Positions 1 through 64,000 of a DNA stretch of 64,000 nucleotides are shown in pieces (the first letter of the stretch is position 1; every line of letters starts with the position of its first letter). Origin of the DNA: Planctomycetota bacterium (GTDB lineage Bacteria; Planctomycetota; Planctomycetia; Pirellulales; PNKZ01); assembly GCA_018242585.1 (NCBI GenBank), contig JAFEBQ010000003.1, positions 1 through 64,000 of the forward strand, given 5' to 3'. A program made the position numbers and the translations under genes. The notes under the pieces were generated by a model. It had not been told where the DNA came from, did not search any database, and saw only the letters and a list, made by a program, of their open reading frames with translations.

Positions 1-179
1 GGCGTAAGACGGTAATCAATTACCACGCTTTTTACTCGACCAAGACGGCGGGGCTGGGCATGGGCCTGGCCATTAGCCGCGCGATTGTGGAAGCTCACGG
101 AGGACAGCTTTGGCACGAGCCGCGACCCGCGGCCGGGGCTGTCTTTCGTTTTAGTTTGCCAAGTGTTGCTGGGGCATAG
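1..179 (+). CDS. Sensor histidine kinase, C-terminal end (partial)
   Basis: The gene enters from the left edge and ends with TAG at 177-179. About 58 residues are visible. They contain FYSTK, GLGMGLAISRAIVEAHGG and the final strands of a HATPase domain, which is the typical C-terminus of a FixL/NtrB-like kinase. In that family this region binds ATP for autophosphorylation of a His located upstream, outside this window. The residues just before FYSTK (RKTVINYHA) do not resemble the usual F-E-P-F lead-in, so divergence or an upstream frameshift is possible. The response regulator starts 21 bases downstream on the same strand, so the two are probably a cotranscribed two-component pair. Confidence 0.8.
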   Translation, partial: RKTVINYHAFYSTKTAGLGMGLAISRAIVEAHGGQLWHEPRPAAGAVFRFSLPSVAGA

Positions 180-200
180 ATGGAATGAAGGTGATCGAGG

Positions 201-821
201 ATGACGGTATTTGTCGTAGACGACGACCCAGCGGTGCTCGATTCGTTGCGCGCGCTCTTGGAGAGCGCGGGGTGGCAGGTGCAAACATTCGTGTCGGCCG
301 CTGATTTCTTGACCCATTATCAGCCGGGCCAGCCGGGCTGTCTGATCGTCGATGTGCGGATGCCCGGCATGAGCGGTTTGGAGCTGCTAGACCATCTGCG
401 CGAGCGCGAGATCAAACTACCGACGATCGTGCTGACCGGTCACGGCGATTTGCGCCTGGGGGTTGACGCCATCAAGGCTGGCGCGGTCAACGTGCTCGAG
501 AAGCCGATCCGACCGAGCGAGATTCTCTCGACCATCGAAGAGGCGCTGCGCTCGGTTCCGCTCGTCGAGGCCGCCGGAGGCGACGATTTTCGCCGACGAC
601 TCCAGGACTTCACGCCGGGCGAGATGGCCGTGCTGCGCGGCATTGTACTGGGGCGGAGCAACCCGGTGATCGCCCAGGAGCTTGATCTCAGCCTGCGGAC
701 GGTGCAATTTCGCCGGGCCGCCATCTGGAAGAAGCTGGGCGTGGGCTCGAAGCGCGAACTCATGGACCAGGTGTTCGCCGCCGGCTGGTCGCCGAGCGAA
801 GCCGAGTCGGGGGAGGCGTGA
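201..821 (+). CDS. FixJ/NarL-type response regulator (REC + LuxR HTH)
   Basis: A 206-residue protein. Residues 1-118 form a receiver domain with the acidic pocket VVDDD at 5-9, the phospho-acceptor Asp in DVRMPGMSG near residue 51, and the conserved Lys in LEKPI. Residues 135-195 form a LuxR-type helix-turn-helix starting at FTPGE and containing NPVIAQELDLSLRTVQ. The family dimerises on phosphorylation and activates sigma70 promoters. It follows the kinase gene by 21 bases, so the signal probably comes from that kinase. The stimulus cannot be read from this sequence. GAAGG about ten bases upstream may be the ribosome site. Confidence 0.9.
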   Translation: MTVFVVDDDPAVLDSLRALLESAGWQVQTFVSAADFLTHYQPGQPGCLIVDVRMPGMSGLELLDHLREREIKLPTIVLTGHGDLRLGVDAIKAGAVNVLEKPIRPSEILSTIEEALRSVPLVEAAGGDDFRRRLQDFTPGEMAVLRGIVLGRSNPVIAQELDLSLRTVQFRRAAIWKKLGVGSKRELMDQVFAAGWSPSEAESGEA

Positions 822-1096
822 GGCGCTGGGGAAGAGGTGGGGGTGTTGGGGCGTGTGGGCGTGGGGGTGTAAGAGCTTCTCGCTCTCACGGCGAGCGTTG
901 GCTTTGAAACACTGGCCTTTCGCACACGATCGACTGCTTTCGGATACACCCCCACCTCCCAGCTCCCCCACGATGAGAGTTTGACCCGCAGTTTCCTGGC
1001 AGAGTAGACTGAAGTTGCTCGGCAGCTCACCGGCCCCCAGTGGCCGGGCGCAGCGCCAACCTCTTCTCGTCTCTCTGATTCAGGAGCTGGCCGATC
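822..1096. repeat. Intergenic region with inverted GGTGGGGGTGT-type short repeats
   Basis: The left arm is a G-rich run of degenerate GGGGTGT words at about 826-874. The right arm is its complement at about 944-971. Thirteen bases match perfectly in inverted orientation (834-846 against 946-958). A hairpin with a loop of about 100 bases is possible just after the regulator gene. I see no gene here. Confidence 0.6.
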
Positions 1097-1786
1097 ATGT
1101 CGCGTACCCTTGCGCTCTCGTCGTTGGTATTGGGACTCTTGTGGTCATGCGCTGTCAGCGGAAGCTGGGCCGCGGAACCGGCACAGTCGTGGCGCGGCCG
1201 GCCGGCAGAAAACGCCGCCGCCTACGCCAAGCTGCAAACCAAGCTGAACGAGCCGACGGAGGCCGAGTTCATCGAATCGCCCTTGTCGGACATCGTCGAC
1301 TTTTTTCGCAGCAAGCACCGCCTTGCGATCCATCTCGATCGGCGTGCGCTCGAGGCCGCCGGCGTGGCCAGCGACTCGCCACTCACGCTCAATTTGAAAG
1401 ACATGACCCTGCGTTCGGCCTTGCGGCTGGCGCTAAGGCCGTTGAATCTGTCGTATTTGATCTGCGACGAGGTGGTGTTGATTACCACCCGCGACGAGGC
1501 TTACTCGGCCGGCATGTTGCAGACTTACGTCTTTGCGGTGCCTGACTTCGTCGATGCGGAAGACCATGACGAACGGAGTCTGCAAGCCACATCGCTGATC
1601 AAGACGCTGCAGGGGGCGCTGCGGTCGCAGCTTTGGGTCGACGCCGAAGACTCGATCACCTGCCTCGAGCCGCAAGGCCTGTTGGTGATCAAAGCGCCGT
1701 TCGACATCCAGCAGCAAACCGACGAGCTGCTGCAATCGCTCCGCGCGGTTCGCGACAGCCACGCCGCCGCAGTCGGAGACCAGTGA
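1097..1786 (+). CDS. Secreted protein with STN/secretin-like domain
   Basis: A 229-residue protein with an N-terminal signal peptide (hydrophobic residues 6-24, cleavage likely after SWA-A). Residues 50-130 have the pattern of an STN-like domain: EFIESPLSDIVDFF, a predicted beta-alpha-beta fold, then LTLNLKDMTLRSALRLALRPL and LSYLICDEVVLITT. This arrangement is common in planctomycete exported proteins and resembles the short secretin/TonB N-terminal domain. The rest (ALRSQLW..., GLLVIKAPFDIQQQTDELLQSL) looks like a second N-domain-like repeat. The specific role is unknown. It is convergent with dnaE, with only 6 bases between the stop codons. Confidence 0.7.
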   Translation: MSRTLALSSLVLGLLWSCAVSGSWAAEPAQSWRGRPAENAAAYAKLQTKLNEPTEAEFIESPLSDIVDFFRSKHRLAIHLDRRALEAAGVASDSPLTLNLKDMTLRSALRLALRPLNLSYLICDEVVLITTRDEAYSAGMLQTYVFAVPDFVDAEDHDERSLQATSLIKTLQGALRSQLWVDAEDSITCLEPQGLLVIKAPFDIQQQTDELLQSLRAVRDSHAAAVGDQ

Positions 1787-1792
1787 CCAAAA

Positions 1793-4700
1793 TCACGCCG
1801 GGGCAGGAGCGCGGCCGTTGCGGCGGAAGTCCTGGCCGTTGCGCTGGCCGTAACGCTGTTGCTGTTGCGTCGGCTTGGGCGGTTCGGCCAATAGTTGCAC
1901 GCTGCCGGGGCCGAGCAAATCGACCAGCCGCTCACGCATCTCGGGATGGAGTTCCACCTTGACCTTGTCCGAAACGCATTGCAGCCGGCTGCCGTCGGTC
2001 AGTTGAAACAGGAACTGCAGCTCGCACCGGCCCGGATAGCCGCGCAGGATTTCCAGCAATCGTTCCAACGTCGCCGCCGAGTGAACATTCTCGTCGACGC
2101 GCAGTCGAATGCCCCGCGTGAAGCGTTGCGGCAACTGATCGAGCGGGATTACTTCGTTGACGATGAAATTGGCGTCTTCGCTGCCGGGCCGCTTGTCGAT
2201 CACGCCGCGCAGCGCCACCACCGCCTCGGCCTGCACAAGCTCGCCAAATTGGGCGTACTGTTCGGGCCAGACGATCGTCCGCATCAGGCCCGCCGCGTCT
2301 TCCAAGTCGAACATGGCGTACTTACTCGGCTTGCCGGGCTGGGGATTCTTGGTGTGCGAGATTTTGATCGAGCCGATCATGCCGCCGAGCATGCACTCGG
2401 CCCGATTCGACAGCGCGGCCGCTTCGACCGTGGTGTGGGTGCAATAGGTCCGCAGGGTTTCCTCGTGCTCCGACAGCGGGTGGCTGCTGAGGTAAAAACC
2501 CAGCACCTCGCGCTCGAACAGGAGCTTTTGCTTCTCTTCCCACGGCGCGACGTTGGGCAGGGCCGAACTGGTGGCCGCGCCGGCGGCCAGCTCGTCATCG
2601 GCGTCGTCGAACAATCCCTTCTGGCCGCGCTTCTTGTCGGCCAGGGCGGCGGCGCCGGCTTGCAAGGCGCGCTCGACCGCGGCCAGCCACTGAGCCCGGT
2701 GCCCGCCGAGCCGGTCGAACGCGCCGGCTTTGACCAGCGACTCGATGGCCGTTTTGTTCACCAGACTGGCGTCGAGCCGGCCACAGAAGTCCGTCAGGTC
2801 GCGGAACGGGCCATTGGCGCGGCGCTCGGCCGCGATGGCTCGGGCCGCCCCGCCGCCGCAACCCTTGATGGCTGACAGGCCGAAGTAGATCTTGTTGTCC
2901 AGGACCGTGAACTCGAAGTCACACGTGTTCACGTCCGGCGCCATCACCTCGATGTTCATTCGCCGGCAATCTTCCAGGTGCTCGACCAACGAGTCCTTCC
3001 GCTTGAAGTTGCGGCCATCGATGTCGCCGCACAACAACGCCGCCATGAACTCGACCGGGTAATGGGCCTTGAGATAGGCCGTCATGTACGCGATCAGCGC
3101 GTAGGCCGTCGAGTGGCTCTTGTTGAAGCCGTAACCGGCGAACTTCTGGATCATGCCAAACAGTTCGGCCGCCTCGGCGCGCTTCAGTCCGTTGGCCACC
3201 GAACCGTCGAGGAATTGCCCCTCGAACTTGGCGATGTCCTTTTCTTTCTTCTTGCTGATCGCCTTGATGCAGCTATAGGCGCTCGACAGCTCGATGCCCC
3301 CCAGGCCGTTTAGAATCCGCATCACCTGTTCCTGGTAGACCATCACGCCGTGGGTCTCTTCCAGAACGTCCTTCATCACCGGGTGCTTGTACTCGGCCGC
3401 CTTGCGACCGTGCTTGACCTGGATGTAATCGTCGACCATGCCCCCTTCCAACGGGCCGGGCCGATACAGGGCGTTGGTGGCAATGATGTCGCGGAAATGG
3501 TCGGGCTTCATCCGCTGGAGCAGATCGCGAATGCCGCCGCTTTCGAGCTGGAAAATCCCTTTCGTCTCGCCGCGGCAGAGCAGGGCGAATGTCTCTTGAT
3601 CGTCGAGCGGGAACTTGTAGGGGTCAATTCGCACGCCGCGTGATTGTTCGATCAGATCGACGCTCTTAGCCAGGATGGTCAAGTTGCGCAGGCCCAGGAA
3701 GTCCATCTTCAGCAGGCCGGCCTTCTCGACGTCACCCATCGCCCACTGAGTAATGACTTCCTTCTTGTCTTGTACGTGCTGCAGCGGCACATACTCGACC
3801 AGCGGCCGATCGGCGATCACCACCGCCGCGGCGTGCGTGCCGACGTTGCGGGCCAGCCCCTCGATCTTCATGGCCAGATCGAGCAGCTCCTTCACCTCGC
3901 CGTCGCTGTCGTAGGCTTTGCGCAGGTCGGCGCTGAATTGTCCGGCGTACTTGGGTTCATCGCTCTTGACGAGCATGTGTCCAAGTTGGCCGTTGAGAAT
4001 CTCGGGCACGAGCGCAACGATGCCATCGACGCGAGGAATCGGCAGCCCCAGTGCGCGGCCGACGTCGCGAATGGCGGCTCGGGCCTTCAGGGTGCCGAAC
4101 GTGCCGATCTGGGCGACGTTCTCGGAGCCGTACTTTTCCTTGACGTAATTGATGACTTCTTCGCGCCGTTCCTGGCAAAAGTCGATATCGATATCGGGCG
4201 CTTCCAGACGGTTGATGTCAAGAAACCGCTCGAACAGCAAGTCGTACTTCAGCGGACAGACGTGGCTCAGGTAGAGCGCGAACGAAACGATCGCCCCCAC
4301 GCCCGATCCACGCGCCGTCGCCGGAATGCGCTTCTCTTTGGCAAAATTGACGAAGTCCCAGACGATCAAGAAGTAGTTCGGGAAGCCGAGCGTGTTGATG
4401 ACGTTCAGCTCGCGATCGAGCCGTTCGATAACCACCGGGGCCAGCTCGCCGTCGATGATCCGTTCGGGGTCGCCGGCATAGCGTTCCTTGAGCCCGGCAA
4501 CGCACAGCTCGCGCAGGTAGTCTCCCGCGCTTTTCCCCTCGGGCACCTTGAACGACGGGAAGTGTCGCTTGCCCAGTTCCAGGTCGATGTCGACCCGGTC
4601 GGCGATTTCCTGGCTGCGGGCGACGGCGTCCTCGAGTCCCGGGAACGCGTCATACATCGCCTCGGGGCCGCGCAGGTAGAACTGATCGCCTTCCATCCGC

Positions 4701-5425
4701 ATCCGGTTGGTGTCGGTGCGGAAGCGCCCCGTGTTGATACACAACATGATGTCCTGGGCTTCGGCGTCCGACTGGTTGACATAGTGCGAGTCGCTGGTGG
4801 CGACCAGCGGCAAGCCCATCCGTCGCGCCACGTCGACCGAGGCTTCGAGTGCCAAGCGCTGGATATCGAGCCCGTTGTTCTGGATTTCGATGAAGTAGCG
4901 GTCGCCGAACACCCGCTGGAACCAGGCGATGATCTCCTCGATCTGCTTGAAATCGAAGTCGGGACCGCCGCCGCGCAGCAGCGTGCGGCTCAGCTCGCCC
5001 GACACGCACCCGCTCAGGCAGATGATTCCTTCGTTGTACTGTTCGAGCAGCTCGCGATCGATGCGCGGCTTGCGATAGAACCCTTCCAGGTACGCCTTCG
5101 AGGCCATCTGGATCAGGTTCTTGAAGCCGGTCTTGTTCTGGGCCAACAGGGTCAGGTGGTAACTGCTCTCCTGGTTGCCGCTGGGATCGTGTTTGCTGGT
5201 CCGGCTGCCCGGCGCGACGTAGGCCTCGTAACCCAGGATCGGGTTGATGCCTTTCTCTTTGGCCTTTTGATAGAACTCGAGCGCGCCGTACAAGTTGCCG
5301 TGATCGGTCAACGCCAGCGCGTTCATCCCCTCGGCTTTGGCCTTTTTTACCAAGGCGTCGATCGGGCTGGCGCCGTCCAACAGGCTGTAATGACTATGGC
5401 AATGCAGGTGAACGAACGAGCGCAT
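1793..5425 (-). CDS. dnaE: DNA polymerase III subunit alpha
   Basis: A 1210-residue replicative polymerase. The N-terminal PHP domain is residues 1-290, with HLHCHSHYSLLDG at 7-19 and LTDHGN. The catalytic palm carries the two metal-binding Asp residues in PDIDIDF near residue 412 and the third in LKMDFLGL near 572. The finger and tau-binding regions follow, then a helix-hairpin-helix segment, and an OB fold near residues 960-1080. The last 35 residues are a Gln/Arg-rich, probably disordered tail. The length fits DnaE1-type enzymes. Residues close to the PHP metal site are retained, so residual phosphatase or exonuclease activity is possible but unproven. The gene stands alone, and the ATG at 5425 fits the family N-terminus. 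Confidence 0.97.
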   Translation of the reverse strand: MRSFVHLHCHSHYSLLDGASPIDALVKKAKAEGMNALALTDHGNLYGALEFYQKAKEKGINPILGYEAYVAPGSRTSKHDPSGNQESSYHLTLLAQNKTGFKNLIQMASKAYLEGFYRKPRIDRELLEQYNEGIICLSGCVSGELSRTLLRGGGPDFDFKQIEEIIAWFQRVFGDRYFIEIQNNGLDIQRLALEASVDVARRMGLPLVATSDSHYVNQSDAEAQDIMLCINTGRFRTDTNRMRMEGDQFYLRGPEAMYDAFPGLEDAVARSQEIADRVDIDLELGKRHFPSFKVPEGKSAGDYLRELCVAGLKERYAGDPERIIDGELAPVVIERLDRELNVINTLGFPNYFLIVWDFVNFAKEKRIPATARGSGVGAIVSFALYLSHVCPLKYDLLFERFLDINRLEAPDIDIDFCQERREEVINYVKEKYGSENVAQIGTFGTLKARAAIRDVGRALGLPIPRVDGIVALVPEILNGQLGHMLVKSDEPKYAGQFSADLRKAYDSDGEVKELLDLAMKIEGLARNVGTHAAAVVIADRPLVEYVPLQHVQDKKEVITQWAMGDVEKAGLLKMDFLGLRNLTILAKSVDLIEQSRGVRIDPYKFPLDDQETFALLCRGETKGIFQLESGGIRDLLQRMKPDHFRDIIATNALYRPGPLEGGMVDDYIQVKHGRKAAEYKHPVMKDVLEETHGVMVYQEQVMRILNGLGGIELSSAYSCIKAISKKKEKDIAKFEGQFLDGSVANGLKRAEAAELFGMIQKFAGYGFNKSHSTAYALIAYMTAYLKAHYPVEFMAALLCGDIDGRNFKRKDSLVEHLEDCRRMNIEVMAPDVNTCDFEFTVLDNKIYFGLSAIKGCGGGAARAIAAERRANGPFRDLTDFCGRLDASLVNKTAIESLVKAGAFDRLGGHRAQWLAAVERALQAGAAALADKKRGQKGLFDDADDELAAGAATSSALPNVAPWEEKQKLLFEREVLGFYLSSHPLSEHEETLRTYCTHTTVEAAALSNRAECMLGGMIGSIKISHTKNPQPGKPSKYAMFDLEDAAGLMRTIVWPEQYAQFGELVQAEAVVALRGVIDKRPGSEDANFIVNEVIPLDQLPQRFTRGIRLRVDENVHSAATLERLLEILRGYPGRCELQFLFQLTDGSRLQCVSDKVKVELHPEMRERLVDLLGPGSVQLLAEPPKPTQQQQRYGQRNGQDFRRNGRAPAPA

Positions 5426-5834
5426 GGAGGGGAGCCCGAGAGAGTGAAATTCCGTTTCGATGGCTCATGGCCGCTGCCGGTAATTAGACCATAAATCAGC
5501 CGGCTGAACATGCCCCGAGGTCACTTGATCCGCCGATGAACCTTTGGTCGATCACTGACGCCGCGCAAACCCTTCTCCCGCCGGGAGAAGGTGGCCGAAG
5601 GCCGGATGAGGGTCACGAGCGCATCGGCTTGAATCACCGCATTGAGCATCAGCGTTCTTAGTTTCCCTGGGCGCGGGGCGTCCCAAGATTGAGGCGGGAC
5701 CCTCATCCGGCGGCTTGCGCCGCCACCTTCTCCCGAGGGGAGAAGGGTCACTGGATGCCGTGACGTGGGTTCAACCGTGGCCCAGCGGTTACAGCTCTTT
5801 TGCAACTGACCACTGACCACGGACGACTGACAAA
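5426..5834. repeat. Intergenic region with paired ACCCTCATCCGG palindromes and a GTCAGTG-type arm
   Basis: There are two copies of the GC-rich palindromic family in opposite orientation, at 5569-5613 and 5698-5750. Each contains its own CTTCTCCC...GGGAGAAG stem. A single arm of the CAACTGACCACTGACC heptamer family lies at 5801-5831 and ends a few bases from the FHA gene stop. Short ORFs here translate the repeat and are not genes. Confidence 0.7.
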
Positions 5835-6494
5835 TCACTCTTCCGGCGGTTCGCCGATGGCGCGCAGGTAGCGGACCACTTGCGCTTGCAAATCCGCCAC
5901 CGCTTGCCAGGGGCGGTCTTCGATCGACATCCGGCCGCTCTCGTCCGGATCGGGATGTCCCGACGAGATCAGGTCGCGGAGCTTGATGTGCAGATACTCG
6001 AGCAGCTCGGAAAGCTGGGCCGCTTGACCCGGGCTCATTCGCTGGGGCAACTCGGGCGGCTCAATGGACTGGAACGTCGTGTGCGGGTTCGGATGCTCGG
6101 TCCAGTTCAGCTCGAAGTCCAGGCTCGGGTTCGACGTCGGCGAACCTTCGCCGCTGACACGCTGTTCGCCGCGCAGCCGCGCCAGACGATCGGCAATTTC
6201 TTCGCGCGAGCCGAACAGCAAGACGCTGCGCCCTAAGTGGACAATGTCGCCAAACCGCAGGATGCGCAGTTGGATGTTCTCGCCGTTGACCTTGGTGCCG
6301 TTGGTGCTTTCCAGGTCGGTCAGGACGATCTTGTCTTGATCTTCCTGGATCTTGAGATGAAAGCGGCTGATCCGCTCGTCGTTCAACTGGACGGAGTTCC
6401 CTTCCTCGCGGCCAATGGTGACCGGCGTCGGCAGGTTGGCAAAGACGCGGCCGCGATCCGCGCCGTCGAGCACTCTGAGCGTGATGTTGGCCAT
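5835..6494 (-). CDS. FHA domain protein
   Basis: A 219-residue protein starting at the ATG at 6494; the reading frame stays open upstream, but the FHA fold begins at once (MANITLRVLDGADRG). Residues 3-100 form a forkhead-associated domain: TIGREEGN, RISRFHLKI and LESTNGTKVNGE are the canonical phosphothreonine-binding motifs (G-R, S-x-x-H, N-G). The C-terminal 110 residues have no recognised domain and are partly helical (SELLEYLHIKLRDLI). FHA proteins read Ser/Thr kinase phosphorylation, and this genome encodes at least one large kinase (the gene at 42511-48144). Any partnership is inference. Confidence 0.9.
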   Translation of the reverse strand: MANITLRVLDGADRGRVFANLPTPVTIGREEGNSVQLNDERISRFHLKIQEDQDKIVLTDLESTNGTKVNGENIQLRILRFGDIVHLGRSVLLFGSREEIADRLARLRGEQRVSGEGSPTSNPSLDFELNWTEHPNPHTTFQSIEPPELPQRMSPGQAAQLSELLEYLHIKLRDLISSGHPDPDESGRMSIEDRPWQAVADLQAQVVRYLRAIGEPPEE

Positions 6495-6988
6495 CGATAC
6501 CGTCGAGCGGCGGCAAGCCGCGGGTGATTGCTGAGTTGAACTCCGCCGCCGACAAACTGTCGTGTGGTTTGTTTCGGCCGGATGATCGTACCAAAAAGGG
6601 GCCCAGGAGAGTCGCCAAGCGACAGCCAACCAGCGGCGGCAAACACCTGCCCCCGCAGGTCCGCCGGATGTCAGGAACGAACATTCCTGCCTTCCCCATC
6701 CCCCTTCCAATCATATGCATACTAGCTGCGGGCGGAATTAGCAACTTGAGCCGCGGTTTCAGGGACGTTTGGACCGCCGCCCGGCGGGCGGTGTTGGGGG
6801 CTAGCCAGTGCAATCGCGATGATCCCGCGCATTCCATCGGCGATTTCGCCCGCCGAGCGTTGACCCTGTGCGGCGCGCGATTTACCATGAGTTGGTCCCA
6901 CCTGAATCGCGTTCTTTCCGGCCGCGTCGCAATTCACATTCCCGTTGACGCACGCCCTAGACAATCCTTCACCGCCCAAGATTTCACC
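6495..6988. other. Divergent intergenic region, no recognised feature
   Basis: This stretch lies between the divergent FHA and hydrolase genes. The plus frame is open throughout, but the translation is low quality and lacks homology patterns. Promoters for both genes must lie here, but I could not single out convincing -35/-10 pairs. Confidence 0.5.
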
Positions 6989-7978
6989 ATGAATCTCCCC
7001 GCGCTTGGCTCCTCGGTTTCTGACATGGTTGACCGTCTGGCACGCCTCGGGTTTCTGGCGCGTCGAAGCCTGTTCATGCTGGCCCTGGGCGCGTGGTTGG
7101 CGCCGGCCGCGGTCTGGGCCCAGGAACCCGCCACGCCGGCTGCGCCGGGTGCCGCGGCCGCGGAAGACGAGCCCGAGGACATTTCGCGGATGACCAAGGA
7201 CGGAGTAAAGGTGGTTGGCACCTATTACAAGAGCGACAAGGGGAAGGAAGCGATCCCCGTCATTTTGATTCACGGCGCCAATGGCAGCCGCAAGGAGATG
7301 GCCGCGCTGGCGGTTTACTTGAATAAGAATCACAACCACGCGGTCCTCAACATTGACCTCCGCGGCCACGGCGAAAGCACTCAGACGCGCGACATCAAGA
7401 AAAAGATTCTGGCCGAGTCGATGCCGCCGGTCGAGTACACCAACATGATCACCCAGGATCTCGAGACCTGGAAGGCGTATCTGATGGAGCTGAACAACGC
7501 CGGTAAGCTGAACATCGACAAGCTGGCGATGGTTGGTTCGGACATGGGGGCCATTGTGGCCATGTTGTTCGCCGATCAGGACTGGAGTTGGCCGGTGACC
7601 GTGGCCTCGAAGCAAGGTCAGGACGTCAAGGTGGTGGTGATGATCTCGCCCGACTTCAACTTCAAAACCTTGCGGATGAACCTGGCGTCTCGCTCCGAAG
7701 CGCGAACGGCAGTCTCATTGTTCATCGTGGTGGGTGGCGACGACACAAAGAGCACCAGCGACGCCACGCGGGTGTTGCAATTGTTTGAACGGGGGCGCCG
7801 GCCAACGACCGATCCGGCCGACAAGGACATCTTCCTGCACAAGGAAAAGACCCGCTTGCAGGGAACCAAGATGCTGGGTCAACCAGCCTTGGGAATCGAC
7901 AAGTTCATCGGCGGCTTCATCGACCTTCGCGCCGGCAAGATCGGCGCCCCGTGGAAAGACCGCCCGAGCCCGCTCTAA
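6989..7978 (+). CDS. Secreted alpha/beta hydrolase family protein
   Basis: A 329-residue protein. I chose the ATG at 6989 because a long signal peptide follows (hydrophobic LFMLALGAWLAPAAVWAQ near residue 30). The mature part has VILIHGANGSRKEMAAL (oxyanion region), NIDLRGHGES and a helix with MVGSDMGAIVAM. The nucleophile elbow is expected to be G-x-S-x-G; here it reads G-S-D-M-G, so Ser is replaced by Asp at the elbow position, as in dehalogenase- or epoxide-hydrolase-like members or in an inactive homologue. Its substrate is unknown. An upstream in-frame ATG at 6889 is possible but would precede the signal peptide. Confidence 0.75.
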   Translation: MNLPALGSSVSDMVDRLARLGFLARRSLFMLALGAWLAPAAVWAQEPATPAAPGAAAAEDEPEDISRMTKDGVKVVGTYYKSDKGKEAIPVILIHGANGSRKEMAALAVYLNKNHNHAVLNIDLRGHGESTQTRDIKKKILAESMPPVEYTNMITQDLETWKAYLMELNNAGKLNIDKLAMVGSDMGAIVAMLFADQDWSWPVTVASKQGQDVKVVVMISPDFNFKTLRMNLASRSEARTAVSLFIVVGGDDTKSTSDATRVLQLFERGRRPTTDPADKDIFLHKEKTRLQGTKMLGQPALGIDKFIGGFIDLRAGKIGAPWKDRPSPL

Positions 7979-7984
7979 GGCAGG

Positions 7985-8150
7985 GAATGAGCCACGGAGA
8001 CACGGAGTTCACCGAGAAAGACACGGAGATAAAGTTGTTGAGTTCAGACAGTCAAGAACTACGTCCAACTCAGCTTGATATCTCTTAGTCCCTGCTCTTC
8101 CCTCTCATTCTCCGTGCCAACCTCCGCGCCGCTGTGTCTCCGTGGCTAAT
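7985..8150. repeat. Inverted CACGGAG-type short repeat pair between convergent genes
   Basis: The left arm at 7991-8030 is built from degenerate CACGGAGA words. The right arm at 8107-8147 is its complement. Thirteen outer bases pair perfectly (7991-8003 with 8134-8146). It fills the gap between two genes that end facing each other and could work as a bidirectional terminator-like hairpin. Confidence 0.75.
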
Positions 8151-8161
8151 CCGAGCACGAC

Positions 8162-9031
8162 TCATTGCGGGATCACCAGCGTCATCCCCTCGCGCAGATC
8201 GTCCGGCACGCGCAGCAAGTCCCGGTTGGCTTCAAACAGCCGCTGCGCTTCGCGCGGGTCGCCGTAGAATTGCCGGGCAATGCCCGCCAGCGTGTCGCTC
8301 GCCCGCACCTGATAGGTGCGCAGTCCGCGATGCTCGGGCAGGCTCTGGGTCCAGACCGTTTCGCCCGGCGCGGCGTTCGTGGCGCTGGTCGCGCCGCTGT
8401 AGCGAGGCTCGGTCGTCATCAGTTGCGCCTGGGACGGCGGCAGGACGGTCGGCTCGTCGCCGCGCATCGGAATCACCAGGTCCATCCCCACGCGCACCTG
8501 GTTCGGGCTGCGAAGCGCGGCGCGATTGGCCTCGAAGATTTCCCGGTACCGACCGGCCGAGCCCAGGTACTGCTGGGCGATGCTTGACAGAGTCTCGCCT
8601 TCGCGCACGCGGTGCCGCAGATAGCCGACTGCGGCGGGCTGGTTGTCGCCGCCGTTGTACTCGAGCGACACCTTGGGCTGAATCGGCGCCAGGACCGGTT
8701 GCGGCGCGGCAAAGCTGTTGGGCATGGTGGCGTTGCTCGGCGCGGCAACAGCGGGGGCGACCTGCGCCGTCGGGGCCACCGGAGCCAGTGAGATCGGCCG
8801 GCGCTCGAGCGACGGCGTCGCCGGGCCGCTCAGTTCGATCGGGCCCGGCCAGGCGCTACCCGTAATCGGTCCGTTGGCCGCCGGGCCGGTCTGATCGCGC
8901 AGCGAGAACGTCGCCGGCGCAAAGGCCGGCAGCGACCCGGCCTGGTGGTCGGGCTTGCGGTTCAAGTACGCCGCCGCGGCGCCGCCCAGCAGAATCAGGA
9001 TGGCGAAGAAGGTTTTGGTGCGAAACGTCAT
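8162..9031 (-). CDS. Membrane-anchored protein with two LysM domains
   Basis: A 289-residue protein. Residues 5-22 form one membrane segment (FFAILILLGGAAAAYL). A Pro/Ala-rich linker to about residue 130 precedes two LysM domains: YLRHRVREGETLSSIAQQYL (about 133-182) and YQVRASDTLAGIARQFYG (about 240-288), each ending in the typical GM-x-LVIP. LysM binds N-acetylglucosamine-containing glycans, so a periplasmic, peptidoglycan-associated role is likely. It has no catalytic domain. The next minus-strand gene upstream of dprA's convergent partner (10564-11865) is also a LysM protein. Confidence 0.88.
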   Translation of the reverse strand: MTFRTKTFFAILILLGGAAAAYLNRKPDHQAGSLPAFAPATFSLRDQTGPAANGPITGSAWPGPIELSGPATPSLERRPISLAPVAPTAQVAPAVAAPSNATMPNSFAAPQPVLAPIQPKVSLEYNGGDNQPAAVGYLRHRVREGETLSSIAQQYLGSAGRYREIFEANRAALRSPNQVRVGMDLVIPMRGDEPTVLPPSQAQLMTTEPRYSGATSATNAAPGETVWTQSLPEHRGLRTYQVRASDTLAGIARQFYGDPREAQRLFEANRDLLRVPDDLREGMTLVIPQ

Positions 9032-9314
9032 GCAGCCGTTCCCGCCCCGGGGTCGCCGCCAGTGAATGGCCTATTCACTGCTGGGCGACAAGCAGATGCC
9101 GCGACGACACCGGTTCACCCTCATTTATCGTGTGGCGTGGCGGCCGATCGCGCGTGCCGCGGCCGAAAACACTGCTGTGTGGCCCGTGCCGGTTGCGCCG
9201 GGTGTGCCGCTCGGGCCGGCGCGCGAAACTTTGCCGACGAATCCGGCCCCGGGAACCGTCGGCTCGGTTGACTGACCCGCGCATATTCGCTCCCATGAGA
9301 CCAGCTTGCCAAGA

Positions 9315-10466
9315 ATGAGTTCTTTCGGGACGGGAGCGCGGGGCATGGCCGAGTCGAACGGCGACAACGAACTGCACGACACGCTGCTGTTGTCGTTGGT
9401 GCCGGGCGTGGGGCCACAGACGCGCCGCGCCCTGCTCGAACGCTTCGGCACCGTGGCCGCGGTGCTCGACGCATCGACCAGCGACCTGGCCCAGACGTCG
9501 GGCGTCGGTCGTAAGCTGGCCGAGCGGATCGCCGCCGCCCGGCGTGAACTCGACGCCAGTGAAGCGTGCCGACTGGCGGCACAGCACAACATCACCATGC
9601 TGGCCGAAAGCGACCCGCGCTATCCGGCCTTGCTGCGCGAAATCTACAGCCCGCCGCAATTGCTCTATGTGCGCGGCCAGTTGTTGCCCCAGGACGCGGT
9701 GGCGATTGCGATCGTCGGTTCGCGCCACGCCACGCAATATGGTCTGGCCCAGGCCGAACGACTGGCCGGGGCGCTGGCCCGAGCGGGTTTGACGATTGTT
9801 AGCGGCTTGGCTCGCGGCGTCGATGCGGCCGCCCACCGGGGCGCGCTGGCCGCCGGCGGGCGCACGATTGCCGTGCTGGGCGGCGGCGTGTTGAACATCT
9901 ATCCACCCGAGCACCGAGGCCTGGCCGACGAGGTGCTGCAAGCCGGCGCGCTGATCAGCGAAGCGCCGCTGGAAAGCGCGCCCCACACCGGCTCGTTCCC
10001 CTCGCGCAATCGGATCATTTCGGGCATGTCGCTGGGCGTGGTCGTGGTCGAAGCGTCCAAGACCAGCGGCTCGCTGATCACGGCGCGGTTGGCGATGGAG
10101 CAAGGCCGCGAGGTCTACGCCGTGCCCGGTCGCGTCGACAGCCGGAACTCGCAAGGCTGCCACCGCTTGATTCGCGACGGGGCCAAGCTGGTCGAAACGC
10201 CCGACGACGTGTTGGAGGAGTTGGGCCCGCTGGTGGCGCCGGTCGCGCAGCCCGACGGGCGCGAGATTCGCGCGCCGGCCGAGTTGCTGCTCAACGAGCA
10301 AGAGCGTCGCGTGCTCGACTGTGTCGATACGCAAGGGGTCGATGTCGACGCGATCGTGGCGGCCACGGGGCTGCAAACGTCGCAAATCCTGGCCACGCTC
10401 AGCGTGCTGGAAGTCCGCCGCCTGATCCGCCGCACATCCGGCAGCAAAGTGGCGAGAAGGGGATGA
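9315..10466 (+). CDS. dprA: DNA-processing protein DprA
   Basis: A 383-residue protein from the ATG at 9315; an ATG at 9345, preceded by GGGAG, and a TTG at 9306 are alternatives. Residues 20-75 form a SAM/HhH-like N-domain (LVPGVGPQTRRALLERFG). The Rossmann-like domain carries IVGSRHATQYG, GLARGVDAAAHRGAL, GSFPSRNRIISG and TSGSLITARLA, the ssDNA-binding signature. A C-terminal winged helix follows (about 320-380). DprA loads RecA on incoming single-stranded DNA during transformation. No other competence genes lie nearby. Confidence 0.95.
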   Translation: MSSFGTGARGMAESNGDNELHDTLLLSLVPGVGPQTRRALLERFGTVAAVLDASTSDLAQTSGVGRKLAERIAAARRELDASEACRLAAQHNITMLAESDPRYPALLREIYSPPQLLYVRGQLLPQDAVAIAIVGSRHATQYGLAQAERLAGALARAGLTIVSGLARGVDAAAHRGALAAGGRTIAVLGGGVLNIYPPEHRGLADEVLQAGALISEAPLESAPHTGSFPSRNRIISGMSLGVVVVEASKTSGSLITARLAMEQGREVYAVPGRVDSRNSQGCHRLIRDGAKLVETPDDVLEELGPLVAPVAQPDGREIRAPAELLLNEQERRVLDCVDTQGVDVDAIVAATGLQTSQILATLSVLEVRRLIRRTSGSKVARRG

Positions 10467-10563
10467 GGAAAGTTGCTAGTTGCTAGCGGCTAGTTGCGAG
10501 TGAAAGGCAAGTACAACGCTTTGCGTCCCTCTTGCAACTAGGAACTAGCAGCCAGCAACTTCG
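10467..10563. repeat. Inverted TTGCTAG heptamer repeat pair between convergent genes
   Basis: The left arm, 10470-10501, reads as successive TTGCTAG, TTGCTAG, CGGCTAG, TTGCGAG words. The right arm, 10531-10562, is the reverse complement with substitutions. The two arms fill the entire gap between the dprA stop and the stop of the L,D-transpeptidase-like gene, consistent with a shared terminator-like hairpin. Confidence 0.8.
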
Positions 10564-11865
10564 TCACTTCCAAATAATCACATGCGAGCCGACGCTGACG
10601 ATGTTGTAGACGTCGTTGATGTCGGTCGCGCTCAGGCGAATCGAGCCCCGCGTGTCGATCGTTCCGTTCACCGTGGTCGCCGAGCCGTGAATCGACAGCT
10701 TTTGTCCCAGGTCGAGCATCTGCACGCCCAGCGGATTGGACGGATCGTCGGGGCCGATCACTTGCCCGTTGGGTCCTTGGTAGGTCGGCTTGGCCACTTT
10801 GCTCTGCACTTGAAACTCGCCATCGGCGATCGGCTGGTCCTGCCCCAGGTAGATCGGAAAGCGGCCGGCGTACATGTGGTGCAGGAACAACGTCAACTCG
10901 TGCCGTTGCAGGTCGATGAGCACGTCGAACGGACCGTGGACGACCTTCAACGTGTCGCCGGGGCGCAGGGCGTTGGGGTCGGCAATGCCGTTGATGTTGG
11001 CCAGCAACTGGGCTGGCACTTCGTAGGTCGTGGCGATCTTGTCCAGCGTGTCGCCGGGCTGCACCACGTAAGCCGGCGCGAGCACGTGCTGCCGCGAGTA
11101 GATCACCGAACCGGCCAGTTGATCGAGCAGGTTCAGCAACCGGTCTCGATCTCCGGCCGACAACCGCGAGTCCGTGACCCATTTCGACAAATCGAGCAAC
11201 ACCTCGTCAAGCTTGCCGGCTTGCAACTGTTGTTGGCTGGTGGCCCAGGCCGTGGCGAACTCGGCGTGGGCGTCCGTGGACGAAGTGTCGGTCGTCGTCG
11301 AGTTGGTCGCCGTCGCCGTGCTGGCGTAGGTGTCTCCCAGCGGTGAAGCCGGCGGAGTCGCCGGCATGGTCGGCTCGCTGGACGACGCCGGTGTCGCCGT
11401 AGCCGCAGTCGACGTGGCCAACACAGTCGGCGCGCCGGTCCCGGTTGGCGAGCTGGTCGAATTGTTCGTCGCGCCTGCCGCGGCAAACGGATCGGTCGTC
11501 GACGAGATGCTGGTCCCCAGATTATTGCCGCTCGGGCCGGTCGAAGCTGTGGCGGCGTTGGGCGCGGCGGAAGTGGCCGCCGTGGCGGGTTCGTTCGGAA
11601 CGGTGGGCCAACTCGTCGTCGAACCCTGGGCATCCTGCGACGACGTATCGTTCGTCGCCGGCGTGCTGACCGACAATACCTTTGGCGCGGCCGGCGCGGC
11701 GACAGGTGCGCTCGCCGCCGAGGGCATTTCCACGCTAGGGGCCACGCCCCACACGGTGGCTTCGGCGGGCGGGTGCGAATCGCTGGGGCCGGTCAGAACC
11801 ACGTAGGCCCCATAGCCTACGGCCGACAACACGATTGCCATGAACAGCGTTTTGATCGTAGTCAC
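10564..11865 (-). CDS. LysM / YkuD-fold L,D-transpeptidase-like protein with Cys-to-Ser active site
   Basis: A 433-residue protein from a GTG start chosen because AAGGAGG lies 8 bases upstream; the longer open frame has no such site. Residues 4-22 are a membrane anchor, followed by a long Ala/Thr/Ser/Pro-rich linker to about 200. LysM spans about 265-310 (YVVQPGDTLDKIATTYEVP) and a YkuD-like domain about 315-433. The conserved His is at 393 (IHGSATT), but the catalytic motif normally S-x-G-C-x-R reads DTRGSIRLS, with Ser at 408 encoded by TCG (10642-10644). Family members crosslink peptidoglycan through this Cys. This one may be inactive, use Ser, or only bind the wall. Confidence 0.85.
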   Translation of the reverse strand: MTTIKTLFMAIVLSAVGYGAYVVLTGPSDSHPPAEATVWGVAPSVEMPSAASAPVAAPAAPKVLSVSTPATNDTSSQDAQGSTTSWPTVPNEPATAATSAAPNAATASTGPSGNNLGTSISSTTDPFAAAGATNNSTSSPTGTGAPTVLATSTAATATPASSSEPTMPATPPASPLGDTYASTATATNSTTTDTSSTDAHAEFATAWATSQQQLQAGKLDEVLLDLSKWVTDSRLSAGDRDRLLNLLDQLAGSVIYSRQHVLAPAYVVQPGDTLDKIATTYEVPAQLLANINGIADPNALRPGDTLKVVHGPFDVLIDLQRHELTLFLHHMYAGRFPIYLGQDQPIADGEFQVQSKVAKPTYQGPNGQVIGPDDPSNPLGVQMLDLGQKLSIHGSATTVNGTIDTRGSIRLSATDINDVYNIVSVGSHVIIWK

Positions 11866-11873
11866 CCGAGCGT

Positions 11874-11880
11874 CCTCCTT
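11874..11880 (-). promoter_or_regulatory. Strong ribosome-binding site that sets a GTG start
   Basis: On the minus strand the sequence reads AAGGAGG, 8 bases before the GTG at 11863-11865. It is one of the few canonical Shine-Dalgarno sites in this window, and it fixes the start of the L,D-transpeptidase-like gene 45 codons inside the longest open frame. Confidence 0.75.
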
Positions 11881-12171
11881 GACGATCAGACGGGCCAGCG
11901 AACCGGCTTGTAGCGCACCAAATGATGAACGAGCAGCACGATTCGCGTTGTCGCGAACGGCGGCGGCGACACTTTTCGGCAGCCTAAACGACGGGATCAT
12001 ACCGTAGGCTGCCCAGTGTGGCTACGCGAGTTATGGCGATCGTGGCGGGCAGGGTCAAAGCGCATCGGCCGTCCCAGGCCGCCAGCCCCCAATCGACCCC
12101 CTTGTCACACCGGCGGCTGCCAGCAATGCTGGCGGTTTCGTCACGGTTCACTTTCCTTGGCCGAGTTGTCG

Positions 12172-12711
12172 ATGCGCGAAGTCTGGTGCCGCCGAAACAC
12201 CCGGCCGTTATTGGTCGTTGCCCTGGCGCCGACCCTATTGCTACTGATGGCCTCGGGCGTCGTCCTGCTGGGGGCTGGATTCGCGGCGGGTGTGCTGGCC
12301 GGGCTGGCGGTCGCGGGTTTCCTGACGCTGGCCGGGCTGTGGCTCTGGTTTCGCTGGCATCCGCTGTTGGGCTACGAGGCGGGATCGCTCCTTTGTTGGT
12401 TGAACGGGGCGCGGCCCATTCGCGTCCCCATTGAAGTCGTCGAGGGGTTCCTGCTCGGCCAAGGGCCCAGCTATTTGCCCGGCAAGGCGCCCGCGCGCCT
12501 CGACACCAACACGCTGGTCATCCGACTGGCCGAGCGCGCCGCCGAGTGGGAGCAGGTCGAAACCAACTCGCGACTGGCCGGCTGGTGTGGTCACTATGTG
12601 ACCATTCGCGGCACCTGGAGCGAGCCGCTGACGCTGGCGCTGGTGAACCGCTTGAATCAACGCCTGTACGATGTCACCCATCCGCCGCCGACGGCCGGAG
12701 TGGCCTCATGA
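12172..12711 (+). CDS. Small membrane protein, unknown function
   Basis: A 179-residue protein from the ATG at 12172; the frame is open further upstream but those residues look non-coding. Two adjacent hydrophobic helices span about 15-60 (LLVVALAPTLLLLMASGVVLL and FAAGVLAGLAVAGFLTLAGL), followed by a soluble C-terminal domain of about 110 residues containing PIEVVEGFLLGQGPSYLPG. The fold resembles a bacterial PH-like or immunity-like membrane protein, but I do not recognise a family. Its stop overlaps the ATG of mfnB (ATGA), so the two are translationally coupled. Confidence 0.75.
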   Translation: MREVWCRRNTRPLLVVALAPTLLLLMASGVVLLGAGFAAGVLAGLAVAGFLTLAGLWLWFRWHPLLGYEAGSLLCWLNGARPIRVPIEVVEGFLLGQGPSYLPGKAPARLDTNTLVIRLAERAAEWEQVETNSRLAGWCGHYVTIRGTWSEPLTLALVNRLNQRLYDVTHPPPTAGVAS

Positions 12712-13448
12712 CCCAGTTGCTGGTCAGCGTGCGCGACGCGGTCGAAGCCGAGCGAGCGCTGCGCGGCGGCGCGGCCTTGATCGACGTCAAGGAGCCGGCC
12801 CACGGTTCGTTGGGGGCCGCGTCAATCGACACGGTGCGCCAGGTGGCCGCCGCGGTTGCTGGTCGCGTGCCGCTCAGCGTGGCGCTGGGAGAGCTGCGTG
12901 ACGTCGCTGGCGATGCGCCGTTGCCGGCGTGGCCGGCCGGCGTTGGCTTCGCCAAGCTAGGGCTGGCTGGCTTGGCCGAGCGCAGCGATTGGCAACTCGG
13001 GTGGGGCCGCACGCTCGTCACCTGGCCGGCCCTCGTCACACCGGTGGCCGTCGCCTACGCCGACTGGCAACAGGCCGGCGCGCCGTCGCCACAGGCGATC
13101 TTGGACGTCGGCGCGGCCTTGGGCTGTGGCGCGCTGTTGCTCGACACCTTCGACAAATCGCGGGGACGGTTGCTCGATTACCTGTCGCTCGACGCGCTGT
13201 TGCCGATTGTCCGCGCGGCACGGCATCGCGAGTTGCTGGTCGTGCTGGCCGGATCATTGCGACTGGAAGATGTTGATTTGCTGCTGCCTTTAGCACCCGA
13301 TTATCTGGCCGTGCGCGGAGCGGTCTGTCACGGCGATCGAAATGACACACTCGACGAGCAACTGGTCGCTCAGTGGTGCGAGCGTTTAGAGTGTTCCCGT
13401 CGTGGACGCAATCAAGCGGTGAAATCCGTAGGTCAGGCCTCGGCCTGA
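12708..13448 (+). CDS. mfnB: (5-formylfuran-3-yl)methyl phosphate synthase (MfnB, DUF556)
   Basis: A 246-residue protein overlapping the preceding gene by four bases. It shows the MfnB signature: VSVRDAVEAERAL near the start, then IDVKEPAHGSLGA with the Schiff-base Lys (about 28), VGFAKLGLAG with the second conserved Lys (about 85), and LLLDTFDKSRGRLLDYL with the conserved acid residues. The enzyme joins two glyceraldehyde-3-phosphates to make the furan precursor of methanofuran, used in tetrahydromethanopterin-linked C1 metabolism, which planctomycetes are known to encode. No other genes of that pathway are here. The last residues (about 240-246) are encoded by an intergenic palindrome (13428-13449). 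Confidence 0.88.
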   Translation: MTQLLVSVRDAVEAERALRGGAALIDVKEPAHGSLGAASIDTVRQVAAAVAGRVPLSVALGELRDVAGDAPLPAWPAGVGFAKLGLAGLAERSDWQLGWGRTLVTWPALVTPVAVAYADWQQAGAPSPQAILDVGAALGCGALLLDTFDKSRGRLLDYLSLDALLPIVRAARHRELLVVLAGSLRLEDVDLLLPLAPDYLAVRGAVCHGDRNDTLDEQLVAQWCERLECSRRGRNQAVKSVGQASA

Positions 13449-13526
13449 CACGGCGGTGCTTCGCAAGTGTGGCGGGTTAAAGTTGCGATCGACGCCACCA
13501 TGAAGTCAGGCCAAGGCCTGACCTAC
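13428..13526. repeat. Inverted GTCAGGCC..GGCCTGAC repeat pair overlapping the mfnB stop
   Basis: A 22-base unit at 13428-13449 (each half GGTCAGGC/GCCTGAC, itself palindromic) recurs in reverse complement at 13505-13526 with one mismatch. The left copy supplies the final codons and stop of mfnB. The pair spans the gap between mfnB and the convergent gene at 13547. Confidence 0.8.
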
Positions 13527-13546
13527 TTCGAGGCGTCATCAAACGA

Positions 13547-14146
13547 TTACCTGCCCGGGCGGTCGCGGCCGGGAACCAGCGTGCGCATCATCTGTTCGAG
13601 CCGATGACGCTGGATCACGGTGAAGAACGTCTCGAGTTTGCGCTTGGCGTCGGGGTCACGACTGGCCACGTCGCTTCGCGTCCGCTCGAACACGAGTTGC
13701 CACAGGTCCGAATCGTCGGTGTTCGATGCGGCGTCGAGGATCGGCTTCCAGATCAGCAGATCCTCGAACTCGCGGCGGAGGTATTGCTCGCGCCCACGAC
13801 CTCGCTCGCGATAGTACCGATCGACTTTATCTTGCAGCCACAGGGTCGCCAGCCGCGACAGGTTGATGACCATGTGCTGCTGTTCGTCGACCGGCAAGTC
13901 GCGATAGACCGCGCGCCAATCGTAGCCGGCGCGAAAGTCCCGGTGCAATTGCCGAATCCAGCGGCGATTCACCTCAAGCGGCACATTGTCGGCCGGCGCT
14001 GTGCGCAGCCATTCGCCAAACGCCTCGCGATCGTCGGCCGTGGTGTCGCGCTGCTCGAACCGCGCCGCCTGCCACACGGCCGCGACGCTAACGCCCGACA
14101 GGGCCAGCAGGACAAGCAGCGTGAGGAAGTTCTTGAGGCGGGACAT
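13547..14146 (-). CDS. Membrane-anchored protein of unknown function
   Basis: A 199-residue protein. Residues 5-27 form one N-terminal membrane helix or uncleaved signal (FLTLLVLLALSGVSVAAVW). The remainder is soluble, charged and predicted helical, with WLRTAPADNVPLEVNRRWIRQL, DYRERGRGREQYLRREFEDLLIW and a C-terminal Arg-rich tail. I do not recognise the family; similar lone exported helical proteins are common in planctomycetes. It is convergent with mfnB and separated from the upstream dusB by a repeat-containing gap. Confidence 0.65.
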   Translation of the reverse strand: MSRLKNFLTLLVLLALSGVSVAAVWQAARFEQRDTTADDREAFGEWLRTAPADNVPLEVNRRWIRQLHRDFRAGYDWRAVYRDLPVDEQQHMVINLSRLATLWLQDKVDRYYRERGRGREQYLRREFEDLLIWKPILDAASNTDDSDLWQLVFERTRSDVASRDPDAKRKLETFFTVIQRHRLEQMMRTLVPGRDRPGR

Positions 14147-14461
14147 GGGGAGAAGAGGGGTTAGGGACTAGGGGCTAGGGATGAGGGGAAAACAAGCTGA
14201 TGGCGATTGAAGCAAGTATTCATTTGACGCGAACGCATTCCCGTTAGCCCCCGGTCAATGACCGGGGGCCTTGTGCCCGAGCGCCTTCAGCAATGTCACT
14301 CGCCGCACATTAACAAAGCAACGCCGGTCATTGTATCGCGGCGGATTGAGGTTTGACGCGCTTTCGATAAGAATGTCCTGGGGAAGCGTCGATGACGCAC
14401 GTTACCACTCGTTCATTATTCGCCAGTTACCCAGCAATTCGTAGCTTGTTCGAGATTCCTC
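14147..14461. repeat. Divergent gap with GGGACTA heptamer arm and a CCCCCGGTCA palindrome
   Basis: A run of GGGGTTA, GGGACTA, GGGGCTA, GGGATGA words occupies 14157-14190. At 14244-14269 lies a 26-base near-palindrome centred on GGTCAATGACC. The same palindrome recurs at 60879-60904 with one difference. No gene is visible. Confidence 0.7.
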
Positions 14462-15562
14462 ATGGTCGGCCGTGTCACTCCCATCACCAAGTCTGAGTTG
14501 TCGCCGGCCGCGGTCGACGTAGGGTTCGAGGTCCGCGGGTTCGAGGTCCGCCCGTTGCGGATCGGCCCGCTGGTGATCGATCCGCCGATTCTGCAAGCGC
14601 CGATGGCGGGCTACACCAACTACGCCTATCGCCAGATCGTGCGCCAGTTCGGCGGCGCTGGCCTGCAAGCCACCGAGATGGTCAGCGCCCGGGGTTTTCT
14701 CTCGATCGAGGAACACAAGGACGATTTCCCGGAACGGCTCTGGGGGGTGAAAGACGAGGCGCGTCCGCTGGCCGTGCAGATTTGGGACAACGATCCCGAG
14801 ACGCTGGCCAAGGTGGGAGCCCGGCTGGCGCACGAGTTCCGTGTGAGCGTCGTCGATATCAACTTTGGCTGCCCGGTGAAGCAGATCACGGCCGAAGCCC
14901 ACAGCGGTTCCTACCTGTTGCGGTGGCCCGATCGCATTGGCGCGATTGTCGAGCGCGTCAGTCAGGCCTGCGCCCCGGTGCCGGTGACGGCCAAGATTCG
15001 CTTGGGCTGCACGCGCGACTGCATTAACGCCATCGATGTGGCCCACGCGGTTGAAGGGGCCGGCGGGGCGGCCTTGACCGTGCATGGGCGGACGGCGGCC
15101 GACTTCTTCAAAGGCTCGGCCGATTGGGACCAGATCGCCCGCGTGAAGCAAGCCATGCAGCGGATTCCGCTGATCGGCAACGGCGACTTGGATTCGCCCC
15201 AGAAGGTCGTCCACGCGCTGCGCACGTACGGCGTGGACGGCGTGATGATCGCGCGGGCGGCGCTGAACAAGCCCTGGCTGTTCCGGCAATCATGCGCTGC
15301 GCTGCGCGGCGAGCCGATTCCGCGGGATCTGACGCTCGACGAAGAACGCGCGCTGTTGCTTGAGCACTTTCAATTGGTCGTCGTCAGGTTCGGCGAGCAA
15401 AAGGGGACCGTGCTGATGCGCAAGTTCGCCTGCTGCTACGCCCAGGGGCGGCCCGGTGCGCGCGAGTTTCGCACCCGCGTCGCGCATGTCACTTCGCCGG
15501 CCGAGTTTCATGACGTGGTCGAGCGCCACTTCCCGCGCTGCGAGACGTTGACGCCGCACTAG
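14462..15562 (+). CDS. dusB: tRNA-dihydrouridine synthase
   Basis: A 366-residue flavoprotein of the Dus TIM-barrel family. Visible motifs in order: ILQAPMAGYTNYAYRQI (FMN and substrate entry), ATEMVSARGF, VQIWDNDPETLAK, VDINFGCPVKQI with the catalytic Cys near residue 137, VTAKIRLGC, TVHGRTAADFFKG, IPLIGNGDLDSP and GVMIARAALNKPWLF. The family reduces uridine in the tRNA D-loop using NADPH and FMN. Length and motif order fit the DusB group. The N-terminal 40 residues, with a duplicated FEVRGFEVR segment, are an extra lead-in. It appears monocistronic. Confidence 0.93.
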   Translation: MVGRVTPITKSELSPAAVDVGFEVRGFEVRPLRIGPLVIDPPILQAPMAGYTNYAYRQIVRQFGGAGLQATEMVSARGFLSIEEHKDDFPERLWGVKDEARPLAVQIWDNDPETLAKVGARLAHEFRVSVVDINFGCPVKQITAEAHSGSYLLRWPDRIGAIVERVSQACAPVPVTAKIRLGCTRDCINAIDVAHAVEGAGGAALTVHGRTAADFFKGSADWDQIARVKQAMQRIPLIGNGDLDSPQKVVHALRTYGVDGVMIARAALNKPWLFRQSCAALRGEPIPRDLTLDEERALLLEHFQLVVVRFGEQKGTVLMRKFACCYAQGRPGAREFRTRVAHVTSPAEFHDVVERHFPRCETLTPH

Positions 15563-15691
15563 CCCCTCTTCCTCCGCCGTTCATGGCGAGATTTTAAGAC
15601 GTTTCGCCCGTTGCTGGTGGCAGTCTGGCCGCGAGCCCCTAGAATTCAGTTAGCGAGCGTTTCCTCCCCTCGGGCCAGGTGGAGATCAATC

Positions 15692-16732
15692 ATGTCGCGC
15701 TACTTTGTCATATCGCGCTGCCGGTGGCTGGCGTGGGTTGCAGTGTTCGTGGGCGTCTTTGCCTGGGCTGGGTCGGCATCGGCCCAGATCGGCGGCTCGA
15801 GCACCTGGCTCGACAACTACGTGCGGCCGCAGTTGGCCTGGCTGTCGGTGAACGGCGCGTTCGGCTCGCCGGCGCCAATGCAGGGGGCGTATCCAGCAAT
15901 GGCCGGGTACGGCGGCGCGATGGGCTATGGCGCGACCGGCGCTGGATACATGCCGGGCATGGGCTTCGCGCCGGGCGTTGGCGCGATGGCCGTCGGCTAT
16001 GGACCGCTGGGCATCTACGGCGGGCTCGGCTCGTACGCCGTGCCGGGCATGTACACGCCGGGGGGCTACTACGGTGGACTGGGTAACGGCGGCATGGGGT
16101 ATGGTGGCGGATTCGTGTCGCCGTATCTCGCCGGCTATGGCATGCCCGGCTACGGCGCCATTGCCGCGCCGGGAATGATGGCCGGCGTCGGTTACGCGCC
16201 TTACTCCTTTGGGCGCTTTCACGGGTACGGCTTCGGCGGCTGGCCGGGCTATGGTGCGTGGTCGCCGTATGGAATGGGGGCGGGATACGGCTATGGCGGT
16301 TATGGTCTAGGTGGCTACGGCCTAGGTGGTTACGGGCTCGGTGGCTATGGGGCGGGCGGCTACGGCTTGGCCGGCTACGCGGGAAGCCCGTGGTCGTACA
16401 GCATGTTCGGCAGCTTCCCTTACGCCGGCTTTGGCACGGCCGGAGCGCTGGGCTATTCGTCGGCGCTCTATGGGCAGCAAGTTCGTCAGACGCAGGCCAT
16501 CTATCAACTGCAACAGCAGGCGATTCTCTCGGAGTTGCAACAAGCGCAAGTGCGGCTCAACCAACTCGACGCGCAGCGCGACGGCGTGTTGAACCAGTAT
16601 CTGAACATGACCGGCGAGAATCGCGCCAAGTTCCGCACGGCGCTGCGGGCGGCGTACGACAAGCTGCCGGCCGCGCAACAAGCCGCCTGGAACGCCGACG
16701 CCACAGTGCAGCGGATTCTGCAAGAGCGCTAA
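15692..16732 (+). CDS. Secreted Gly/Tyr-rich low-complexity protein with C-terminal helix
   Basis: A 346-residue protein from the ATG at 15692, preceded by an AGGTGGAG ribosome site. A signal peptide covers 1-34 (cleavage after SASA). Residues 60-250 are dominated by Gly, Tyr, Ala and Pro. They include a short tandem run of GGYGLGGYGL units near 205-235. Residues 265-346 change to a Gln-rich, probably coiled-coil segment (QTQAIYQLQQQAILSELQQA). Such proteins are often surface or matrix components; no enzymatic domain is visible and the function is unknown. Confidence 0.8.
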   Translation: MSRYFVISRCRWLAWVAVFVGVFAWAGSASAQIGGSSTWLDNYVRPQLAWLSVNGAFGSPAPMQGAYPAMAGYGGAMGYGATGAGYMPGMGFAPGVGAMAVGYGPLGIYGGLGSYAVPGMYTPGGYYGGLGNGGMGYGGGFVSPYLAGYGMPGYGAIAAPGMMAGVGYAPYSFGRFHGYGFGGWPGYGAWSPYGMGAGYGYGGYGLGGYGLGGYGLGGYGAGGYGLAGYAGSPWSYSMFGSFPYAGFGTAGALGYSSALYGQQVRQTQAIYQLQQQAILSELQQAQVRLNQLDAQRDGVLNQYLNMTGENRAKFRTALRAAYDKLPAAQQAAWNADATVQRILQER

Positions 16733-16823
16733 CACTCCGTGGCTGCGAAAGCCATCTCCCGAAAACAGCCTCAATGAGGCATAATCGCCGCTCCTGCATT
16801 GCGCACCCAGGAGACAAGCGACG

Positions 16824-17972
16824 ATGGCCAACGGACGGACATGCACTCAAGTTCTCGCCACGCTCGGCCTCGCGCTTTTGACCACGTTTGCGAACGCCGA
16901 GTCGCCGGCCGAGGCTACGGTTGCGTTGCCGACGGACGGGAATCACATCTTTGCATCGGTCACGTTCAACAATCGATCACTGTTGTTCGCCTTAGATACT
17001 GGCAGCGCGTACAACGTCTTTGACATTTCCTTAGCTGGTGAAATCGCGGCAATCCAGCCGTCGAGTGACGCGCAGGTGACACGGGTTGATGGGCGTGCCG
17101 TAGTGCCACTCCGACTCGGCACACTCGATATGACCGACATGGCGCACACAAAGCTTTTCGATTTCACCAAGATACGGCGGGCTTGCGGCAAGGACGTGCG
17201 CGGTTTGTTGGGAATGGGGGCGCTAGGTAGATACCGGCTGGAATTTGACTTTGACCACCAGATTTTACACATTACGTCGTCACAAGAGATGCCAGACCAA
17301 ACGTGGGGAGAGCCCATTTACTTGGATTTCGACAATGGTGGCAGGCCACATCTCAACATGCGGATCGCAAAGGAATGGCAATCGTTCATGATCGATTCGG
17401 GAGCGAACATAAACGTATTGAGCGACTCGCTATTTACCACGCTCGTGTCACAAGGATTAATCACGGACATTCACGATGACGGAATCGTCGGCGTCAAGGG
17501 CTACAAGTCAACTTGCTCTGGGCGGCTGACAAAGATTGAGCGGGACGGATTTGTTCACCATCGAATTAGTGTGACGGCGTCTTGCAATACCAATGCATTA
17601 GGGTTGCCGTTCTTGTCGCGCTACCAAATCATCTGCGACTTCCCCACCAGAAAATGCTTTCTCAAGAAGAGCCGGCTACATGCTTACGTCGAAGGCTCGC
17701 CTGATACGAGTGGGTTAGTCTTTGCCGCCGAGGACAACCGTGTCATTGTGGAGCACGTTGCCGTGCAAAGCGTTGCCGCCAAGGCCGGAATCATGGTGAA
17801 AGATCGGCTGATACGCGTCCAGGATTTGCAGGCGATTCCAGATAACATTCAAGAACTACGGAATCTTCTGAAGCGGCAAGTAGGCAAGAAAATTGAGGTA
17901 GTGATCGAACGAAGCGGCAGCGAAATGAAATTCGACGTTGATTTACCTCTGGAACCGCGGCGGTCATTTTGA
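16824..17972 (+). CDS. Secreted retropepsin-like aspartyl protease with PDZ domain
   Basis: A 382-residue protein with a signal peptide (1-25, cleavage after ANA). It carries two aspartyl-protease half-sites, FALDTGSAYNVF near 55 and FMIDSGANINVLSDS near 188, so a single-chain two-lobed pepsin/retropepsin-like fold is likely. Residues 290-375 resemble a PDZ domain (VIVEHVAVQSVAAKAGIMVKDRLIRVQDLQ). PDZ pairing with aspartyl protease domains is known in bacterial exported proteins. Codon use is clearly more AT-rich than the flanking genes (stretches near 50-55% G+C), which points to recent acquisition. It is convergent with the adenine methyltransferase gene. Confidence 0.85.
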   Translation: MANGRTCTQVLATLGLALLTTFANAESPAEATVALPTDGNHIFASVTFNNRSLLFALDTGSAYNVFDISLAGEIAAIQPSSDAQVTRVDGRAVVPLRLGTLDMTDMAHTKLFDFTKIRRACGKDVRGLLGMGALGRYRLEFDFDHQILHITSSQEMPDQTWGEPIYLDFDNGGRPHLNMRIAKEWQSFMIDSGANINVLSDSLFTTLVSQGLITDIHDDGIVGVKGYKSTCSGRLTKIERDGFVHHRISVTASCNTNALGLPFLSRYQIICDFPTRKCFLKKSRLHAYVEGSPDTSGLVFAAEDNRVIVEHVAVQSVAAKAGIMVKDRLIRVQDLQAIPDNIQELRNLLKRQVGKKIEVVIERSGSEMKFDVDLPLEPRRSF

Positions 17973-18086
17973 CGGCCAACGATTTCGGCGACGATCCCCA
18001 GGGGATGAAACCTCTGGGATTGTGCGGCGACTGCTATGGTTTGCGTCGTCTGCCGCGTCGAAGCTTCTTCTCTCGCGTCGGCGAGT

Positions 18087-19250
18087 TCAACTCCGTTCCA
18101 CCAGGAACAAGTGCTCGGTGACGTGGAGGGGGCGGTTCTCAAAGCTGCGGCTGCCGCGAAATGCGTTGTAGGGCAGTTCCAGCACCTCGACGCGGCCCAC
18201 CGAGTCGAGCAGCTCGCGCATCTCGGCCGGCTTGATGAAGCCTTCGTTGTTGAACGAGACCAGCAGAAATGGCGCGTCGATCCGCTCGATCAACGAGCGC
18301 ATCAAGGGCAATGATTCAGAGCGGACGTTGTAGCCCGAGCGATTCCAGTTCTCGGGAATGCCCGAGACGCGGCTCACGGCGGCCGGCCGCTGATACCGGG
18401 CGATCAGGTTGAGCATGAAATAGTTCGAACCGTAAGGGTGCTGGTTATACGGCGGGTCGAGGTAGGCCAGATCGACCGCCGGAGCCGCCTGGGCCGCGGC
18501 GATCGCGTCCATCTGCAACACCTGGCAGGGGCACTCGAAGTTGCTTAGCACGGGCACGTCGAGTTCGATCTTGCCCTTGATGCGTACGAGCGCGTCGGCG
18601 CCGCTGCCGCCGAATTGGCCGATTTTGGTGGCGCGATTCTTGTAGAAACCTTTGAACACGCCCGCGGTGTTGGCATGAATGGACGCTTCGCTGAGCAGCG
18701 GGCCGAGCAGGAAATCGCGCAGTTCGCGCGGGGCGGCGTCGATCAGTTGTCGATAGACGTCGATCCGCCGCGCGTTGTCACGCGTGTAGAACACGCGGTC
18801 GTGCCTGGTGATGCGATGCTCGTCCTGCGGGGCGTACATCTCCTCGATAAAACCCGTGGGCAGGTCATCGGCGACCACCCGCCGGTTCAGATCGTCGACA
18901 ACTTCGGCGAGCAGCGGCAGGTCGAGCTGGCTGCGATTGGCCAGAAAACAGCGACTGGTGATGGCCGCGTAGTCCTCCAGGTCGTTGCTCACCAGCAGCG
19001 AGCTGTGGCCCTTGAGCAGCCGCGAGACCACGCCCGAGCCACTGAACACGTCGAAGCAGCGGAGCCGTTCCTTGCGCAGCCGGCGCTTCACGCGCTCGAC
19101 AGCCGCCCCGATGTGGTGCAGCAGCGACCGCTTGTTCCCCAGGTAGGTGATTAGCTGCCGGGAGAGATAGCCGGGATGTTCGGCCAACGGCTTTGCGCCC
19201 CCAAGGGAGAGTTGCGTCGTCGGCTGGGCCGTGGCCGTGGGTTTGCGCAT
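18087..19250 (-). CDS. D12-class adenine-specific DNA methyltransferase (solitary)
   Basis: A 387-residue protein. Motif X is ITYLGNKRSLLHHI (about 34-47), motif I is DVFSGSGVVSRLL (about 66-78), and motif IV is LAYLDPPYNQHPYGSNYF (about 258-275), with the catalytic D-P-P-Y for N6-adenine methylation. The order X-I-IV and target region between I and IV match the alpha/D12 class. No restriction endonuclease or specificity subunit lies next to it, so it may be an orphan regulatory or protective methylase. It sits between the low-G+C protease gene and the nuo cluster. Confidence 0.88.
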   Translation of the reverse strand: MRKPTATAQPTTQLSLGGAKPLAEHPGYLSRQLITYLGNKRSLLHHIGAAVERVKRRLRKERLRCFDVFSGSGVVSRLLKGHSSLLVSNDLEDYAAITSRCFLANRSQLDLPLLAEVVDDLNRRVVADDLPTGFIEEMYAPQDEHRITRHDRVFYTRDNARRIDVYRQLIDAAPRELRDFLLGPLLSEASIHANTAGVFKGFYKNRATKIGQFGGSGADALVRIKGKIELDVPVLSNFECPCQVLQMDAIAAAQAAPAVDLAYLDPPYNQHPYGSNYFMLNLIARYQRPAAVSRVSGIPENWNRSGYNVRSESLPLMRSLIERIDAPFLLVSFNNEGFIKPAEMRELLDSVGRVEVLELPYNAFRGSRSFENRPLHVTEHLFLVERS

Positions 19251-19422
19251 CGTCGCGACTTAAAAGAACGCGAACAGAAAACTTCCGACGATCTTGCGTG
19301 ACGCCACGCGAGCGAATGCAGCGTATTTCATTCACGCAATCAGTGGTCAGCGCGTCAGAGCGATTCAGCCTGGCCGACGTTCGGTCTAATCGCAAATTGC
19401 TAACCGCTAATCGCTCGCGCCC

Positions 19423-20628
19423 CTACCGATCAATCTCGCCCATCACGATGTCGAGCGACCCGACGATGGCCGGCACGTCGGCAATCAAACAGCCGCGGCA
19501 CAGGGCGTGCGTGATCGACAGGTTACAGAAGCAACTGCTGCGGGCCCGGGCGCGCCAGGGAATCGGCGAGCCGTCGCTGACCAGGTAAAAGCCCATCTGG
19601 CCGCGCGGGGCTTCGGTCTCGAGATAGACCTCACCCTTGGGGAGCTTCTCGTTCAGCTTCACCGGCACGCCATACGCGCCGGTCGCTCGGCTGTAACGAT
19701 CGATAGCCTGCCGCACCAGGTCAATCGACTGCACAACTTCCAGCATGCGGACATAGAACCGGTGCCAGCAGTCGCCCAGGATCGCGGTCTTGGGGACGGC
19801 TGGATATTGGTAGTCGCGCGGATAGTGGCCGTTCTTTTCGACGATCACTTCGAACGCATAGCCGTCGTACAGCGACGTGTACCAGGCTTCGCCGTCGCGG
19901 CGCAGATCCCAGTCGACGCCGCTGCCGCGCAGCACCGGCCCGGTGCAGCCGTAGCTGGTCGCCATCTCGCCCGACATCACGCCAATGCCCGCCGTGCGGC
20001 GGACGAAGATTTCGTTCGTCGTCAGCAGCGCGTGGCACTCGGCGATCACCGGCCAGAACTGTTCGAGGAACTGTTCGCACTTTTGCAGCCAGCCATTGGG
20101 CAAGTCGTGCGTCGCGCCGCCCACGGTCAGGTAGCTGTACGTCAGCCGCGCGCCGCAGGCCATCTCGAACAGGTCGAGAATCTTTTCCCGTTCGCGGAAG
20201 GCGTACAAGAACGGGCTGAACGTCCCCAGGTCCAAGCCATAGGCCCCCATGCCGACCAGGTGGCTGGCAATGCGGTTCATCTCGGCGATGATCACCCGCA
20301 GGTGCTTGGCCTTGTCGGGCAGTTCGAGCCGCATCAGCTTCTCGACCGTCATGGCCCAGCCGAGGTTCATGTTCATGCCGGCCAGGTAGTCCATGCGGTC
20401 GGTGTACGGAATCCACTGCCGCGGCGTCAGATTCTCGCCGATCTTTTCGGCGCAGCGATGCAGATAGCCCAGGTGAGGCGTGGTTTCGCTGACGATTTCG
20501 CCGTCGGTCCGTAGCACCAGCCGGAGCACGCCGTGCGTGCTGGGGTGTTGCGGTCCCATGTTCACCAACATCTCGTCGGTGCGGACGTCGAATTCGATTA
20601 CTCGAGGGTCATCGAGGTGGGTAGCCAT
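19423..20628 (-). CDS. nuoD: NADH-quinone oxidoreductase subunit D
   Basis: A 401-residue protein from the ATG at 20628. It is the 49-kDa subunit of complex I, part of the peripheral Q module that forms the quinone pocket with NuoB. It contains MLVNMGPQHPSTHGVLRLVL, the LGYLHRCAEKIGE segment, AMTVEKLMRLELP and the C-terminal IVGSLDIVMGEIDR. Length matches the family. Its upstream region is the arm of an inverted repeat (20634-20653), leaving no recognisable Shine-Dalgarno site. The four-helix-bundle ORF separates it from nuoC. Confidence 0.96.
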   Translation of the reverse strand: MATHLDDPRVIEFDVRTDEMLVNMGPQHPSTHGVLRLVLRTDGEIVSETTPHLGYLHRCAEKIGENLTPRQWIPYTDRMDYLAGMNMNLGWAMTVEKLMRLELPDKAKHLRVIIAEMNRIASHLVGMGAYGLDLGTFSPFLYAFREREKILDLFEMACGARLTYSYLTVGGATHDLPNGWLQKCEQFLEQFWPVIAECHALLTTNEIFVRRTAGIGVMSGEMATSYGCTGPVLRGSGVDWDLRRDGEAWYTSLYDGYAFEVIVEKNGHYPRDYQYPAVPKTAILGDCWHRFYVRMLEVVQSIDLVRQAIDRYSRATGAYGVPVKLNEKLPKGEVYLETEAPRGQMGFYLVSDGSPIPWRARARSSCFCNLSITHALCRGCLIADVPAIVGSLDIVMGEIDR

Positions 20629-20633
20629 TACTT

Positions 20634-21131
20634 TTTGTCCGTTGTCAGTGGTCAGTTGTCCGTTGTTGGGGGAGCAACTGGCTTGGATTGACCGATGGAG
20701 TTGATGTACGCATTGAGCCTTGGAGCCAATTCGTCGAGAAGCAACTTGAGCTGTTCGACCTGTTCGGCGGACAAGAGTCCTCGTTGGCAAGCTCTTCTTA
20801 GCCAGTGTTTCGTTTCGTGAAGCGACGCCCGGGCGATGCGAACAAAACGTCGATTCTCTGGGAACGTACCGCGACCGGACCCTTCGGCGATGTTCGCCCC
20901 GATACTATCGGCGGCTCGCACCAGTTGCTTGCCGACGGTGTCGCGTGGGAAGTTTGACCAGTTCTTGACAATCTCCCACACGCGATCGGCGAGTTCTTCG
21001 GCCAGCCGGTATACCTGCAGATTTTCAAATTGGGTTCGCGCCACGACCAGCCCTCGCAACGCTTACTTTCCAGAACCGATGGTAAGCAACTTTTCCTAAC
21101 AACTGACAACGGACCACTGACAACGGACAAA
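20634..21131. mobile_element. 498-bp unit with 20-bp terminal inverted repeats carrying a four-helix-bundle ORF
   Basis: The outer ends, 20634-20653 and 21112-21131, are perfect 20-base inverted repeats beginning TTTGTCCGTTG. Each end continues into degenerate GTCAGTG/GTCCGTT heptamers. The unit sits exactly between nuoC (stop at 21140) and nuoD (start at 20628) and contains one ORF on the same strand as the nuo genes. The left arm supplies that ORF's last codons and stop. It encodes no transposase. I infer a non-autonomous mobile or domesticated unit; the same heptamer words recur without an ORF elsewhere in the window. Confidence 0.6.
20652..21059 (-). CDS. Four-helix bundle protein (S23/IVS family, TIGR02436-like)
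   Basis: A 135-residue protein if the TTG at 21059 is the start; a GTG at 21044 is an alternative, and an in-frame stop lies just upstream. It has the family signature FENLQVYRLAEELADRVWEI, GKQLVRAADSIGANIAEGSG and FVRIARASLHETKHWL. Homologues are encoded in intervening sequences of 23S rRNA genes, and the Avd protein of diversity-generating retroelements shares the fold. They bind nucleic acid; a cellular role is unclear. Here it lies inside an inverted-repeat-bounded unit in the nuo cluster. The last codons (TTDN, stop) come from the repeat arm. Confidence 0.85.
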   Translation of the reverse strand: MRGLVVARTQFENLQVYRLAEELADRVWEIVKNWSNFPRDTVGKQLVRAADSIGANIAEGSGRGTFPENRRFVRIARASLHETKHWLRRACQRGLLSAEQVEQLKLLLDELAPRLNAYINSIGQSKPVAPPTTDN

Positions 21132-21139
21132 TCCGCAGG

Positions 21140-21673
21140 CTAGCGCCCGCGGATTCCGTGGTATTCGAGCGGCATCTCGTAGTCTTTCCGCAGCGGGTGT
21201 CCCAGCCAGTCTTCCGGGCACAGGATCCGCCGCAGGTCCGGGTGCCCCACGAAGTTCACGCCCGACAGGTCGAACACTTCGCGCTCGTGCCAGTCGGCCG
21301 TGGCCCACACACCGCTGACGGTCGGCACCTCGGGCAACTGGCCCGGCTGATCGTCTTTCCACCGCGGCAGAATCACCTTGAGGACCAGGCTCACCTTGTT
21401 CGGCAGGCTCCACAGGTGGTAGACCACTTCGGTGTGCGGCTGCCAGGTGACCTTGGCGGCTTTCTTGGCGTCGGGTTCAAAGTAGTCCACGCCCGAGATG
21501 CAGTTCAAAAAGTTGAACTGCAGAGCCGGGTCGTCACGCAGGTAGGTGCAGACGTCCACCAGCGCGTCGGGCGCGACTTCGATCCACGGATCGATCGCTT
21601 CCAGGTTCGACCCGGTGATGCCGTCGCCGAACTTTTTCTTCAGTTGATCGAGAAACGCTTGGCCGTTGGGCAT
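21140..21673 (-). CDS. nuoC: NADH-quinone oxidoreductase subunit C
   Basis: A 177-residue protein, the 30-kDa subunit of complex I. It shows the N-terminal domain to about residue 60 and the signature ADWHEREVFDLSGVNFVGHPDLRRIL followed by GHPLRKDYEMP, which contacts NuoB and NuoD. The usual NuoC is 150-220 residues. It ends 8 bases before the inverted-repeat unit that separates it from nuoD, and begins 130 bases after nuoA. That gap is too small for nuoB, which normally lies there. Confidence 0.95.
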   Translation of the reverse strand: MPNGQAFLDQLKKKFGDGITGSNLEAIDPWIEVAPDALVDVCTYLRDDPALQFNFLNCISGVDYFEPDAKKAAKVTWQPHTEVVYHLWSLPNKVSLVLKVILPRWKDDQPGQLPEVPTVSGVWATADWHEREVFDLSGVNFVGHPDLRRILCPEDWLGHPLRKDYEMPLEYHGIRGR

Positions 21674-21803
21674 TGTCGGGCGACCTTTGCAAGACGGAAC
21701 AGGTTGAGCGATTCAGGTGTTGTTGGACTGCCGGCCGCGCTCGTTGCCGGCTTCGTCGACCGCCGTTCGCAAGCGCGCAGGCGGTGCGCTAGACCGCAGT
21801 GCG

Positions 21804-22406
21804 CTAGGCCAGCGCCAGCGATTCTTCCTCGGCTTCGGCAGCATCGCGCACCAGGGCGCGTTCGCGGCTGACGGCGCGGACCCAGTCCAAGTCGCCGCGC
21901 CGCCAGACATAGGCAAAGCCCACCATCAGCACGGCAAAGAAAACCAGTATGTCAGCAATCGACGTGGCGGCCAGTGTTCGTGCCATGCCGCGAATCGTGG
22001 CGACGTTCGCTTCGGGCGTGGCTTTGGCGTCGGGCAACTCGGGCTTGGCCACGCCCAACTCACCCAGCACGTTCTGCGCGGCCGGCGTCAGCGCGCCGGT
22101 TTGCGACACCACGGCGGCTTGCGGGTCCATCAGGTGCGTGGCCTTGCCATAGACCACGGCCCAGGGGAAGAAGAACGCCACTTCGACGTCGAAGATGATG
22201 AACAACAGCGCGACCACGTAGAACCGCAAGTCGAACTGGACAAAGCTCGAGCCGATGGTCGGCTCGCCGCATTCGTAGATTTCGAGCTTCTCTTCGTTCG
22301 GCGACTTGGGACGCAGGAACCGCCCGAGCAGCAAGTTGGCGAAGAGGAACGCGATGCCGACCGCGACAAACAGAGCCAGGTAACCAACGATCGCGGTAGG
22401 AGACAT
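21804..22406 (-). CDS. nuoA: NADH-quinone oxidoreductase subunit A
   Basis: A 200-residue membrane protein from the ATG at 22406. Membrane helix 1 is about 5-28. The conserved EIYECGEPTIGSSFVQFDLRFYVVAL segment (loop and helix 2) and FDVEVAFFFPWAVVY follow, with helix 3 near 135-155 (IADILVFFAVLMVGFAYVW). NuoA is usually 115-150 residues. Here about 55 extra residues rich in Ala, Pro and Glu lie between helices 2 and 3 (GALTPAAQNVLGELGVAKPEL...). It is part of the membrane arm near the quinone site. The insertion may be lineage-specific. Confidence 0.93.
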   Translation of the reverse strand: MSPTAIVGYLALFVAVGIAFLFANLLLGRFLRPKSPNEEKLEIYECGEPTIGSSFVQFDLRFYVVALLFIIFDVEVAFFFPWAVVYGKATHLMDPQAAVVSQTGALTPAAQNVLGELGVAKPELPDAKATPEANVATIRGMARTLAATSIADILVFFAVLMVGFAYVWRRGDLDWVRAVSRERALVRDAAEAEEESLALA

Positions 22407-22505
22407 CGTGGGGGTGCTTTCCAAGGAGAAGAGTCGCCGGCGACGTAAACTCCCCAGATTTTAGGCAGTTAAGGCCGGTTTGCAAGCGGCGAGCCTGGCC
22501 CCAGA

Positions 22506-22633
22506 AATCAACCACGACGGCACGACGAACACGACGTAAGGCAGTAATGCAAAGGCTACGAGATTCGGGGATGTGGGCGGTGCTCTTCGCTCATTTCCGG
22601 CGTCGTGACCGTCGTGCCGTCGTGGTCGAATCT
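22506..22633. repeat. Inverted CACGACG-type short repeat pair
   Basis: Left arm 22509-22536, built of CACGACGG and CACGACGAA words, and right arm 22601-22628, its complement. The 15 bases beginning CACGACGGCAC pair perfectly. It lies upstream of nuoA and downstream of the DUF2203 gene, both minus-strand. Confidence 0.75.
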
Positions 22634-22663
22634 AACGATTTGCTAGAGGGAGACCGACGGGGC

Positions 22664-23167
22664 CTAACAGCCTAGCGAGTTCTCGCCGAAGGTGCCCCCC
22701 GTGCCGCTCGAAGCCACCAGCGACCGGCGACCGGCGAAGCCGGCGTCGAGCTCGTGCCAATGCAGCACCTCGGGCTCGCCCAGCTTCCAGCACAGATACA
22801 CCACTCGGCCGTCGATTGCGGCGGGAAAGTCGACCAGCCCCTCGGGTCCACCCTTGGGTTCGACCCCCAGGGCCAGCAGCTCGTCGACGTATTCCTGGAT
22901 CTTGGCCCGGTCGCGCTCGAGCTGCAACTCGGCCTCGTGCAGTTCATCGCTATACACGGTCTCGCGCTTCGAGCCGTGGGCTTCGATCAACTCGCCAACG
23001 CGCTGCTTGCGTTCGCGGAACTCGCGCGACAGTTGAGCCAGATCGCCGACAATGGCCCGCACCAATGGCAGCATGGCGTTGGCCTGCTCGACGGTGAACA
23101 GCCGCGGCTGGTTGGCGTGCAGGGGCGAAGCTTCAGGGCTAGGCTTGTCGGACGGGCGGTCGGTCAT
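22664..23167 (-). CDS. DUF2203 family protein
   Basis: A 167-residue protein from the ATG at 23167. The family signature is visible: LFTVEQANAMLPLVRAIVGDL at the start, a helical middle (QLSREFRERKQRVGELIE...), and DFPAAIDGRVVYLCWKLGEPEVLHWHELDAGFAGR near the C-terminus. The DUF2203 family has no established function; its gene sits here between nuoI and nuoA in the same orientation. The first 25 residues are Pro/Ser-rich and may be disordered. A role linked to respiration is only suggested by position. Confidence 0.88.
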   Translation of the reverse strand: MTDRPSDKPSPEASPLHANQPRLFTVEQANAMLPLVRAIVGDLAQLSREFRERKQRVGELIEAHGSKRETVYSDELHEAELQLERDRAKIQEYVDELLALGVEPKGGPEGLVDFPAAIDGRVVYLCWKLGEPEVLHWHELDAGFAGRRSLVASSGTGGTFGENSLGC

Positions 23168-23410
23168 CGGCGGAAAGCTTTCTGTGCGCTCGAGCGAGAA
23201 TCGTGGATCGGAAGTGAACCGGAACAACCATGCTGGCGGCGCTGCGATTTCGACCAGCCAGTCTCGCGGGCATTGTACCCGCGTCGAGCCTTTGCGCGGT
23301 GGTCGCAAACCACGGTGCTCGTAAAACCACTTTGGTCGCCAAGCCATTCATTACGCATGCGAGCGATGAATGGTTCGCCGACTACTGTGCGCGACGGTCG
23401 ACGCGCGGTC

Positions 23411-23938
23411 CTACTGGTTTGGACCACCGTGGACTGGCTCGGCAATCACCTTGGACTGAGCGACTGCCGTAGGATTCAGCGTAGCTCGGCCCCAGCCGAT
23501 TTCCACCGGCAAACGCGAGAAATCGACAATGCAACCGTCACGGCTGTAGCAGCTCAGGTCGTGCGTCGCTCCCATAAAGATGCAATCGACTGGACAAGGT
23601 TCGACGCACAAGGCGCAAAACATGCACTTCGAATAGTCGATCGTAAAACCGGTGATCTTGAAGCCCTTGCCGTTGGTGACCCGTTCCTTGCCGATGTAGA
23701 TGCAATCGACTGGGCAGGCCTTGGCGCACTGGTCACAAGCGATGCACGTCGTCAGGTCGTAGCGGTGGAATCCGCGATAGCGCGGCGCCACCGGCACCGG
23801 CAACTCGGGGTACTCGAAGTGGTGCGTGAACGTCCGGCGCTGGGGGTCATAGGTCCGCATCCAGTACCGCAGCGTCACGTACAGCCCGTGCAAGACCGTG
23901 TAGACCGCGCTGAAGACGTCTTTGAACCATTGCAGCAT
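23411..23938 (-). CDS. nuoI: NADH-quinone oxidoreductase subunit I
   Basis: A 175-residue ferredoxin-like subunit from the ATG at 23938. It contains two 4Fe-4S motifs, CIACDQCAKACPVDCI near 59-74 and CMFCALCVEPCPVDCI near 98-113, the N6a and N6b clusters that carry electrons towards NuoB. The N-terminal amphipathic helix MLQWFKDVFSAVYTVLHGL anchors it at the membrane. It lies upstream of DUF2203 and nuoA in the same orientation, a gene order unlike the usual A-to-N run. Confidence 0.93.
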   Translation of the reverse strand: MLQWFKDVFSAVYTVLHGLYVTLRYWMRTYDPQRRTFTHHFEYPELPVPVAPRYRGFHRYDLTTCIACDQCAKACPVDCIYIGKERVTNGKGFKITGFTIDYSKCMFCALCVEPCPVDCIFMGATHDLSCYSRDGCIVDFSRLPVEIGWGRATLNPTAVAQSKVIAEPVHGGPNQ

Positions 23939-24707
23939 GGAGCACTTCTTTTCTGGTTCGGCGCGCACGAAGAACGAACGGGTCGCTTGCGACGCGAATG
24001 GCAGCCGCGCGACCCTAAAATCTGATTCGAGTCGCTGAAGTCGTCAGACTTCAGACGTTTCGATCATTCGCGGTCAATTATAGGCCCCGCCGAACCGGTC
24101 GCAAGGCAGCGCGGAGGCGGTGAAATGCTTAATGCGAAATGCTTAATCATCGGACGCGACGTTGTTCATCGGGCGCGGCGCGTTTGGCGGTGCTGGGTCG
24201 TGGCGGTTGCTGTTCGCCTCCCTCATGCCATCGTGAGGGAGCCGGGGACGGTCGGCATCGGTGAGTGCTTGCCAGTCTCACCGGCGCGGTCGCGACTCGT
24301 CCGTCGGTCCATACGCGATCCACTGCCGCCCTGACAATCGCCCAAAGCACTTGGCGGCCCCTCGCCCAGCCGGCCCCGGCTGGGCCGGTCAACAGCCGCA
24401 GGGGCATACAAAGCCCAAGAGTCCAGCTCGTTTGCCGCTCCTTTTTGGGGGAACGGCCCAGTTCTGTAAAACCCGGTGTTGCGGGTGATTTACCGCTGTC
24501 GCAGCAAGCTGGACCCGCCGTGGCGAGCCTCACCGGATGGTGAGTCTAGTTTCGTAACATTTTGCCGCGAATAGCGTTGCGATACTTTTGGTTGGCCAGC
24601 CACACCCCATTGGGGTCATTACCGACAGCCCGGTCTCGCCAGCTTCCAGCAGCTTGCGGAGCCCCCAAAAGAACCACCCGGCAAATGTTCGTAAATCAAT
24701 ACGTTGC

Positions 24708-24735
24708 TTGACTCTGGGTGTGGTATGCGTAGAGT
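24708..24735 (+). promoter_or_regulatory. Candidate sigma70-type promoter for csrA
   Basis: TTGACT at 24708-24713 and TAGAGT at 24730-24735 are separated by 16 bases. They sit in the AT-rich part of the leader, giving a transcript leader of about 150 bases before the csrA ATG. Confidence 0.4.
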
Positions 24736-24831
24736 GTTATTGACGAATGCCGCGTAACGCTTGGGACGAGTTTGACGATTCTGTCCTCGGTTGCGACGCG
24801 GGTAAACCAAGCCGTTCGCCGAACCTTTGTC

Positions 24832-24885
24832 CAAGGAAGACACTCATCCGCCGCAGGCGGTGTTTCGACAAGTAAGTTGAGGAAC
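24832..24885 (+). promoter_or_regulatory. Candidate CsrA binding sites in the csrA leader
   Basis: CAAGGAAG at 24832-24839 matches the CsrA consensus CANGGANG. A second GGA (TGAGGAAC, 24878-24885) overlaps the ribosome site of csrA. Two GGA sites, one over the Shine-Dalgarno, is the usual arrangement for CsrA autorepression. Confidence 0.45.
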
Positions 24886-24891
24886 CGGGCG

Positions 24892-25122
24892 ATGTTGGTC
24901 TTATCCCGCAAGAAGAACGAAAGCATCGTGATCAACAACGAGATCACGGTCGTGGTGGTCGAGATTCGCGGCGACAAGGTGCGACTCGGCGTCGAAGCCC
25001 CCAAGGAAGTGCCGGTTCACCGGCGCGAGGTCTACGACGCCATCCAGCGTTCCAGCGCTGAGCACCCCCCGACGACCGAGAAGCCCGCCGAACCCGAAGC
25101 CGGCAAGGCCGACCGCAGCTAG
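24892..25122 (+). CDS. csrA: Carbon storage regulator CsrA
   Basis: A 76-residue protein from the ATG at 24892, after GAGGAA. The first 60 residues are a canonical CsrA/RsmA: MLVLSRKKNESIVI, ITVVVVEIRGDKVRLGVEAP and VPVHRREVYDAI. The conserved Arg residues needed for RNA binding (LSRK near 5-7, and VHRREV near 42-47) are present. A Pro/Glu/Lys-rich tail (EHPPTTEKPAEPEAGKADRS) extends it. It binds GGA motifs in mRNA leaders and represses translation. Its own leader contains such motifs. No flagellar genes, its common neighbours, lie nearby. Confidence 0.95.
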   Translation: MLVLSRKKNESIVINNEITVVVVEIRGDKVRLGVEAPKEVPVHRREVYDAIQRSSAEHPPTTEKPAEPEAGKADRS

Positions 25123-25217
25123 TTGCGTTCTCGTTCAGCGCGCCGTCGCGCGCATTGGCTTGGTGCTAGCAGCGCCGAGCGGTTTTTCCATTGAATGTTT
25201 GCTGGTGCGTGGTCGCG

Positions 25218-25331
25218 CGCTTGTCCGTGGTCAGTAGTCCGTTGTCAGTTGTAGGAAGCAGTTTGCAGCGGGCGAAAATCAACGAGTTTGAAGCAGAGTG
25301 CAACGGACCACTGACAACTGACTACGGACCC
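25218..25331. repeat. Inverted GTCAGTT/GTCCGTT heptamer pair without ORF
   Basis: Left arm 25221-25251, built of GTCCGTG, GTCAGTA, GTCCGTT, GTCAGTT words, and right arm 25301-25329 in reverse complement. It is the same word family as the ends of the unit at 20634-21131. Between the arms are about 50 bases with no ORF. It lies between csrA and tRNA-Glu. Confidence 0.75.
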
Positions 25332-25433
25332 CAGCGCAAGCCGGGGCTTGACGCGCCAGCGCAGCGGCCAGTATACACGCCTACTTGGCGCTTTCTGCCC
25401 GCCGACCGGTGGCGGGTTGCTGGCGACCAACGC

Positions 25434-25508
25434 GGCCCCGTCGTCTAGTCAGGTCTAGGACACAGGCCTTTCACGCCTGCGACACGGGTTCAAATCCCGT
25501 CGGGGTCA
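25434..25508 (+). tRNA. tRNA-Glu (anticodon TTC)
   Basis: The acceptor stem GGCCCCG pairs with CGGGGTC, with a terminal G-U and discriminator A at 25508. The anticodon stem CAGGC/GCCTG (25463-25467, 25475-25479) encloses a seven-base loop with TTC at 25470-25472. The T-loop GTTCAAATC is canonical. CCA is not encoded. Confidence 0.95.
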
Positions 25509-25589
25509 CTTATCCCTCGAACACCGCGCGGAATCTGCGCGCCGGCATTGTTGAAGCTACCGCTCTCCGGTCGCGCCACGAATCCACCA

Positions 25590-25620
25590 GCCCAGGGGCC
25601 TCACCCTCCCTGGGCTTTTT
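25590..25620 (+). terminator. Rho-independent terminator downstream of tRNA-Glu
   Basis: The perfect eight-base stem GCCCAGGG (25590-25597) and CCCTGGGC (25608-25615) is followed at once by TTTTT. It lies about 80 bases after the tRNA. Confidence 0.75.
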
Positions 25621-25647
25621 CATGCGCGCTAACAGAAGAGAGAAGAA

Positions 25648-25906
25648 ATGAACCGCAAAGGGCGCAAAGAAATGCTGAAGAGATTTCGACCACGACGACA
25701 CGACGGGCACGACGCAGGAAAGATAAAGAATGCGAACGTGGAAGCGAGGCGCGCAAGCCAGTGGCCCCACGGCCAAATCGCCAGCGTGTTTCGCCCCTCC
25801 TTCCTTCACGGCACGTTCTTCTTCGCGCCCTTGGCGTCTTTGCGGTTCAAATCCTCTGCTGATGTCTTTCCGGCGTGGTGCCCGTCGTGTCGTCGTAGTC
25901 GAATCC
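25648..25906. repeat. Composite of GCAAAG- and CACGACG-type short repeat pairs
   Basis: The left side has GCAAAGGGC words (25651-25670) and then CACGACG words (25687-25715). The right side has the complement of the first (25828-25849) and then of the second (25868-25905). Each family pairs with its own complement. The arm order A-B ... A'-B' is interleaved rather than nested. This fills most of the gap between tRNA-Glu and hemH; I see no gene. Confidence 0.7.
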
Positions 25907-26139
25907 CCTTCGTCATTTCTTTTCTCTGTGTCGCGCAATCAATCCTTAAGGCCTGGAGCATGACATCCCGCGAACAATGGTGAGGGGGTAGCATCGGTCG
26001 CTAGGGCAACCGGCGCCCCGAACAAAGGCGCAAACCATGCCTGGGTAGTCGCCGCTGCGGCATGTTACACTGGCAATTCACCGCCACTTGGCTGCTCGTT
26101 TCATCTCTGCCTTGAATCACTTCGTTGGCACGCCGCTCG

Positions 26140-27180
26140 ATGGATACGCCGATCGACTCGTTCCTGTTGGTTTCGTTCGGAGGGCCCGAGGGGCCGGACG
26201 ACGTGCTGCCGTTTCTGGAGAACGTGCTGCGCGGCCGCAACGTGCCGCGCGAGCGGATGCTGACGGTGGCCGAGCATTACCAGCAATTCGGCGGCGTCAG
26301 CCCGATCAATGCCCAGAACCGTGCGCTGCTGGTGGCCTTGCGCGACGAACTGCGGCGTCATGGCCCCGAGCTGCCCCTGTATTTCGGCAATCGCAACTGG
26401 CATCCGTTGTTGCCCGACACGCTGCGCCAGATGGCCGCCGATGGTCGCCGCCGGGCGGTGGCGTTCTTTACGTCGGCGTTCAGCAGCTACTCCGGCTGTC
26501 GCCAGTACCGCGAGAACGTGATGGCGGCCCAGCAAGAGGTCGGCACCAGCGCCCCGCGCGTCGACAAGCTCAGGATGTTTTACAACCACCCGGGTTTTGT
26601 CGAACCGTCGATCGAAAACGTCGTGTCGGCCTGGCGGCAAGTGCCCGAGTCGCGCCGCGCCGCAGCCCGCGTGGTCTTTACGGCCCACAGCATCCCGAGC
26701 GCGATGGCCGACCAGTGCAAGTACGAAGATCAACTCCGCGAGACGGCCGGGTTGATCATGACGGCGCTCCCCGGCGCGGCCTGGCAGTTGGCCTATCAAA
26801 GTCGCAGCGGCCCGCCGAACCAGCCGTGGCTCGAGCCCGACATTCTCGACGTGCTGCGCACGCTGGCGGCCGAAGGAGTGCGCGACGTGGTGGTGATGCC
26901 GGTCGGGTTTGTCTCGGACCACTTGGAGGTGATGTACGACCTGGACACGGCCGCCCAGCAGTTGGCCCATGAACTGGGTATGAACCTCGTCCGCGCGGCC
27001 ACGGTCGGCACGCACCCGCGATTCGTGACAATGATACGCGAGCTGATCGTCGAGCGGATTGCGGCCGAGCAGGGAGGTGCGCCCGCGCGCCCGGCGCTCG
27101 GATGCCTGGGCCCCAGTCACGATGTGTGTCCGGTCGATTGCTGCCTGCCGCCGGCCAGACCGGCGGGGCGGAATGCCTAA
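26140..27180 (+). CDS. hemH: Ferrochelatase
   Basis: A 346-residue protein from the ATG at 26140 (a TTG at 26125 is also open). It inserts Fe(II) into a porphyrin in haem synthesis. Visible motifs: SFLLVSFGGPEGPDDVLPFL at the start, FFTSAFSSYSG, the catalytic His in FTAHSIPS near residue 183, and the Glu in GFVSDHLEVMYDLD near 261. The C-terminal 30 residues contain four Cys (LGCLG, DVCPVDCC), which resembles the [2Fe-2S]-binding tail of some ferrochelatases. It stands alone, with repeats on both sides. Confidence 0.95.
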   Translation: MDTPIDSFLLVSFGGPEGPDDVLPFLENVLRGRNVPRERMLTVAEHYQQFGGVSPINAQNRALLVALRDELRRHGPELPLYFGNRNWHPLLPDTLRQMAADGRRRAVAFFTSAFSSYSGCRQYRENVMAAQQEVGTSAPRVDKLRMFYNHPGFVEPSIENVVSAWRQVPESRRAAARVVFTAHSIPSAMADQCKYEDQLRETAGLIMTALPGAAWQLAYQSRSGPPNQPWLEPDILDVLRTLAAEGVRDVVVMPVGFVSDHLEVMYDLDTAAQQLAHELGMNLVRAATVGTHPRFVTMIRELIVERIAAEQGGAPARPALGCLGPSHDVCPVDCCLPPARPAGRNA

Positions 27181-27426
27181 TGCGTAATGCTGAATTGCGG
27201 AGCTGCGAAGCTGGCGCCTTCAACCCTCGCCCCTTGCGGGAGAGGGTGGTTCGCATAGCGAACCGGGTGAGGGGTAAGTCCCAAGCTCGTACGACTGATA
27301 ACTTCTTTACCCCTCATCCGCCCTTCGGGCACCTTCTCCCACAAGGGGAGAAGGGCTAGCGCTGGCCGCGGGATGTTGGTGGTCGTTTATTACAACGGAC
27401 CACAGACCACGGACAACTGACAAACC
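27181..27426. repeat. Convergent gap with paired palindromes and two short-repeat arms
   Basis: An ATGCCTA/ATGCGTA heptamer arm occupies 27171-27200. Inverted copies of the CCCTC...GGGAGAAGG palindrome family lie at 27219-27275 and 27308-27357. A CGGACCACAGACCACGGAC arm lies at 27395-27422, ending just before the stop of the downstream gene. No gene is present. Confidence 0.7.
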
Positions 27427-29742
27427 TCAGTCCACCGCACTCTCGGCTAGGATTTTGCGATACGCTTGTCGGGCGACTTCGTACGCGGCGGCGGCGGCTT
27501 CGCGTTCGTCGTCGCGAATCTTCTTCTGCTTGGCGTTCCAGCAGACATCGACCGCGTCAAGGCACCACTGGGCGCTCGCGCGGCTGGCGCGAACTGGTTG
27601 GCCGTCGACTTCGATCCAGATCGGGTTCGTGTGTGACGTGGGGAGAATGCGAACCGCGACCCAGCACGACCGGCCGGGCTTAATCGTGAACTCAAGCGGT
27701 GTGATCGTCCCGTCGGCCGCGATCTCGCGGCGTTCGACGGCCTGGCCATTCACAAGCAACTCGACCGGCACGCGGCGCGAGTCGTCGAGCCGGGCTCGTT
27801 CCGGATGCCAGTAGGGCTTCTCGTCCCAACGCTTATTGCGAATCTCGGCCTTGGGCGTTTCGTCCAACCACGCGGCCGCGTTGACCGTCACCTTCAGCGG
27901 TTGGTTGGCCTTCGCGGCCAGCACGCTGGCCCGCTCCTTGCCGTCGGCGTCCTTGGCGCCGGGCTCGCCCACGCCGAGTTGCTCGACCTTAAAGTCGTAC
28001 ACGTGGCTCAGTCCATCGCTGACGTACGAGCGTCCCTGGCGAATCCCCTCGGCCCAGGTGTCGTAGTCGAGTTGCTGTTTGCCGAGCTTGACGTACGAGC
28101 GCCCCAGGCCAATTCGCTCGCCGTAAATACAAGGGAAGTCGGTCTCGCCGCTGATGCGTGTCGTCATGCCGCAGTTGAGCGTGTGATACCAGATGTTCAA
28201 TTCCCAATGGGCCGGCGTGTCGACGGTCGAGATGAAATCGCACGCGCCGTGGACCGTGTCGACGATGTATTCATTGGCGCCAATGCCGTCGAACTTCGGC
28301 ATTTCCAGGTTCGGCAGCTTGGTGCTTTCGATCTTCAGCCCCCAGCCACTGTGCGAAAAGCCGACGACCGAGCCTTGCTCTTGCCCCCATTGCAGAATCG
28401 GCAAGTCCCAACTCGGCCACTCCTCAATGGTGCTCACGCCGCGATAGTCGTCCTCTTTTAACCGCAACAGGCAAAGATGCCCGCAGTGCGAGCTGGGGAA
28501 GCCCGACACTTCGACGTCATAGCGCATCAAGTAATCGCGGGTCGACAAGCTGTGCGTCTTGCCTTCGAAGAATTGCTTCTGGTGGTACCAGCACGGCCCC
28601 CACGACAAGACGCAACCGACGTTCAGGTCTTCGCCCAGGATGTGCCGCATCATATCGGCCGGCTGCACCCCTTCGGTCGGCGATTCGTAGTGCGAGCAGC
28701 CCGCCGCGTGGACGTGATGATCGCCGGAGTACCAGCCCTGGTCGGCCAGCTTGATCCAGCGCCGCAGGCTGAACGTCTCGGTCGATGGCTGCCCGGCCAC
28801 GACGTTGATCTCGCGCGACAAGACGCGATACTCGGGCCCGCGACCGTACACCACGGTGAACTTGCCCGGCGGCAGCAGCACGTTCTCGCCATCGGCCCGG
28901 TAGACCTGATCGTGGAAGAAAAAGTCAGGGGCCAACCGCCGGGTGCGCGACGGATAGACGCGCCCGCGCCCGTCGCGAAAGACAAAATGCCCCGTCGTCG
29001 GCCGGCCGTCGGTGTCGAGCACGCGCAAGGTCACGGCCTGGGCCGGCGCGCAATCGAACAGCACGTTCAACTCGCTGCGAAAGCCCAAATCTTGCGTCCC
29101 CTGGCCGACGTCGAACATCAACTTGGCTTCGCGCTTGCCGGCGTCGCGGCTGTACAACTCGACGACGCGATACTCGACCTTCAAAGCCGACAGTTCCTTG
29201 GCCAGCGGCTGATCGGTGTATTGGCCGACGTCCATCCAGCGGGCTTCGACCTGCTCGGCGGGCAGAATGTCTTTCGGCGCGGGGCTTCCCGACGAGCGGC
29301 GATGCAGCGGCGCGGCATTGGGGCTGCTCACGCGCAGCGGCGCGGTCACGCCGGCTTCGTTGATTACCTTGACGAGGAACACGCTCCAGCCGTGTTGCAT
29401 CAGTTGGGCCGCGGCGAGGCCACGAGCGACCTTCACCCGGCTTTCCGGATTGATGTTCACCTGGGCCAGACAGAGAGGGTCGAGAACTTGCTGGATGCCG
29501 CGGACGCGGGCCGTGGCGTCCTGTTCGGCCAGCGCAGCGGCCAGTTGTTGCCGCGCGGCCGGTTCGAGCGGAGCGCCGACCATGTTCAGGGCGTCGGCCA
29601 CGCGCGCCGCCTGGGCCGCCAAGGGCTGCGCCTCGACATCGGCAACGGGTGTCAAAGGCTCGGCGCGGAGTGGGGCGTTGCATGACAGCAAGGCCAAACA
29701 AGCCAGTGCGGTTGCAATTGATTGCGTGATGCGGTGTGGCAT
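27427..29742 (-). CDS. Secreted CehA/McbA-like PHP metallohydrolase
   Basis: A 771-residue protein from the ATG at 29742, with a signal peptide containing LACLALLSCNAPLRA (lipoprotein-like Cys near 21). Residues 30-330 form helical and beta-sandwich parts. The PHP-like metallohydrolase core starts near 340 with WYSGDHHVHAAGCSHY, followed by a GFSHSGWGL segment and ISGETDFP near 560. The C-terminus is a beta-rich domain. CehA/McbA proteins hydrolyse varied esters and phosphoesters; many planctomycete homologues have unknown substrates. It is convergent with hemH. Confidence 0.82.
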   Translation of the reverse strand: MPHRITQSIATALACLALLSCNAPLRAEPLTPVADVEAQPLAAQAARVADALNMVGAPLEPAARQQLAAALAEQDATARVRGIQQVLDPLCLAQVNINPESRVKVARGLAAAQLMQHGWSVFLVKVINEAGVTAPLRVSSPNAAPLHRRSSGSPAPKDILPAEQVEARWMDVGQYTDQPLAKELSALKVEYRVVELYSRDAGKREAKLMFDVGQGTQDLGFRSELNVLFDCAPAQAVTLRVLDTDGRPTTGHFVFRDGRGRVYPSRTRRLAPDFFFHDQVYRADGENVLLPPGKFTVVYGRGPEYRVLSREINVVAGQPSTETFSLRRWIKLADQGWYSGDHHVHAAGCSHYESPTEGVQPADMMRHILGEDLNVGCVLSWGPCWYHQKQFFEGKTHSLSTRDYLMRYDVEVSGFPSSHCGHLCLLRLKEDDYRGVSTIEEWPSWDLPILQWGQEQGSVVGFSHSGWGLKIESTKLPNLEMPKFDGIGANEYIVDTVHGACDFISTVDTPAHWELNIWYHTLNCGMTTRISGETDFPCIYGERIGLGRSYVKLGKQQLDYDTWAEGIRQGRSYVSDGLSHVYDFKVEQLGVGEPGAKDADGKERASVLAAKANQPLKVTVNAAAWLDETPKAEIRNKRWDEKPYWHPERARLDDSRRVPVELLVNGQAVERREIAADGTITPLEFTIKPGRSCWVAVRILPTSHTNPIWIEVDGQPVRASRASAQWCLDAVDVCWNAKQKKIRDDEREAAAAAYEVARQAYRKILAESAVD

Positions 29743-29850
29743 AAAAGGGCCTCGCGGCAAGAGGGGGTCGGAGAAACGAGGAAATCGATCGCCTGTTCTC
29801 GGACGATTCACGGCGAGGTGCAGGTCTTTAAGCACCAAAGGTGCGCCTCA

Positions 29851-29992
29851 TACCAGCCTGGGGCAACGCCCCAGGTATCGGAACCCGCGAGTCTTTAAGG
29901 GCTGAAGGCCCGCACCATCTTCGGATGCGTCGGGCTTTCAGCCCTTAGTCCCTTGTTGCGACTGTTACCTGGGGCGTTGCCCCAGGCTGGTA
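29851..29992. repeat. Nested inverted repeats, 27-bp perfect outer arms
   Basis: Outer arms 29851-29877 and 29966-29992 are perfect 27-base inverted repeats containing CCTGGGGCAACGCCCCAGG. Inner arms built on AAGGGCTGAAGGCCC (about 29897-29911) and its complement (about 29931-29947) are nested inside. It lies between the orphan antitoxin gene and the CehA-like gene, upstream of the latter. Confidence 0.85.
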
Positions 29993-30032
29993 TGTGCCGG
30001 GCCGTTGGCCCTTGAAGGCAAAAGTAAATGAT

Positions 30033-30254
30033 TTATCGCAGTGCGAGCGGGCGTTTCCACAATTCACTCAAGGCAACGTCTGGCTGGCCGTCGTTCGCGC
30101 GACGTTTCAGTTCTTCGAGTAGTTGTGGATCGTCGAGCGACAATCCGGGTAACTCCTCAGGCAAGCTGCCCAAGAGCTGTTCGGCAAGCACCAAACGATC
30201 GTTCTCAGGCAATTGCAAGCACGCGGCCAAAAGCTCGTCACGACTAGCAGCCAT
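30033..30254 (-). CDS. Orphan addiction-module antitoxin (TIGR02574/PF09720-like)
   Basis: A 73-residue acidic protein. It shows the family pattern ELLAACLQLPENDRLVLAEQLLGSL at 7-31 and a second helical part EELKRRANDGQPDVALSELWKR ending in the typical short tail. Family members usually precede a RelE/ParE-like toxin gene on the same strand. Downstream (29843-30032) there is only an inverted-repeat block, and upstream only the PfkB gene end, so no partner toxin is present. It may be a relic, a regulator or an antidote to a distant toxin. Confidence 0.8.
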   Translation of the reverse strand: MAASRDELLAACLQLPENDRLVLAEQLLGSLPEELPGLSLDDPQLLEELKRRANDGQPDVALSELWKRPLALR

Positions 30255-30347
30255 AAGTCATTCGCGAAATCGAGTCCGTGGAGTCGTTTCAACTATTCTA
30301 CATCAGGTGACCGACCAAAACCTCATTCGATGATTTGGGCCGAGTCT

Positions 30348-31310
30348 TTACCAGCTTTCAATCTGTAGCGGATGCTGCTGAATAAATTCGATCGCCTCGG
30401 GTCGGGTAAAGACGCTGGCCGTGGCGCTGATTGAGCGGACGCAACTGGCCCCCAGCGCCGCCCCCCAGGCCAGGCATTGTTCCAAGCTGCCCTCGTCGAG
30501 CAGGCCGGCGATGTAGCCTGCCACAAAGGCGTCGCCGGCGCCGGTGCCGCCGACGAACGGCATGCGGTGAGCCGCCGCGAGCAACCGGCGCTCGCCGCTG
30601 ACAACGGTCAGCCCCTCGTCGCCGGCGGTGATCACCACGGTTCCGGCACCGGCTTCGCGCAGCCGCAGCGCTTGCTGCTTGGGGTCGTGCGCGCCGGTGA
30701 TGATGGCCGCCTCGTCCCGGTTGGGCAGAAACACATCGGTCTCGGTGAGCACCGGTCCAAGCTGCGGCCAGTAGTCGCCCGGGCCGGGGAGCACCACGTC
30801 GAGCACCGTCGTCACGCCGGCGGCACGCGCTGCGCGAAACACTTCCCCCAGGCGCGCCGGATCGAGGCCGGCCATCAACAAGTAGCCGCCGACGTACAAC
30901 ACGCGACTGCGGCGCACCAGATCCAGCGGAATATCGTCGGCCGACAGCGCGGCATTCGCGCCCAGCGCGTGGATGAATCGTCGATCCTGCCCGGTGACGT
31001 TGATAATCATCGTCCCGGCCGTGCCGACGCCGGCGATGCGGCGGATGCCATCAACGGCAATGCCAGCGTCGCGGTGCGTGTCGATGACGAACTGGGCGAA
31101 GGCGTCATCACCGACACAGCCGATCAGTCCCGACTTGACGCCGACCCGGGCCAAGTCCATCGCCACGTTCGACGCGCACCCGCCAGTGGTCAGTTCGAGC
31201 CGATCGGTCAGCACCAGTTGCCCGGACTGGGGCAGATGCGGGATCGGCGCGCAAATATGGTCGGCCACCAACAGGCCAACGCTCAGACAGGCGGGCGAAT
31301 CGTTCATCAT
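30348..31310 (-). CDS. PfkB-family carbohydrate kinase
   Basis: A 320-residue protein of the ribokinase/PfkB superfamily. The first signature GGCASNVAMDLARVGVK (near 43-59) and the second FVGGTGAGDAFVAGY (near 252-266), with the catalytic Asp in GAGD, are both present, as are DVVLPGPGDYW and FLPNRDEAAIITG. The family phosphorylates sugars, nucleosides or related alcohols with ATP. The substrate cannot be read from the sequence. The start is MMNDS at 31310, or one residue later. It appears monocistronic. Confidence 0.9.
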   Translation of the reverse strand: MMNDSPACLSVGLLVADHICAPIPHLPQSGQLVLTDRLELTTGGCASNVAMDLARVGVKSGLIGCVGDDAFAQFVIDTHRDAGIAVDGIRRIAGVGTAGTMIINVTGQDRRFIHALGANAALSADDIPLDLVRRSRVLYVGGYLLMAGLDPARLGEVFRAARAAGVTTVLDVVLPGPGDYWPQLGPVLTETDVFLPNRDEAAIITGAHDPKQQALRLREAGAGTVVITAGDEGLTVVSGERRLLAAAHRMPFVGGTGAGDAFVAGYIAGLLDEGSLEQCLAWGAALGASCVRSISATASVFTRPEAIEFIQQHPLQIESW

Positions 31311-31635
31311 TGAATATGCGGGGAGGTATGGGCGGGATGCTAGCGGCCACGACCGATCTTGACCGGCATCGACCTTTCGACCTACAGTTGCCCGGCTTGC
31401 GGTCGCAGGCGAACCGATTTTGACAGCCGACGCAACTTGGTTCTAGCACCCACGATCACGGCTCGCCAGCTTTTCAACTGGCAACGGCTCGGAACGCGCG
31501 CGGCGGACGACGCTCTGAAATGATTTCAGAGCCGGCTGGCGTCGCCTCGGGCCGGATTTCCTGCGACCCAAGTGGGTCACGCGATCATACGTCGTGGCCA
31601 ATCATTTCGTGGGTATTCAGCGAGGTCGGCGTACC
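31311..31635. other. Divergent gap with one short palindrome
   Basis: Only a 21-base palindrome GCTCTGAAAT...ATTTCAGAGC at 31512-31532 stands out. It could be an operator, or part of a hairpin in the leader of the downstream gene. I see nothing else. Confidence 0.4.
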
Positions 31636-32940
31636 ATGCGCAAGATGTGCTTGGTTCTGGCGGTGTCGTTGTCGGCGGTGGCGGCCTCGGCCGCGGCCCA
31701 AGCTCCTTCGCCGGCGCGATCGGCCGATCCAGTCCGCCTGGCGCGGCTGATCACCGATCTGGGAAGCAACCAATACGAAGTTCGCGTCGAAGCCAACCAG
31801 GCGCTGGCCGAGCTGGGCCCGGCTGCGCGAGGTGTGCTCGAGACGGCGCTCAAGTCGGACGATCCCGAAGTGCGCCTGCGGGCTGGTGAACTGCTGCGGC
31901 GCGTGAAGATTGAAGAACTGCTCGCTCCCAGCCGGATCGCCTTCCCAACCGCGCGCGGCTCAGCCGGCAAGTTAATTGCACAGCTTTCCGAGCAAGCCGG
32001 CAACCATGTGATGCTCGGTGACCAGTACGGCGGGTTCCACGACAAGGACATCGAGCTGGAACAACCGTCGGGGACGTTCTGGCCGCTGCTCGATGAAATC
32101 TGCCGCAAGTCCGAACACCGCGTCCGCGCGCACTACGACACGCGTCAGCCAGGGCTGGTGGTGATCGACGGCGGGCAGACTAGCTATCCCACGGCTTACT
32201 CGGGTCCGGTGCGGGCGCAAATCATCTCGGCCCGGCGGAACTTTTCCGAGGATCTCGACTACGAGCAAGTCACCAGCGAGCGATCGCACACCTTCCAGGT
32301 GACGTTCGCGCTCGTCTGGGAAGATCGGTTCCGTCTGGTCGCTTACCGGGCGCAGCCCGAACTGGTGTCGGCGCTCACGGACAAACAGACCGATCTGGCG
32401 GCGACCCCGCCGGCGGCCAGCGGATGGAACGTGGCCGGTTCGGGTACGCGGCAAGTGACGATGAGCATGCGGCTGCACCCGCCGGTGACGACCGCCAAAC
32501 AGCTCGATACGTTTCATCTACGGTGGGGCGTGATGGCCGTCGGCGATTACGCCGCGCTCGAAGTAAGCGACCTGACGCCGGGCAAGATTCACCAGCAAGA
32601 CGACGTTGAGCTGCAGATCGAAAGCTTGCCGACCGAAGCGGCCGCGCGGTGCGAGGTCTGTGTGGTGGTCCACCGCGAGCAGATGGTGACCGAGCCGCGC
32701 GACGTGGTATTCCAGGAATACGAGTTCGATCTGTTCGACACCGACGGGCGGATGTACCGGCGGCAAAGCCAGACCAACTCGTTCGCCGATGACGGCGCCC
32801 GGTCGAAGCTTACCTTCCAGGCCGAAAGCCCCGGCAGCAAGCCCGGGAAGCTGCGGTTCAGCTACCCACGTTTGCGCGCCGAGCGGAACCTGGAGATCGT
32901 GTTCCGTGATGTGCCGCTGCCGCGCGCTCGACCCGAGTGA
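31636..32940 (+). CDS. Secreted protein with HEAT-like repeats, unknown function
   Basis: A 434-residue protein from the ATG at 31636, with a signal peptide (1-22, cleavage after AAAQA). Residues 28-95 form two HEAT-like helical repeats ([40 protein letters not shown]). The rest is beta-rich with several TRP/charged blocks and no recognised domain. Planctomycetes encode many exported HEAT proteins with varied C-terminal parts. It is preceded by the palindrome at 31512-31532. Confidence 0.7.
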
Positions 32941-33120
32941 GGAGATTTGAACCGCAAAGACGCAAAGGGCGCAAAAGAAAGATAACGGGAGTGGAATCGC
33001 AGAGGGCGCTGAGTTGCGCAGAGAAAAGAATTCTAAAAGTCCCTCCGCGATCCTCTGCGTTCTCTGCGATTCAAATTGGCCTTGCTCTTCCCTTTGCGTC
33101 TTTGCGGTTCAAAGAATCTC
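32941..33120. repeat. Nested pair of GCAAAG- and GCAGAG-type short repeats
   Basis: Order of arms: GCAAAGAC-type 32950-32980, GCAGAGGG-type 32995-33028, then the complement of the second (33044-33078) and of the first (33092-33116). The two families nest cleanly as A-B-B'-A'. The stretch to 33284 holds nothing else clear. This is the leader of argC. Confidence 0.8.
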
Positions 33121-33284
33121 CTCGCCTTTCGCCCCTAGCTCGCCGGTTCCGCTGGCCGGTATACTGCGGCGAGTTGAGTGATTGTGCCGGCGCGGCGCAG
33201 TGTGAACCTGGTGGGCCGGGCGGCTGTCATTCAACCAATACCCACGTGATATCCCGCGCCCCTTTTGCACCAGAAAAGCTGTCT

Positions 33285-34295
33285 ATGATTCGCGTTGCGG
33301 TCCTGGGAGCGACGGGCTATTCGGCCCTGGAACTGATCAAGATTCTGCTCCGCCATCCCGAGGTCGAGATCACCGTCGCCACCAGCCGGCAGGAAGGGAA
33401 CCCCCCCTTGGCGATGGTTCATCCCTGGCTCACCAACCGCATCGACCTGCGGCTCGAAGAGCCTTCGCCCGAGACGATTGGCTCGCGGGCCGATTGCGTG
33501 TTCAGTTGTTTGCCCCACTGCGTGGTGACGGCTTCGGTGCCGAAGTTTCTGGCCGCCAACTGCAAGGTGATCGACTTGAGCGCTGACTACCGGCTGCGCG
33601 ATCCGGCGGTCTATGCCCAGTGGTACAACGAGAAGCACGGCGATCCTGAACACTTGGGCGAAGCGGTGTACGGCCTGCCCGAGTTGTTTCGTGAAAAGAT
33701 TCCGGCGGCGCGCTTGATCGCCAACCCCGGTTGCTATCCGACGTCGGCCATCTTGGCGCTCGCGCCCTTGCTGAAGACCGGCCTGGTCGAGGCCGGCGAC
33801 ATCATCGTCGACAGCAAGAGCGGCGTCTCGGGGGCCGGGCGCACGCCCAAGCTGACCACGCTGTTTCCCGAGTGCAATGAAAGCCTGTCGGCGTACAACG
33901 TCGGCCGGCATCGCCACACGCCCGAGATCAATCAGGTGTTGAACATGGCCAGCGGGGCCGACGTGAACGTGATCTTCACGCCGCATCTGGTACCGATGGA
34001 CCGCGGCATTCTGACCACCACCTACTCGCGGCCGGTCAAGCCGGTGACCGAGGAGCAGGTGATGGACACGCTGAAAAAGTTCTACGAAGACGAGCCATTC
34101 GTCCGCGTGGTCAGCCATCTACCCGGCACCAAGGACGTGGCGCACAGCAACTTCTGTGACGTGACGGCCCGCGTCGTCGGGGGGCGGATCGTCACGATCA
34201 GTTGCCTGGATAACTTGATCAAAGGCGCCGCCGGCGCCGCCGTGCAGAACTTCAATTTGATCCACGGCTTTCCCGAGACGCTGGCCTTGCCCTAG
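33285..34295 (+). CDS. argC: N-acetyl-gamma-glutamyl-phosphate reductase
   Basis: A 336-residue enzyme from the ATG at 33285, reducing N-acetylglutamyl phosphate to the semialdehyde with NADPH in arginine synthesis. The N-terminal [18 protein letters not shown] binds the nucleotide. The active-site Cys is in IANPGCYPT near residue 149, and the His in GRHRHTPEI near 209. Length is usual. argJ follows after 62 bases on the same strand, so the two probably form an operon. argB, argD and argF are not here. Confidence 0.96.
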
Positions 34296-34357
34296 TGGCG
34301 CCGGCCGGGCGTCCGCCTGCTTTGCGACACGATTATTCCGCGAGAGAGTCACCTGCC

Positions 34358-35551
34358 ATGTCGCTTCCGATTGCTCAAGGGTTTCAGTTCGCCGGCGTTT
34401 ATTGCGGTATCAAGCGGAACACCAGCAAGCTCGATTGCAGCCTGGTGCTGTCCGATCGGCCCGCCGTGGCCGTGGGCGTGTACACGCGGAATCTGGTGTT
34501 TGCCGCGCCGGTGGGGCTCGACCGCAGTCGGACCCCCAGCGACAAGATGCGTGGCGTGGTGATCAACTCGGGGAACGCCAACGCTTGTACGGGCGAGCGG
34601 GGCGCGCGCGACGCCGAGCGAATGGCCGAGCTGGCCGGTTCGATCTGCGGCGTCCAGCCGACCGAGATGCTGGTGATGTCGACCGGCGTGATCGGCGAGT
34701 TCCTGCCGATGGAGAAGATCGCCGCCGGCATCAATCTGTGCGCGAACCAGTTGGCCGGCAATGAAGACGCGCTGGTCGCGGCCGCGCGCGGAATGCTGAC
34801 CACCGACACGCGCCACAAGATCGGCAGCCGCCAGGTCAAGCTAGGCAATCGAACCGTGACGATCACCGGCATGGCCAAGGGGGCCGCGATGATCGGCCCG
34901 AACATGGCCACGATGCTGGGGTTGCTGTTGACCGACGCGCCGCTGGCCACGGCCAGCGCCCAGAGCGCGCTGAAGGAAGCCGTTCACGACAGCTTCAACA
35001 GCATCAGCGTCGATGGTCATATGAGCACCAACGATACGGTGCTGCTGCTAGCCAATGGCGCCGCCGGCGGCGCGCCGCTGGCCGGTGACGAACTGGCCGG
35101 ATTCCAGGCGGCGCTCAATGAGTTAAGCGCTGAACTCGCGCGGGCCATTCCGGCCGACGGCGAAGGGGCGACGCACCTGATCACGATCGAAATCATCGGC
35201 TGTGCCGATCGCGCTGCGGCCCACCGCATTGCCAAGACCGTGGCCGAAAGCCCGTTGGTCAAGACAGCCATCACCGGGGCCGACCCCAATTGGGGGCGGA
35301 TCGTTTCGGCGGCGGGTTACGCCGGCGTGCCGTTCGATCCGAATCAGGTGACGCTCCACTTGAATGGCGAACTGCTGTACGAGCACGGCTCGCCGGTGGC
35401 GTTTGACGAGACGGCAGTCAGCAAGACGATCAAAGAGAATCGAGACGTGTCGATCGTCCTCCGCTTCGGTGAAGGGTCGGGCAAGGCCCGCTTCTGGACG
35501 ACCGATTTAACGGCCGAGTACGTCCACCTGAACGCGGACTATCACACGTAG
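34358..35551 (+). CDS. argJ: Bifunctional ornithine acetyltransferase / N-acetylglutamate synthase
   Basis: A 397-residue precursor that cleaves itself into two chains and recycles the acetyl group in arginine synthesis. The motif KGAAMIGPNMATMLG near 176-190 contains the Thr nucleophile that begins the beta chain. Other family blocks are INSGNANACTGERG, MSTGVIGEFLPMEKI, SVDGHMSTNDTVLLLANG and GADPNWGRIVSAAGYAG. It follows argC closely, consistent with the cyclic pathway. Confidence 0.96.
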   Translation: MSLPIAQGFQFAGVYCGIKRNTSKLDCSLVLSDRPAVAVGVYTRNLVFAAPVGLDRSRTPSDKMRGVVINSGNANACTGERGARDAERMAELAGSICGVQPTEMLVMSTGVIGEFLPMEKIAAGINLCANQLAGNEDALVAAARGMLTTDTRHKIGSRQVKLGNRTVTITGMAKGAAMIGPNMATMLGLLLTDAPLATASAQSALKEAVHDSFNSISVDGHMSTNDTVLLLANGAAGGAPLAGDELAGFQAALNELSAELARAIPADGEGATHLITIEIIGCADRAAAHRIAKTVAESPLVKTAITGADPNWGRIVSAAGYAGVPFDPNQVTLHLNGELLYEHGSPVAFDETAVSKTIKENRDVSIVLRFGEGSGKARFWTTDLTAEYVHLNADYHT

Positions 35552-35842
35552 GCCGGCCGTTATCACTTAGGCGTTTCACGGAGCGGAAGGCTCGTTTCCA
35601 CGCCTTGGCCACGACTCGCTTGGCGCATAGGGCAAGCCATCGCAACTCATTGCCATAGTGGAGCTTACCGAGCCGCTTCAGGTCCGTTTATGCCGATTAT
35701 GCGGGCGGCCCGCCAGCCTCATAGATGTAAGAATGGGTAAACTGAATTGAATAGAAAATGTAGGGTGACTAGCATAAACCTCTAGTGATCGGCCACTCGG
35801 CCGCTCTAACATCAAATAGCCTTATCCTCAGGGCCATCGGTC
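35552..35842. other. Intergenic gap with AT-rich promoter region
   Basis: The right-hand 120 bases are markedly AT-rich compared with the rest of the window, as expected of a promoter. See the candidate at 35747-35775. Nothing else is visible. Confidence 0.4.
35747..35775 (+). promoter_or_regulatory. Candidate sigma70-type promoter for the glycosyltransferase
   Basis: TTGAAT at 35747-35752 and TAGCAT at 35770-35775 with exactly 17 bases between, in an AT-rich context 67 bases before the ATG at 35843. Inferred by eye from the consensus only. Confidence 0.4.
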
Positions 35843-36652
35843 ATGCTCAACGGCAAAAAAGTTGTCGTCGTCATGCCGGCGTACAACGCCGAAAAGACGC
35901 TCCGTCGCACCGTGGACGAGATTCCCCGCGACGTGGTCGATCATCTGATCCTGGTCGATGACTGTAGTCGCGACAACACGGCCGAGTTGGCCGCTTCGCT
36001 CGGCATCACGACCTTCGTCCACCGCAATAACTTCGGCTATGGGCGGAACCAGAAGACCTGTTATCGCCAGGCGCTGAAGCTGGGGGCTGACATCGTCGTG
36101 ATGTTGCACCCCGACTATCAGTACACGCCGAAGCTGATCACGGCCATGGCCAGCTTGATCGCCCACGGCGAGTTTGACGTGGTGCTCGGCTCGCGCATCT
36201 TGGGCACCGGCGCGCTGGCCGGCGGGATGCCGCTGTACAAGTACATTTCCAATCGTTTCCTGACGCTGTTCCAGAACATTTTGCTGCGGCACAAGCTGTC
36301 CGAGTATCACACCGGCTATCGCGCCTTCTCGCGCGAGGTACTGACCAGCTTGCCGTTGAACGAAAACTCGGATGACTTCCTGTTCGACAACGAGATGCTG
36401 ACCCAGGCGGTCTACTTCGACTATCGGATCGGCGAGATCACCTGCCCAACCAAGTACTTTGAAGACGCCTCGTCGATTTCCTTCCGCCGTTCGGTAAAGT
36501 ACGGCGTCGGCGTGTTGTGGACCAGCGTGCGGTTTCGCGCCGAGCGTTGGGGCTTGGCGCATTCCGCCATCTTCAATCGGCAAGGTCGCAAGCTGGATGA
36601 CACCGACTCGGCCAAGCCGACGTATTACGCCGCGTTTCAGTTGCAGGCATAG
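35843..36652 (+). CDS. Family 2 glycosyltransferase
   Basis: A 269-residue GT-A enzyme. The N-terminal [20 protein letters not shown] and [17 protein letters not shown] bind the nucleotide-sugar, and [15 protein letters not shown] is the D-x-D-like acceptor region. The later [11 protein letters not shown] and [14 protein letters not shown] fit the dolichyl-phosphate-mannose-like subgroup. It has no membrane segment, so it is probably cytosolic or peripheral. A methyltransferase gene follows after 12 bases and a membrane glycosyltransferase-like gene beyond that, which suggests surface glycan or glycolipid assembly. Confidence 0.9.
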
Positions 36653-36664
36653 GCCGAGGACGCC

Positions 36665-37813
36665 ATGGCTGACGCCAGCTTGACGATGTTCGATACTCAA
36701 CCTGCCGCGGCCGCTCCGGCCGGCTCGCCCGTGGTCGTTGCGCAAGCCAAAGCTGGCGCAAGCGGCCAGGATTCCGACACACGCCCTGCGAGCCCGCCGC
36801 TTTCAGCCGCCGAGTTGTCCGACGCGATTTTCTCGCAGTCGTGGAATTGCCCGCTCTGCCGGGCGGCCGATGCCGCGCCGGTGTGGCGGAACTTGCCACC
36901 GCGCTCGACCGGCGGCGGGCCGAGCGAGTTCCGACTGTGCCAATGTCGCGAGTGCGAGTTGGTGTTCACGGTCCCGCAGCTCACCGGCGAGCAGGTTGGC
37001 CCCTACTATCCGGCCCGGTATTACGGCCACAAGAACGCGCGGTTCAACCCGATCATGGAGCGGCTCACACGCTGGCTCGGCTCGGGTCGCGCCAACGGCG
37101 TGGCGCGGTTACAGCCGCGACCCGGCCGCGTGCTGGACATTGGCTGTGGCCGCGGGATGACGCTGGCTCGGCTGCGCGAGCTGGGTTGGGAAACCGAGGG
37201 AGTCGAGCTGAGCGAAACGTCGGCCCTGCACGCCAAGGAAAAGCTGGGGTTGAACGTCACGGTCGGACCCTTCGAACCGGGCAAGTATCCAGACGGTCAC
37301 TTCGACGCGATCGTCATCTGGCACGTGCTCGAGCACGTCATCAACCTTGACGAAACCTTGCGGGGCATTCAACGCATTCTGAAGCCCGGCGGCGTGCTGG
37401 CCTTGGCCGTGCCGAACCGTGCGAGCTGGCAAGCGCAAGTGGCCAAGTACGACTGGTTCCACTTGGACATGCCGCGCCACTATTGGCATTTCAGCGCCGA
37501 TTGGCTGATCAAAAAGCTGGGATCGCTGGGGTTCGAGATCAAGCGTCAGAACTACGCCTCGTTCGAGCAGAACCCCTACGGCTGGGTGCAAGGCATCCTG
37601 AACCGGTTGGGGCTGCCGTACAACCTGATGTATGACCTGTTGCGCAGCCCCTCGGCGCGCAGCGTGCCGGACGCCTGGCGGCGCTATCCTTGGCAATCGC
37701 TGGTGTCGGTGCTGGGCTTGGCGGCGCTGGGGCCGTTGGCCGTGGCGATGCTCGTCCCCGAGGCCTTGTTCCGCCGCGGCGGCAGCGTGGAGCTGTATGC
37801 GGTGAAAAAGTGA
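36665..37813 (+). CDS. Class I SAM-dependent methyltransferase with zinc-ribbon-like N-terminus
   Basis: A 382-residue protein. Residues 1-50 are Ala/Ser-rich. Cys pairs at about 60-63 (CPLC) and 93-99 (CQCREC) form a likely zinc-binding ribbon. The Rossmann domain shows LDIGCGRGMTLARLRELG near 157, the acidic GVELSE, and IVIWHVLEHVINLDETL. A hydrophobic stretch near 345-370 may attach it to the membrane. Ribbon plus methyltransferase is typical of Methyltransf_23-type sugar or lipid methylases in glycan clusters. The start is preceded by GAGGAC. Confidence 0.88.
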   Translation: MADASLTMFDTQPAAAAPAGSPVVVAQAKAGASGQDSDTRPASPPLSAAELSDAIFSQSWNCPLCRAADAAPVWRNLPPRSTGGGPSEFRLCQCRECELVFTVPQLTGEQVGPYYPARYYGHKNARFNPIMERLTRWLGSGRANGVARLQPRPGRVLDIGCGRGMTLARLRELGWETEGVELSETSALHAKEKLGLNVTVGPFEPGKYPDGHFDAIVIWHVLEHVINLDETLRGIQRILKPGGVLALAVPNRASWQAQVAKYDWFHLDMPRHYWHFSADWLIKKLGSLGFEIKRQNYASFEQNPYGWVQGILNRLGLPYNLMYDLLRSPSARSVPDAWRRYPWQSLVSVLGLAALGPLAVAMLVPEALFRRGGSVELYAVKK

Positions 37814-37981
37814 AGAGGGGCTAGGGACTAGGGGTTAGGGATTAGGGGATGACAGTCAGTTGTCCGTTGTCAGTCGTCAGTTGCACTCGGCCACGATCTC
37901 ATCGCCGGTGGTGCGCTGCTTCCTGCAACTGACCACGGACCACTGACAACTGACAAAAAAACATTCGCGACCAACCGATTC
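37814..37981. repeat. GGGACTA heptamer arm followed by an inverted GTCAGTT/GTCCGTT pair
   Basis: GGGGCTA, GGGACTA, GGGGTTA, GGGATTA words occupy 37814-37848. The GTCCGTTGTCAGTCGTCAG family then forms an inverted pair at 37855-37886 and 37925-37957, with about 40 bases between. The same family bounds the unit at 20634-21131. Confidence 0.75.
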
Positions 37982-39760
37982 ATGCCCGCATCATTCCGCA
38001 CTAAATCGATTCTTTGCGTCACCATCGTGTTGCTCACGCTGTTGGCCTATTGGCGCGTGGGCTGGTGCGACTTTGTGCCGTTCGATGACCCGACCTACGT
38101 CCAGGAGAACACCTGGGTCCAACAAGGGTTGACGGCCGAGAATGTCCGCTGGGCGTTCACGACCGATTACTTTGCCAACTGGCACCCACTGACGTGGCTG
38201 TCGTACATGGCCGACCGCGAGCTGTTCAATCTGCGGCCGGGTCCGATGCACCTGATGAATCTGTTGATTCACATCATCAACGCGGTGCTGCTGTTCCTGG
38301 TGCTCGAGCGGATGACGTCCGCCTGCTGGTCGAGCGTGGTCGTGGCGTTGTTGTTCGCGTTGCATCCGCTGCACGTCGAGTCGGTGGCCTGGATTTCCGA
38401 GCGGAAGGACGTGCTCAGCACGCTGTTCTGGATTTTGACCATGGCCGCCTATGTCGGCTATGTTCGCGCGCCGAGTGTCTGGCGCTACGCCCTGACCGCG
38501 GTGTTGCTGCTGATGGGGCTGATGTCGAAGGCCATGTTGGTCACCATGCCGGCCGTGCTGCTGCTGTTGGACATCTGGCCGCTGGCGCGGTTTCCGCTGC
38601 CCGGCGACGGCCCCGGCGCGTGGTGGCGGCAAGCGGCGCGATTGGCGCTCGAGAAAGTGCCGCTGCTGGGCGTGGTGGCGCTGTCGGCGGTGTTGACGAT
38701 GCTGGCCCAATCGAATGACGGCGCCGTCGGCGACCTGGAAACGTATTCGCCGCTGCTCCGCGTGACGAACGCCGTCTTGTCGTGCGGCATGTATTTGTGG
38801 AACACCATCTGGCCGCGCGGCTTGGCCGTTTTCTATCCGCACCCGGGGCTGACGCCTCCCGATTGGTCGCCAGCACCAGGATTCTATGGGCACGCCGCGC
38901 TGGCCGCGACGGCGCTGGTGGTCATCAGCGTGGCCGTCCTGATCTTGGCGCGGCGTCATCGCTACCTGCTGGTTGGCTGGCTCTGGTACCTGGGAACCTT
39001 GGTTCCCGTGATCGGGCTGGTGCAGGTCGGAACCCAGGGGCGCGCCGATCGCTATACCTATGTGCCGTTGATTGGCATTTTCATCATGATCGCCTGGAGC
39101 GTGCCCGAGTTGCTACGTCACGCGCGCTTCAAGCAGTTCTATTTGGACTTCGCCGCGCTGGCGGCCACGGCGGCGTGTCTGGCGTTGACCTGGCAACAGG
39201 TCAGCTATTGGCGCAACGGCGTCACCTTGTTCACTCACGTGGTCGAGGTGACCGAGATGAACGGTCGCGGGCATGGCATGTTGGCGATGGCCCACGCCCG
39301 GGCTGGCGAGCTGGAAGCGGCGGTTCCTCATTTTGAACAGGCGCTGAAATTCGATCCCAACAACCCGCGCACTTACAACCATTTCGGCGCGGTGCTGATG
39401 ACGCTGGGCAAGGACGAGCGGGCGATGGCTTGCTATCGGGCGGCGCTCGAATTGAATCCGAAGCTGCCGTCAACGCATTACAACCTGGGGAACATGTACT
39501 CGAAGCTTGACCGGCTGGACGAAGCGGTGACCGAGTTCCGCCAGGCGATCGAGCTCGAGCCAACGATGGTCAAGGCACACAACAACCTGGGCATTGCGCT
39601 GCAGCGGCAAGAGAAGTTCACCGAGGCGAGCGAGGAGTTTCGCACGGCGCTGCGGCTGAACCCACAACACGAAGGGGCACGGCAAAACCTGCGCTTGCTC
39701 GCCTCGCGCGGCGTGCAACCAGCCACCCCAGCCGCGACGAACCGCAGCGCGAACAATTGA
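37982..39760 (+). CDS. Membrane protein with C-terminal TPR repeats (TMTC/GT39-like)
   Basis: A 592-residue protein. Residues 8-420 hold about ten membrane helices, with FDDPTYVQENTW just after the first helix (an acidic pair in the first periplasmic loop, as in GT-C glycosyltransferases) and LFALHPLHVESVAWISERKD. Residues 430-585 form four tetratricopeptide repeats (GHGMLAMAHARAGELEAAVP, AMACYRAALELNPKLPSTHY and so on). This architecture is common in bacteria as a suspected protein O-mannosyltransferase; activity here is unproven. It follows the GT2 and methyltransferase genes. Confidence 0.85.
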   Translation: MPASFRTKSILCVTIVLLTLLAYWRVGWCDFVPFDDPTYVQENTWVQQGLTAENVRWAFTTDYFANWHPLTWLSYMADRELFNLRPGPMHLMNLLIHIINAVLLFLVLERMTSACWSSVVVALLFALHPLHVESVAWISERKDVLSTLFWILTMAAYVGYVRAPSVWRYALTAVLLLMGLMSKAMLVTMPAVLLLLDIWPLARFPLPGDGPGAWWRQAARLALEKVPLLGVVALSAVLTMLAQSNDGAVGDLETYSPLLRVTNAVLSCGMYLWNTIWPRGLAVFYPHPGLTPPDWSPAPGFYGHAALAATALVVISVAVLILARRHRYLLVGWLWYLGTLVPVIGLVQVGTQGRADRYTYVPLIGIFIMIAWSVPELLRHARFKQFYLDFAALAATAACLALTWQQVSYWRNGVTLFTHVVEVTEMNGRGHGMLAMAHARAGELEAAVPHFEQALKFDPNNPRTYNHFGAVLMTLGKDERAMACYRAALELNPKLPSTHYNLGNMYSKLDRLDEAVTEFRQAIELEPTMVKAHNNLGIALQRQEKFTEASEEFRTALRLNPQHEGARQNLRLLASRGVQPATPAATNRSANN

Positions 39761-40188
39761 GCGGTAGGCCGTGTCTTTTGATCGGGCGCGCGCCACACTG
39801 GGGCGGGCGCTCACGGTCTGGCCAGATGCCAGGTGGTCTGGTAGGGTGCTCTGTGAGCACCATTTTCACGTTCCCGGCTGTGTACCTCCGCGCATGGTCA
39901 TTTGGCCCGCCGCGTGAGGATTTGGTGCTCACAGAGCACCCTACCAGACGGACCCCTCGGGCGTCGAAACTTGCCAGCACCGCTCGCGGGAACTTGAGGC
40001 TTGTCAAGGATTTAGCGTCGCCGGGCTTGCCGCGGGGGCGAATCTTGATAGCCTTAAGGGTTCGCACCGGTTGGCGCGGCCGGCAAAGTCAGCCTGAAAC
40101 TCGCCGACTCACGCCGGCTGGTCGGAATCGCCGATCAATGAGAAGCGAGGCTGCCGGCTAGCTCCGGCGGTCAGCAACAAATCACGAC
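39761..40188. other. Gap before tRNA-His with a perfect 27-bp inverted repeat
   Basis: Arms 39836-39862 and 39923-39949 match perfectly over 27 bases and contain GGGTGCTCTGTGAGCACC, itself palindromic. The loop is 60 bases. No other feature is visible in this 428-base gap. Confidence 0.8.
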
Positions 40189-40263
40189 GGTGGCTGTAGC
40201 TCAGTTGGTTAGAGCACCAGATTGTGGATCTGGGGGTCGTGGGTTCAAGTCCCATCAGTCACC
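40189..40263 (+). tRNA. tRNA-His (anticodon GTG)
   Basis: It has the extra 5' G at position -1 typical of tRNA-His (40189), paired with C73. The acceptor stem GTGGCTG pairs with CAGTCAC through one G-U. The anticodon stem CCAGA/TCTGG encloses a loop with GTG at 40224-40226. The T-arm GGGTTCAAGTCC is canonical. Confidence 0.95.
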
Positions 40264-40270
40264 CTGCACG

Positions 40271-40305
40271 CGGCCCGTTGACACCAGTTGTCAGCGGGCC
40301 GTTTT
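40271..40305 (+). terminator. Rho-independent terminator downstream of tRNA-His
   Basis: The stem CGGCCCGTTGACA (40271-40283) pairs with TGTCAGCGGGCCG (40289-40301) through one G-U, followed by TTTT. Confidence 0.8.
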
Positions 40306-40371
40306 CGTTGACCGGTAAAGAGCGAACGTCGCGTTCGTCACCGACCTCGTGCGATCGCTGACCAAGCGCAA

Positions 40372-41691
40372 CTACTCGGCTCGTTTCAAGCGGTTCAGGA
40401 TATCGCGCGATTCCTTCTCGATGATCTCGCCGGCTCGCGTGGTGAGGTGGGAGTGCTCTCCGAACCAGGTTTCGTAGCTGCCGCCGGCAAACGCCTTGGC
40501 CGTGGGGACGTAGCCATGAGCGCCGTTGGTCTCCTCCACAACCATCGTGTGCTTAAACGGCGAGCCCTGCTTGATGCGTAGTCCGATTTCGCAAAACAAC
40601 TCAGTGGGGTTGGTCACCATCGCGAAGTCGTCGCCGATGCGGATGCCGGTGAAGAGGAACGCGTAGCTTGGTTGTTCCCGCTGTTTCATTGCTTTGAACG
40701 TCTGTTTGTAATGTTCAAGCTGTCGTGGCCATTTCAGCGCAATGTCCGCTTCCCTGAGTTCCGGGTGTTCACGCGCGGGCATTGGCAGTTCGCGAGTTGT
40801 AATAGCCAACGACGGCCGGGCCACGGGTTCGAGTTGCTCCAGTTGCTTCACGATCTCGCCGCCAAGTTGCTGGCCAAAGTATTCTCGCTTTTCGCCAGGG
40901 GCGGGATTCACGTCGCCGCACGCGCCCGTCAGAAACAGCGTCTGTGTCGCATAGCCCAAACGCCTCTGGACATATTCTTGAACATCGCCGGGAAAATCGG
41001 CCGAGATCTTCAGTTCGCGGCTATTGGAGGCGTGGCAGGCAAAGTTGTAGACGATCGCCTTGTACCGTCCATCCTTCGCGACCAACGCCAAGAGATCGAA
41101 CTCCGGATCGGCTGGCCCTTCGGCCGGGTAGCGGTCGGCCTCCGAGGGGGCCAACTGCCAGCGGTTCCAGGCTTGACCATCTTTGATCACCCGGCGGCAT
41201 TGGCTAACGCCTTCGGCCCGGCCCTTGGCGGTTCCGAGCGTGCAGGGGGCGAGATCGCGCGCGGCCATCGCGACCGCCTCGGTGATGGGGGTGACTAGTT
41301 GGTCTTCGTAATAAGACCAGAGCGGCCCCCGATGAGTGTGCGACGCGCAGATAATGACGTTGCTGGCCGGAATGCCCGTGGTCTTTTCAACCTGCTGCCG
41401 CGCTCGCCGCACATGCTCGACGGGGTATTTCAACGTGTCCAAGGTGACGATCGCCACTTTTCGCCCATCGGTCGCCAAGACTAACGCCTTTACGTAGAGG
41501 CGAGTCTCCACTGCCGTTGACTCCAATCGAGTGGGCGACCCGGCCAGTACGACGGGTTCGGTGGGGGTGATGTCCACGATACCGACACCCGCGTCGAGAG
41601 TGCCGCTCGATGTCGCTGGCTCAGCTCCCACCGCGAATGCGACCGCCGCGAACCAAGCCAGACCGATGCCTACAGCCAATTCCATTTTCAT
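40372..41691 (-). CDS. Secreted neutral/alkaline ceramidase-like protein
   Basis: A 439-residue protein with a signal peptide (1-22, cleavage after AVGA; an ATG two codons downstream is also possible). It contains GVGIVDITPTEPVVLAG, VIICASHTHRGPLWSYYED with the two conserved His of the zinc site, YNFACHASNSRELKISADF, FLTGACGDVNPAP, and the C-terminal ETNGAHGYVPTAKAFAGGSYE. These match the neutral/alkaline non-lysosomal ceramidase N-terminal domain. Planctomycetes have many such exported homologues with unproven substrates. Its G+C content is somewhat below that of its neighbours. Confidence 0.88.
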   Translation of the reverse strand: MKMELAVGIGLAWFAAVAFAVGAEPATSSGTLDAGVGIVDITPTEPVVLAGSPTRLESTAVETRLYVKALVLATDGRKVAIVTLDTLKYPVEHVRRARQQVEKTTGIPASNVIICASHTHRGPLWSYYEDQLVTPITEAVAMAARDLAPCTLGTAKGRAEGVSQCRRVIKDGQAWNRWQLAPSEADRYPAEGPADPEFDLLALVAKDGRYKAIVYNFACHASNSRELKISADFPGDVQEYVQRRLGYATQTLFLTGACGDVNPAPGEKREYFGQQLGGEIVKQLEQLEPVARPSLAITTRELPMPAREHPELREADIALKWPRQLEHYKQTFKAMKQREQPSYAFLFTGIRIGDDFAMVTNPTELFCEIGLRIKQGSPFKHTMVVEETNGAHGYVPTAKAFAGGSYETWFGEHSHLTTRAGEIIEKESRDILNRLKRAE

Positions 41692-42038
41692 TGGAAAACC
41701 TTAGGGAATGATGTTTCAGGGATGCGAGCCTCCATTGTAATTGCGACAAGCATGGTCGAGAAAGTGTCGTGAGGTGCCTTTAACCCAGAAACAGGCTCGC
41801 GCCAAGCGTTAGCCGTAAGTCCGGCGCCAACTTTGTCTGGTCGGCCATGTTTCAGTTCGCAAGCCCTCGCCTCGTTGGGCTGCTTCAGCACGGTGGGTAT
41901 CGCTCGCGAGTAACTCCCTCGCGGCGCCCCGACCAGGTGTTGCATCGCAAGCGCGGGAAGCCGACCCGGTTGACGCGAGAACTGGCAAGCCCCAGGAAAA
42001 CGTGACGCCCATTTAGCCAGCAGAACACCACGTCGAGA
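41692..42038. other. Intergenic gap, nothing recognised
   Basis: About 350 bases between two minus-strand genes. I found no inverted-repeat pair, tRNA-like fold or coding pattern; it presumably holds the promoter for the ceramidase-like gene. Confidence 0.4.
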
Positions 42039-42476
42039 TCAATTCTTCACGGGCGGCTTGGCGGTCGGCTTGGCTGGGCGATGGTTGCCCAGTTCGACTT
42101 TCGTCGCCCGCAGGTGGACCTCGTGGACCGCCGCGTTGACCGTGACCGTGTCACCCACCTTCAGCTCAGGCATGTCTTTTACGCCCAGGATCGCCACGTA
42201 CTTGCCTTGCCAGGCCTTGTTCAGCGCGGGCAGGTTCTTGAGCTTCGACTTGTTCTGTCGGCCAAAGGCGGCGACGTCGACGATCTGAATCTCGAACCAG
42301 CCGTAAACCTTGTCGGGGGCTTTGGCCACGGTGGCCACGAGCGTGCCGTTGAACCCGAACGCCTCCTTGGGCATTTCGAGTTTGTAGCTGGCCGCCTGGG
42401 CCGGGCTTGAGTCGCCGAAGGTAATGGCCGCGCAGGTGGCGACAAACACCGACATCCAAGGCGCGACGCGGCTCAT
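42039..42476 (-). CDS. Small secreted protein of unknown function
   Basis: A 145-residue protein from the ATG at 42476, with a signal peptide (1-28, cleavage after AQAA). The mature part is a beta-rich domain (YKLEMPKEAFGFNGTLVATV, VYGWFEIQIVDVAAF, KYVAILGVKDMPELKVGDTV) that resembles an OB-like or single-hybrid carbohydrate-binding fold, with a Lys/Pro tail. I do not recognise it. It lies 34 bases after the giant kinase gene on the same strand, so cotranscription is likely. Confidence 0.7.
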   Translation of the reverse strand: MSRVAPWMSVFVATCAAITFGDSSPAQAASYKLEMPKEAFGFNGTLVATVAKAPDKVYGWFEIQIVDVAAFGRQNKSKLKNLPALNKAWQGKYVAILGVKDMPELKVGDTVTVNAAVHEVHLRATKVELGNHRPAKPTAKPPVKN

Positions 42477-42510
42477 GGCAATCCCCCAACGATGGACGGC
42501 GTCAAACAGC

Positions 42511-45500
42511 TTACTTGGCGGCCGCCGCGCCATCCCAATCGATTTGGCAATTGGGCAGGGCTTTTTGCAGGGCGGCCACGCCGGCCGCGGTGACCTTGCT
42601 TTTCTTCAGGTCCAATTGCTTCAGGCCCATGCATGTTGCCAGTGGCGACAGGTCAGCGATGTTGCTGTAACCAGCGCGGAGGGTAATTAAAGGGGCCCCC
42701 TGCAACGGCGACAGCTCGACAATGGGCGTGTGGTAAATCGCCAGTTCGGTCAGGGGCAGGCCTCTTAACGGCGCAAGGTCTACCACCATGGTGTCGTTAA
42801 TGGCCAGGTTGTTCAGTGGCATCCCCACCAACGGTGACAGATCAACAACGGCCGTGTTGTAGATGGAAAGCTCTCGCAACGGCAGTCCCCGTAACGGCGA
42901 AAGATCGCTCAGCCGGGGGTTCTTGCGACAAATGAGTTGCGTGATCCGCATCCCTTGCAACGGTGACAAGTCCTCCAATTTGCCGTCGATCTTTTGGCTG
43001 TCGCCGTTGCTGTTCAGACGGCTTAGCCCGGCCAACGCCCTGATCGGCGAGATGTCGCTCACGTTCGAGGTAATCAGCGTGAACTCCGTGACCGTACCAT
43101 TCTCGACCTTCGGCCAGGCTGTCCCGTCATAGCCGGGATTCAACTCTTGCAACTTCTTGACGACCGCGGCCGCTTGCTGGTCGCCGGTCAGCTTTTGCGT
43201 GTCGGCGACCCACTTCTGGAAGGCGGGATCAAGGTAAGCGAGCTTCTTCGTGGGCTTCGCCGCGCCGTCCCATTCGATCTTGCAGTTGGGCAGGGCTTTT
43301 TGCAGGGCTTGGACGCTGGCCGCCGACACCTTGGTATTGGTGATTCTGAGGTGAGTAAGCTGAGTGTTTTCCAACGGCGTCAGATCGGCCACCTGTGTCT
43401 TGTCGCAATACAGTAACTGCAGCGGCATCCCGCGTAGCGGCGCCAGGTCGCTGACTGCCGTGCTGCCGATGCCCAGCGTGGCTAACGGCATTCCTCGGAG
43501 CGGCGCCAGATTTGAAACCTGGGTATTCGGAACGGTCAGGTGGTTCAGGGCAAGGCCTTCGAGCGGCGACAAATCGGCCAGGATGCCCGCGCGACCAGCG
43601 CTGTTCCAGACGTCGATGTTCTTCAGTCGGGTTAACGCGCGCAACGGCGACAGGTCAGTGAGCACGTCACTGTTCAGAGCCACGTCAGTTACGACGCCAT
43701 TTTCAATACCTGGCTTAGGTCGGCCATGAATCCCACCGAGCTTTCCATCGAACCCCGGGTTCAACTCCATCAGCTTCTTGCTGACGGCTTCGATCTGCTT
43801 CTCAGCCGGCAGCTTTTGCGTCTCGGCGACCCACTGCTGAAAGGCTGGGTCCGTGTAGGCGAGCTTTTTTGTGGGAGCAGTCGCCTTCGCCGGATCGTCC
43901 CATTCGATCTTGCAGTTGGGCAGCGCCTTTTGCAGGGCAGCGACTTGTGTGGTGGTGACTTTGGTGGATGTGATTCTCAGTAATTGAAGGCTCTGGCAAC
44001 CTTCAAGCGGCGATAAATCGGATACTTGTGTGCCGGAACAAATCAATCTATTCAGAGGCATGCTTTGTAACGGCGATAGCGACGACACTGGAGTGTCAGA
44101 GCAATTCAGTTCATCTAGTTTCATCCCGCGTAGTGGCGAAAGGTCAGTCACTTGGGTGGAGGCAATACCCAGGAAAGCCAGCGGCATTCCTTCCAGCGGC
44201 GTCAGATCGGACACCTGCGTAAACGCACACATAATACCTGTCAATTTCATGTTTTGCAGCGGAGATAAGTCGAGCACCTTGCCTTTGCCAGGGCTACTAC
44301 CCATGCACCGTAGAAACGTCAAACCCTCCAACGCTCGCACTGGCGAGATGTCGGTCGCTTCGTCGCAGTAGAACCACAACCGTGTAACCACACCATTTTC
44401 AATCGTCGGCGAGCCGTTCCCTTCGGTGTTCGTGACCTTCCCATCAAACCCCGGGTTCAACTCCATCAGCTTCTTGCTGACGGCTTTGATCTGCTTTTCG
44501 GCCGAGAGCTTCTGCGTGTCGGTGACCCATTGCTGGAAGGCCGGGTCAAGATAGGCGAGCTTCTTTGTCGGCGTGGCCTTCGCCGCTAAGCCCGCTTCCG
44601 CTTTCATGGCGTCGAGCGTGCGAGCCACGCGGAAGCCGTGATGGTTGGTGCCGACGAATGTGGGGGGCATGCCCAGCCGATAGGCGCTTCGCGCCATCAG
44701 CGTGATATGCGCCCAGGTGCCACCGCGACAAATCTTCTGCGTGCCCGACGATGGGCCTTCGGGGTCGCTGCTCTGCCGCACGTCGTAGACCTGTTGATAC
44801 CAGTCCTGGCACCATTCCCAAACATTGCCGTGCATGTCGTACAAGCCAAAGGCGTTCGGTCGCTTGCTGGCCACCGGCCAGGCCCGCTTGTCCGAGTTGC
44901 TGGCATACCAGCCGTAGTCGGAAGCCAACTTGCCGTCGTCGCCAAAATGAAACTGAGTGGCGGTTCCCGCTCGACAAGCGTATTCCCACTCGGCCTCCGT
45001 CGGCAATCGATAGCCCCCGGCAGGTTCGTACTTCCAGTTGCCGATCAAGCCCGAATAACAAGGCGTCAGGTTCTCGCTAACGCTCAGCCAGTTGCAGAAA
45101 GCGACCGCGTCGTTCCACGAGACATAGGTCACCGCCGTCTCATCCGTCGTCACATATCCCGGCGAACGAAAGTTCTTGCCGGCGGCTTCGCCTTCGGACT
45201 TGAAGCCCGTGGCGTCCACAAATCGCTTGAACTGCCCCACCGTGACTTCGGTCGCTTGACACAAGAACGGCTTGGTAATCGAAACCTGGTGGCGCGGGCC
45301 TTCGCCTTTGGCCCAGTTGGGCTGCAACCCGGACTTGATGGCGTCGGCCAACTGCTCATCGGAGCTCCCCATCTGGAACTGGCCGGGCGGGATCAGCGTC
45401 ATCCGCATACCGACGCCGTTGGTCATCTCGACCTGAGTTTTCAAATGACTGGCCCAGGCAGCCTGGTGCGCCTTGGCTTGTGCCGCGTCGAACGGCGCGA

Positions 45501-48144
45501 CGGCAACCGCAGGCGTCGCAGTTGCTGGTAGGCTCGCCGTCGCAGTCGCGCCGTCCCATTCGATCTTGCAGTTGGGCAAGGCTCGTTGCAGGGCGGCTAC
45601 GCCGGCGGCGGTGACCTTCGTCTTATTCAGCCTTACCACACTCAGCGTCTTCAGGCCGTAAAGGTGCGCTAGTCCGTTGTCATTAATTGCCGTGCCGTCG
45701 AGATACAACACGCGCAGGGCGCGAATGGACTTCAGGTAAGACAACCCTGAATTCGAAACTCCGGTGCCACTAAGAATCAAGCCTTGGAGCGTGGGAATCC
45801 CTTGCAGAATCCCGAGACCTTCGTCGGCAATCATCGTCTGTTCATTGAGCATCACCGAGTTCAACGACTTGAGATCCAACAGATGCAACAGGTCGGCATC
45901 GATGATTTGATCGGCCAACATGCCATTGGGATCTCTTTTTAGGGCAACGCTGGTAATCTGAAGTGTTCGCTGGGGGAGGCTGCGCATCTCAATGTCGGCA
46001 GCCTCTTTAAGATAACCCCCTTTACTCAGCACCCATTCCGCGGCCCTACGTTCTGGATCAGCGGAAATTGTCGCCCGGGCCGGATCGTTCCATTCGATCT
46101 TGCAACTGGGCAGCGCCTTTTGCAGCCACGCCACGGTGGCCGCCGTGACGCGCGAGCCGTAGGCGTTGACGGTCTGCAACTCTTTGCAACCTTCTAGAGG
46201 CGATAGGTCGCTCACCAGCGTGTTGACCAGGTAGACGTTCTTGAGCGGCAAGCCGCGGATCGGGGACAAGTCCGTGACCCGCGAGTAGCCTACGTCCAGA
46301 CCGTGCAGCGGCAGTCCTTCGAGTGGCGATAAATCCGCCAAGGGCGCCGTCTTGCCAATCGCACCTGAGCAAGCCAGCGATCGCAACTGCCGCAAAGCCC
46401 GCAGCGGCGACAGGTCGGTAATCCGATCGCTGACCAGGCGAATCTGATCCACGTAGCCGTCTTTGATCGTCGGCGAAAGGTTCCCGTCAAACCCGGGGTT
46501 CAACTCTTGCAGCTTTTTGCGCACCGCCTCGACTTGTTTGTCGGCCGCCAAGGTTGACGTCACCGCCAGCCAGTTCTTAAACGCGGGCTGCTGGTAGGTG
46601 GTGATCTTTTGGGCGGTCGCGTTGTCCGTCGGCGTCGCCACGCCAGTGCCGATCTGGAACGTGGGCTGTTCCGGTTCTTTCTTCAGCTCCACCGTCGTAC
46701 CCGGCGCGGTCTGCACCTTAACGCCGGGCTGGGCCTCGACCCGGGCGACTTCTTTCCCCTGCTTGTCGCGGAACACGAACCACCACAAGCCCAACGCCAC
46801 CATCAGGAAGGCCGCGCCCCCCGCGCCGGCCAAGACCAGCGGGTTCTTCAGCGGCGGCTTGCCGCCGGCGCCCGCGGCGCGCGGGGACGCTTTGCCGCGC
46901 GAAGCCGTCGATTTGATGACGATTTGGCTCTTGGGATCGGTGTCGATGTCGGGGGCGATGTTCGACGCCGTCTGCTCGTAGTCGTGAATGCCCTTCAGTT
47001 GCTGCTGCCCCAGCGCCGCCGTCATACCGTCTTCGACGTAACTTTCGCGCTGGGTGGCCGAGGGGGAACTGCCGCCGGCAGTCGTGCTGGGCAGCGAGCC
47101 GAACGAGCCGCTGGCGGACGACGTGCTTGCCCCCGAATTGCGATAACCTTCGAGTGCCGTCACCAACTCGGCCGCCGTCTGGTAGCGGTCGTCGGGGCGC
47201 TTGGCGATCATCCGCTGAAAAACCTGGTCGAGCGCCGCGGGCACATCGGGCCGCCGGGCCACCAGCGACGGAATCGGGTCGTTCAGGTGGGCCAGGATTT
47301 TTTGCACCACCGTGTCGCCGCCGTACACGCTTTCGCCGGTCACGATTCGATACAGCGAACAGCCGAGCGAATAGATGTCGCTCCGCGCGTCGGCACGCCG
47401 AGTGTCGTTGGCCTGCTCCGGCGGCATGTAGTCGACCGTCCCCATCACCGTGCCGGTGTTCGTCAGTTGATGGTCGGTGGCGTTGGCGCTTTCGATCCGC
47501 GCTAGCCCCATGTCCAGAATCTTGACGGTTCCTTCTTGATCGACCAGCAAGTTGGCCGGCTTGATGTCGCGATGGACGACGCCGCTCTTGTGGGCGTACG
47601 CCAGTCCGCGGGCTGCCTGGGCGATGTAGCCCACCGCTTCGTCGACTGGCAATGGTCCGCGTTCTTTGAGCAGCGCCGACAGATCGCGCCCGTCGACATA
47701 TTCCATGACCAGAAAGTACACGCCGTTGGCTTCGGCCGCGTCGTCGGCGGCCACGATGTTCGGGTGACGCAGCTTGGCGGCCGCGCGCACCTCGCGCTCG
47801 AAGCGCGCCACCGCGGCGGCGTCCTTGGTCATGGCCGGCGGCAACATTTTGATCGCCACCAGCCGATCCATCCGCCGATGATGGGCCTTGAAGACTTGCC
47901 CCATCCCGCCGGCGCCGATCTTATCGACCAGCGTGTACGCGCCGAGGATCAGCGCCCGACCCTTGCCGGCTTTGAACTGGGCGGCCTGAAACGGCGTCAG
48001 GTGCTTTTGCTTGACCAGCGCGGCCAGCAGTTCCTCGACCGACTGGGGCGCGGCCTTGGGCGGTGTAAACTCCCCGAGCGCGGCCGGCGGGACAACGCCC
48101 GTGTCGGCAAGTTGTTTGATGATGCTGGGAAGATCAACGGCCAT
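42511..48144 (-). CDS. Giant Ser/Thr kinase with FGE-like domain and five leucine-rich modules
   Basis: An 1877-residue membrane protein. Residues 1-65 are a planctomycete-type lead-in. The kinase spans about 67-330 with [33 protein letters not shown] and a DMGLAR activation segment, so it looks active. One membrane helix lies at about 435-455. A repeated module follows: a helical start (about 512), LRRs of the form LSPLRGMPLxxL, and a closing [12 protein letters not shown]. Copies lie at about 512-690, 699-868, 1194-1415, 1425-1628 and 1635-1875. An FGE-sulfatase-like domain is inserted at about 899-1175 ([17 protein letters not shown], lacking the catalytic Cys), so it is probably a binding domain. 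The signal sensed is unknown. Confidence 0.92.
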
Positions 48145-48485
48145 GGCGTGCCCCGTCGAGGGAATGACCTTCTGATGATACCCTGCTTTCGAGCGGTCGG
48201 GTACAGTGGGGGCAGGGGAGAAAAGAGAGGAGAGTTGCGAGAGGAGAAGGGAGACGGCGATTCCGCACGTCCCCGTTTAGAGCAACTCTCAAGAGACTGT
48301 AGCGGGGGTGGCACGTCCCAAGCGCAGCGCAGGGCGTGGGAAGTCGCCGATCAAATATCGAGGTCGGTACAAGCTTCCCCACGCCCGAAGGACGGACGTG
48401 CCACCCAGACACTAGAACGTGGCGAGATGCGCTCTAGCCGCGGGGACATAGGCCCGCGCGCCGCATTGCGAGCGAGACAACAACG
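48145..48485. other. Divergent gap with an inverted repeat
   Basis: GGGTGGCACGTCC (48306-48318) recurs perfectly in reverse complement at 48394-48406. Next to the inner ends, GGGCGTGGG/CCCACGCCC-type words also face each other. No gene is visible. Confidence 0.65.
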
Positions 48486-49097
48486 ATGGACATGCACCAT
48501 ACCTTGGCATTGATCGTCGGCCCGGCTTGGGCCAGCGGGCTCAACGTCTATGCCACGATCGCCTCGCTGGGACTGGCCGGCCGATTGGGCGCGGTGGAAC
48601 TTCCCGAAAAGATGGCGGTCCTCGAACACCCGGCCGTGATCGCGATTGCGGCCGTGCTGTACGCGATCGAGTTCTTTGCCGACAAGATTCCCTGGCTCGA
48701 CAGCACCTGGGACGCGGTCCATACATTCATCCGCCCGCCGGCTGGCGCGCTGTTGGCCTATGCGGCAGCCAGCGACGCCTCGCCGACGTTCCAGATGTGC
48801 GCGCTCCTCTTGGGGGGCACGCTGGCGGCCGGTTCGCACGCGGTTAAGTCGGCGACGCGCGTCGGCTTGAACGCCAGCCCCGAGCCGTTCACCAACATCG
48901 CGGCCAGCGTGGCCGAGGACATCACCAGCTTCTTCACGGTGGCGCTGACGATCTGGTTGCCGTGGCTGGCGATCGGCCTGGTAATCGTGGCCACGTTGGT
49001 CACGATCGTCTTGCTGCCGCGGATGATCCGCCTGGCCTACCGCACAGGGGGCAAAGTGGTGAGCTGGTTCCGCCCAAAACGGAAAGAAGCGGCGTAG
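48486..49097 (+). CDS. DUF4126 integral membrane protein
   Basis: A 203-residue protein with about four membrane helices: LALIVGPAWASGLNVYATIAS, a middle pair including VIAIAAVLYAIEFFADKIPWLDS, LAYAAASDA...LLLGGTLAAGSHAVKSATR, and a C-terminal helix IWLPWLAIGLVIVATLVTIVL. The conserved small-residue and charged motifs match DUF4126. Function unknown. The C-terminus is basic (FRPKRKEAA). It is divergent from the kinase gene. Confidence 0.88.
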   Translation: MDMHHTLALIVGPAWASGLNVYATIASLGLAGRLGAVELPEKMAVLEHPAVIAIAAVLYAIEFFADKIPWLDSTWDAVHTFIRPPAGALLAYAAASDASPTFQMCALLLGGTLAAGSHAVKSATRVGLNASPEPFTNIAASVAEDITSFFTVALTIWLPWLAIGLVIVATLVTIVLLPRMIRLAYRTGGKVVSWFRPKRKEAA

Positions 49098-49285
49098 CGT
49101 GGCCGAGACATGCAGGTCAGGCTTTGGCCCAGCCCTTTGAAGCTGGCGTTTTCGAGCGCTTTGAAGCTCGTTCAGAATGCGTTGAGTGGCTACTTGGAGG
49201 CAGCCTCGTTTACTGACTTTGCTCGACGTCTTCTTGGGTCCACGCGGATGCCGCCGAATTGCCGAGAGTCCTGGGCTATTGCAAC

Positions 49286-50263
49286 CTACTGCGACCGCTG
49301 AAATTCCTCATACATTTTTGCGATCAGGGCAGCGGTCATTAGGTCGTTCTGTGGAATGCCGTTCATCTCGAAGGCATAAAACTCAAAATTGTCATCGGTC
49401 ACCAGGAACTGGATCAAACCACGAACCTTTTTTCCCTGAAAAGTCATGTCCCCCGTAACATTGACGTATCGCTGGCCTTTCGATGTGGTTCCAGAACTCC
49501 ATTTCGCGTGTCCCAGGAAACTATTGACGAGAGGCCCCATCGCAATGCCCGGATGCGTCTCCAACGATCCGGTCTTGACCATCTGGATGTCCGTGTTGGT
49601 CGACTGACTACAACCTCGCATTGCTCCGAACAGGACGACCATCGCTCCCATTGTGGCAAAAGCCACCTTCGTTAAGCTTCTCTTTTTCTTCGCCGGTGCT
49701 TCGGTAGGATTGGCTGGCAAGATCGTGCCACCATTCCCGGCAACGAAGTTGATACCCCCACCGAGAGCACCGCGGTTGCTGAAAAACGCCTGAAACCGAG
49801 CCGTGGTTCCTGGCTCGACGAGTATGGTTGAACTGCGCTTGAGGCCACCGCCCGCAATGTCAACGACATGTTCACCTGCGGGAAGCTCGAACGTAATGGA
49901 ATGCCTTCTCGACATGGCGACATCCATGAGTCCCGAAAGCAGCCCACCACCGACACGGCCTTTGGCGGTTCCATCGACTGATACCCCCAGACCGTACATA
50001 AAGCCCGTTGACGACGGTTCTCGAAAGATCGTAATTGTGCCGTGCGCGGGTGGCGTTGGCGCCGTCGCGGTTGGCGCCGAGACCACTTCAGCGGCCGGGA
50101 ACAAGCCCTTGATCGTGTGCGCATGGACGGCAACCTTCATGTCGTCCCGACGAAGGTCATCGGCAGGGCGAAGTTGCCCCTGTGAGGCAAAGGTTCGCAA
50201 CTGTTGTGAAGTGAACGGGCCTTGTTCCTTGCCATTGCGGACCACGAACCATTGATTTGCCAT
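49286..50263 (-). CDS. GYF_2-domain membrane protein
   Basis: A 325-residue protein. Residues 1-55 form a GYF_2 domain: WFVVRNGKEQGPFTSQQLRTF and GQLRPADDLRRDD, the bacterial Pro-rich-peptide-binding type. A Pro/Ala linker follows. Residues 75-185 form a beta-rich domain (GTITIFREPSSTGFMYGLGV, ELPAGEHVVDIAGGG). A membrane helix lies near 200-220 (VAFATMGAMVVLFGAM). The C-terminal 100 residues are probably extracytoplasmic. Its codon use is noticeably less G+C-rich than its neighbours'. The exact role is unknown. Confidence 0.75.
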   Translation of the reverse strand: MANQWFVVRNGKEQGPFTSQQLRTFASQGQLRPADDLRRDDMKVAVHAHTIKGLFPAAEVVSAPTATAPTPPAHGTITIFREPSSTGFMYGLGVSVDGTAKGRVGGGLLSGLMDVAMSRRHSITFELPAGEHVVDIAGGGLKRSSTILVEPGTTARFQAFFSNRGALGGGINFVAGNGGTILPANPTEAPAKKKRSLTKVAFATMGAMVVLFGAMRGCSQSTNTDIQMVKTGSLETHPGIAMGPLVNSFLGHAKWSSGTTSKGQRYVNVTGDMTFQGKKVRGLIQFLVTDDNFEFYAFEMNGIPQNDLMTAALIAKMYEEFQRSQ

Positions 50264-50778
50264 GCTTGTGTCCCCTGTCGGAATAAAAACGGGAGCGCCG
50301 AACTACGACCGCTCCTACTGCCCGACCAAGGGCGCACAGAACAGCAATAGCCGACGCCCCCTTGCGGGGACGTGGCAGTGCTGCTTCTGTGCATTCAAGA
50401 GCCTTGCGGCCCAGGTTGGTCGTTGTAGGAAGCAGAACTGACGTTCACACGTCAGATCGAATTGTTTTCATGGTTGCCTGGATTACGGCAGTGGTTCTTC
50501 TCCTAGACAATGGTGCCTTACGGGACACCACTGTACGACGGTCGGTGCGCCACGGCAACATTCAGGGCCCAAAGCCCTGCAACACGAAGCCATTCACGCT
50601 TCCACCCCTCACCCGGCTTGCTGCGCTCGCCACCCTCTCCCACAAGGGGCGAGGGTGCGCGGCCTTGGCCGCGATGGGGCATGGCGATGCGTCGGCTGCT
50701 TGTGTCGTTAGCGTGCTGGCGCGTGTGCGCGGACGGGCCTACTACACGAAAATGCACGTTCGCGCTACACTGACGCCC
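50264..50778. other. Gap with one palindrome-family copy
   Basis: A copy of the CCCCTCACCC...CCACAAGGGGCGAGGG palindrome family lies at 50598-50665. The rest (515 bases in all) has no gene I can support. An open frame runs through it into the small zinc-ribbon gene but is not coding-like before 50779. Confidence 0.5.
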
Positions 50779-50961
50779 ATGCAACACCATCCTGCGACCG
50801 ATGAGCGTCTGAATTCGGAGTCGGCGTGTCAGCGCTTGGGCGCGAACACCGCGCCGCTCTGTCCGGTTTGCGGCGGGCGGCTGATCGACATTCGCGCCAA
50901 GCTGCAATGTGCCGATTGCCACCGCATCTGCGAAACCTGCTGCGAAGGCGGGCGCGGCTAG
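50779..50961 (+). CDS. Mini zinc-ribbon protein
   Basis: A 60-residue protein from the ATG at 50779. It carries three Cys pairs: CPVCGG near 28-33, CADCHRIC near 45-52 and CC near 55-56, in the order C-x2-C ... C-x2-C-x-x-I-C-x-x-C-C. The spacing fits a compact zinc ribbon plus extra ligands, and the LIDIRAKLQC core looks conserved rather than random. Small proteins of this kind occur in planctomycetes; the partner (nucleic acid or protein) is unknown. It could be missed by gene finders because of its size. Confidence 0.65.
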   Translation: MQHHPATDERLNSESACQRLGANTAPLCPVCGGRLIDIRAKLQCADCHRICETCCEGGRG

Positions 50962-51266
50962 CGCGACGTTCGTCACGATCGAGTGATAAGCGAGCCCGTC
51001 CGTGGCCCGGCGCCATGTAGCCAAAGTCGCAAGGCTTCGGAGCGGCGGGCGAGACAACGAATGAAGTCCCACGACTTCAGCTACGCGCGAGCATGCTTTG
51101 TGCCCGCTTCACATGCTCAAGTCTGCTGACTTGAGCATGGCACCCGGGGATGATGGAAGCGATGAGATCGCCGCGCGATGAAACCCTTCTCGCAGCTTCC
51201 TCCGCGATGCTCTGCGTCCTCTGCGCCTCTGCGGTGAAAAACCGAACTGTCACCGAGCGCGCACGT
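50962..51266. repeat. Gap with a TCAAGTC hairpin and one GCAGAG-type arm
   Basis: A CATGCTCAAGTC...GACTTGAGCATG stem lies at about 51112-51139. A right-hand arm of the GCTCTGCGTCCTCTGCG family lies at 51208-51236. I found no partner left arm. No gene is visible. Confidence 0.55.
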
Positions 51267-53387
51267 TTAGTGTACGCGTTGGCCGGGTTTGGCGCCGCTG
51301 TCGGGAGCGAGCAGGTAAATCTCTTCGCCCCCCGCGCCGGCGGCCGTGACCATCCCTTCGCTGATGCCAAAGGTCATCTGCCGCGGCTCCAGGTTGGCGA
51401 CCATTACCACCAGCCGGCCGACCAGTTCCTCGGCCTTGTACTTGCTCTTGATACCGGCAAACACGTTGCGGCGCTCTTCGCCGCCCAGCGACAGCGTCAG
51501 CTTCAACAGCTTCTTGGCCTTGGGAATCTCCTCGGCCGCGATCACCCGGGCCACGCGCAGGTCGACCTTGGTGAACTGGTCGATGGTGATTCGCTCGGCC
51601 ACCAGCGGCTCGTTCGCCAAAGCGTCCGCCGTGTCGTTCCAAGCCGACGGCGCGGCGGCGCTCGAGGCGGCGGCTGGCGCGCTTGAAGCGGCAGTAGGCG
51701 CGCTCGACGAAGCCGATGGCGTACTCGACGAAGCCTGCGCGGCGGGAGTCACGGGCGTTTCTTCACGGCTGGCGTCGATCATGGCTTGCACCTGTTTGGG
51801 GTCAATGCGGGTCATTAAGTGTTCGAACTTCGCGAGCTTCGCGCCGACCAGCGGCTGCTGCGCCTGCCGCCAATCGACAATCGGGTCGCCGAGCAGCGTG
51901 CCCGACTGTTCGGTCAGCCGGGGCAACACGGGGGCCAGGTACACGACCAACTGCCGATACAAGTTCAGCACAATCGTGCAGACATCGCGCAGCTTGTCGG
52001 CCTGGGCCGGATCCTTCTTCAGCTTCCACGGCGCCTGGGCGTCGACATATTCGTTGGCCTTGTCGGCCAGGGCCATCACGTGGCGCATGGCCTTGTTAAA
52101 GTCGCACGCCTCGTAGGCCGCCGCGATCGTTTCGCCCTCGGCCGCCGCCGCGGCGAACAAGCCGCCGTCGTCGGGATACTTGGCCGACAGCGTTTCGACA
52201 AAGTGAGCGGTGCGGCTGGCCAGGTTGACGATCTTGCCGACCAGGTCGCTGTTCACCTTGGTGGTGAACTCTTCCAGGTTCAGGTCCAGATCGTCGAGCT
52301 TCGGCCCCAGCTTCGAGGCGTAAAAATAGCGCAGCCACGCCGGGTCCAGATAGTTCAGATAGGTGGCCGCGCGGATGAACGTCCCCTTGGTCTTCGACAT
52401 CTTCTCGCCGTCGACCGTCAGAAAGCCGTGAATGTGAACCTTGTGCGGCAAGTTATAGCCGGCGGCTTTCAGCATCACCGGCCAGAACAAGGTGTGAAAG
52501 TACGTGATGTCCTTGCCAATGAAGTGATGGACTTCGGTCGTCGGGTTCTTCCACCACGACAGGAAGTCCTCGCCATGCTTGGCGCACCAATCGGCCGTGC
52601 TGGCCAGGTAGCCGATCGGCGCGTCGAACCAGACGTACCAGTAGTTGCCCGGCGCGTCGGGCAGCTCGAAGCCGAAGTACGGCGCCGGACGCGTCACGTC
52701 CCAGTCGCGCAGTGGCTCGGCCAGAAAGGCCGCCTTGAGCCAGTTGGCCACGTCCGGGTGCAAGTGATCGTGCTCTTGCGTCCAGCGGTCGAGGAACTCG
52801 TGGGACTGCTCGGTCTGGACGAACCAATGGTGCGCCGCGCGCAGTTCCGGCGCCGCGCCCGACAGAGTGCTGCGCGGGTCGATCAGCTCGGTCGGGCTGT
52901 AGGTCGAGCCGCACTTGTCGCAACTGTCACCGTACTGGTCGGGAGACTTGCACTTCGGACAGGTGCCTTTGATGAATCGATCAGCCAGGAACGTACCGGC
53001 GACCGGGTCGTAAAGCTGCTCGACGCTCCGCTCGACGACCAGGCCCGCCTTGCGTAGCGCGGCCCAGAACTCGGCGCACAACTTGCGGTTCGAGTCGCTG
53101 TTGGTCGAGCCGTAATGGTCGAACGCGACCTGAAAGCCGGCGAAGTCGCGCTCGTGGGCGGCTTTCATATCGGCGATCAGCGCCGTCTCGCTGCGCCCTT
53201 CTTGCCGGGCGCGGATCATGATGGCCGTGCCGTGCGTGTCGTCGGCACAGATATAGACGCATTGCTGGCCCGTCAGCTTCTGGAACCGCACCCAGATGTC
53301 GGTTTGGATGTACTCGACCAAGTGGCCCAGGTGGATGTGGCCATTGGCGTAGGGGAGCGCGCTGGTAACCAGAATACGACGGGGCAT
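51267..53387 (-). CDS. metG: Methionine--tRNA ligase
   Basis: A 706-residue class I synthetase. HIHLGH at 16-21 is the HIGH motif and [10 protein letters not shown] near 327 is the KMSKS motif. A zinc-binding knuckle with two CxxC pairs (CPKC, CDKC) lies near 140-165. Residues 590-705 are the C-terminal dimerising tRNA-binding domain ([20 protein letters not shown]). Between them lies an Ala/Ser-rich linker near 550-590 ([17 protein letters not shown]), unusually long for the family. It charges initiator and elongator tRNA-Met. Confidence 0.97.
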
Positions 53388-53700
53388 GGATCAAAACTCA
53401 AAACGTGCGGACAAGGAACAAGACAGATTCGACCACGACGACACGACCTTTAATGCAAAGAGAGATCATTTGAACCGCAAAGGCGCAAAGTTCGCAAAGG
53501 AAGACAAAAAGGAATGGAATCGCAGAGAACGCAGAGTTGCGCAGAGAGAGGAATACCAGAATTCTAACTCCGCGATCCTTTGCGCTCTCTGCGATTCAAA
53601 ATGCCTTTCCTTCCGCCTTTGCGATCTTTGCGTCTTTGCGGCTCAACTCTCTTCTTTCTCTGTCTTACGTCGTGTTCGTCGTGTCGTTGTGGTCGAAATC
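53388..53700. repeat. Three-layer nested repeat: CACGACG, GCAAAG and GCAGAG families
   Basis: Order of arms: CACGACG (53434-53450), GCAAAGGC (53470-53497), GCAGAGAA (53520-53548), then complement of the third (53572-53600), the second (53610-53645) and the first (53667-53698). Three unrelated word families nest cleanly as D-A-B-B'-A'-D'. It fills the divergent gap between metG and the thioredoxin-protease gene. I see no gene in 53388-53986. Confidence 0.8.
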
Positions 53701-53986
53701 CGCCGCTGAAACCAGCGGCAAAACGCGTGGTCAATGTAGCCGAAGCGACGTGCTAGCGGCTAGTGCGATCGGCCCCCGAACGGGCCTCCCCCGGCTGCCT
53801 AAAATCGCGCGATTGCCATTGCTCGAAACAGGGACTTTGACCAAGATTCGCCTCCCCTGTGCCGACCAAGCAAGGATGCGCGGACGGCATGCGGGGTTCG
53901 CCGGCGAGGGATCGAGCAGGGAACGGCTCGATCGCGCCTGGCCTATAAAAATAATCAATGCGGCGACACGATCCACGGAGGGAAAC

Positions 53987-55351
53987 ATGGTCGCAGTGCA
54001 GATGGTCTTGTTGTCGCTTGCGCTTGCGAGCCCCGGCCAGCCGGTGTTGCTCGACTTCACCGCCAGTTGGTGTGGCCCCTGTCGGCAGATGCAGCCGGCG
54101 ATTCAGCAACTGCAAGCCGCCGGCTATCCGGTTCAAGCAATCGACGTCGACGCGCAGAAGGATTTGGCCAAACAGTTCAACGTGACCGGCGTGCCGTGCT
54201 TCGTGCTGGTGGTCGACGGTCGCGAAGTCCAGCGGGTGGTCGGCGCGACGACGGCCGATAAGCTGATTGCCATGTTCACCGCCGCGGGGGCGCGTCAGCC
54301 CCAGCCGGCACAACGGCAACTGACCGCGGCCACCGGCCCGGCCATTCCGCACGTCCAATCGCCGAATGTCGACGCAGCGGTGAATAGCTCAGCGCCGGCG
54401 AACATGCCGGCAACGCCGTACGTCAATTGCGTGCCTCCAGTGCCGAGCAACGCGACCGACGGCATGGTCGATCGACTGACTGCGGCCAGCGTTCGCTTGC
54501 GGATCAACGATGCCAGCGGCCACTCGGTCGGCTCGGGCACGATCATTGACACTCAATCGGGCGAGGCCTTGATCGTCACCTGCGGCCACGTGTTCCGCGA
54601 ATCGCAAGGCAAGGGGAAGATCGAAGTCGATCTGCTCGCCCCTGGTGCGCCGCAAAAGCTGCCAGCTCGGCTGATTGGTTACAGCATTGAACCAGACATC
54701 GCCTTGCTGAGCATTCGGCCCGGCTGCGGCGTGCAGCCGGCCCGCGTCGCGCCGCGCGATTATACTATCGCCAAAGACGACCCGGTGGTCAGCATTGGTT
54801 GCGACCACGGCGGGCCGTCGAGCGCCCGGCTGACGCGCGTGACCGCGATCAACAAATACCTGGGGGCCGACAATCTGCAGACTGCTGGCCAACCGGTGCA
54901 GGGTCGCAGTGGCGGCGGGCTGTTCACCGCCGAGGGGCTGTTGATCGGCGTCTGCAATGCGGCTGACCCGAAGGACAACGAAGGCTTGTTCGCGTCGCTG
55001 AAGGTGATTCACGCCGAGTTGGCCAAGCACGAACTCGACCGCGTGATCGCCGGCGCTGGGGCGGCAGATAAAACCGTGGCGCCTGTGCCGTTCGATACGA
55101 TCACGACGCCGGTGGCGGCCGTTCCCGCCACTCAGCCTGCGTCACTTCAGTCTGGCGAGCAGGTGCTGCTTGAGCAGTTGAGCGCCAAGAGCGAAGGGGC
55201 CGAGTTGATCTGCATTGTTCGGTCGCTCAACGATCCGCGGGCCAAGAGCGAGATCATCGTCCTGGATCGGGCCTCGCCCGAGTTGCTGGAAAAGCTGGCG
55301 GTCGAACGCCGCCTGCAGCCGTCACAGCAACCCACGTCCGCGCGCCGGTAG
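53987..55351 (+). CDS. Thioredoxin-trypsin fusion protein
   Basis: A 454-residue protein from the ATG at 53987, after GGAGGG. Residues 1-95 form a thioredoxin domain with the active-site WCGPC at 28-32. The usual signal peptide is replaced by a short hydrophobic start (VAVQMVLLSLALASPG), so export is uncertain. After a Pro/Ala linker (95-160), residues 165-345 form a trypsin-like protease: His near 200 (VTCGHVF), Asp near 237 (PDIALLSI), Ser near 308 (QGRSGGGLF). The C-terminal 100 residues lack a recognised domain. I do not know a named family with this fusion. Confidence 0.85.
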   Translation: MVAVQMVLLSLALASPGQPVLLDFTASWCGPCRQMQPAIQQLQAAGYPVQAIDVDAQKDLAKQFNVTGVPCFVLVVDGREVQRVVGATTADKLIAMFTAAGARQPQPAQRQLTAATGPAIPHVQSPNVDAAVNSSAPANMPATPYVNCVPPVPSNATDGMVDRLTAASVRLRINDASGHSVGSGTIIDTQSGEALIVTCGHVFRESQGKGKIEVDLLAPGAPQKLPARLIGYSIEPDIALLSIRPGCGVQPARVAPRDYTIAKDDPVVSIGCDHGGPSSARLTRVTAINKYLGADNLQTAGQPVQGRSGGGLFTAEGLLIGVCNAADPKDNEGLFASLKVIHAELAKHELDRVIAGAGAADKTVAPVPFDTITTPVAAVPATQPASLQSGEQVLLEQLSAKSEGAELICIVRSLNDPRAKSEIIVLDRASPELLEKLAVERRLQPSQQPTSARR

Positions 55352-55608
55352 TCGCTGCTCAGAAGAGGATTTGAACCGCTAAGACGCAAAGGACGCTAAG
55401 AAAGACAAAAGGAATGGAATTGCAGCGGACGCTGAGCAGCGCAGAGAGTGAGGGTGTTGTAGATTCATAGCTCCGCGATTCGAGACGCATTCCCTTTTTC
55501 CTTTGCGATCTTTGCGTCTTTGCGGTTCAAAATGCCTGCCGCATTGCTCCGTGTCTTCCTCGGTGCTTTCTGTGTCTCTGTGGTGAAATAAACTGAGCCA
55601 CGGAAGGA
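55352..55608. repeat. Nested GCAAAG/GCAGAG pair plus a CACGGAG arm between convergent genes
   Basis: Left arms: GCTAAGAC/GCAAAGGAC at 55376-55400 and GCAGCGG/GCAGAG at 55421-55450. Right arms: CTCCGCGATTC at about 55470 and CTTTGCGATCTTTGCGTC at 55502-55530. A TCCGTGTCTTCCTC...TCTGTGTCTCTG arm of the CACGGAG family lies at 55548-55585. Confidence 0.7.
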
Positions 55609-56070
55609 CTACGAAAAGAGTCGGACGATGGTTTCGGCGACGCAGGCGGCTTTGGCCTCGCCTTCGATTTCGAAGGTCTGTTTGCAGGTGACTTGCAGCA
55701 CGCCGCGCAGATCCTTCACTTCCAACAGCTCGCAGATCATGCGGACCCGGGCGCCGACTTTGACCGCGCTGGGGAAGCGGACCCGATTAAGCCCGTAGTT
55801 GACGATCAGCTTCACGCCGTGAAAGTCGACAATCTGTTGGACCAGCACCGGGATCAGCGAGAGGGTCAAGAACCCGTGCGCCACCGTGGTGCCGAACGGA
55901 CTTTCCTTGGCGGCCCGCACCGGGTCGGTGTGAATCCACTGATGGTCGCTGGTCCCGTCGGCAAAAGCGTTGACCCGCTCCTGGGTGATCTCGAACCAAT
56001 CGCTCGTGCCGAGCTTCTGGCCGACCAGCGATTGCAGCTCGTCGAAATTGTGAATGACCCGAGGTGGCAT
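55609..56070 (-). CDS. MaoC-like hydratase
   Basis: A 153-residue hot-dog-fold protein. NAFADGTSDHQWIHTDPVRA at 35-53 contains the Asp and His of the R-specific enoyl-CoA hydratase dyad, and GTTVAHGFLTLSLIPVL follows. Such enzymes hydrate enoyl-CoA or act on related thioesters; single-domain members of this length are common. The substrate is unknown. It is convergent with the thioredoxin-protease gene. Confidence 0.92.
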   Translation of the reverse strand: MPPRVIHNFDELQSLVGQKLGTSDWFEITQERVNAFADGTSDHQWIHTDPVRAAKESPFGTTVAHGFLTLSLIPVLVQQIVDFHGVKLIVNYGLNRVRFPSAVKVGARVRMICELLEVKDLRGVLQVTCKQTFEIEGEAKAACVAETIVRLFS

Positions 56071-56588
56071 GAAGCGGTTCCGTTTCCAATGCTGGCAAGC
56101 GGCGTCGTGGCGATACTTTCTGATACGCCCCCGGGCCAGTCGCGGGTCGCCGGCGAGTGCTCGCTAGCGGGTCGTTGCTGGCAGCGGGAGTGTGTGCATT
56201 GTACGCGCTTGATGGCGGGGGCAGAATCCCGGGGATTTCCCGAGGAAAATCACATTAACTCGGGTCGCCCGGACAACTTGTTGTCCGTGGTGGCGCAGCC
56301 ACAAGAGGGTTCTGCGTTACGGAAGCGAGCTTGTAGTGGCCGAGTTCGAGTGCCTCTCGTCGCTGTCGCGACCCGGACAGGCAAGCTGTCCGGGCCACCC
56401 GTCGGGTTGTGTTTGGCGAGCGCCAGCAACTCGCTCAACCCGTTTCGGCATTGACCCTTAGCGCGGAATTTCCTATTCACCCCGGTCCCTATCGGGCGGT
56501 GCCGCGCGCCGAACGGTCCATAGCAAGACCTGCGCCGCACACTTGCCCAGCAAACCGCCTGGTTCCCCGCCTGTAATCATTGCGGCCG
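56071..56588. other. Divergent gap with GGACA hairpins
   Basis: CCCGGACAACTTGTTGTCCG at about 56268-56287 and CCCGGACAGGCAAGCTGTCCGGG at about 56372-56394 are each hairpins of one motif family. They also face each other as an inverted pair. No gene is visible in this 518-base stretch. Confidence 0.55.
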
Positions 56589-58757
56589 ATGAATCGTTGT
56601 CCGACCTTGATGCCGATCGCTCAGACCGCGCGCTCGACGAGCGCGCCGCGGGCGTCGCTGCGCGCGGCGGCGCTGGTGTCGAGCCTGGCCCTAGTGCTCG
56701 TCGTCGGCTGTGCGACGCCCAAGTACCTGAACGTCCGCTCGGCACCGAATAATCCGCTGGTCGATCAGTTGAAGCTGCGCACCAAGACCGAGGCCACCGA
56801 ACGGTCGATGCAGGTGCTGCGTCAGTACAACTTGACCGAGGAGCTGCGCGGCAACCCGGCCAAGCTGTTGACCGACTTGCAATCGGTGATCGAGCACGAC
56901 CCGACGGCCGAGAAGTTGTACACGTTCGCCGAGCTGAGCTACCGCGCCGGCCAGAAAGTCGAAGCGCGCGATCGCAAGGCGGCGCTCGACTACTACGGGG
57001 CGAGCGTGGCCTACTCCTACCTGTACCTGTTCGACACGCGGTTCGCCTCGCTGCGCAATCCGTACGATCCCCAGTTCCGCGGCGCGTGCGAGTTGTACAA
57101 CGGCGCGCTGGAAGCGACCTTGCGACTGGCCAAGAAGCAGGGAAGCTTGATGCCCGGCCGGACGCACCATATCGAGACCGCGTGGCAGAAATTCGACGTG
57201 ACGGTCGCTCTGTCTAGCCAGACCTGGAAGTCCGAGGACATCGAAGAGATCAAGTTCGCCAGCGATTTCGAGGTGACTGGGCTGACCAACCAGTTCCGCG
57301 CCTATGGCCTGGGCGTGCCGCTGATCGCGGTTCGCAAACGCCCGGAAACGAAGGGCGACCAGGAAAAGTATTATCCCGAGGGGATGACCTTCCCGCTGAC
57401 GGCGTTCATGCGGCTGTTGCCCGACGAGAACTGCAACGAGCTGCGCCCCGGCGCGCGACACCGCGCGCTGCTCGAGCTGTACGACCCGATGGAAGCCGCC
57501 AAGGTGGCCGTCGGCCAGAACCAGGTGCCGCTGGAAAGCGATCTGAGCACGCCGCTGGCGTACTTCCTGAACCAGAACAAAAAGCTGAACGATCTGGCGA
57601 CCTACGGGCTGTTGCGGCCCGACAAGGAAGGAAACCTGACCGGGCTCTACATGCTCCAGCCCTATCAGCCCGGCAAGATTCCGGTGGTGATGGTGCATGG
57701 CCTGTGGTCGAGTCCGTTGACGTGGACCGAGATGTTCAACGATCTGCGAAGCGTGCCCGAGCTGCGCGACAACTACCAGATTTGGTTCTACCTGTACCCG
57801 ACCGGCGAACCGTTCTGGAACTCGGCCACGCGCTGCCGCCGCGACCTGGCCGCCGTGCGCAAGCAATTCGATCCCGAGCGCCGCGAGCCGGCCTTCGACC
57901 AGATGGTGATGGTCGGCCACAGCATGGGTGGCCTGGTCTCGAAGCTGCAAACGATCAACAGCCAGGACTCGTTCTGGAAGATCGAAAGCGACCAGCCGTT
58001 CGACGTGGTCAAAGCGTCGTTCGAGGAAAAGGAACAGCTCGCCGAGATGTTCTTCTTCCAGGCCAATCCGTCGGTTCGCCGGCTGATCACCATTGCCACG
58101 CCGCATCGCGGCAGCAGCTTTGCCAACGACACCACGCGCTACCTGGCGCAAAAGTTCATCTCGCTGCCGCGCTCGTTGGTGCCCGAGAAGGTGGTGACGC
58201 AGAACCCGGGCGTGTTCCGGGACACCACGTTGGTGAGCGTGAAAACCAGCTTAGACTCGTTGGACCCGCGATCGCCGGTCTTGCCGGTGATGCTCCAGTC
58301 GGATCAGCCACCGTGGGTCAAGTCGCACAACATCGTCGGCATGGTTCCGGAGCGCGGCCTGGCCGGCAAGTTCGCCGGCGAAGGCGATGGCGTGGTGGCG
58401 TTCAAGAGCGCGCACCTGGAACGCGTGAACTCCGAGATCGTCGTGCCGTCCGATCACATGAACGTGCATCGCCACCCGCTGGCGGTGTTGGAGGTGCGGC
58501 GGATTCTGCTCGAACATCTGCGCGAGTTGAAGACTGGTTCGCCGTTCACGCCCCGCTCGCTGCAGCCGCAGGTGATTCACCCGGCGCTGTTCACTCCGCC
58601 GGTGGCTGCGCCGAGTGGCACGGCGACGGCGGTGCCGGCTTCGGCGAACATGCCGGTGGCGCCGACAAGTCCCGCGGCGCCAGCAAGCCAGTCAGCGCCA
58701 ATTCAAGCGGCGCCGGCCGTCTCGGTTCAGTCAGCGCCGCCAGCTTCGGCCACGTAG
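56589..58757 (+). CDS. Lipoprotein alpha/beta hydrolase (PGAP1/lipase-like)
   Basis: A 722-residue protein from the ATG at 56589 (a TTG nine bases upstream is also open). LALVLVVGCATP near 37-46 is a lipobox, so the protein is a lipoprotein. Residues 50-360 are mostly helical and unrecognised. The hydrolase domain begins near 365 with IPVVMVHGLWSSPLTW. The nucleophile elbow is MVGHSMGG near 447, IATPHRGSSF is near 502, and the catalytic Asp or Glu and His are expected in the GDGVV...SDHMNVHRHP segment near 620. A Pro/Ala-rich tail ends it. Substrate unknown. The last 31 bases overlap the convergent gene. Confidence 0.85.
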   Translation: MNRCPTLMPIAQTARSTSAPRASLRAAALVSSLALVLVVGCATPKYLNVRSAPNNPLVDQLKLRTKTEATERSMQVLRQYNLTEELRGNPAKLLTDLQSVIEHDPTAEKLYTFAELSYRAGQKVEARDRKAALDYYGASVAYSYLYLFDTRFASLRNPYDPQFRGACELYNGALEATLRLAKKQGSLMPGRTHHIETAWQKFDVTVALSSQTWKSEDIEEIKFASDFEVTGLTNQFRAYGLGVPLIAVRKRPETKGDQEKYYPEGMTFPLTAFMRLLPDENCNELRPGARHRALLELYDPMEAAKVAVGQNQVPLESDLSTPLAYFLNQNKKLNDLATYGLLRPDKEGNLTGLYMLQPYQPGKIPVVMVHGLWSSPLTWTEMFNDLRSVPELRDNYQIWFYLYPTGEPFWNSATRCRRDLAAVRKQFDPERREPAFDQMVMVGHSMGGLVSKLQTINSQDSFWKIESDQPFDVVKASFEEKEQLAEMFFFQANPSVRRLITIATPHRGSSFANDTTRYLAQKFISLPRSLVPEKVVTQNPGVFRDTTLVSVKTSLDSLDPRSPVLPVMLQSDQPPWVKSHNIVGMVPERGLAGKFAGEGDGVVAFKSAHLERVNSEIVVPSDHMNVHRHPLAVLEVRRILLEHLRELKTGSPFTPRSLQPQVIHPALFTPPVAAPSGTATAVPASANMPVAPTSPAAPASQSAPIQAAPAVSVQSAPPASAT

Positions 58758-59920
58758 AGCGTGGTCCACTCGCTGTTGCTGACGTTGAAGTAGACGCGCC
58801 GGTTGTCGGCGCTGAAGGCCGGGTGAGGGTGCGAGACCCGCCACGATTTCGCTCCCCGCGAGTTGTCGAAGCGGTGGAGCACCTGATGCGCGGTCCCGCG
58901 CAGGTCGCCGACCATCACCCCCCACTGCTTCGGCTCGTCGCCAAGATCGCCCAGCAGTCCGTCGGTGACGAACAGCTTGCCGTCCGGGCTGACCGAGGGG
59001 TGCGACCCGCTCAGATAAGGCTCGCTGGGAATCTTAGTGACCGCGCCGCCTTCAGCGTCGATCAGGATGTTCCCCATCTCGATCACGCGGCGCGAATCGG
59101 GGTGCCAGGCCGGGTGTCCCCACTTGGCGCGCTGGAAGGTGAGTTGGCCGCGCTCCAGGTCATAGCCGATCAGTCCCTGCCGGTGGCTGGCGGCCTTTGA
59201 TTGATAGACGCTGCCGCCGTTGCCGGCCGCGATCTTGAAGAACACACGCCGGCCATCGGGGCTGAGGACCGGGAAGAAGAGCGAGGTTCGCTTATCGCCG
59301 AACTCCTTGGCCAGCCAGTCGGGATAGGCCCGCTCGACGTCGGTCGCGCGAACCGCGGTTTTGATTTCGCCGGTCGCGGCATTCACCAGTTCCAGGTCGC
59401 GATGCTCGCCGGGGTCCCAGTGACAGCCATAGATCGGCAGCCAGTCGCCGCGCGGCGCGCCGAAGGCCAATTGCCGATCGGCGGCCAGATCGCGCCGCTC
59501 GAGCGTCTGGGCGTCAACCACGACGACGTACCAGCGCCCGTCGCGGACTTCGTGAAACGCCACGCGCCGGCCGCCGGAAATCCACTGCTGACAAGCGGCC
59601 CGATGGGCGTCTTCGCACGAAACATTGCGGGCGACGGTCGTTTCGCTGCCAGTCAGGCGATCGACAAAGCAAATATCGCCGGTGTGTCCGTTCGCCGCGA
59701 GGGACGAATAGAACAGCACCTGCCGGCCATCGGGGCTCTCGGGGTTGCAGACGTAGTAGCTGTGAATGGTGTGCCGGCCCGGGACGCTCGACACGGGGCG
59801 AATGCTCACGCCGCTTTGCCACGGTTGCAGCCGATTGTCGCCTGGCTCGTCGGCGCGGGCGGAGAGTGCGAAGTTGGCGATGAGGCAACATGCGGCAAGC
59901 GTTAATCGCGAGCGATTCAT
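58727..59920 (-). CDS. Exported beta-propeller protein (oligogalacturonate lyase-like)
   Basis: A 397-residue protein from the ATG at 59920, with a signal peptide (1-23, cleavage after ARA). The body has the repeated blades of a beta-propeller, with YVCNPESPDGRQVLFYSS, GDICFVDRLTG, SPDGRRVFFKIAA and HPSVSPDGKLFVTDG. The pattern and length resemble the oligogalacturonate lyase-like or TolB-like PD40 proteins that planctomycetes encode in number. Catalytic residues cannot be assigned by eye. Its 3' end overlaps the previous gene by 31 bases. Confidence 0.78.
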   Translation of the reverse strand: MNRSRLTLAACCLIANFALSARADEPGDNRLQPWQSGVSIRPVSSVPGRHTIHSYYVCNPESPDGRQVLFYSSLAANGHTGDICFVDRLTGSETTVARNVSCEDAHRAACQQWISGGRRVAFHEVRDGRWYVVVVDAQTLERRDLAADRQLAFGAPRGDWLPIYGCHWDPGEHRDLELVNAATGEIKTAVRATDVERAYPDWLAKEFGDKRTSLFFPVLSPDGRRVFFKIAAGNGGSVYQSKAASHRQGLIGYDLERGQLTFQRAKWGHPAWHPDSRRVIEMGNILIDAEGGAVTKIPSEPYLSGSHPSVSPDGKLFVTDGLLGDLGDEPKQWGVMVGDLRGTAHQVLHRFDNSRGAKSWRVSHPHPAFSADNRRVYFNVSNSEWTTLYVAEAGGAD

Positions 59921-60322
59921 AAGCAAATACTTTCCGCAGTCCAGCAGTGTCATGCTTCCAATTCAGGCGACGGCCTGCATCAACCCTTCTCCCTCCGGGA
60001 GAAGGTGGCCGAAGGCCGGATGAGGGTCAACTCACCATGAGGGATTAGGCGTCAACGGATTCACGATTGAGGTGATAGGCATTTGGCGGACGAAACAAGA
60101 TTGCCACGGAACCCTCATCCGGCGGCTTGCGCCGCCACCTTCTCCCGGGGGGAGAAGGGTTAGCGCTGGCCTGCTCGCGCTTTCAAAACGGATGAAAGAA
60201 CAACGGTTGCGGCTTGCGACAAAGCGGCAGCAACTGATCGAGTTGCGAGTTGCTAGTGAAGCAGAATACGCCAATCGGTCTTTCACTAGCAACAAGGAAC
60301 CAGCAACCAGCAACTTTTTCCC
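59921..60322. repeat. Inverted palindrome-family pair and TTGCTAG heptamer pair
   Basis: Copies of the ACCCTCATCCGG family in opposite orientation lie at 59983-60030 and 60111-60170. A TTGCGAGTTGCTAG arm (60240-60260) faces its complement at 60285-60318. The layout of the palindrome pair, including AAGATTG before the right copy, repeats that at 5569-5750. No gene is visible. Confidence 0.75.
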
Positions 60323-60844
60323 CTACACGGCATCGGTCAACAGATTCGCCGTGATGTAGTCGAGGATGTCGCGGATCGAGACGATGCCGGTCAGCCGGCC
60401 GTTGGTCGTGACCGGCATGTGCCGGTAGCCGCCGGTGTCCATCTTGGACAAGGCCTGGGCGATCTGGGCCGAGGCTTCGATCATCTCGGGGCGCGGGGTC
60501 ATGAAGTCGCGGATCGGCTGATGGCGCAAGGCGTCGAAGTCGGTGTTCACCCGCATCAGCGCGTCACGTTCGCTGAAGATGCCGACCACCACGTCCCCCT
60601 CGACGACCAGGATGCAACCGATCGACTGTCCAACCAGCAGATCGATCACCTCGGCCACGTGCTCGTCCGGGCTGACGACGATGGGCTGGCGCGGGGCCAG
60701 CATCGAGACCCGGTCGCGGAGCAGCTTTTCCTCGAGGCTCGAATTGGCCTTGGGACGGGTCAGATAGGCCAGCGACGTCTGGCATTGCACGCATTCATCG
60801 GCGCCGTCGATGTTCTCTTCGCCACAGTAGGGACAGATCGACAT
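60323..60844 (-). CDS. CBS-pair protein with N-terminal zinc ribbon
   Basis: A 173-residue protein. The zinc ribbon has Cys at 4, 7, 18 and 21 (CPYC, CVQC). Two CBS domains span about 50-105 (PIVVSPDEHVAEVIDLLVGQ, CILVVEGDVVVGIFSERD) and about 113-170 (MTPRPEMIEASAQIAQAL, MPVTTNGRLTGIVSIRD). CBS pairs bind adenosyl ligands and often act as energy sensors. The partner is not evident. It is transcribed away from korB, with a repeat in between. Confidence 0.9.
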   Translation of the reverse strand: MSICPYCGEENIDGADECVQCQTSLAYLTRPKANSSLEEKLLRDRVSMLAPRQPIVVSPDEHVAEVIDLLVGQSIGCILVVEGDVVVGIFSERDALMRVNTDFDALRHQPIRDFMTPRPEMIEASAQIAQALSKMDTGGYRHMPVTTNGRLTGIVSIRDILDYITANLLTDAV

Positions 60845-60878
60845 GATGCGACTCCTGGGATGCTACGGCGCGTTCACT

Positions 60879-60904
60879 TTAGCCTCCGGTCAATGACCGG
60901 GGGC
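60879..60904. repeat. Palindrome matching the one at 14244
   Basis: TTAGCCTCCGGTCAATGACC and the bases after it form a near-perfect palindrome. It is identical to 14244-14269 except for one base. It lies between the CBS gene and korB. Confidence 0.8.
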
Positions 60905-60942
60905 GTTCGATGGTGATGCGCGGGTGATTTGGTGTCCTTAAA

Positions 60943-61968
60943 CTAAGCTTCCACCGTCCACGTCTCTCCCGCGGAAAACAATTTGGCCAGCTCGCCGTCC
61001 CCCTTCGCCTTGCGGGCTTCGGCGATCTGGTCGTTGAGCAATTCCTCGTAGCGGGGCCGGTCGACGTCGCGGAACACGCCGATTGCCTCGGGAAACTCGG
61101 GGTACCGCATCCGGCTCAGCAGGTAGGCCAGGCTTGGCTCGGGCAGCCGTTCGTCGTGGAACAGCAAGTCATCCTCGCTGATGCCGCGCCCCAGCTCGAC
61201 GACCTCGGGGTTCATGCCGTTCAGGCGGATGCCCCGGTCGCGATTCTTGCCAAAGATCAACGGCTTGCCGTGTTCCAACTCGACGGTGTGTTCAACTTTC
61301 TGATCGCGCTCGGTGGCGTAGTCGAACGCGCCATCGTTGAACACCAGGCAGTTCTGATAGACCTCGACGAACGACGTGCCCCGGTGCTCGGCGGCGCGCT
61401 TGAGCACCATGCTCAGATGCTTGATGTTGGTATCGGTCGAGCGGGCCACGAAGGTCGCCTCGCAGCCGATCGCCACCGACAGCGGATAGATCGGGTTGTC
61501 GATCGCGCCCAGCGGCGTGCTCTTGGTCACCTTGCCCAGCGGCGACGTCGGTGAATACTGCCCCTTGGTCAAGCCGTAAATCTGGTTGTTGAACAGGATG
61601 ATGTTGATGTCCAGATTGCGGCGAATGGCGTGCATCAGATGATTGCCGCCGATCGACAGCGCGTCGCCGTCGCCGGTGATGACCCAGACCGACAGATCGG
61701 GCCGGCTGGCTTTTAGTCCCGTGGCCACGGCCGGCGCGCGGCCGTGAATCGAGTGGATGCCGTACGTGTTCATGTAGTACGGGAACCGGCTCGAACAGCC
61801 GATGCCCGAGACGAACACCGTCCGCTCCGGCGGCACGCCCAGGGTGGGGAGCACTTTTTTCATCTGGGCCAGGATCGAATAGTCGCCACAGCCTGGGCAC
61901 CAGCGGACCTCCTGGTCGCTGGCAAAGTCGTTGGGGCTGAGCACGGGAAGTGAGATTTCAGTAGCCAT
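60943..61968 (-). CDS. korB: 2-oxoacid:ferredoxin oxidoreductase, beta subunit
   Basis: A 341-residue thiamine diphosphate-binding subunit. CPGCGDYSI near 24-32 and GIGCSSRFPYY near 55-65 supply cluster ligands and the substrate region, and GDGDALSIGGNHLMHAIRRN (near 98-117) is the ThDP/Mg signature. The enzyme oxidatively decarboxylates a 2-oxoacid, probably 2-oxoglutarate, to acyl-CoA with reduced ferredoxin. It lies downstream of korA on the same strand. The 179-base gap between them holds a palindrome copy (62049-62110). Confidence 0.93.
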   Translation of the reverse strand: MATEISLPVLSPNDFASDQEVRWCPGCGDYSILAQMKKVLPTLGVPPERTVFVSGIGCSSRFPYYMNTYGIHSIHGRAPAVATGLKASRPDLSVWVITGDGDALSIGGNHLMHAIRRNLDINIILFNNQIYGLTKGQYSPTSPLGKVTKSTPLGAIDNPIYPLSVAIGCEATFVARSTDTNIKHLSMVLKRAAEHRGTSFVEVYQNCLVFNDGAFDYATERDQKVEHTVELEHGKPLIFGKNRDRGIRLNGMNPEVVELGRGISEDDLLFHDERLPEPSLAYLLSRMRYPEFPEAIGVFRDVDRPRYEELLNDQIAEARKAKGDGELAKLFSAGETWTVEA

Positions 61969-62048
61969 GATCGTGGCGTGCGCTTTCTGTTCCGGGAATG
62001 CGATGCTTGGATCGGTTGGTTGCGGGTTGTCTTGTGTTAGCGGGTGGT

Positions 62049-62110
62049 GAGTTGACCCTCATCCGGCCTGCCGGCCACCTTCTCCCGGAGGGAGAAGGGC
62101 TAGCGCTGAC
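62049..62110. repeat. Palindrome-family copy inside the korA-korB gap
   Basis: ACCCTCATCCGGCCTGCCGG is followed by CTTCTCCCGGAGGGAGAAGG and a TAGCGCTG end. It is a single copy of the family seen in pairs at 5569-5750 and 59983-60170. It sits between two genes that need balanced expression. Confidence 0.8.
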
Positions 62111-62147
62111 TCTATGATGGTGGATGCTCAGATAATGCGTGATCTCT

Positions 62148-64000
62148 TTAGTCTCCCTGCAACCCTTCTCTTAAAGAGACAGGTGATTGCGTGGGCGTGG
62201 GGACGAAACCGTCGCCGTTCGTCGCGCCGTTCGTTTCGCCTTTCAACAGCTCGTTGATCTTGCGCGTCACTTCGCCGACGACGAACGGCTTGCCCTTGAT
62301 CTTGTTCAAGCCGACGGCGTTGACCAGGTATTCGGCCCGCAAGATCATCCGTAACTGCCCGCGGTTCAACTCGGGGACCAAGACGCGACGATATCGCGAT
62401 AGAATTTCGCCCAGGTTGCGCGGCAGCGGATTCAAATATCGCAAATGGCAATGGGCGACCGCTTGCCCTTCGGTCTGGGCGTGATGGGCGGCCGTGGCGC
62501 ACGCGCCGTAGGTTCCGCCCCACGACACCACCAGCAAGTCGCCGCTGGCCGGGCCGTCGACCGTTTGCTCGGGAATGTCGTTGGCGATGTTGGCCACCTT
62601 GCGAGCGCGCAGATGGACCATGTGCTGATGATTCTCGGCGTCGTAACAGACGTTGCCGGTGATGTCCTGCTTTTCCAGGCCGCCGATCCGGTGCATCAGC
62701 CCCGGCGTGCCGGGCAAGGCCCAGGGGCGCGCCAACCGCTCGTCGCGCGCATAGGGCCGGAACGTGTCACCTTCGTTCAGCGCGCCCGGGTGCTCGACGC
62801 TGATCGTCGGCAAGTCGGCCACGTTGGGCAATCGCCACGGCTCGCTGCCGTTGGCAATGAAGCCGTCGCTCAGCAGCATGACCGGAGTCATATATCGCGT
62901 GGCCAACCGCCAGGCCTCGATCGCCACCTCGAAACAATCGGCCGGGCTACGGGCGGCAATCACCGGCAGCGGACATTCACCATTGCGGCCAAAGATCGCC
63001 TGGCCCAGGTCGGCTTGCTCGGTCTTGGTGGGCAGCCCCGTGCTCGGTCCACCACGCTGGACGTTGATGACGATCAACGGTAGCTCCGTCATCACCGCCA
63101 GACCGATCGCCTCTTGCTTCAAGGCGATGCCCGGGCCGCTGCTGCTGGTGACCGACATGCTGCCCCCGAACGCGGCCCCAATGGCCGAGGTGACGGCGGC
63201 GATTTCGTCTTCGGCCTGGAACGTGCGCACGCCGTAATGCTTAAACTTGGACAGCTCGTGCAAGATGTCGCTGGCGGGCGTGATTGGGTAACTGCCCAGG
63301 AACAACTCGCAATTGCTCAGCTTCGACGCGGCGATCAGCCCCGTGGCCAGCGCCTCGTTCCCCATGATGTTCCGATAGGTGCCCGGCGCGAGCTTGGCGC
63401 GGCGGACGCGATAATGGCTGGTGAAGGCGTCGACGGTCTCGCCATAGTTCACGCCGGCGCGGAGCGCGCGACGGTTGGCCTCGGCAATCTCGGGGCGCTT
63501 GCTGAACTTGTCGTTGATGTAGCGCAGCGTCGGGTCGAGCGGCCGATCGTACAGCCAGAAGACCAGCCCCATCGCAAAGAAGTTCCGGCAGCGATCGCTT
63601 TCCTTGACGCCCAGGTTCTGCTCGGCCACGGCCAGCCGCGTGAGCCGCGTCATCGGCACGCGGAACAACTGGTAACCGTCCAGGCTGCCGTCGGAGAGCG
63701 GATTGGTCAGATAGCCGGCCTGCTTGATCTGGCGATCTTCGAACTCGTCTTCATTGACGATCAACGTGCCGCCGGGCGCTAGGTCGGACAAGTTCGTGGC
63801 CAGCGCCGCGGGGTTCATCGCCACCAGCGCGTCGACCGTGTCGCCGGGGGTGTAAATGTCGTGGCTGGCGAAGTGAATCTGAAAGCCGCTCACCCCGGCC
63901 AGCGTCCCTCGCGGCGCGCGAATCTCGGCGGGGAAGTCGGGCAGCGTGGCGACGTCGTTCCCCAGTAGGGCCGACGTGTTGGTCAACTGAGTGCCGGCCA
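62148..64000 (-). CDS. korA: 2-oxoacid:ferredoxin oxidoreductase, fused gamma-alpha subunit (partial)
   Basis: At least 617 residues are visible and the frame is open to the right edge. The residues before the first possible TTG start (AGTQ) match the family's usual N-terminus, so the true start is outside. The gamma part spans about 1-190 ([22 protein letters not shown]). The alpha part begins near [16 protein letters not shown], with [29 protein letters not shown] and the C-terminal region. It pairs with korB and supplies reduced ferredoxin. Confidence 0.92.

Follow-up and report, generated by a model that had tools for sequence, protein, structure and literature searches.

It has long been asked if budding planctomycetes make peptidoglycan, by what route, and what use they make of it. 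The question is raised again by a locus encoding a protein with the domains of an L,D-transpeptidase and a serine at the place of the catalytic cysteine. The locus lies in the window, by which is meant the whole 64,000-nucleotide stretch of planctomycete DNA analysed here (contig JAFEBQ010000003.1, positions 1 to 64,000). An earlier note on this DNA had left the choice between a pseudoenzyme and a Ser variant. Sequence comparison indicates that the case is more general than that note saw, the window protein appearing to belong to a family, spread across a bacterial order, in which loss of the active site has recurred.

Architecture and active site of the window protein

The LysM-YkuD protein gene occupies 10564..11865 on the reverse strand, as do all features of the protein given below, and encodes 433 amino acids from a GTG start at 11865, with a Shine-Dalgarno-like AAGGAGG (11874..11880) located 8 bases 5' of this codon. 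An alternative upstream ATG at 12000 likewise opens the LysM-YkuD frame; the GTG was preferred because a hydrophobic segment conserved among orthologues follows directly after it. This segment (approximately residues 6-25; 11791..11850; Kyte-Doolittle window mean 1.99) is predicted to form a single membrane span, and a hydrophobic N-terminal window of at least 1.4 was observed in 140 of the 145 orthologues in which the N-terminal region is present. It is followed by a low-complexity linker rich in A, T, S and P (residues 27-198; 11272..11787; 35, 34, 29 and 23 of 172 residues, respectively) and by a conserved helical region (approximately residues 202-255; 11101..11262) evident in an alignment of orthologues (A1, described below) and modelled as helices H2-15, H19-27 and H37-54, for which no Pfam family was named in most of 66 scanned members. 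The C-terminal part consists of a LysM domain (residues 266-308; 10942..11070; PF01476, 49.4 bits against a cut-off of 20.9), scoring above the curated Pfam cut-off for this glycan-binding family, and a YkuD domain (residues 315-431; 10573..10923; PF03734, 38 bits against a cut-off of 23.4) that was also recognized by its fold. The LysM domain and membrane anchor described in the earlier note were thus both recovered, the latter as a predicted span.

The active-site motif reads T-R-G-S-I-R, in which only the Cys of the usual [S/T]-x-G-C-x-[R/N] is missing. Its place is taken by Ser408, encoded by TCG at 10642..10644, whilst the conserved catalytic His is present as His393 (CAC, 10687..10689), both assignments resting on the sequence and on the orthologue alignment and agreeing with what the earlier note had read. 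The protein therefore has the YkuD domain and fold and the catalytic His of an L,D-transpeptidase, and lacks the nucleophilic Cys of [S/T]-x-G-C. There is no Cys anywhere in the 433-residue open frame, ruling out a relocated Cys in this protein. A single-base sequencing error or frameshift is unlikely since two changes would be needed to turn TCG into TGC or TGT, there is no break in the frame up to and including the conserved C-terminus, and Cys is absent at this place in many other genomes.

Genome context

The genome containing the window (5.57 Mb, 56 contigs, 99.9% complete) yielded this YkuD match alone, the search having found no second, intact YkuD elsewhere in it. One penicillin-binding protein (PBP) transpeptidase match was found together with MraY above the curated cut-off (241.8 bits), whilst a search for PF00912, the glycosyltransferase domain of class A PBPs, gave no match; absence of class A PBPs in Planctomyces has been reported previously (PMC8406291). 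Key peptidoglycan genes have thus been kept in a genome whose sole detected YkuD is without a nucleophile.

When 60 related loci were compared with the window, the only shared neighbour besides the gene and its antisense frame was an ORF at 1796-5425, found at 28% identity in 2 of the 60. Recurring neighbours among 61 loci (the window included, with some genomes present twice under different identifiers) were a rarA/mgsA-like gene (14 loci), an M3 peptidase (9) and two unnamed families (22 and 21). Within the window, a second LysM protein is encoded nearby at 8162-9031 on the reverse strand (PF01476, 54.8 bits); it has a hydrophobic N-terminus and matches the NCBIfam LysM model PRK11198 in two stretches, below cut-off. 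On the forward strand, 12546-13448 matches PF04476 (4-HFC-P synthase, 196.8 bits), in a planctomycete genome; we take this family to be linked to methanofuran synthesis. Also on the forward strand, 15611-16732 is an open frame that includes an extended Gly/Tyr-rich region.

Distribution of orthologues

Matches among named records were from planctomycetes, many of them Pirellulales, including the isolates Rhodopirellula europaea, Roseiconus nitratireducens and Bythopirellula polymerisocia, and the order referred to below was assigned to Pirellulales from these records. A search with PF03734 identified a YkuD protein in 35 of 57 genomes, the window genome included, with one in each. Thirty orthologues found with this model, and hence the less diverged part of the family, were used to build alignment and profile A1, which identified an orthologue in 369 of 396 genomes of the order, and in 248 of 252 when only genomes with completeness of 90% or more and contamination of no more than 5% were considered. 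The YkuD model alone overlooks many diverged copies (for example in G004, G012 and G014). Similarly, a search for related loci returned none with the single protein as query and 80 with A1. At an E value of 0.1, LysM was detected in 66 of 66 members of a further alignment, A2, and YkuD in 63 of 66. Most genomes had one match, with two in some genomes of family f15. One such second copy (L175, G020:C4) is more diverged and is without both active residues. A class-wide profile search gave matches in 189 of 297 genomes, those outside the order being confined to family f22, taken to be Planctomycetales, plus one in f25; among the genomes listed in this search, those of f21, f23 and f24 had no match. 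These searches indicate that an orthologue of the LysM-YkuD protein is near-universal in the order.

Residues at the catalytic positions

Residues at the two catalytic positions were counted in 149 representatives, approximately one per genus, drawn from 152 distinct sequences after removal of L065 and L162, which are cut at contig ends, and the second copy L175. In the first 30 orthologues the His and the Gly preceding the Cys place were invariant, with the Cys place itself occupied by C (16), S (7), T, F and Y (2 each) and W (1). Across the 149 representatives it was occupied by C in 56, S in 32, T in 12, A in 9, V in 8, H, R and G in 5 each, F in 4, Y, N and L in 3 each, W in 2 and M in 1, with a gap in the remaining one, so that 92 carry one of 13 different residues other than Cys. 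The His was kept in 105 and lost in 44, although in very diverged rows this column is alignment-dependent (in L072 it is L in one alignment and G in another). When both positions were considered together, 56 representatives had Cys and His, 49 His without Cys, 44 neither and none Cys without His, pointing to a nested order of loss in which Cys goes and His follows.

The earlier note had asked whether Ser is fixed among orthologues, and it is not, even within the window protein's own family f1, where seven genomes have S, S, C, Y, Y, M and L at this place; Ser as a fixed lineage trait is ruled out by this spread of residues. The note had also held that orthologues with Cys would count against its claim. 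Such orthologues exist, as counted above, yet the substitution in the window protein stands and is shown to be derived, since Cys was present in 39 of 40 outgroup genomes (39 of f22 and one of f25) and is therefore taken as ancestral. The His was present in all 40. The exception, L344 (G497), has Gly at the Cys place despite the presence of MraY, an instance of loss outside the order.

Cysteines were also observed at two neighbouring positions. A Cys at +2 (G-x-I/V/L-C) is present in 13 of the 149 representatives (L028, L049, L055, L056, L069, L092, L093, L094, L097, L103, L106, L111 and L118), belonging to families f17 and f2. All 13 sequences retain the His and lack the canonical Cys, and the +2 residue is possibly a relocated nucleophile. 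Of the 105 His-bearing representatives, 22 have a Cys two residues ahead of the His, and 21 of these 22 also have the catalytic Cys; the carriers are f15 representatives (for example L115, L119, L125 and L126) and mostly related, so that the count does not represent independent events. In representatives with the paired Cys, a disulfide across the active site is possible.

Recurrent loss and subsequent selection

Trees were inferred from 189 sequences of this single protein with the two active-site columns removed. Parsimony gave 13 (LG) or 15 (mixture) changes of Cys state and 12 or 11, respectively, of His state, whilst loss-only counting gave 18-19 losses of Cys and 12 of His; after rooting, the outgroup was not reported as one clade (L325 lay at the root), making the loss-only counts, though not the equal-cost counts, dependent on rooting. 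Seven independent pairs differed in Cys state on well-supported branches, and seven is the safer floor given the uncertainty of a single-protein tree. Taken together, these counts argue that Cys has been lost many times within the order.

For close pairs (YkuD pN at most 0.20, a choice that lowers values in every class), median YkuD dN/dS was 0.11 in the Cys+His class (148 pairs, outgroup included), 0.15 in the His-only class (19 pairs, range 0.07-0.30) and 0.10 in the class with neither residue (19 pairs, range 0.03-0.28), no pair of any class reaching 1. Values over distant pairs were saturated and were discarded. At a fixed identity of 0.4-0.5 in the helices and LysM, YkuD identity was 0.60 among 426 outgroup pairs; within the order it was 0.44 among 1776 Cys+His pairs, 0.42 among 848 His-only pairs and 0.31 among 810 pairs without either residue. 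Constraint thus already differs from that of the outgroup in Cys-bearing members of the order, drops further after both losses and persists. These data are indicative of purifying selection on the YkuD domain after loss of the Cys. Near-universal occurrence with recurrent Cys loss, and purifying selection afterwards, are both found, as expected of the order-wide pseudo-L,D-transpeptidase family that we propose.

Predicted structures

An AlphaFold2 model of residues 201-433 of the window protein had a mean pLDDT of 95.4 and a pTM of 0.91, its least certain part being the His/Ser loop (block means 78 and 86). The best Foldseek match was a YkuD structure (E 8.6e-11), and comparison with B. subtilis YkuD 4a1i gave a Z of 15.1 and an rmsd of 2.2 over 105 residues. 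The Bythopirellula polymerisocia protein, in which Arg and Val occupy the active places, was modelled with a mean pLDDT of 91.3 and a pTM of 0.88 and also matched YkuD structures first (E 2.6e-08). In both models, which were guided by input alignments containing many Cys-bearing relatives, the predicted YkuD fold is kept after loss of the Cys.

Peptidoglycan genes in the order

MraY was found above cut-off in 43 of 396 genomes of the order as against 38 of 40 outgroup genomes, and the PBP transpeptidase domain above cut-off in 51 of 396, six of these being weak PF00905 matches (best 25-36 bits) that were not counted as markers. Representatives with MraY or a strong PBP match (39) comprised 11 with Cys and His, 22 with His only and 6 with neither, and those without these markers (110) comprised 45, 27 and 38, respectively. 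The 149 representatives consequently did not reveal a genome-by-genome coupling of Cys loss with MraY/PBP loss, the trend being if anything the reverse, and a tree-aware test had 7 usable pairs only, with an identical marker state within most. Lack of peptidoglycan genes in many planctomycetes has been published (PMC8567305), one study called MraY likely present in all genomes compared (PMC5147048), and the mur, mraY and pbp2 genes of Planctopirus limnophila are reported to be dispensable (PMC10632474). Absent markers do not prove absent peptidoglycan, since the sugars and DAP of this polymer were detected in Rhodopirellula baltica (PMC4432640).

Discussion

The window protein is very probably not a transpeptidase. 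The explanation that we favour, and consider probable, is that a former LysM-L,D-transpeptidase has been retained, without catalysis, as a glycan-binding tether between membrane and wall, the tether role being its less certain part. The head domain would lie in the periplasm, where LysM would grip a glycan that contains GlcNAc, whilst the inactive YkuD cleft would offer either a stem-peptide pocket or a protein surface, such that the protein would tether or position the inner membrane against the wall without forming 3-3 crosslinks. This interpretation is supported by the absence of Cys from the protein and of another YkuD from the genome, by the recurrent loss, by purifying selection and by retention of the fold. 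Counting against it, Cys and His are both present in 56 of 149 representatives, so that some members may still depend on catalysis, YkuD is less constrained once both residues have gone (identity 0.31 as against 0.44) and most genomes of the order show neither MraY nor PBP, leaving the LysM ligand there uncertain.

Ser408 and His393 might instead form a working serine L,D-transpeptidase, carboxypeptidase or beta-lactam-reactive enzyme, in line with the intact His and remaining motif, with Ser being the commonest substitute (32 of 92) and with a report of serine-dependent beta-lactam turnover by a YafK protein (PMC13400389). We consider this quite unlikely because the residue varies even inside f1, a close pair (L055 and L056, dS 0.24) has His and Asn at the Cys place, and Ser is also found in rows without His (for example L079 and L149). 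Moreover, the serine of the Legionella YafK protein sits elsewhere (Ser132, not Cys174; PMC13400389), and LdtMt2 C354S gave no product and, in earlier reports cited with that result, did not bind several penems and carbapenems covalently (PMC11410929). Of the two options offered by the earlier note, the order-wide loss of Cys thus favours the pseudoenzyme, whilst drift of the residue among 13 substitutes speaks against the Ser variant. That the family is enzymatic through other residues, such as the Cys at +2, or on a non-peptidoglycan substrate appears highly improbable; the 13 +2-Cys representatives and the presence of Cys and His in 45 of 110 representatives without MraY/PBP markers are in keeping with such activity, but a thiol route is impossible for a window protein that has no Cys.

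It is also unlikely that the LysM part is what matters and YkuD is a neutral leftover being lost. YkuD does diverge faster than the helices and LysM once both active residues have gone, and the profile match stops short of the YkuD end in 4 of 57 rows of the diverged search (for example G175, G108, G234 and G056). Neutrality is however difficult to reconcile with dN/dS far under 1 in all 19 neither-residue and all 19 His-only pairs, with conservation of at least 85% at GPF, YAG, D414, S426 and other YkuD positions in the neither-residue class and with the fold retained in the Bythopirellula polymerisocia model. A regulatory pseudoenzyme, in which the dead domain binds and steers another wall enzyme, the single PBP for instance, through a contact that includes His393, would account for retention of His in all 49 His-without-Cys representatives (by definition of that class) and in 105 of 149 overall, and MraY and one PBP domain are available in the window genome. 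This too we regard as improbable, as the His may be structural and 44 representatives are without it, there is no shared neighbour beyond the one ORF in 2 of 60 loci and most genomes of the order are without a PBP match (51 of 396 have one).

For the order as a whole we suggest, speculatively, that a protein once crosslinking peptidoglycan now serves as receptor or tether for an envelope polymer that is reduced or of another kind. On this view the active site was erased many times, and in some lineages was perhaps remade (the +2 Cys) or perhaps locked by a disulfide. A protein surviving nearly everywhere with its crosslinking site erased provides a handle on what has replaced crosslinking, and the family offers a natural series of stages of active-site loss, Cys first and His after. 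It also warns that the domain alone is no ground for naming such proteins L,D-transpeptidases. Among titles returned by a literature search there was no paper on a natural YkuD pseudoenzyme family, a search for YkuD/ErfK in planctomycetes returned no paper, and the accessible text of an L,D-transpeptidase review (PMC12729407) contains no mention of 'planctomyc'.

Among known systems, B. subtilis YkuD (1y7m, 4a1i, 3zqd) similarly has LysM followed by the same fold, and phmmer matched the window protein to 2mtz across LysM and YkuD (E 0.007). It differs in having Cys in its K-G-C-I-R motif, where the window protein has Ser, and in lacking the membrane segment, long linker and extra helices. The outgroup f22 orthologues, found by the same profile, share the helices-LysM-YkuD arrangement and differ in having near-invariant Cys and His (39 and 40 of 40, respectively, one of the 40 being from f25) and MraY in 38 of 40 genomes. 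Legionella Lpg1514, of the YafK family, belongs to the YkuD superfamily and does not need its canonical Cys for the measured activity, but it has kept that Cys and its active Ser132 lies at another position (PMC13400389); no YafK-named model was listed for the window in the NCBIfam scan. M. tuberculosis LdtMt2 C354S (PDB 8pxy) has the same fold (Z 13.9) and the same Cys-to-Ser change, although it is a laboratory mutant of an active enzyme with no LysM in the title of its PDB entry, whereas the change in the window protein is a natural one and many different residues stand at that place in its relatives. This mutant forms no product, yet was crystallised with its natural substrate (PMC11410929), and by analogy its behaviour fits a window protein in which catalysis has been lost and binding retained.
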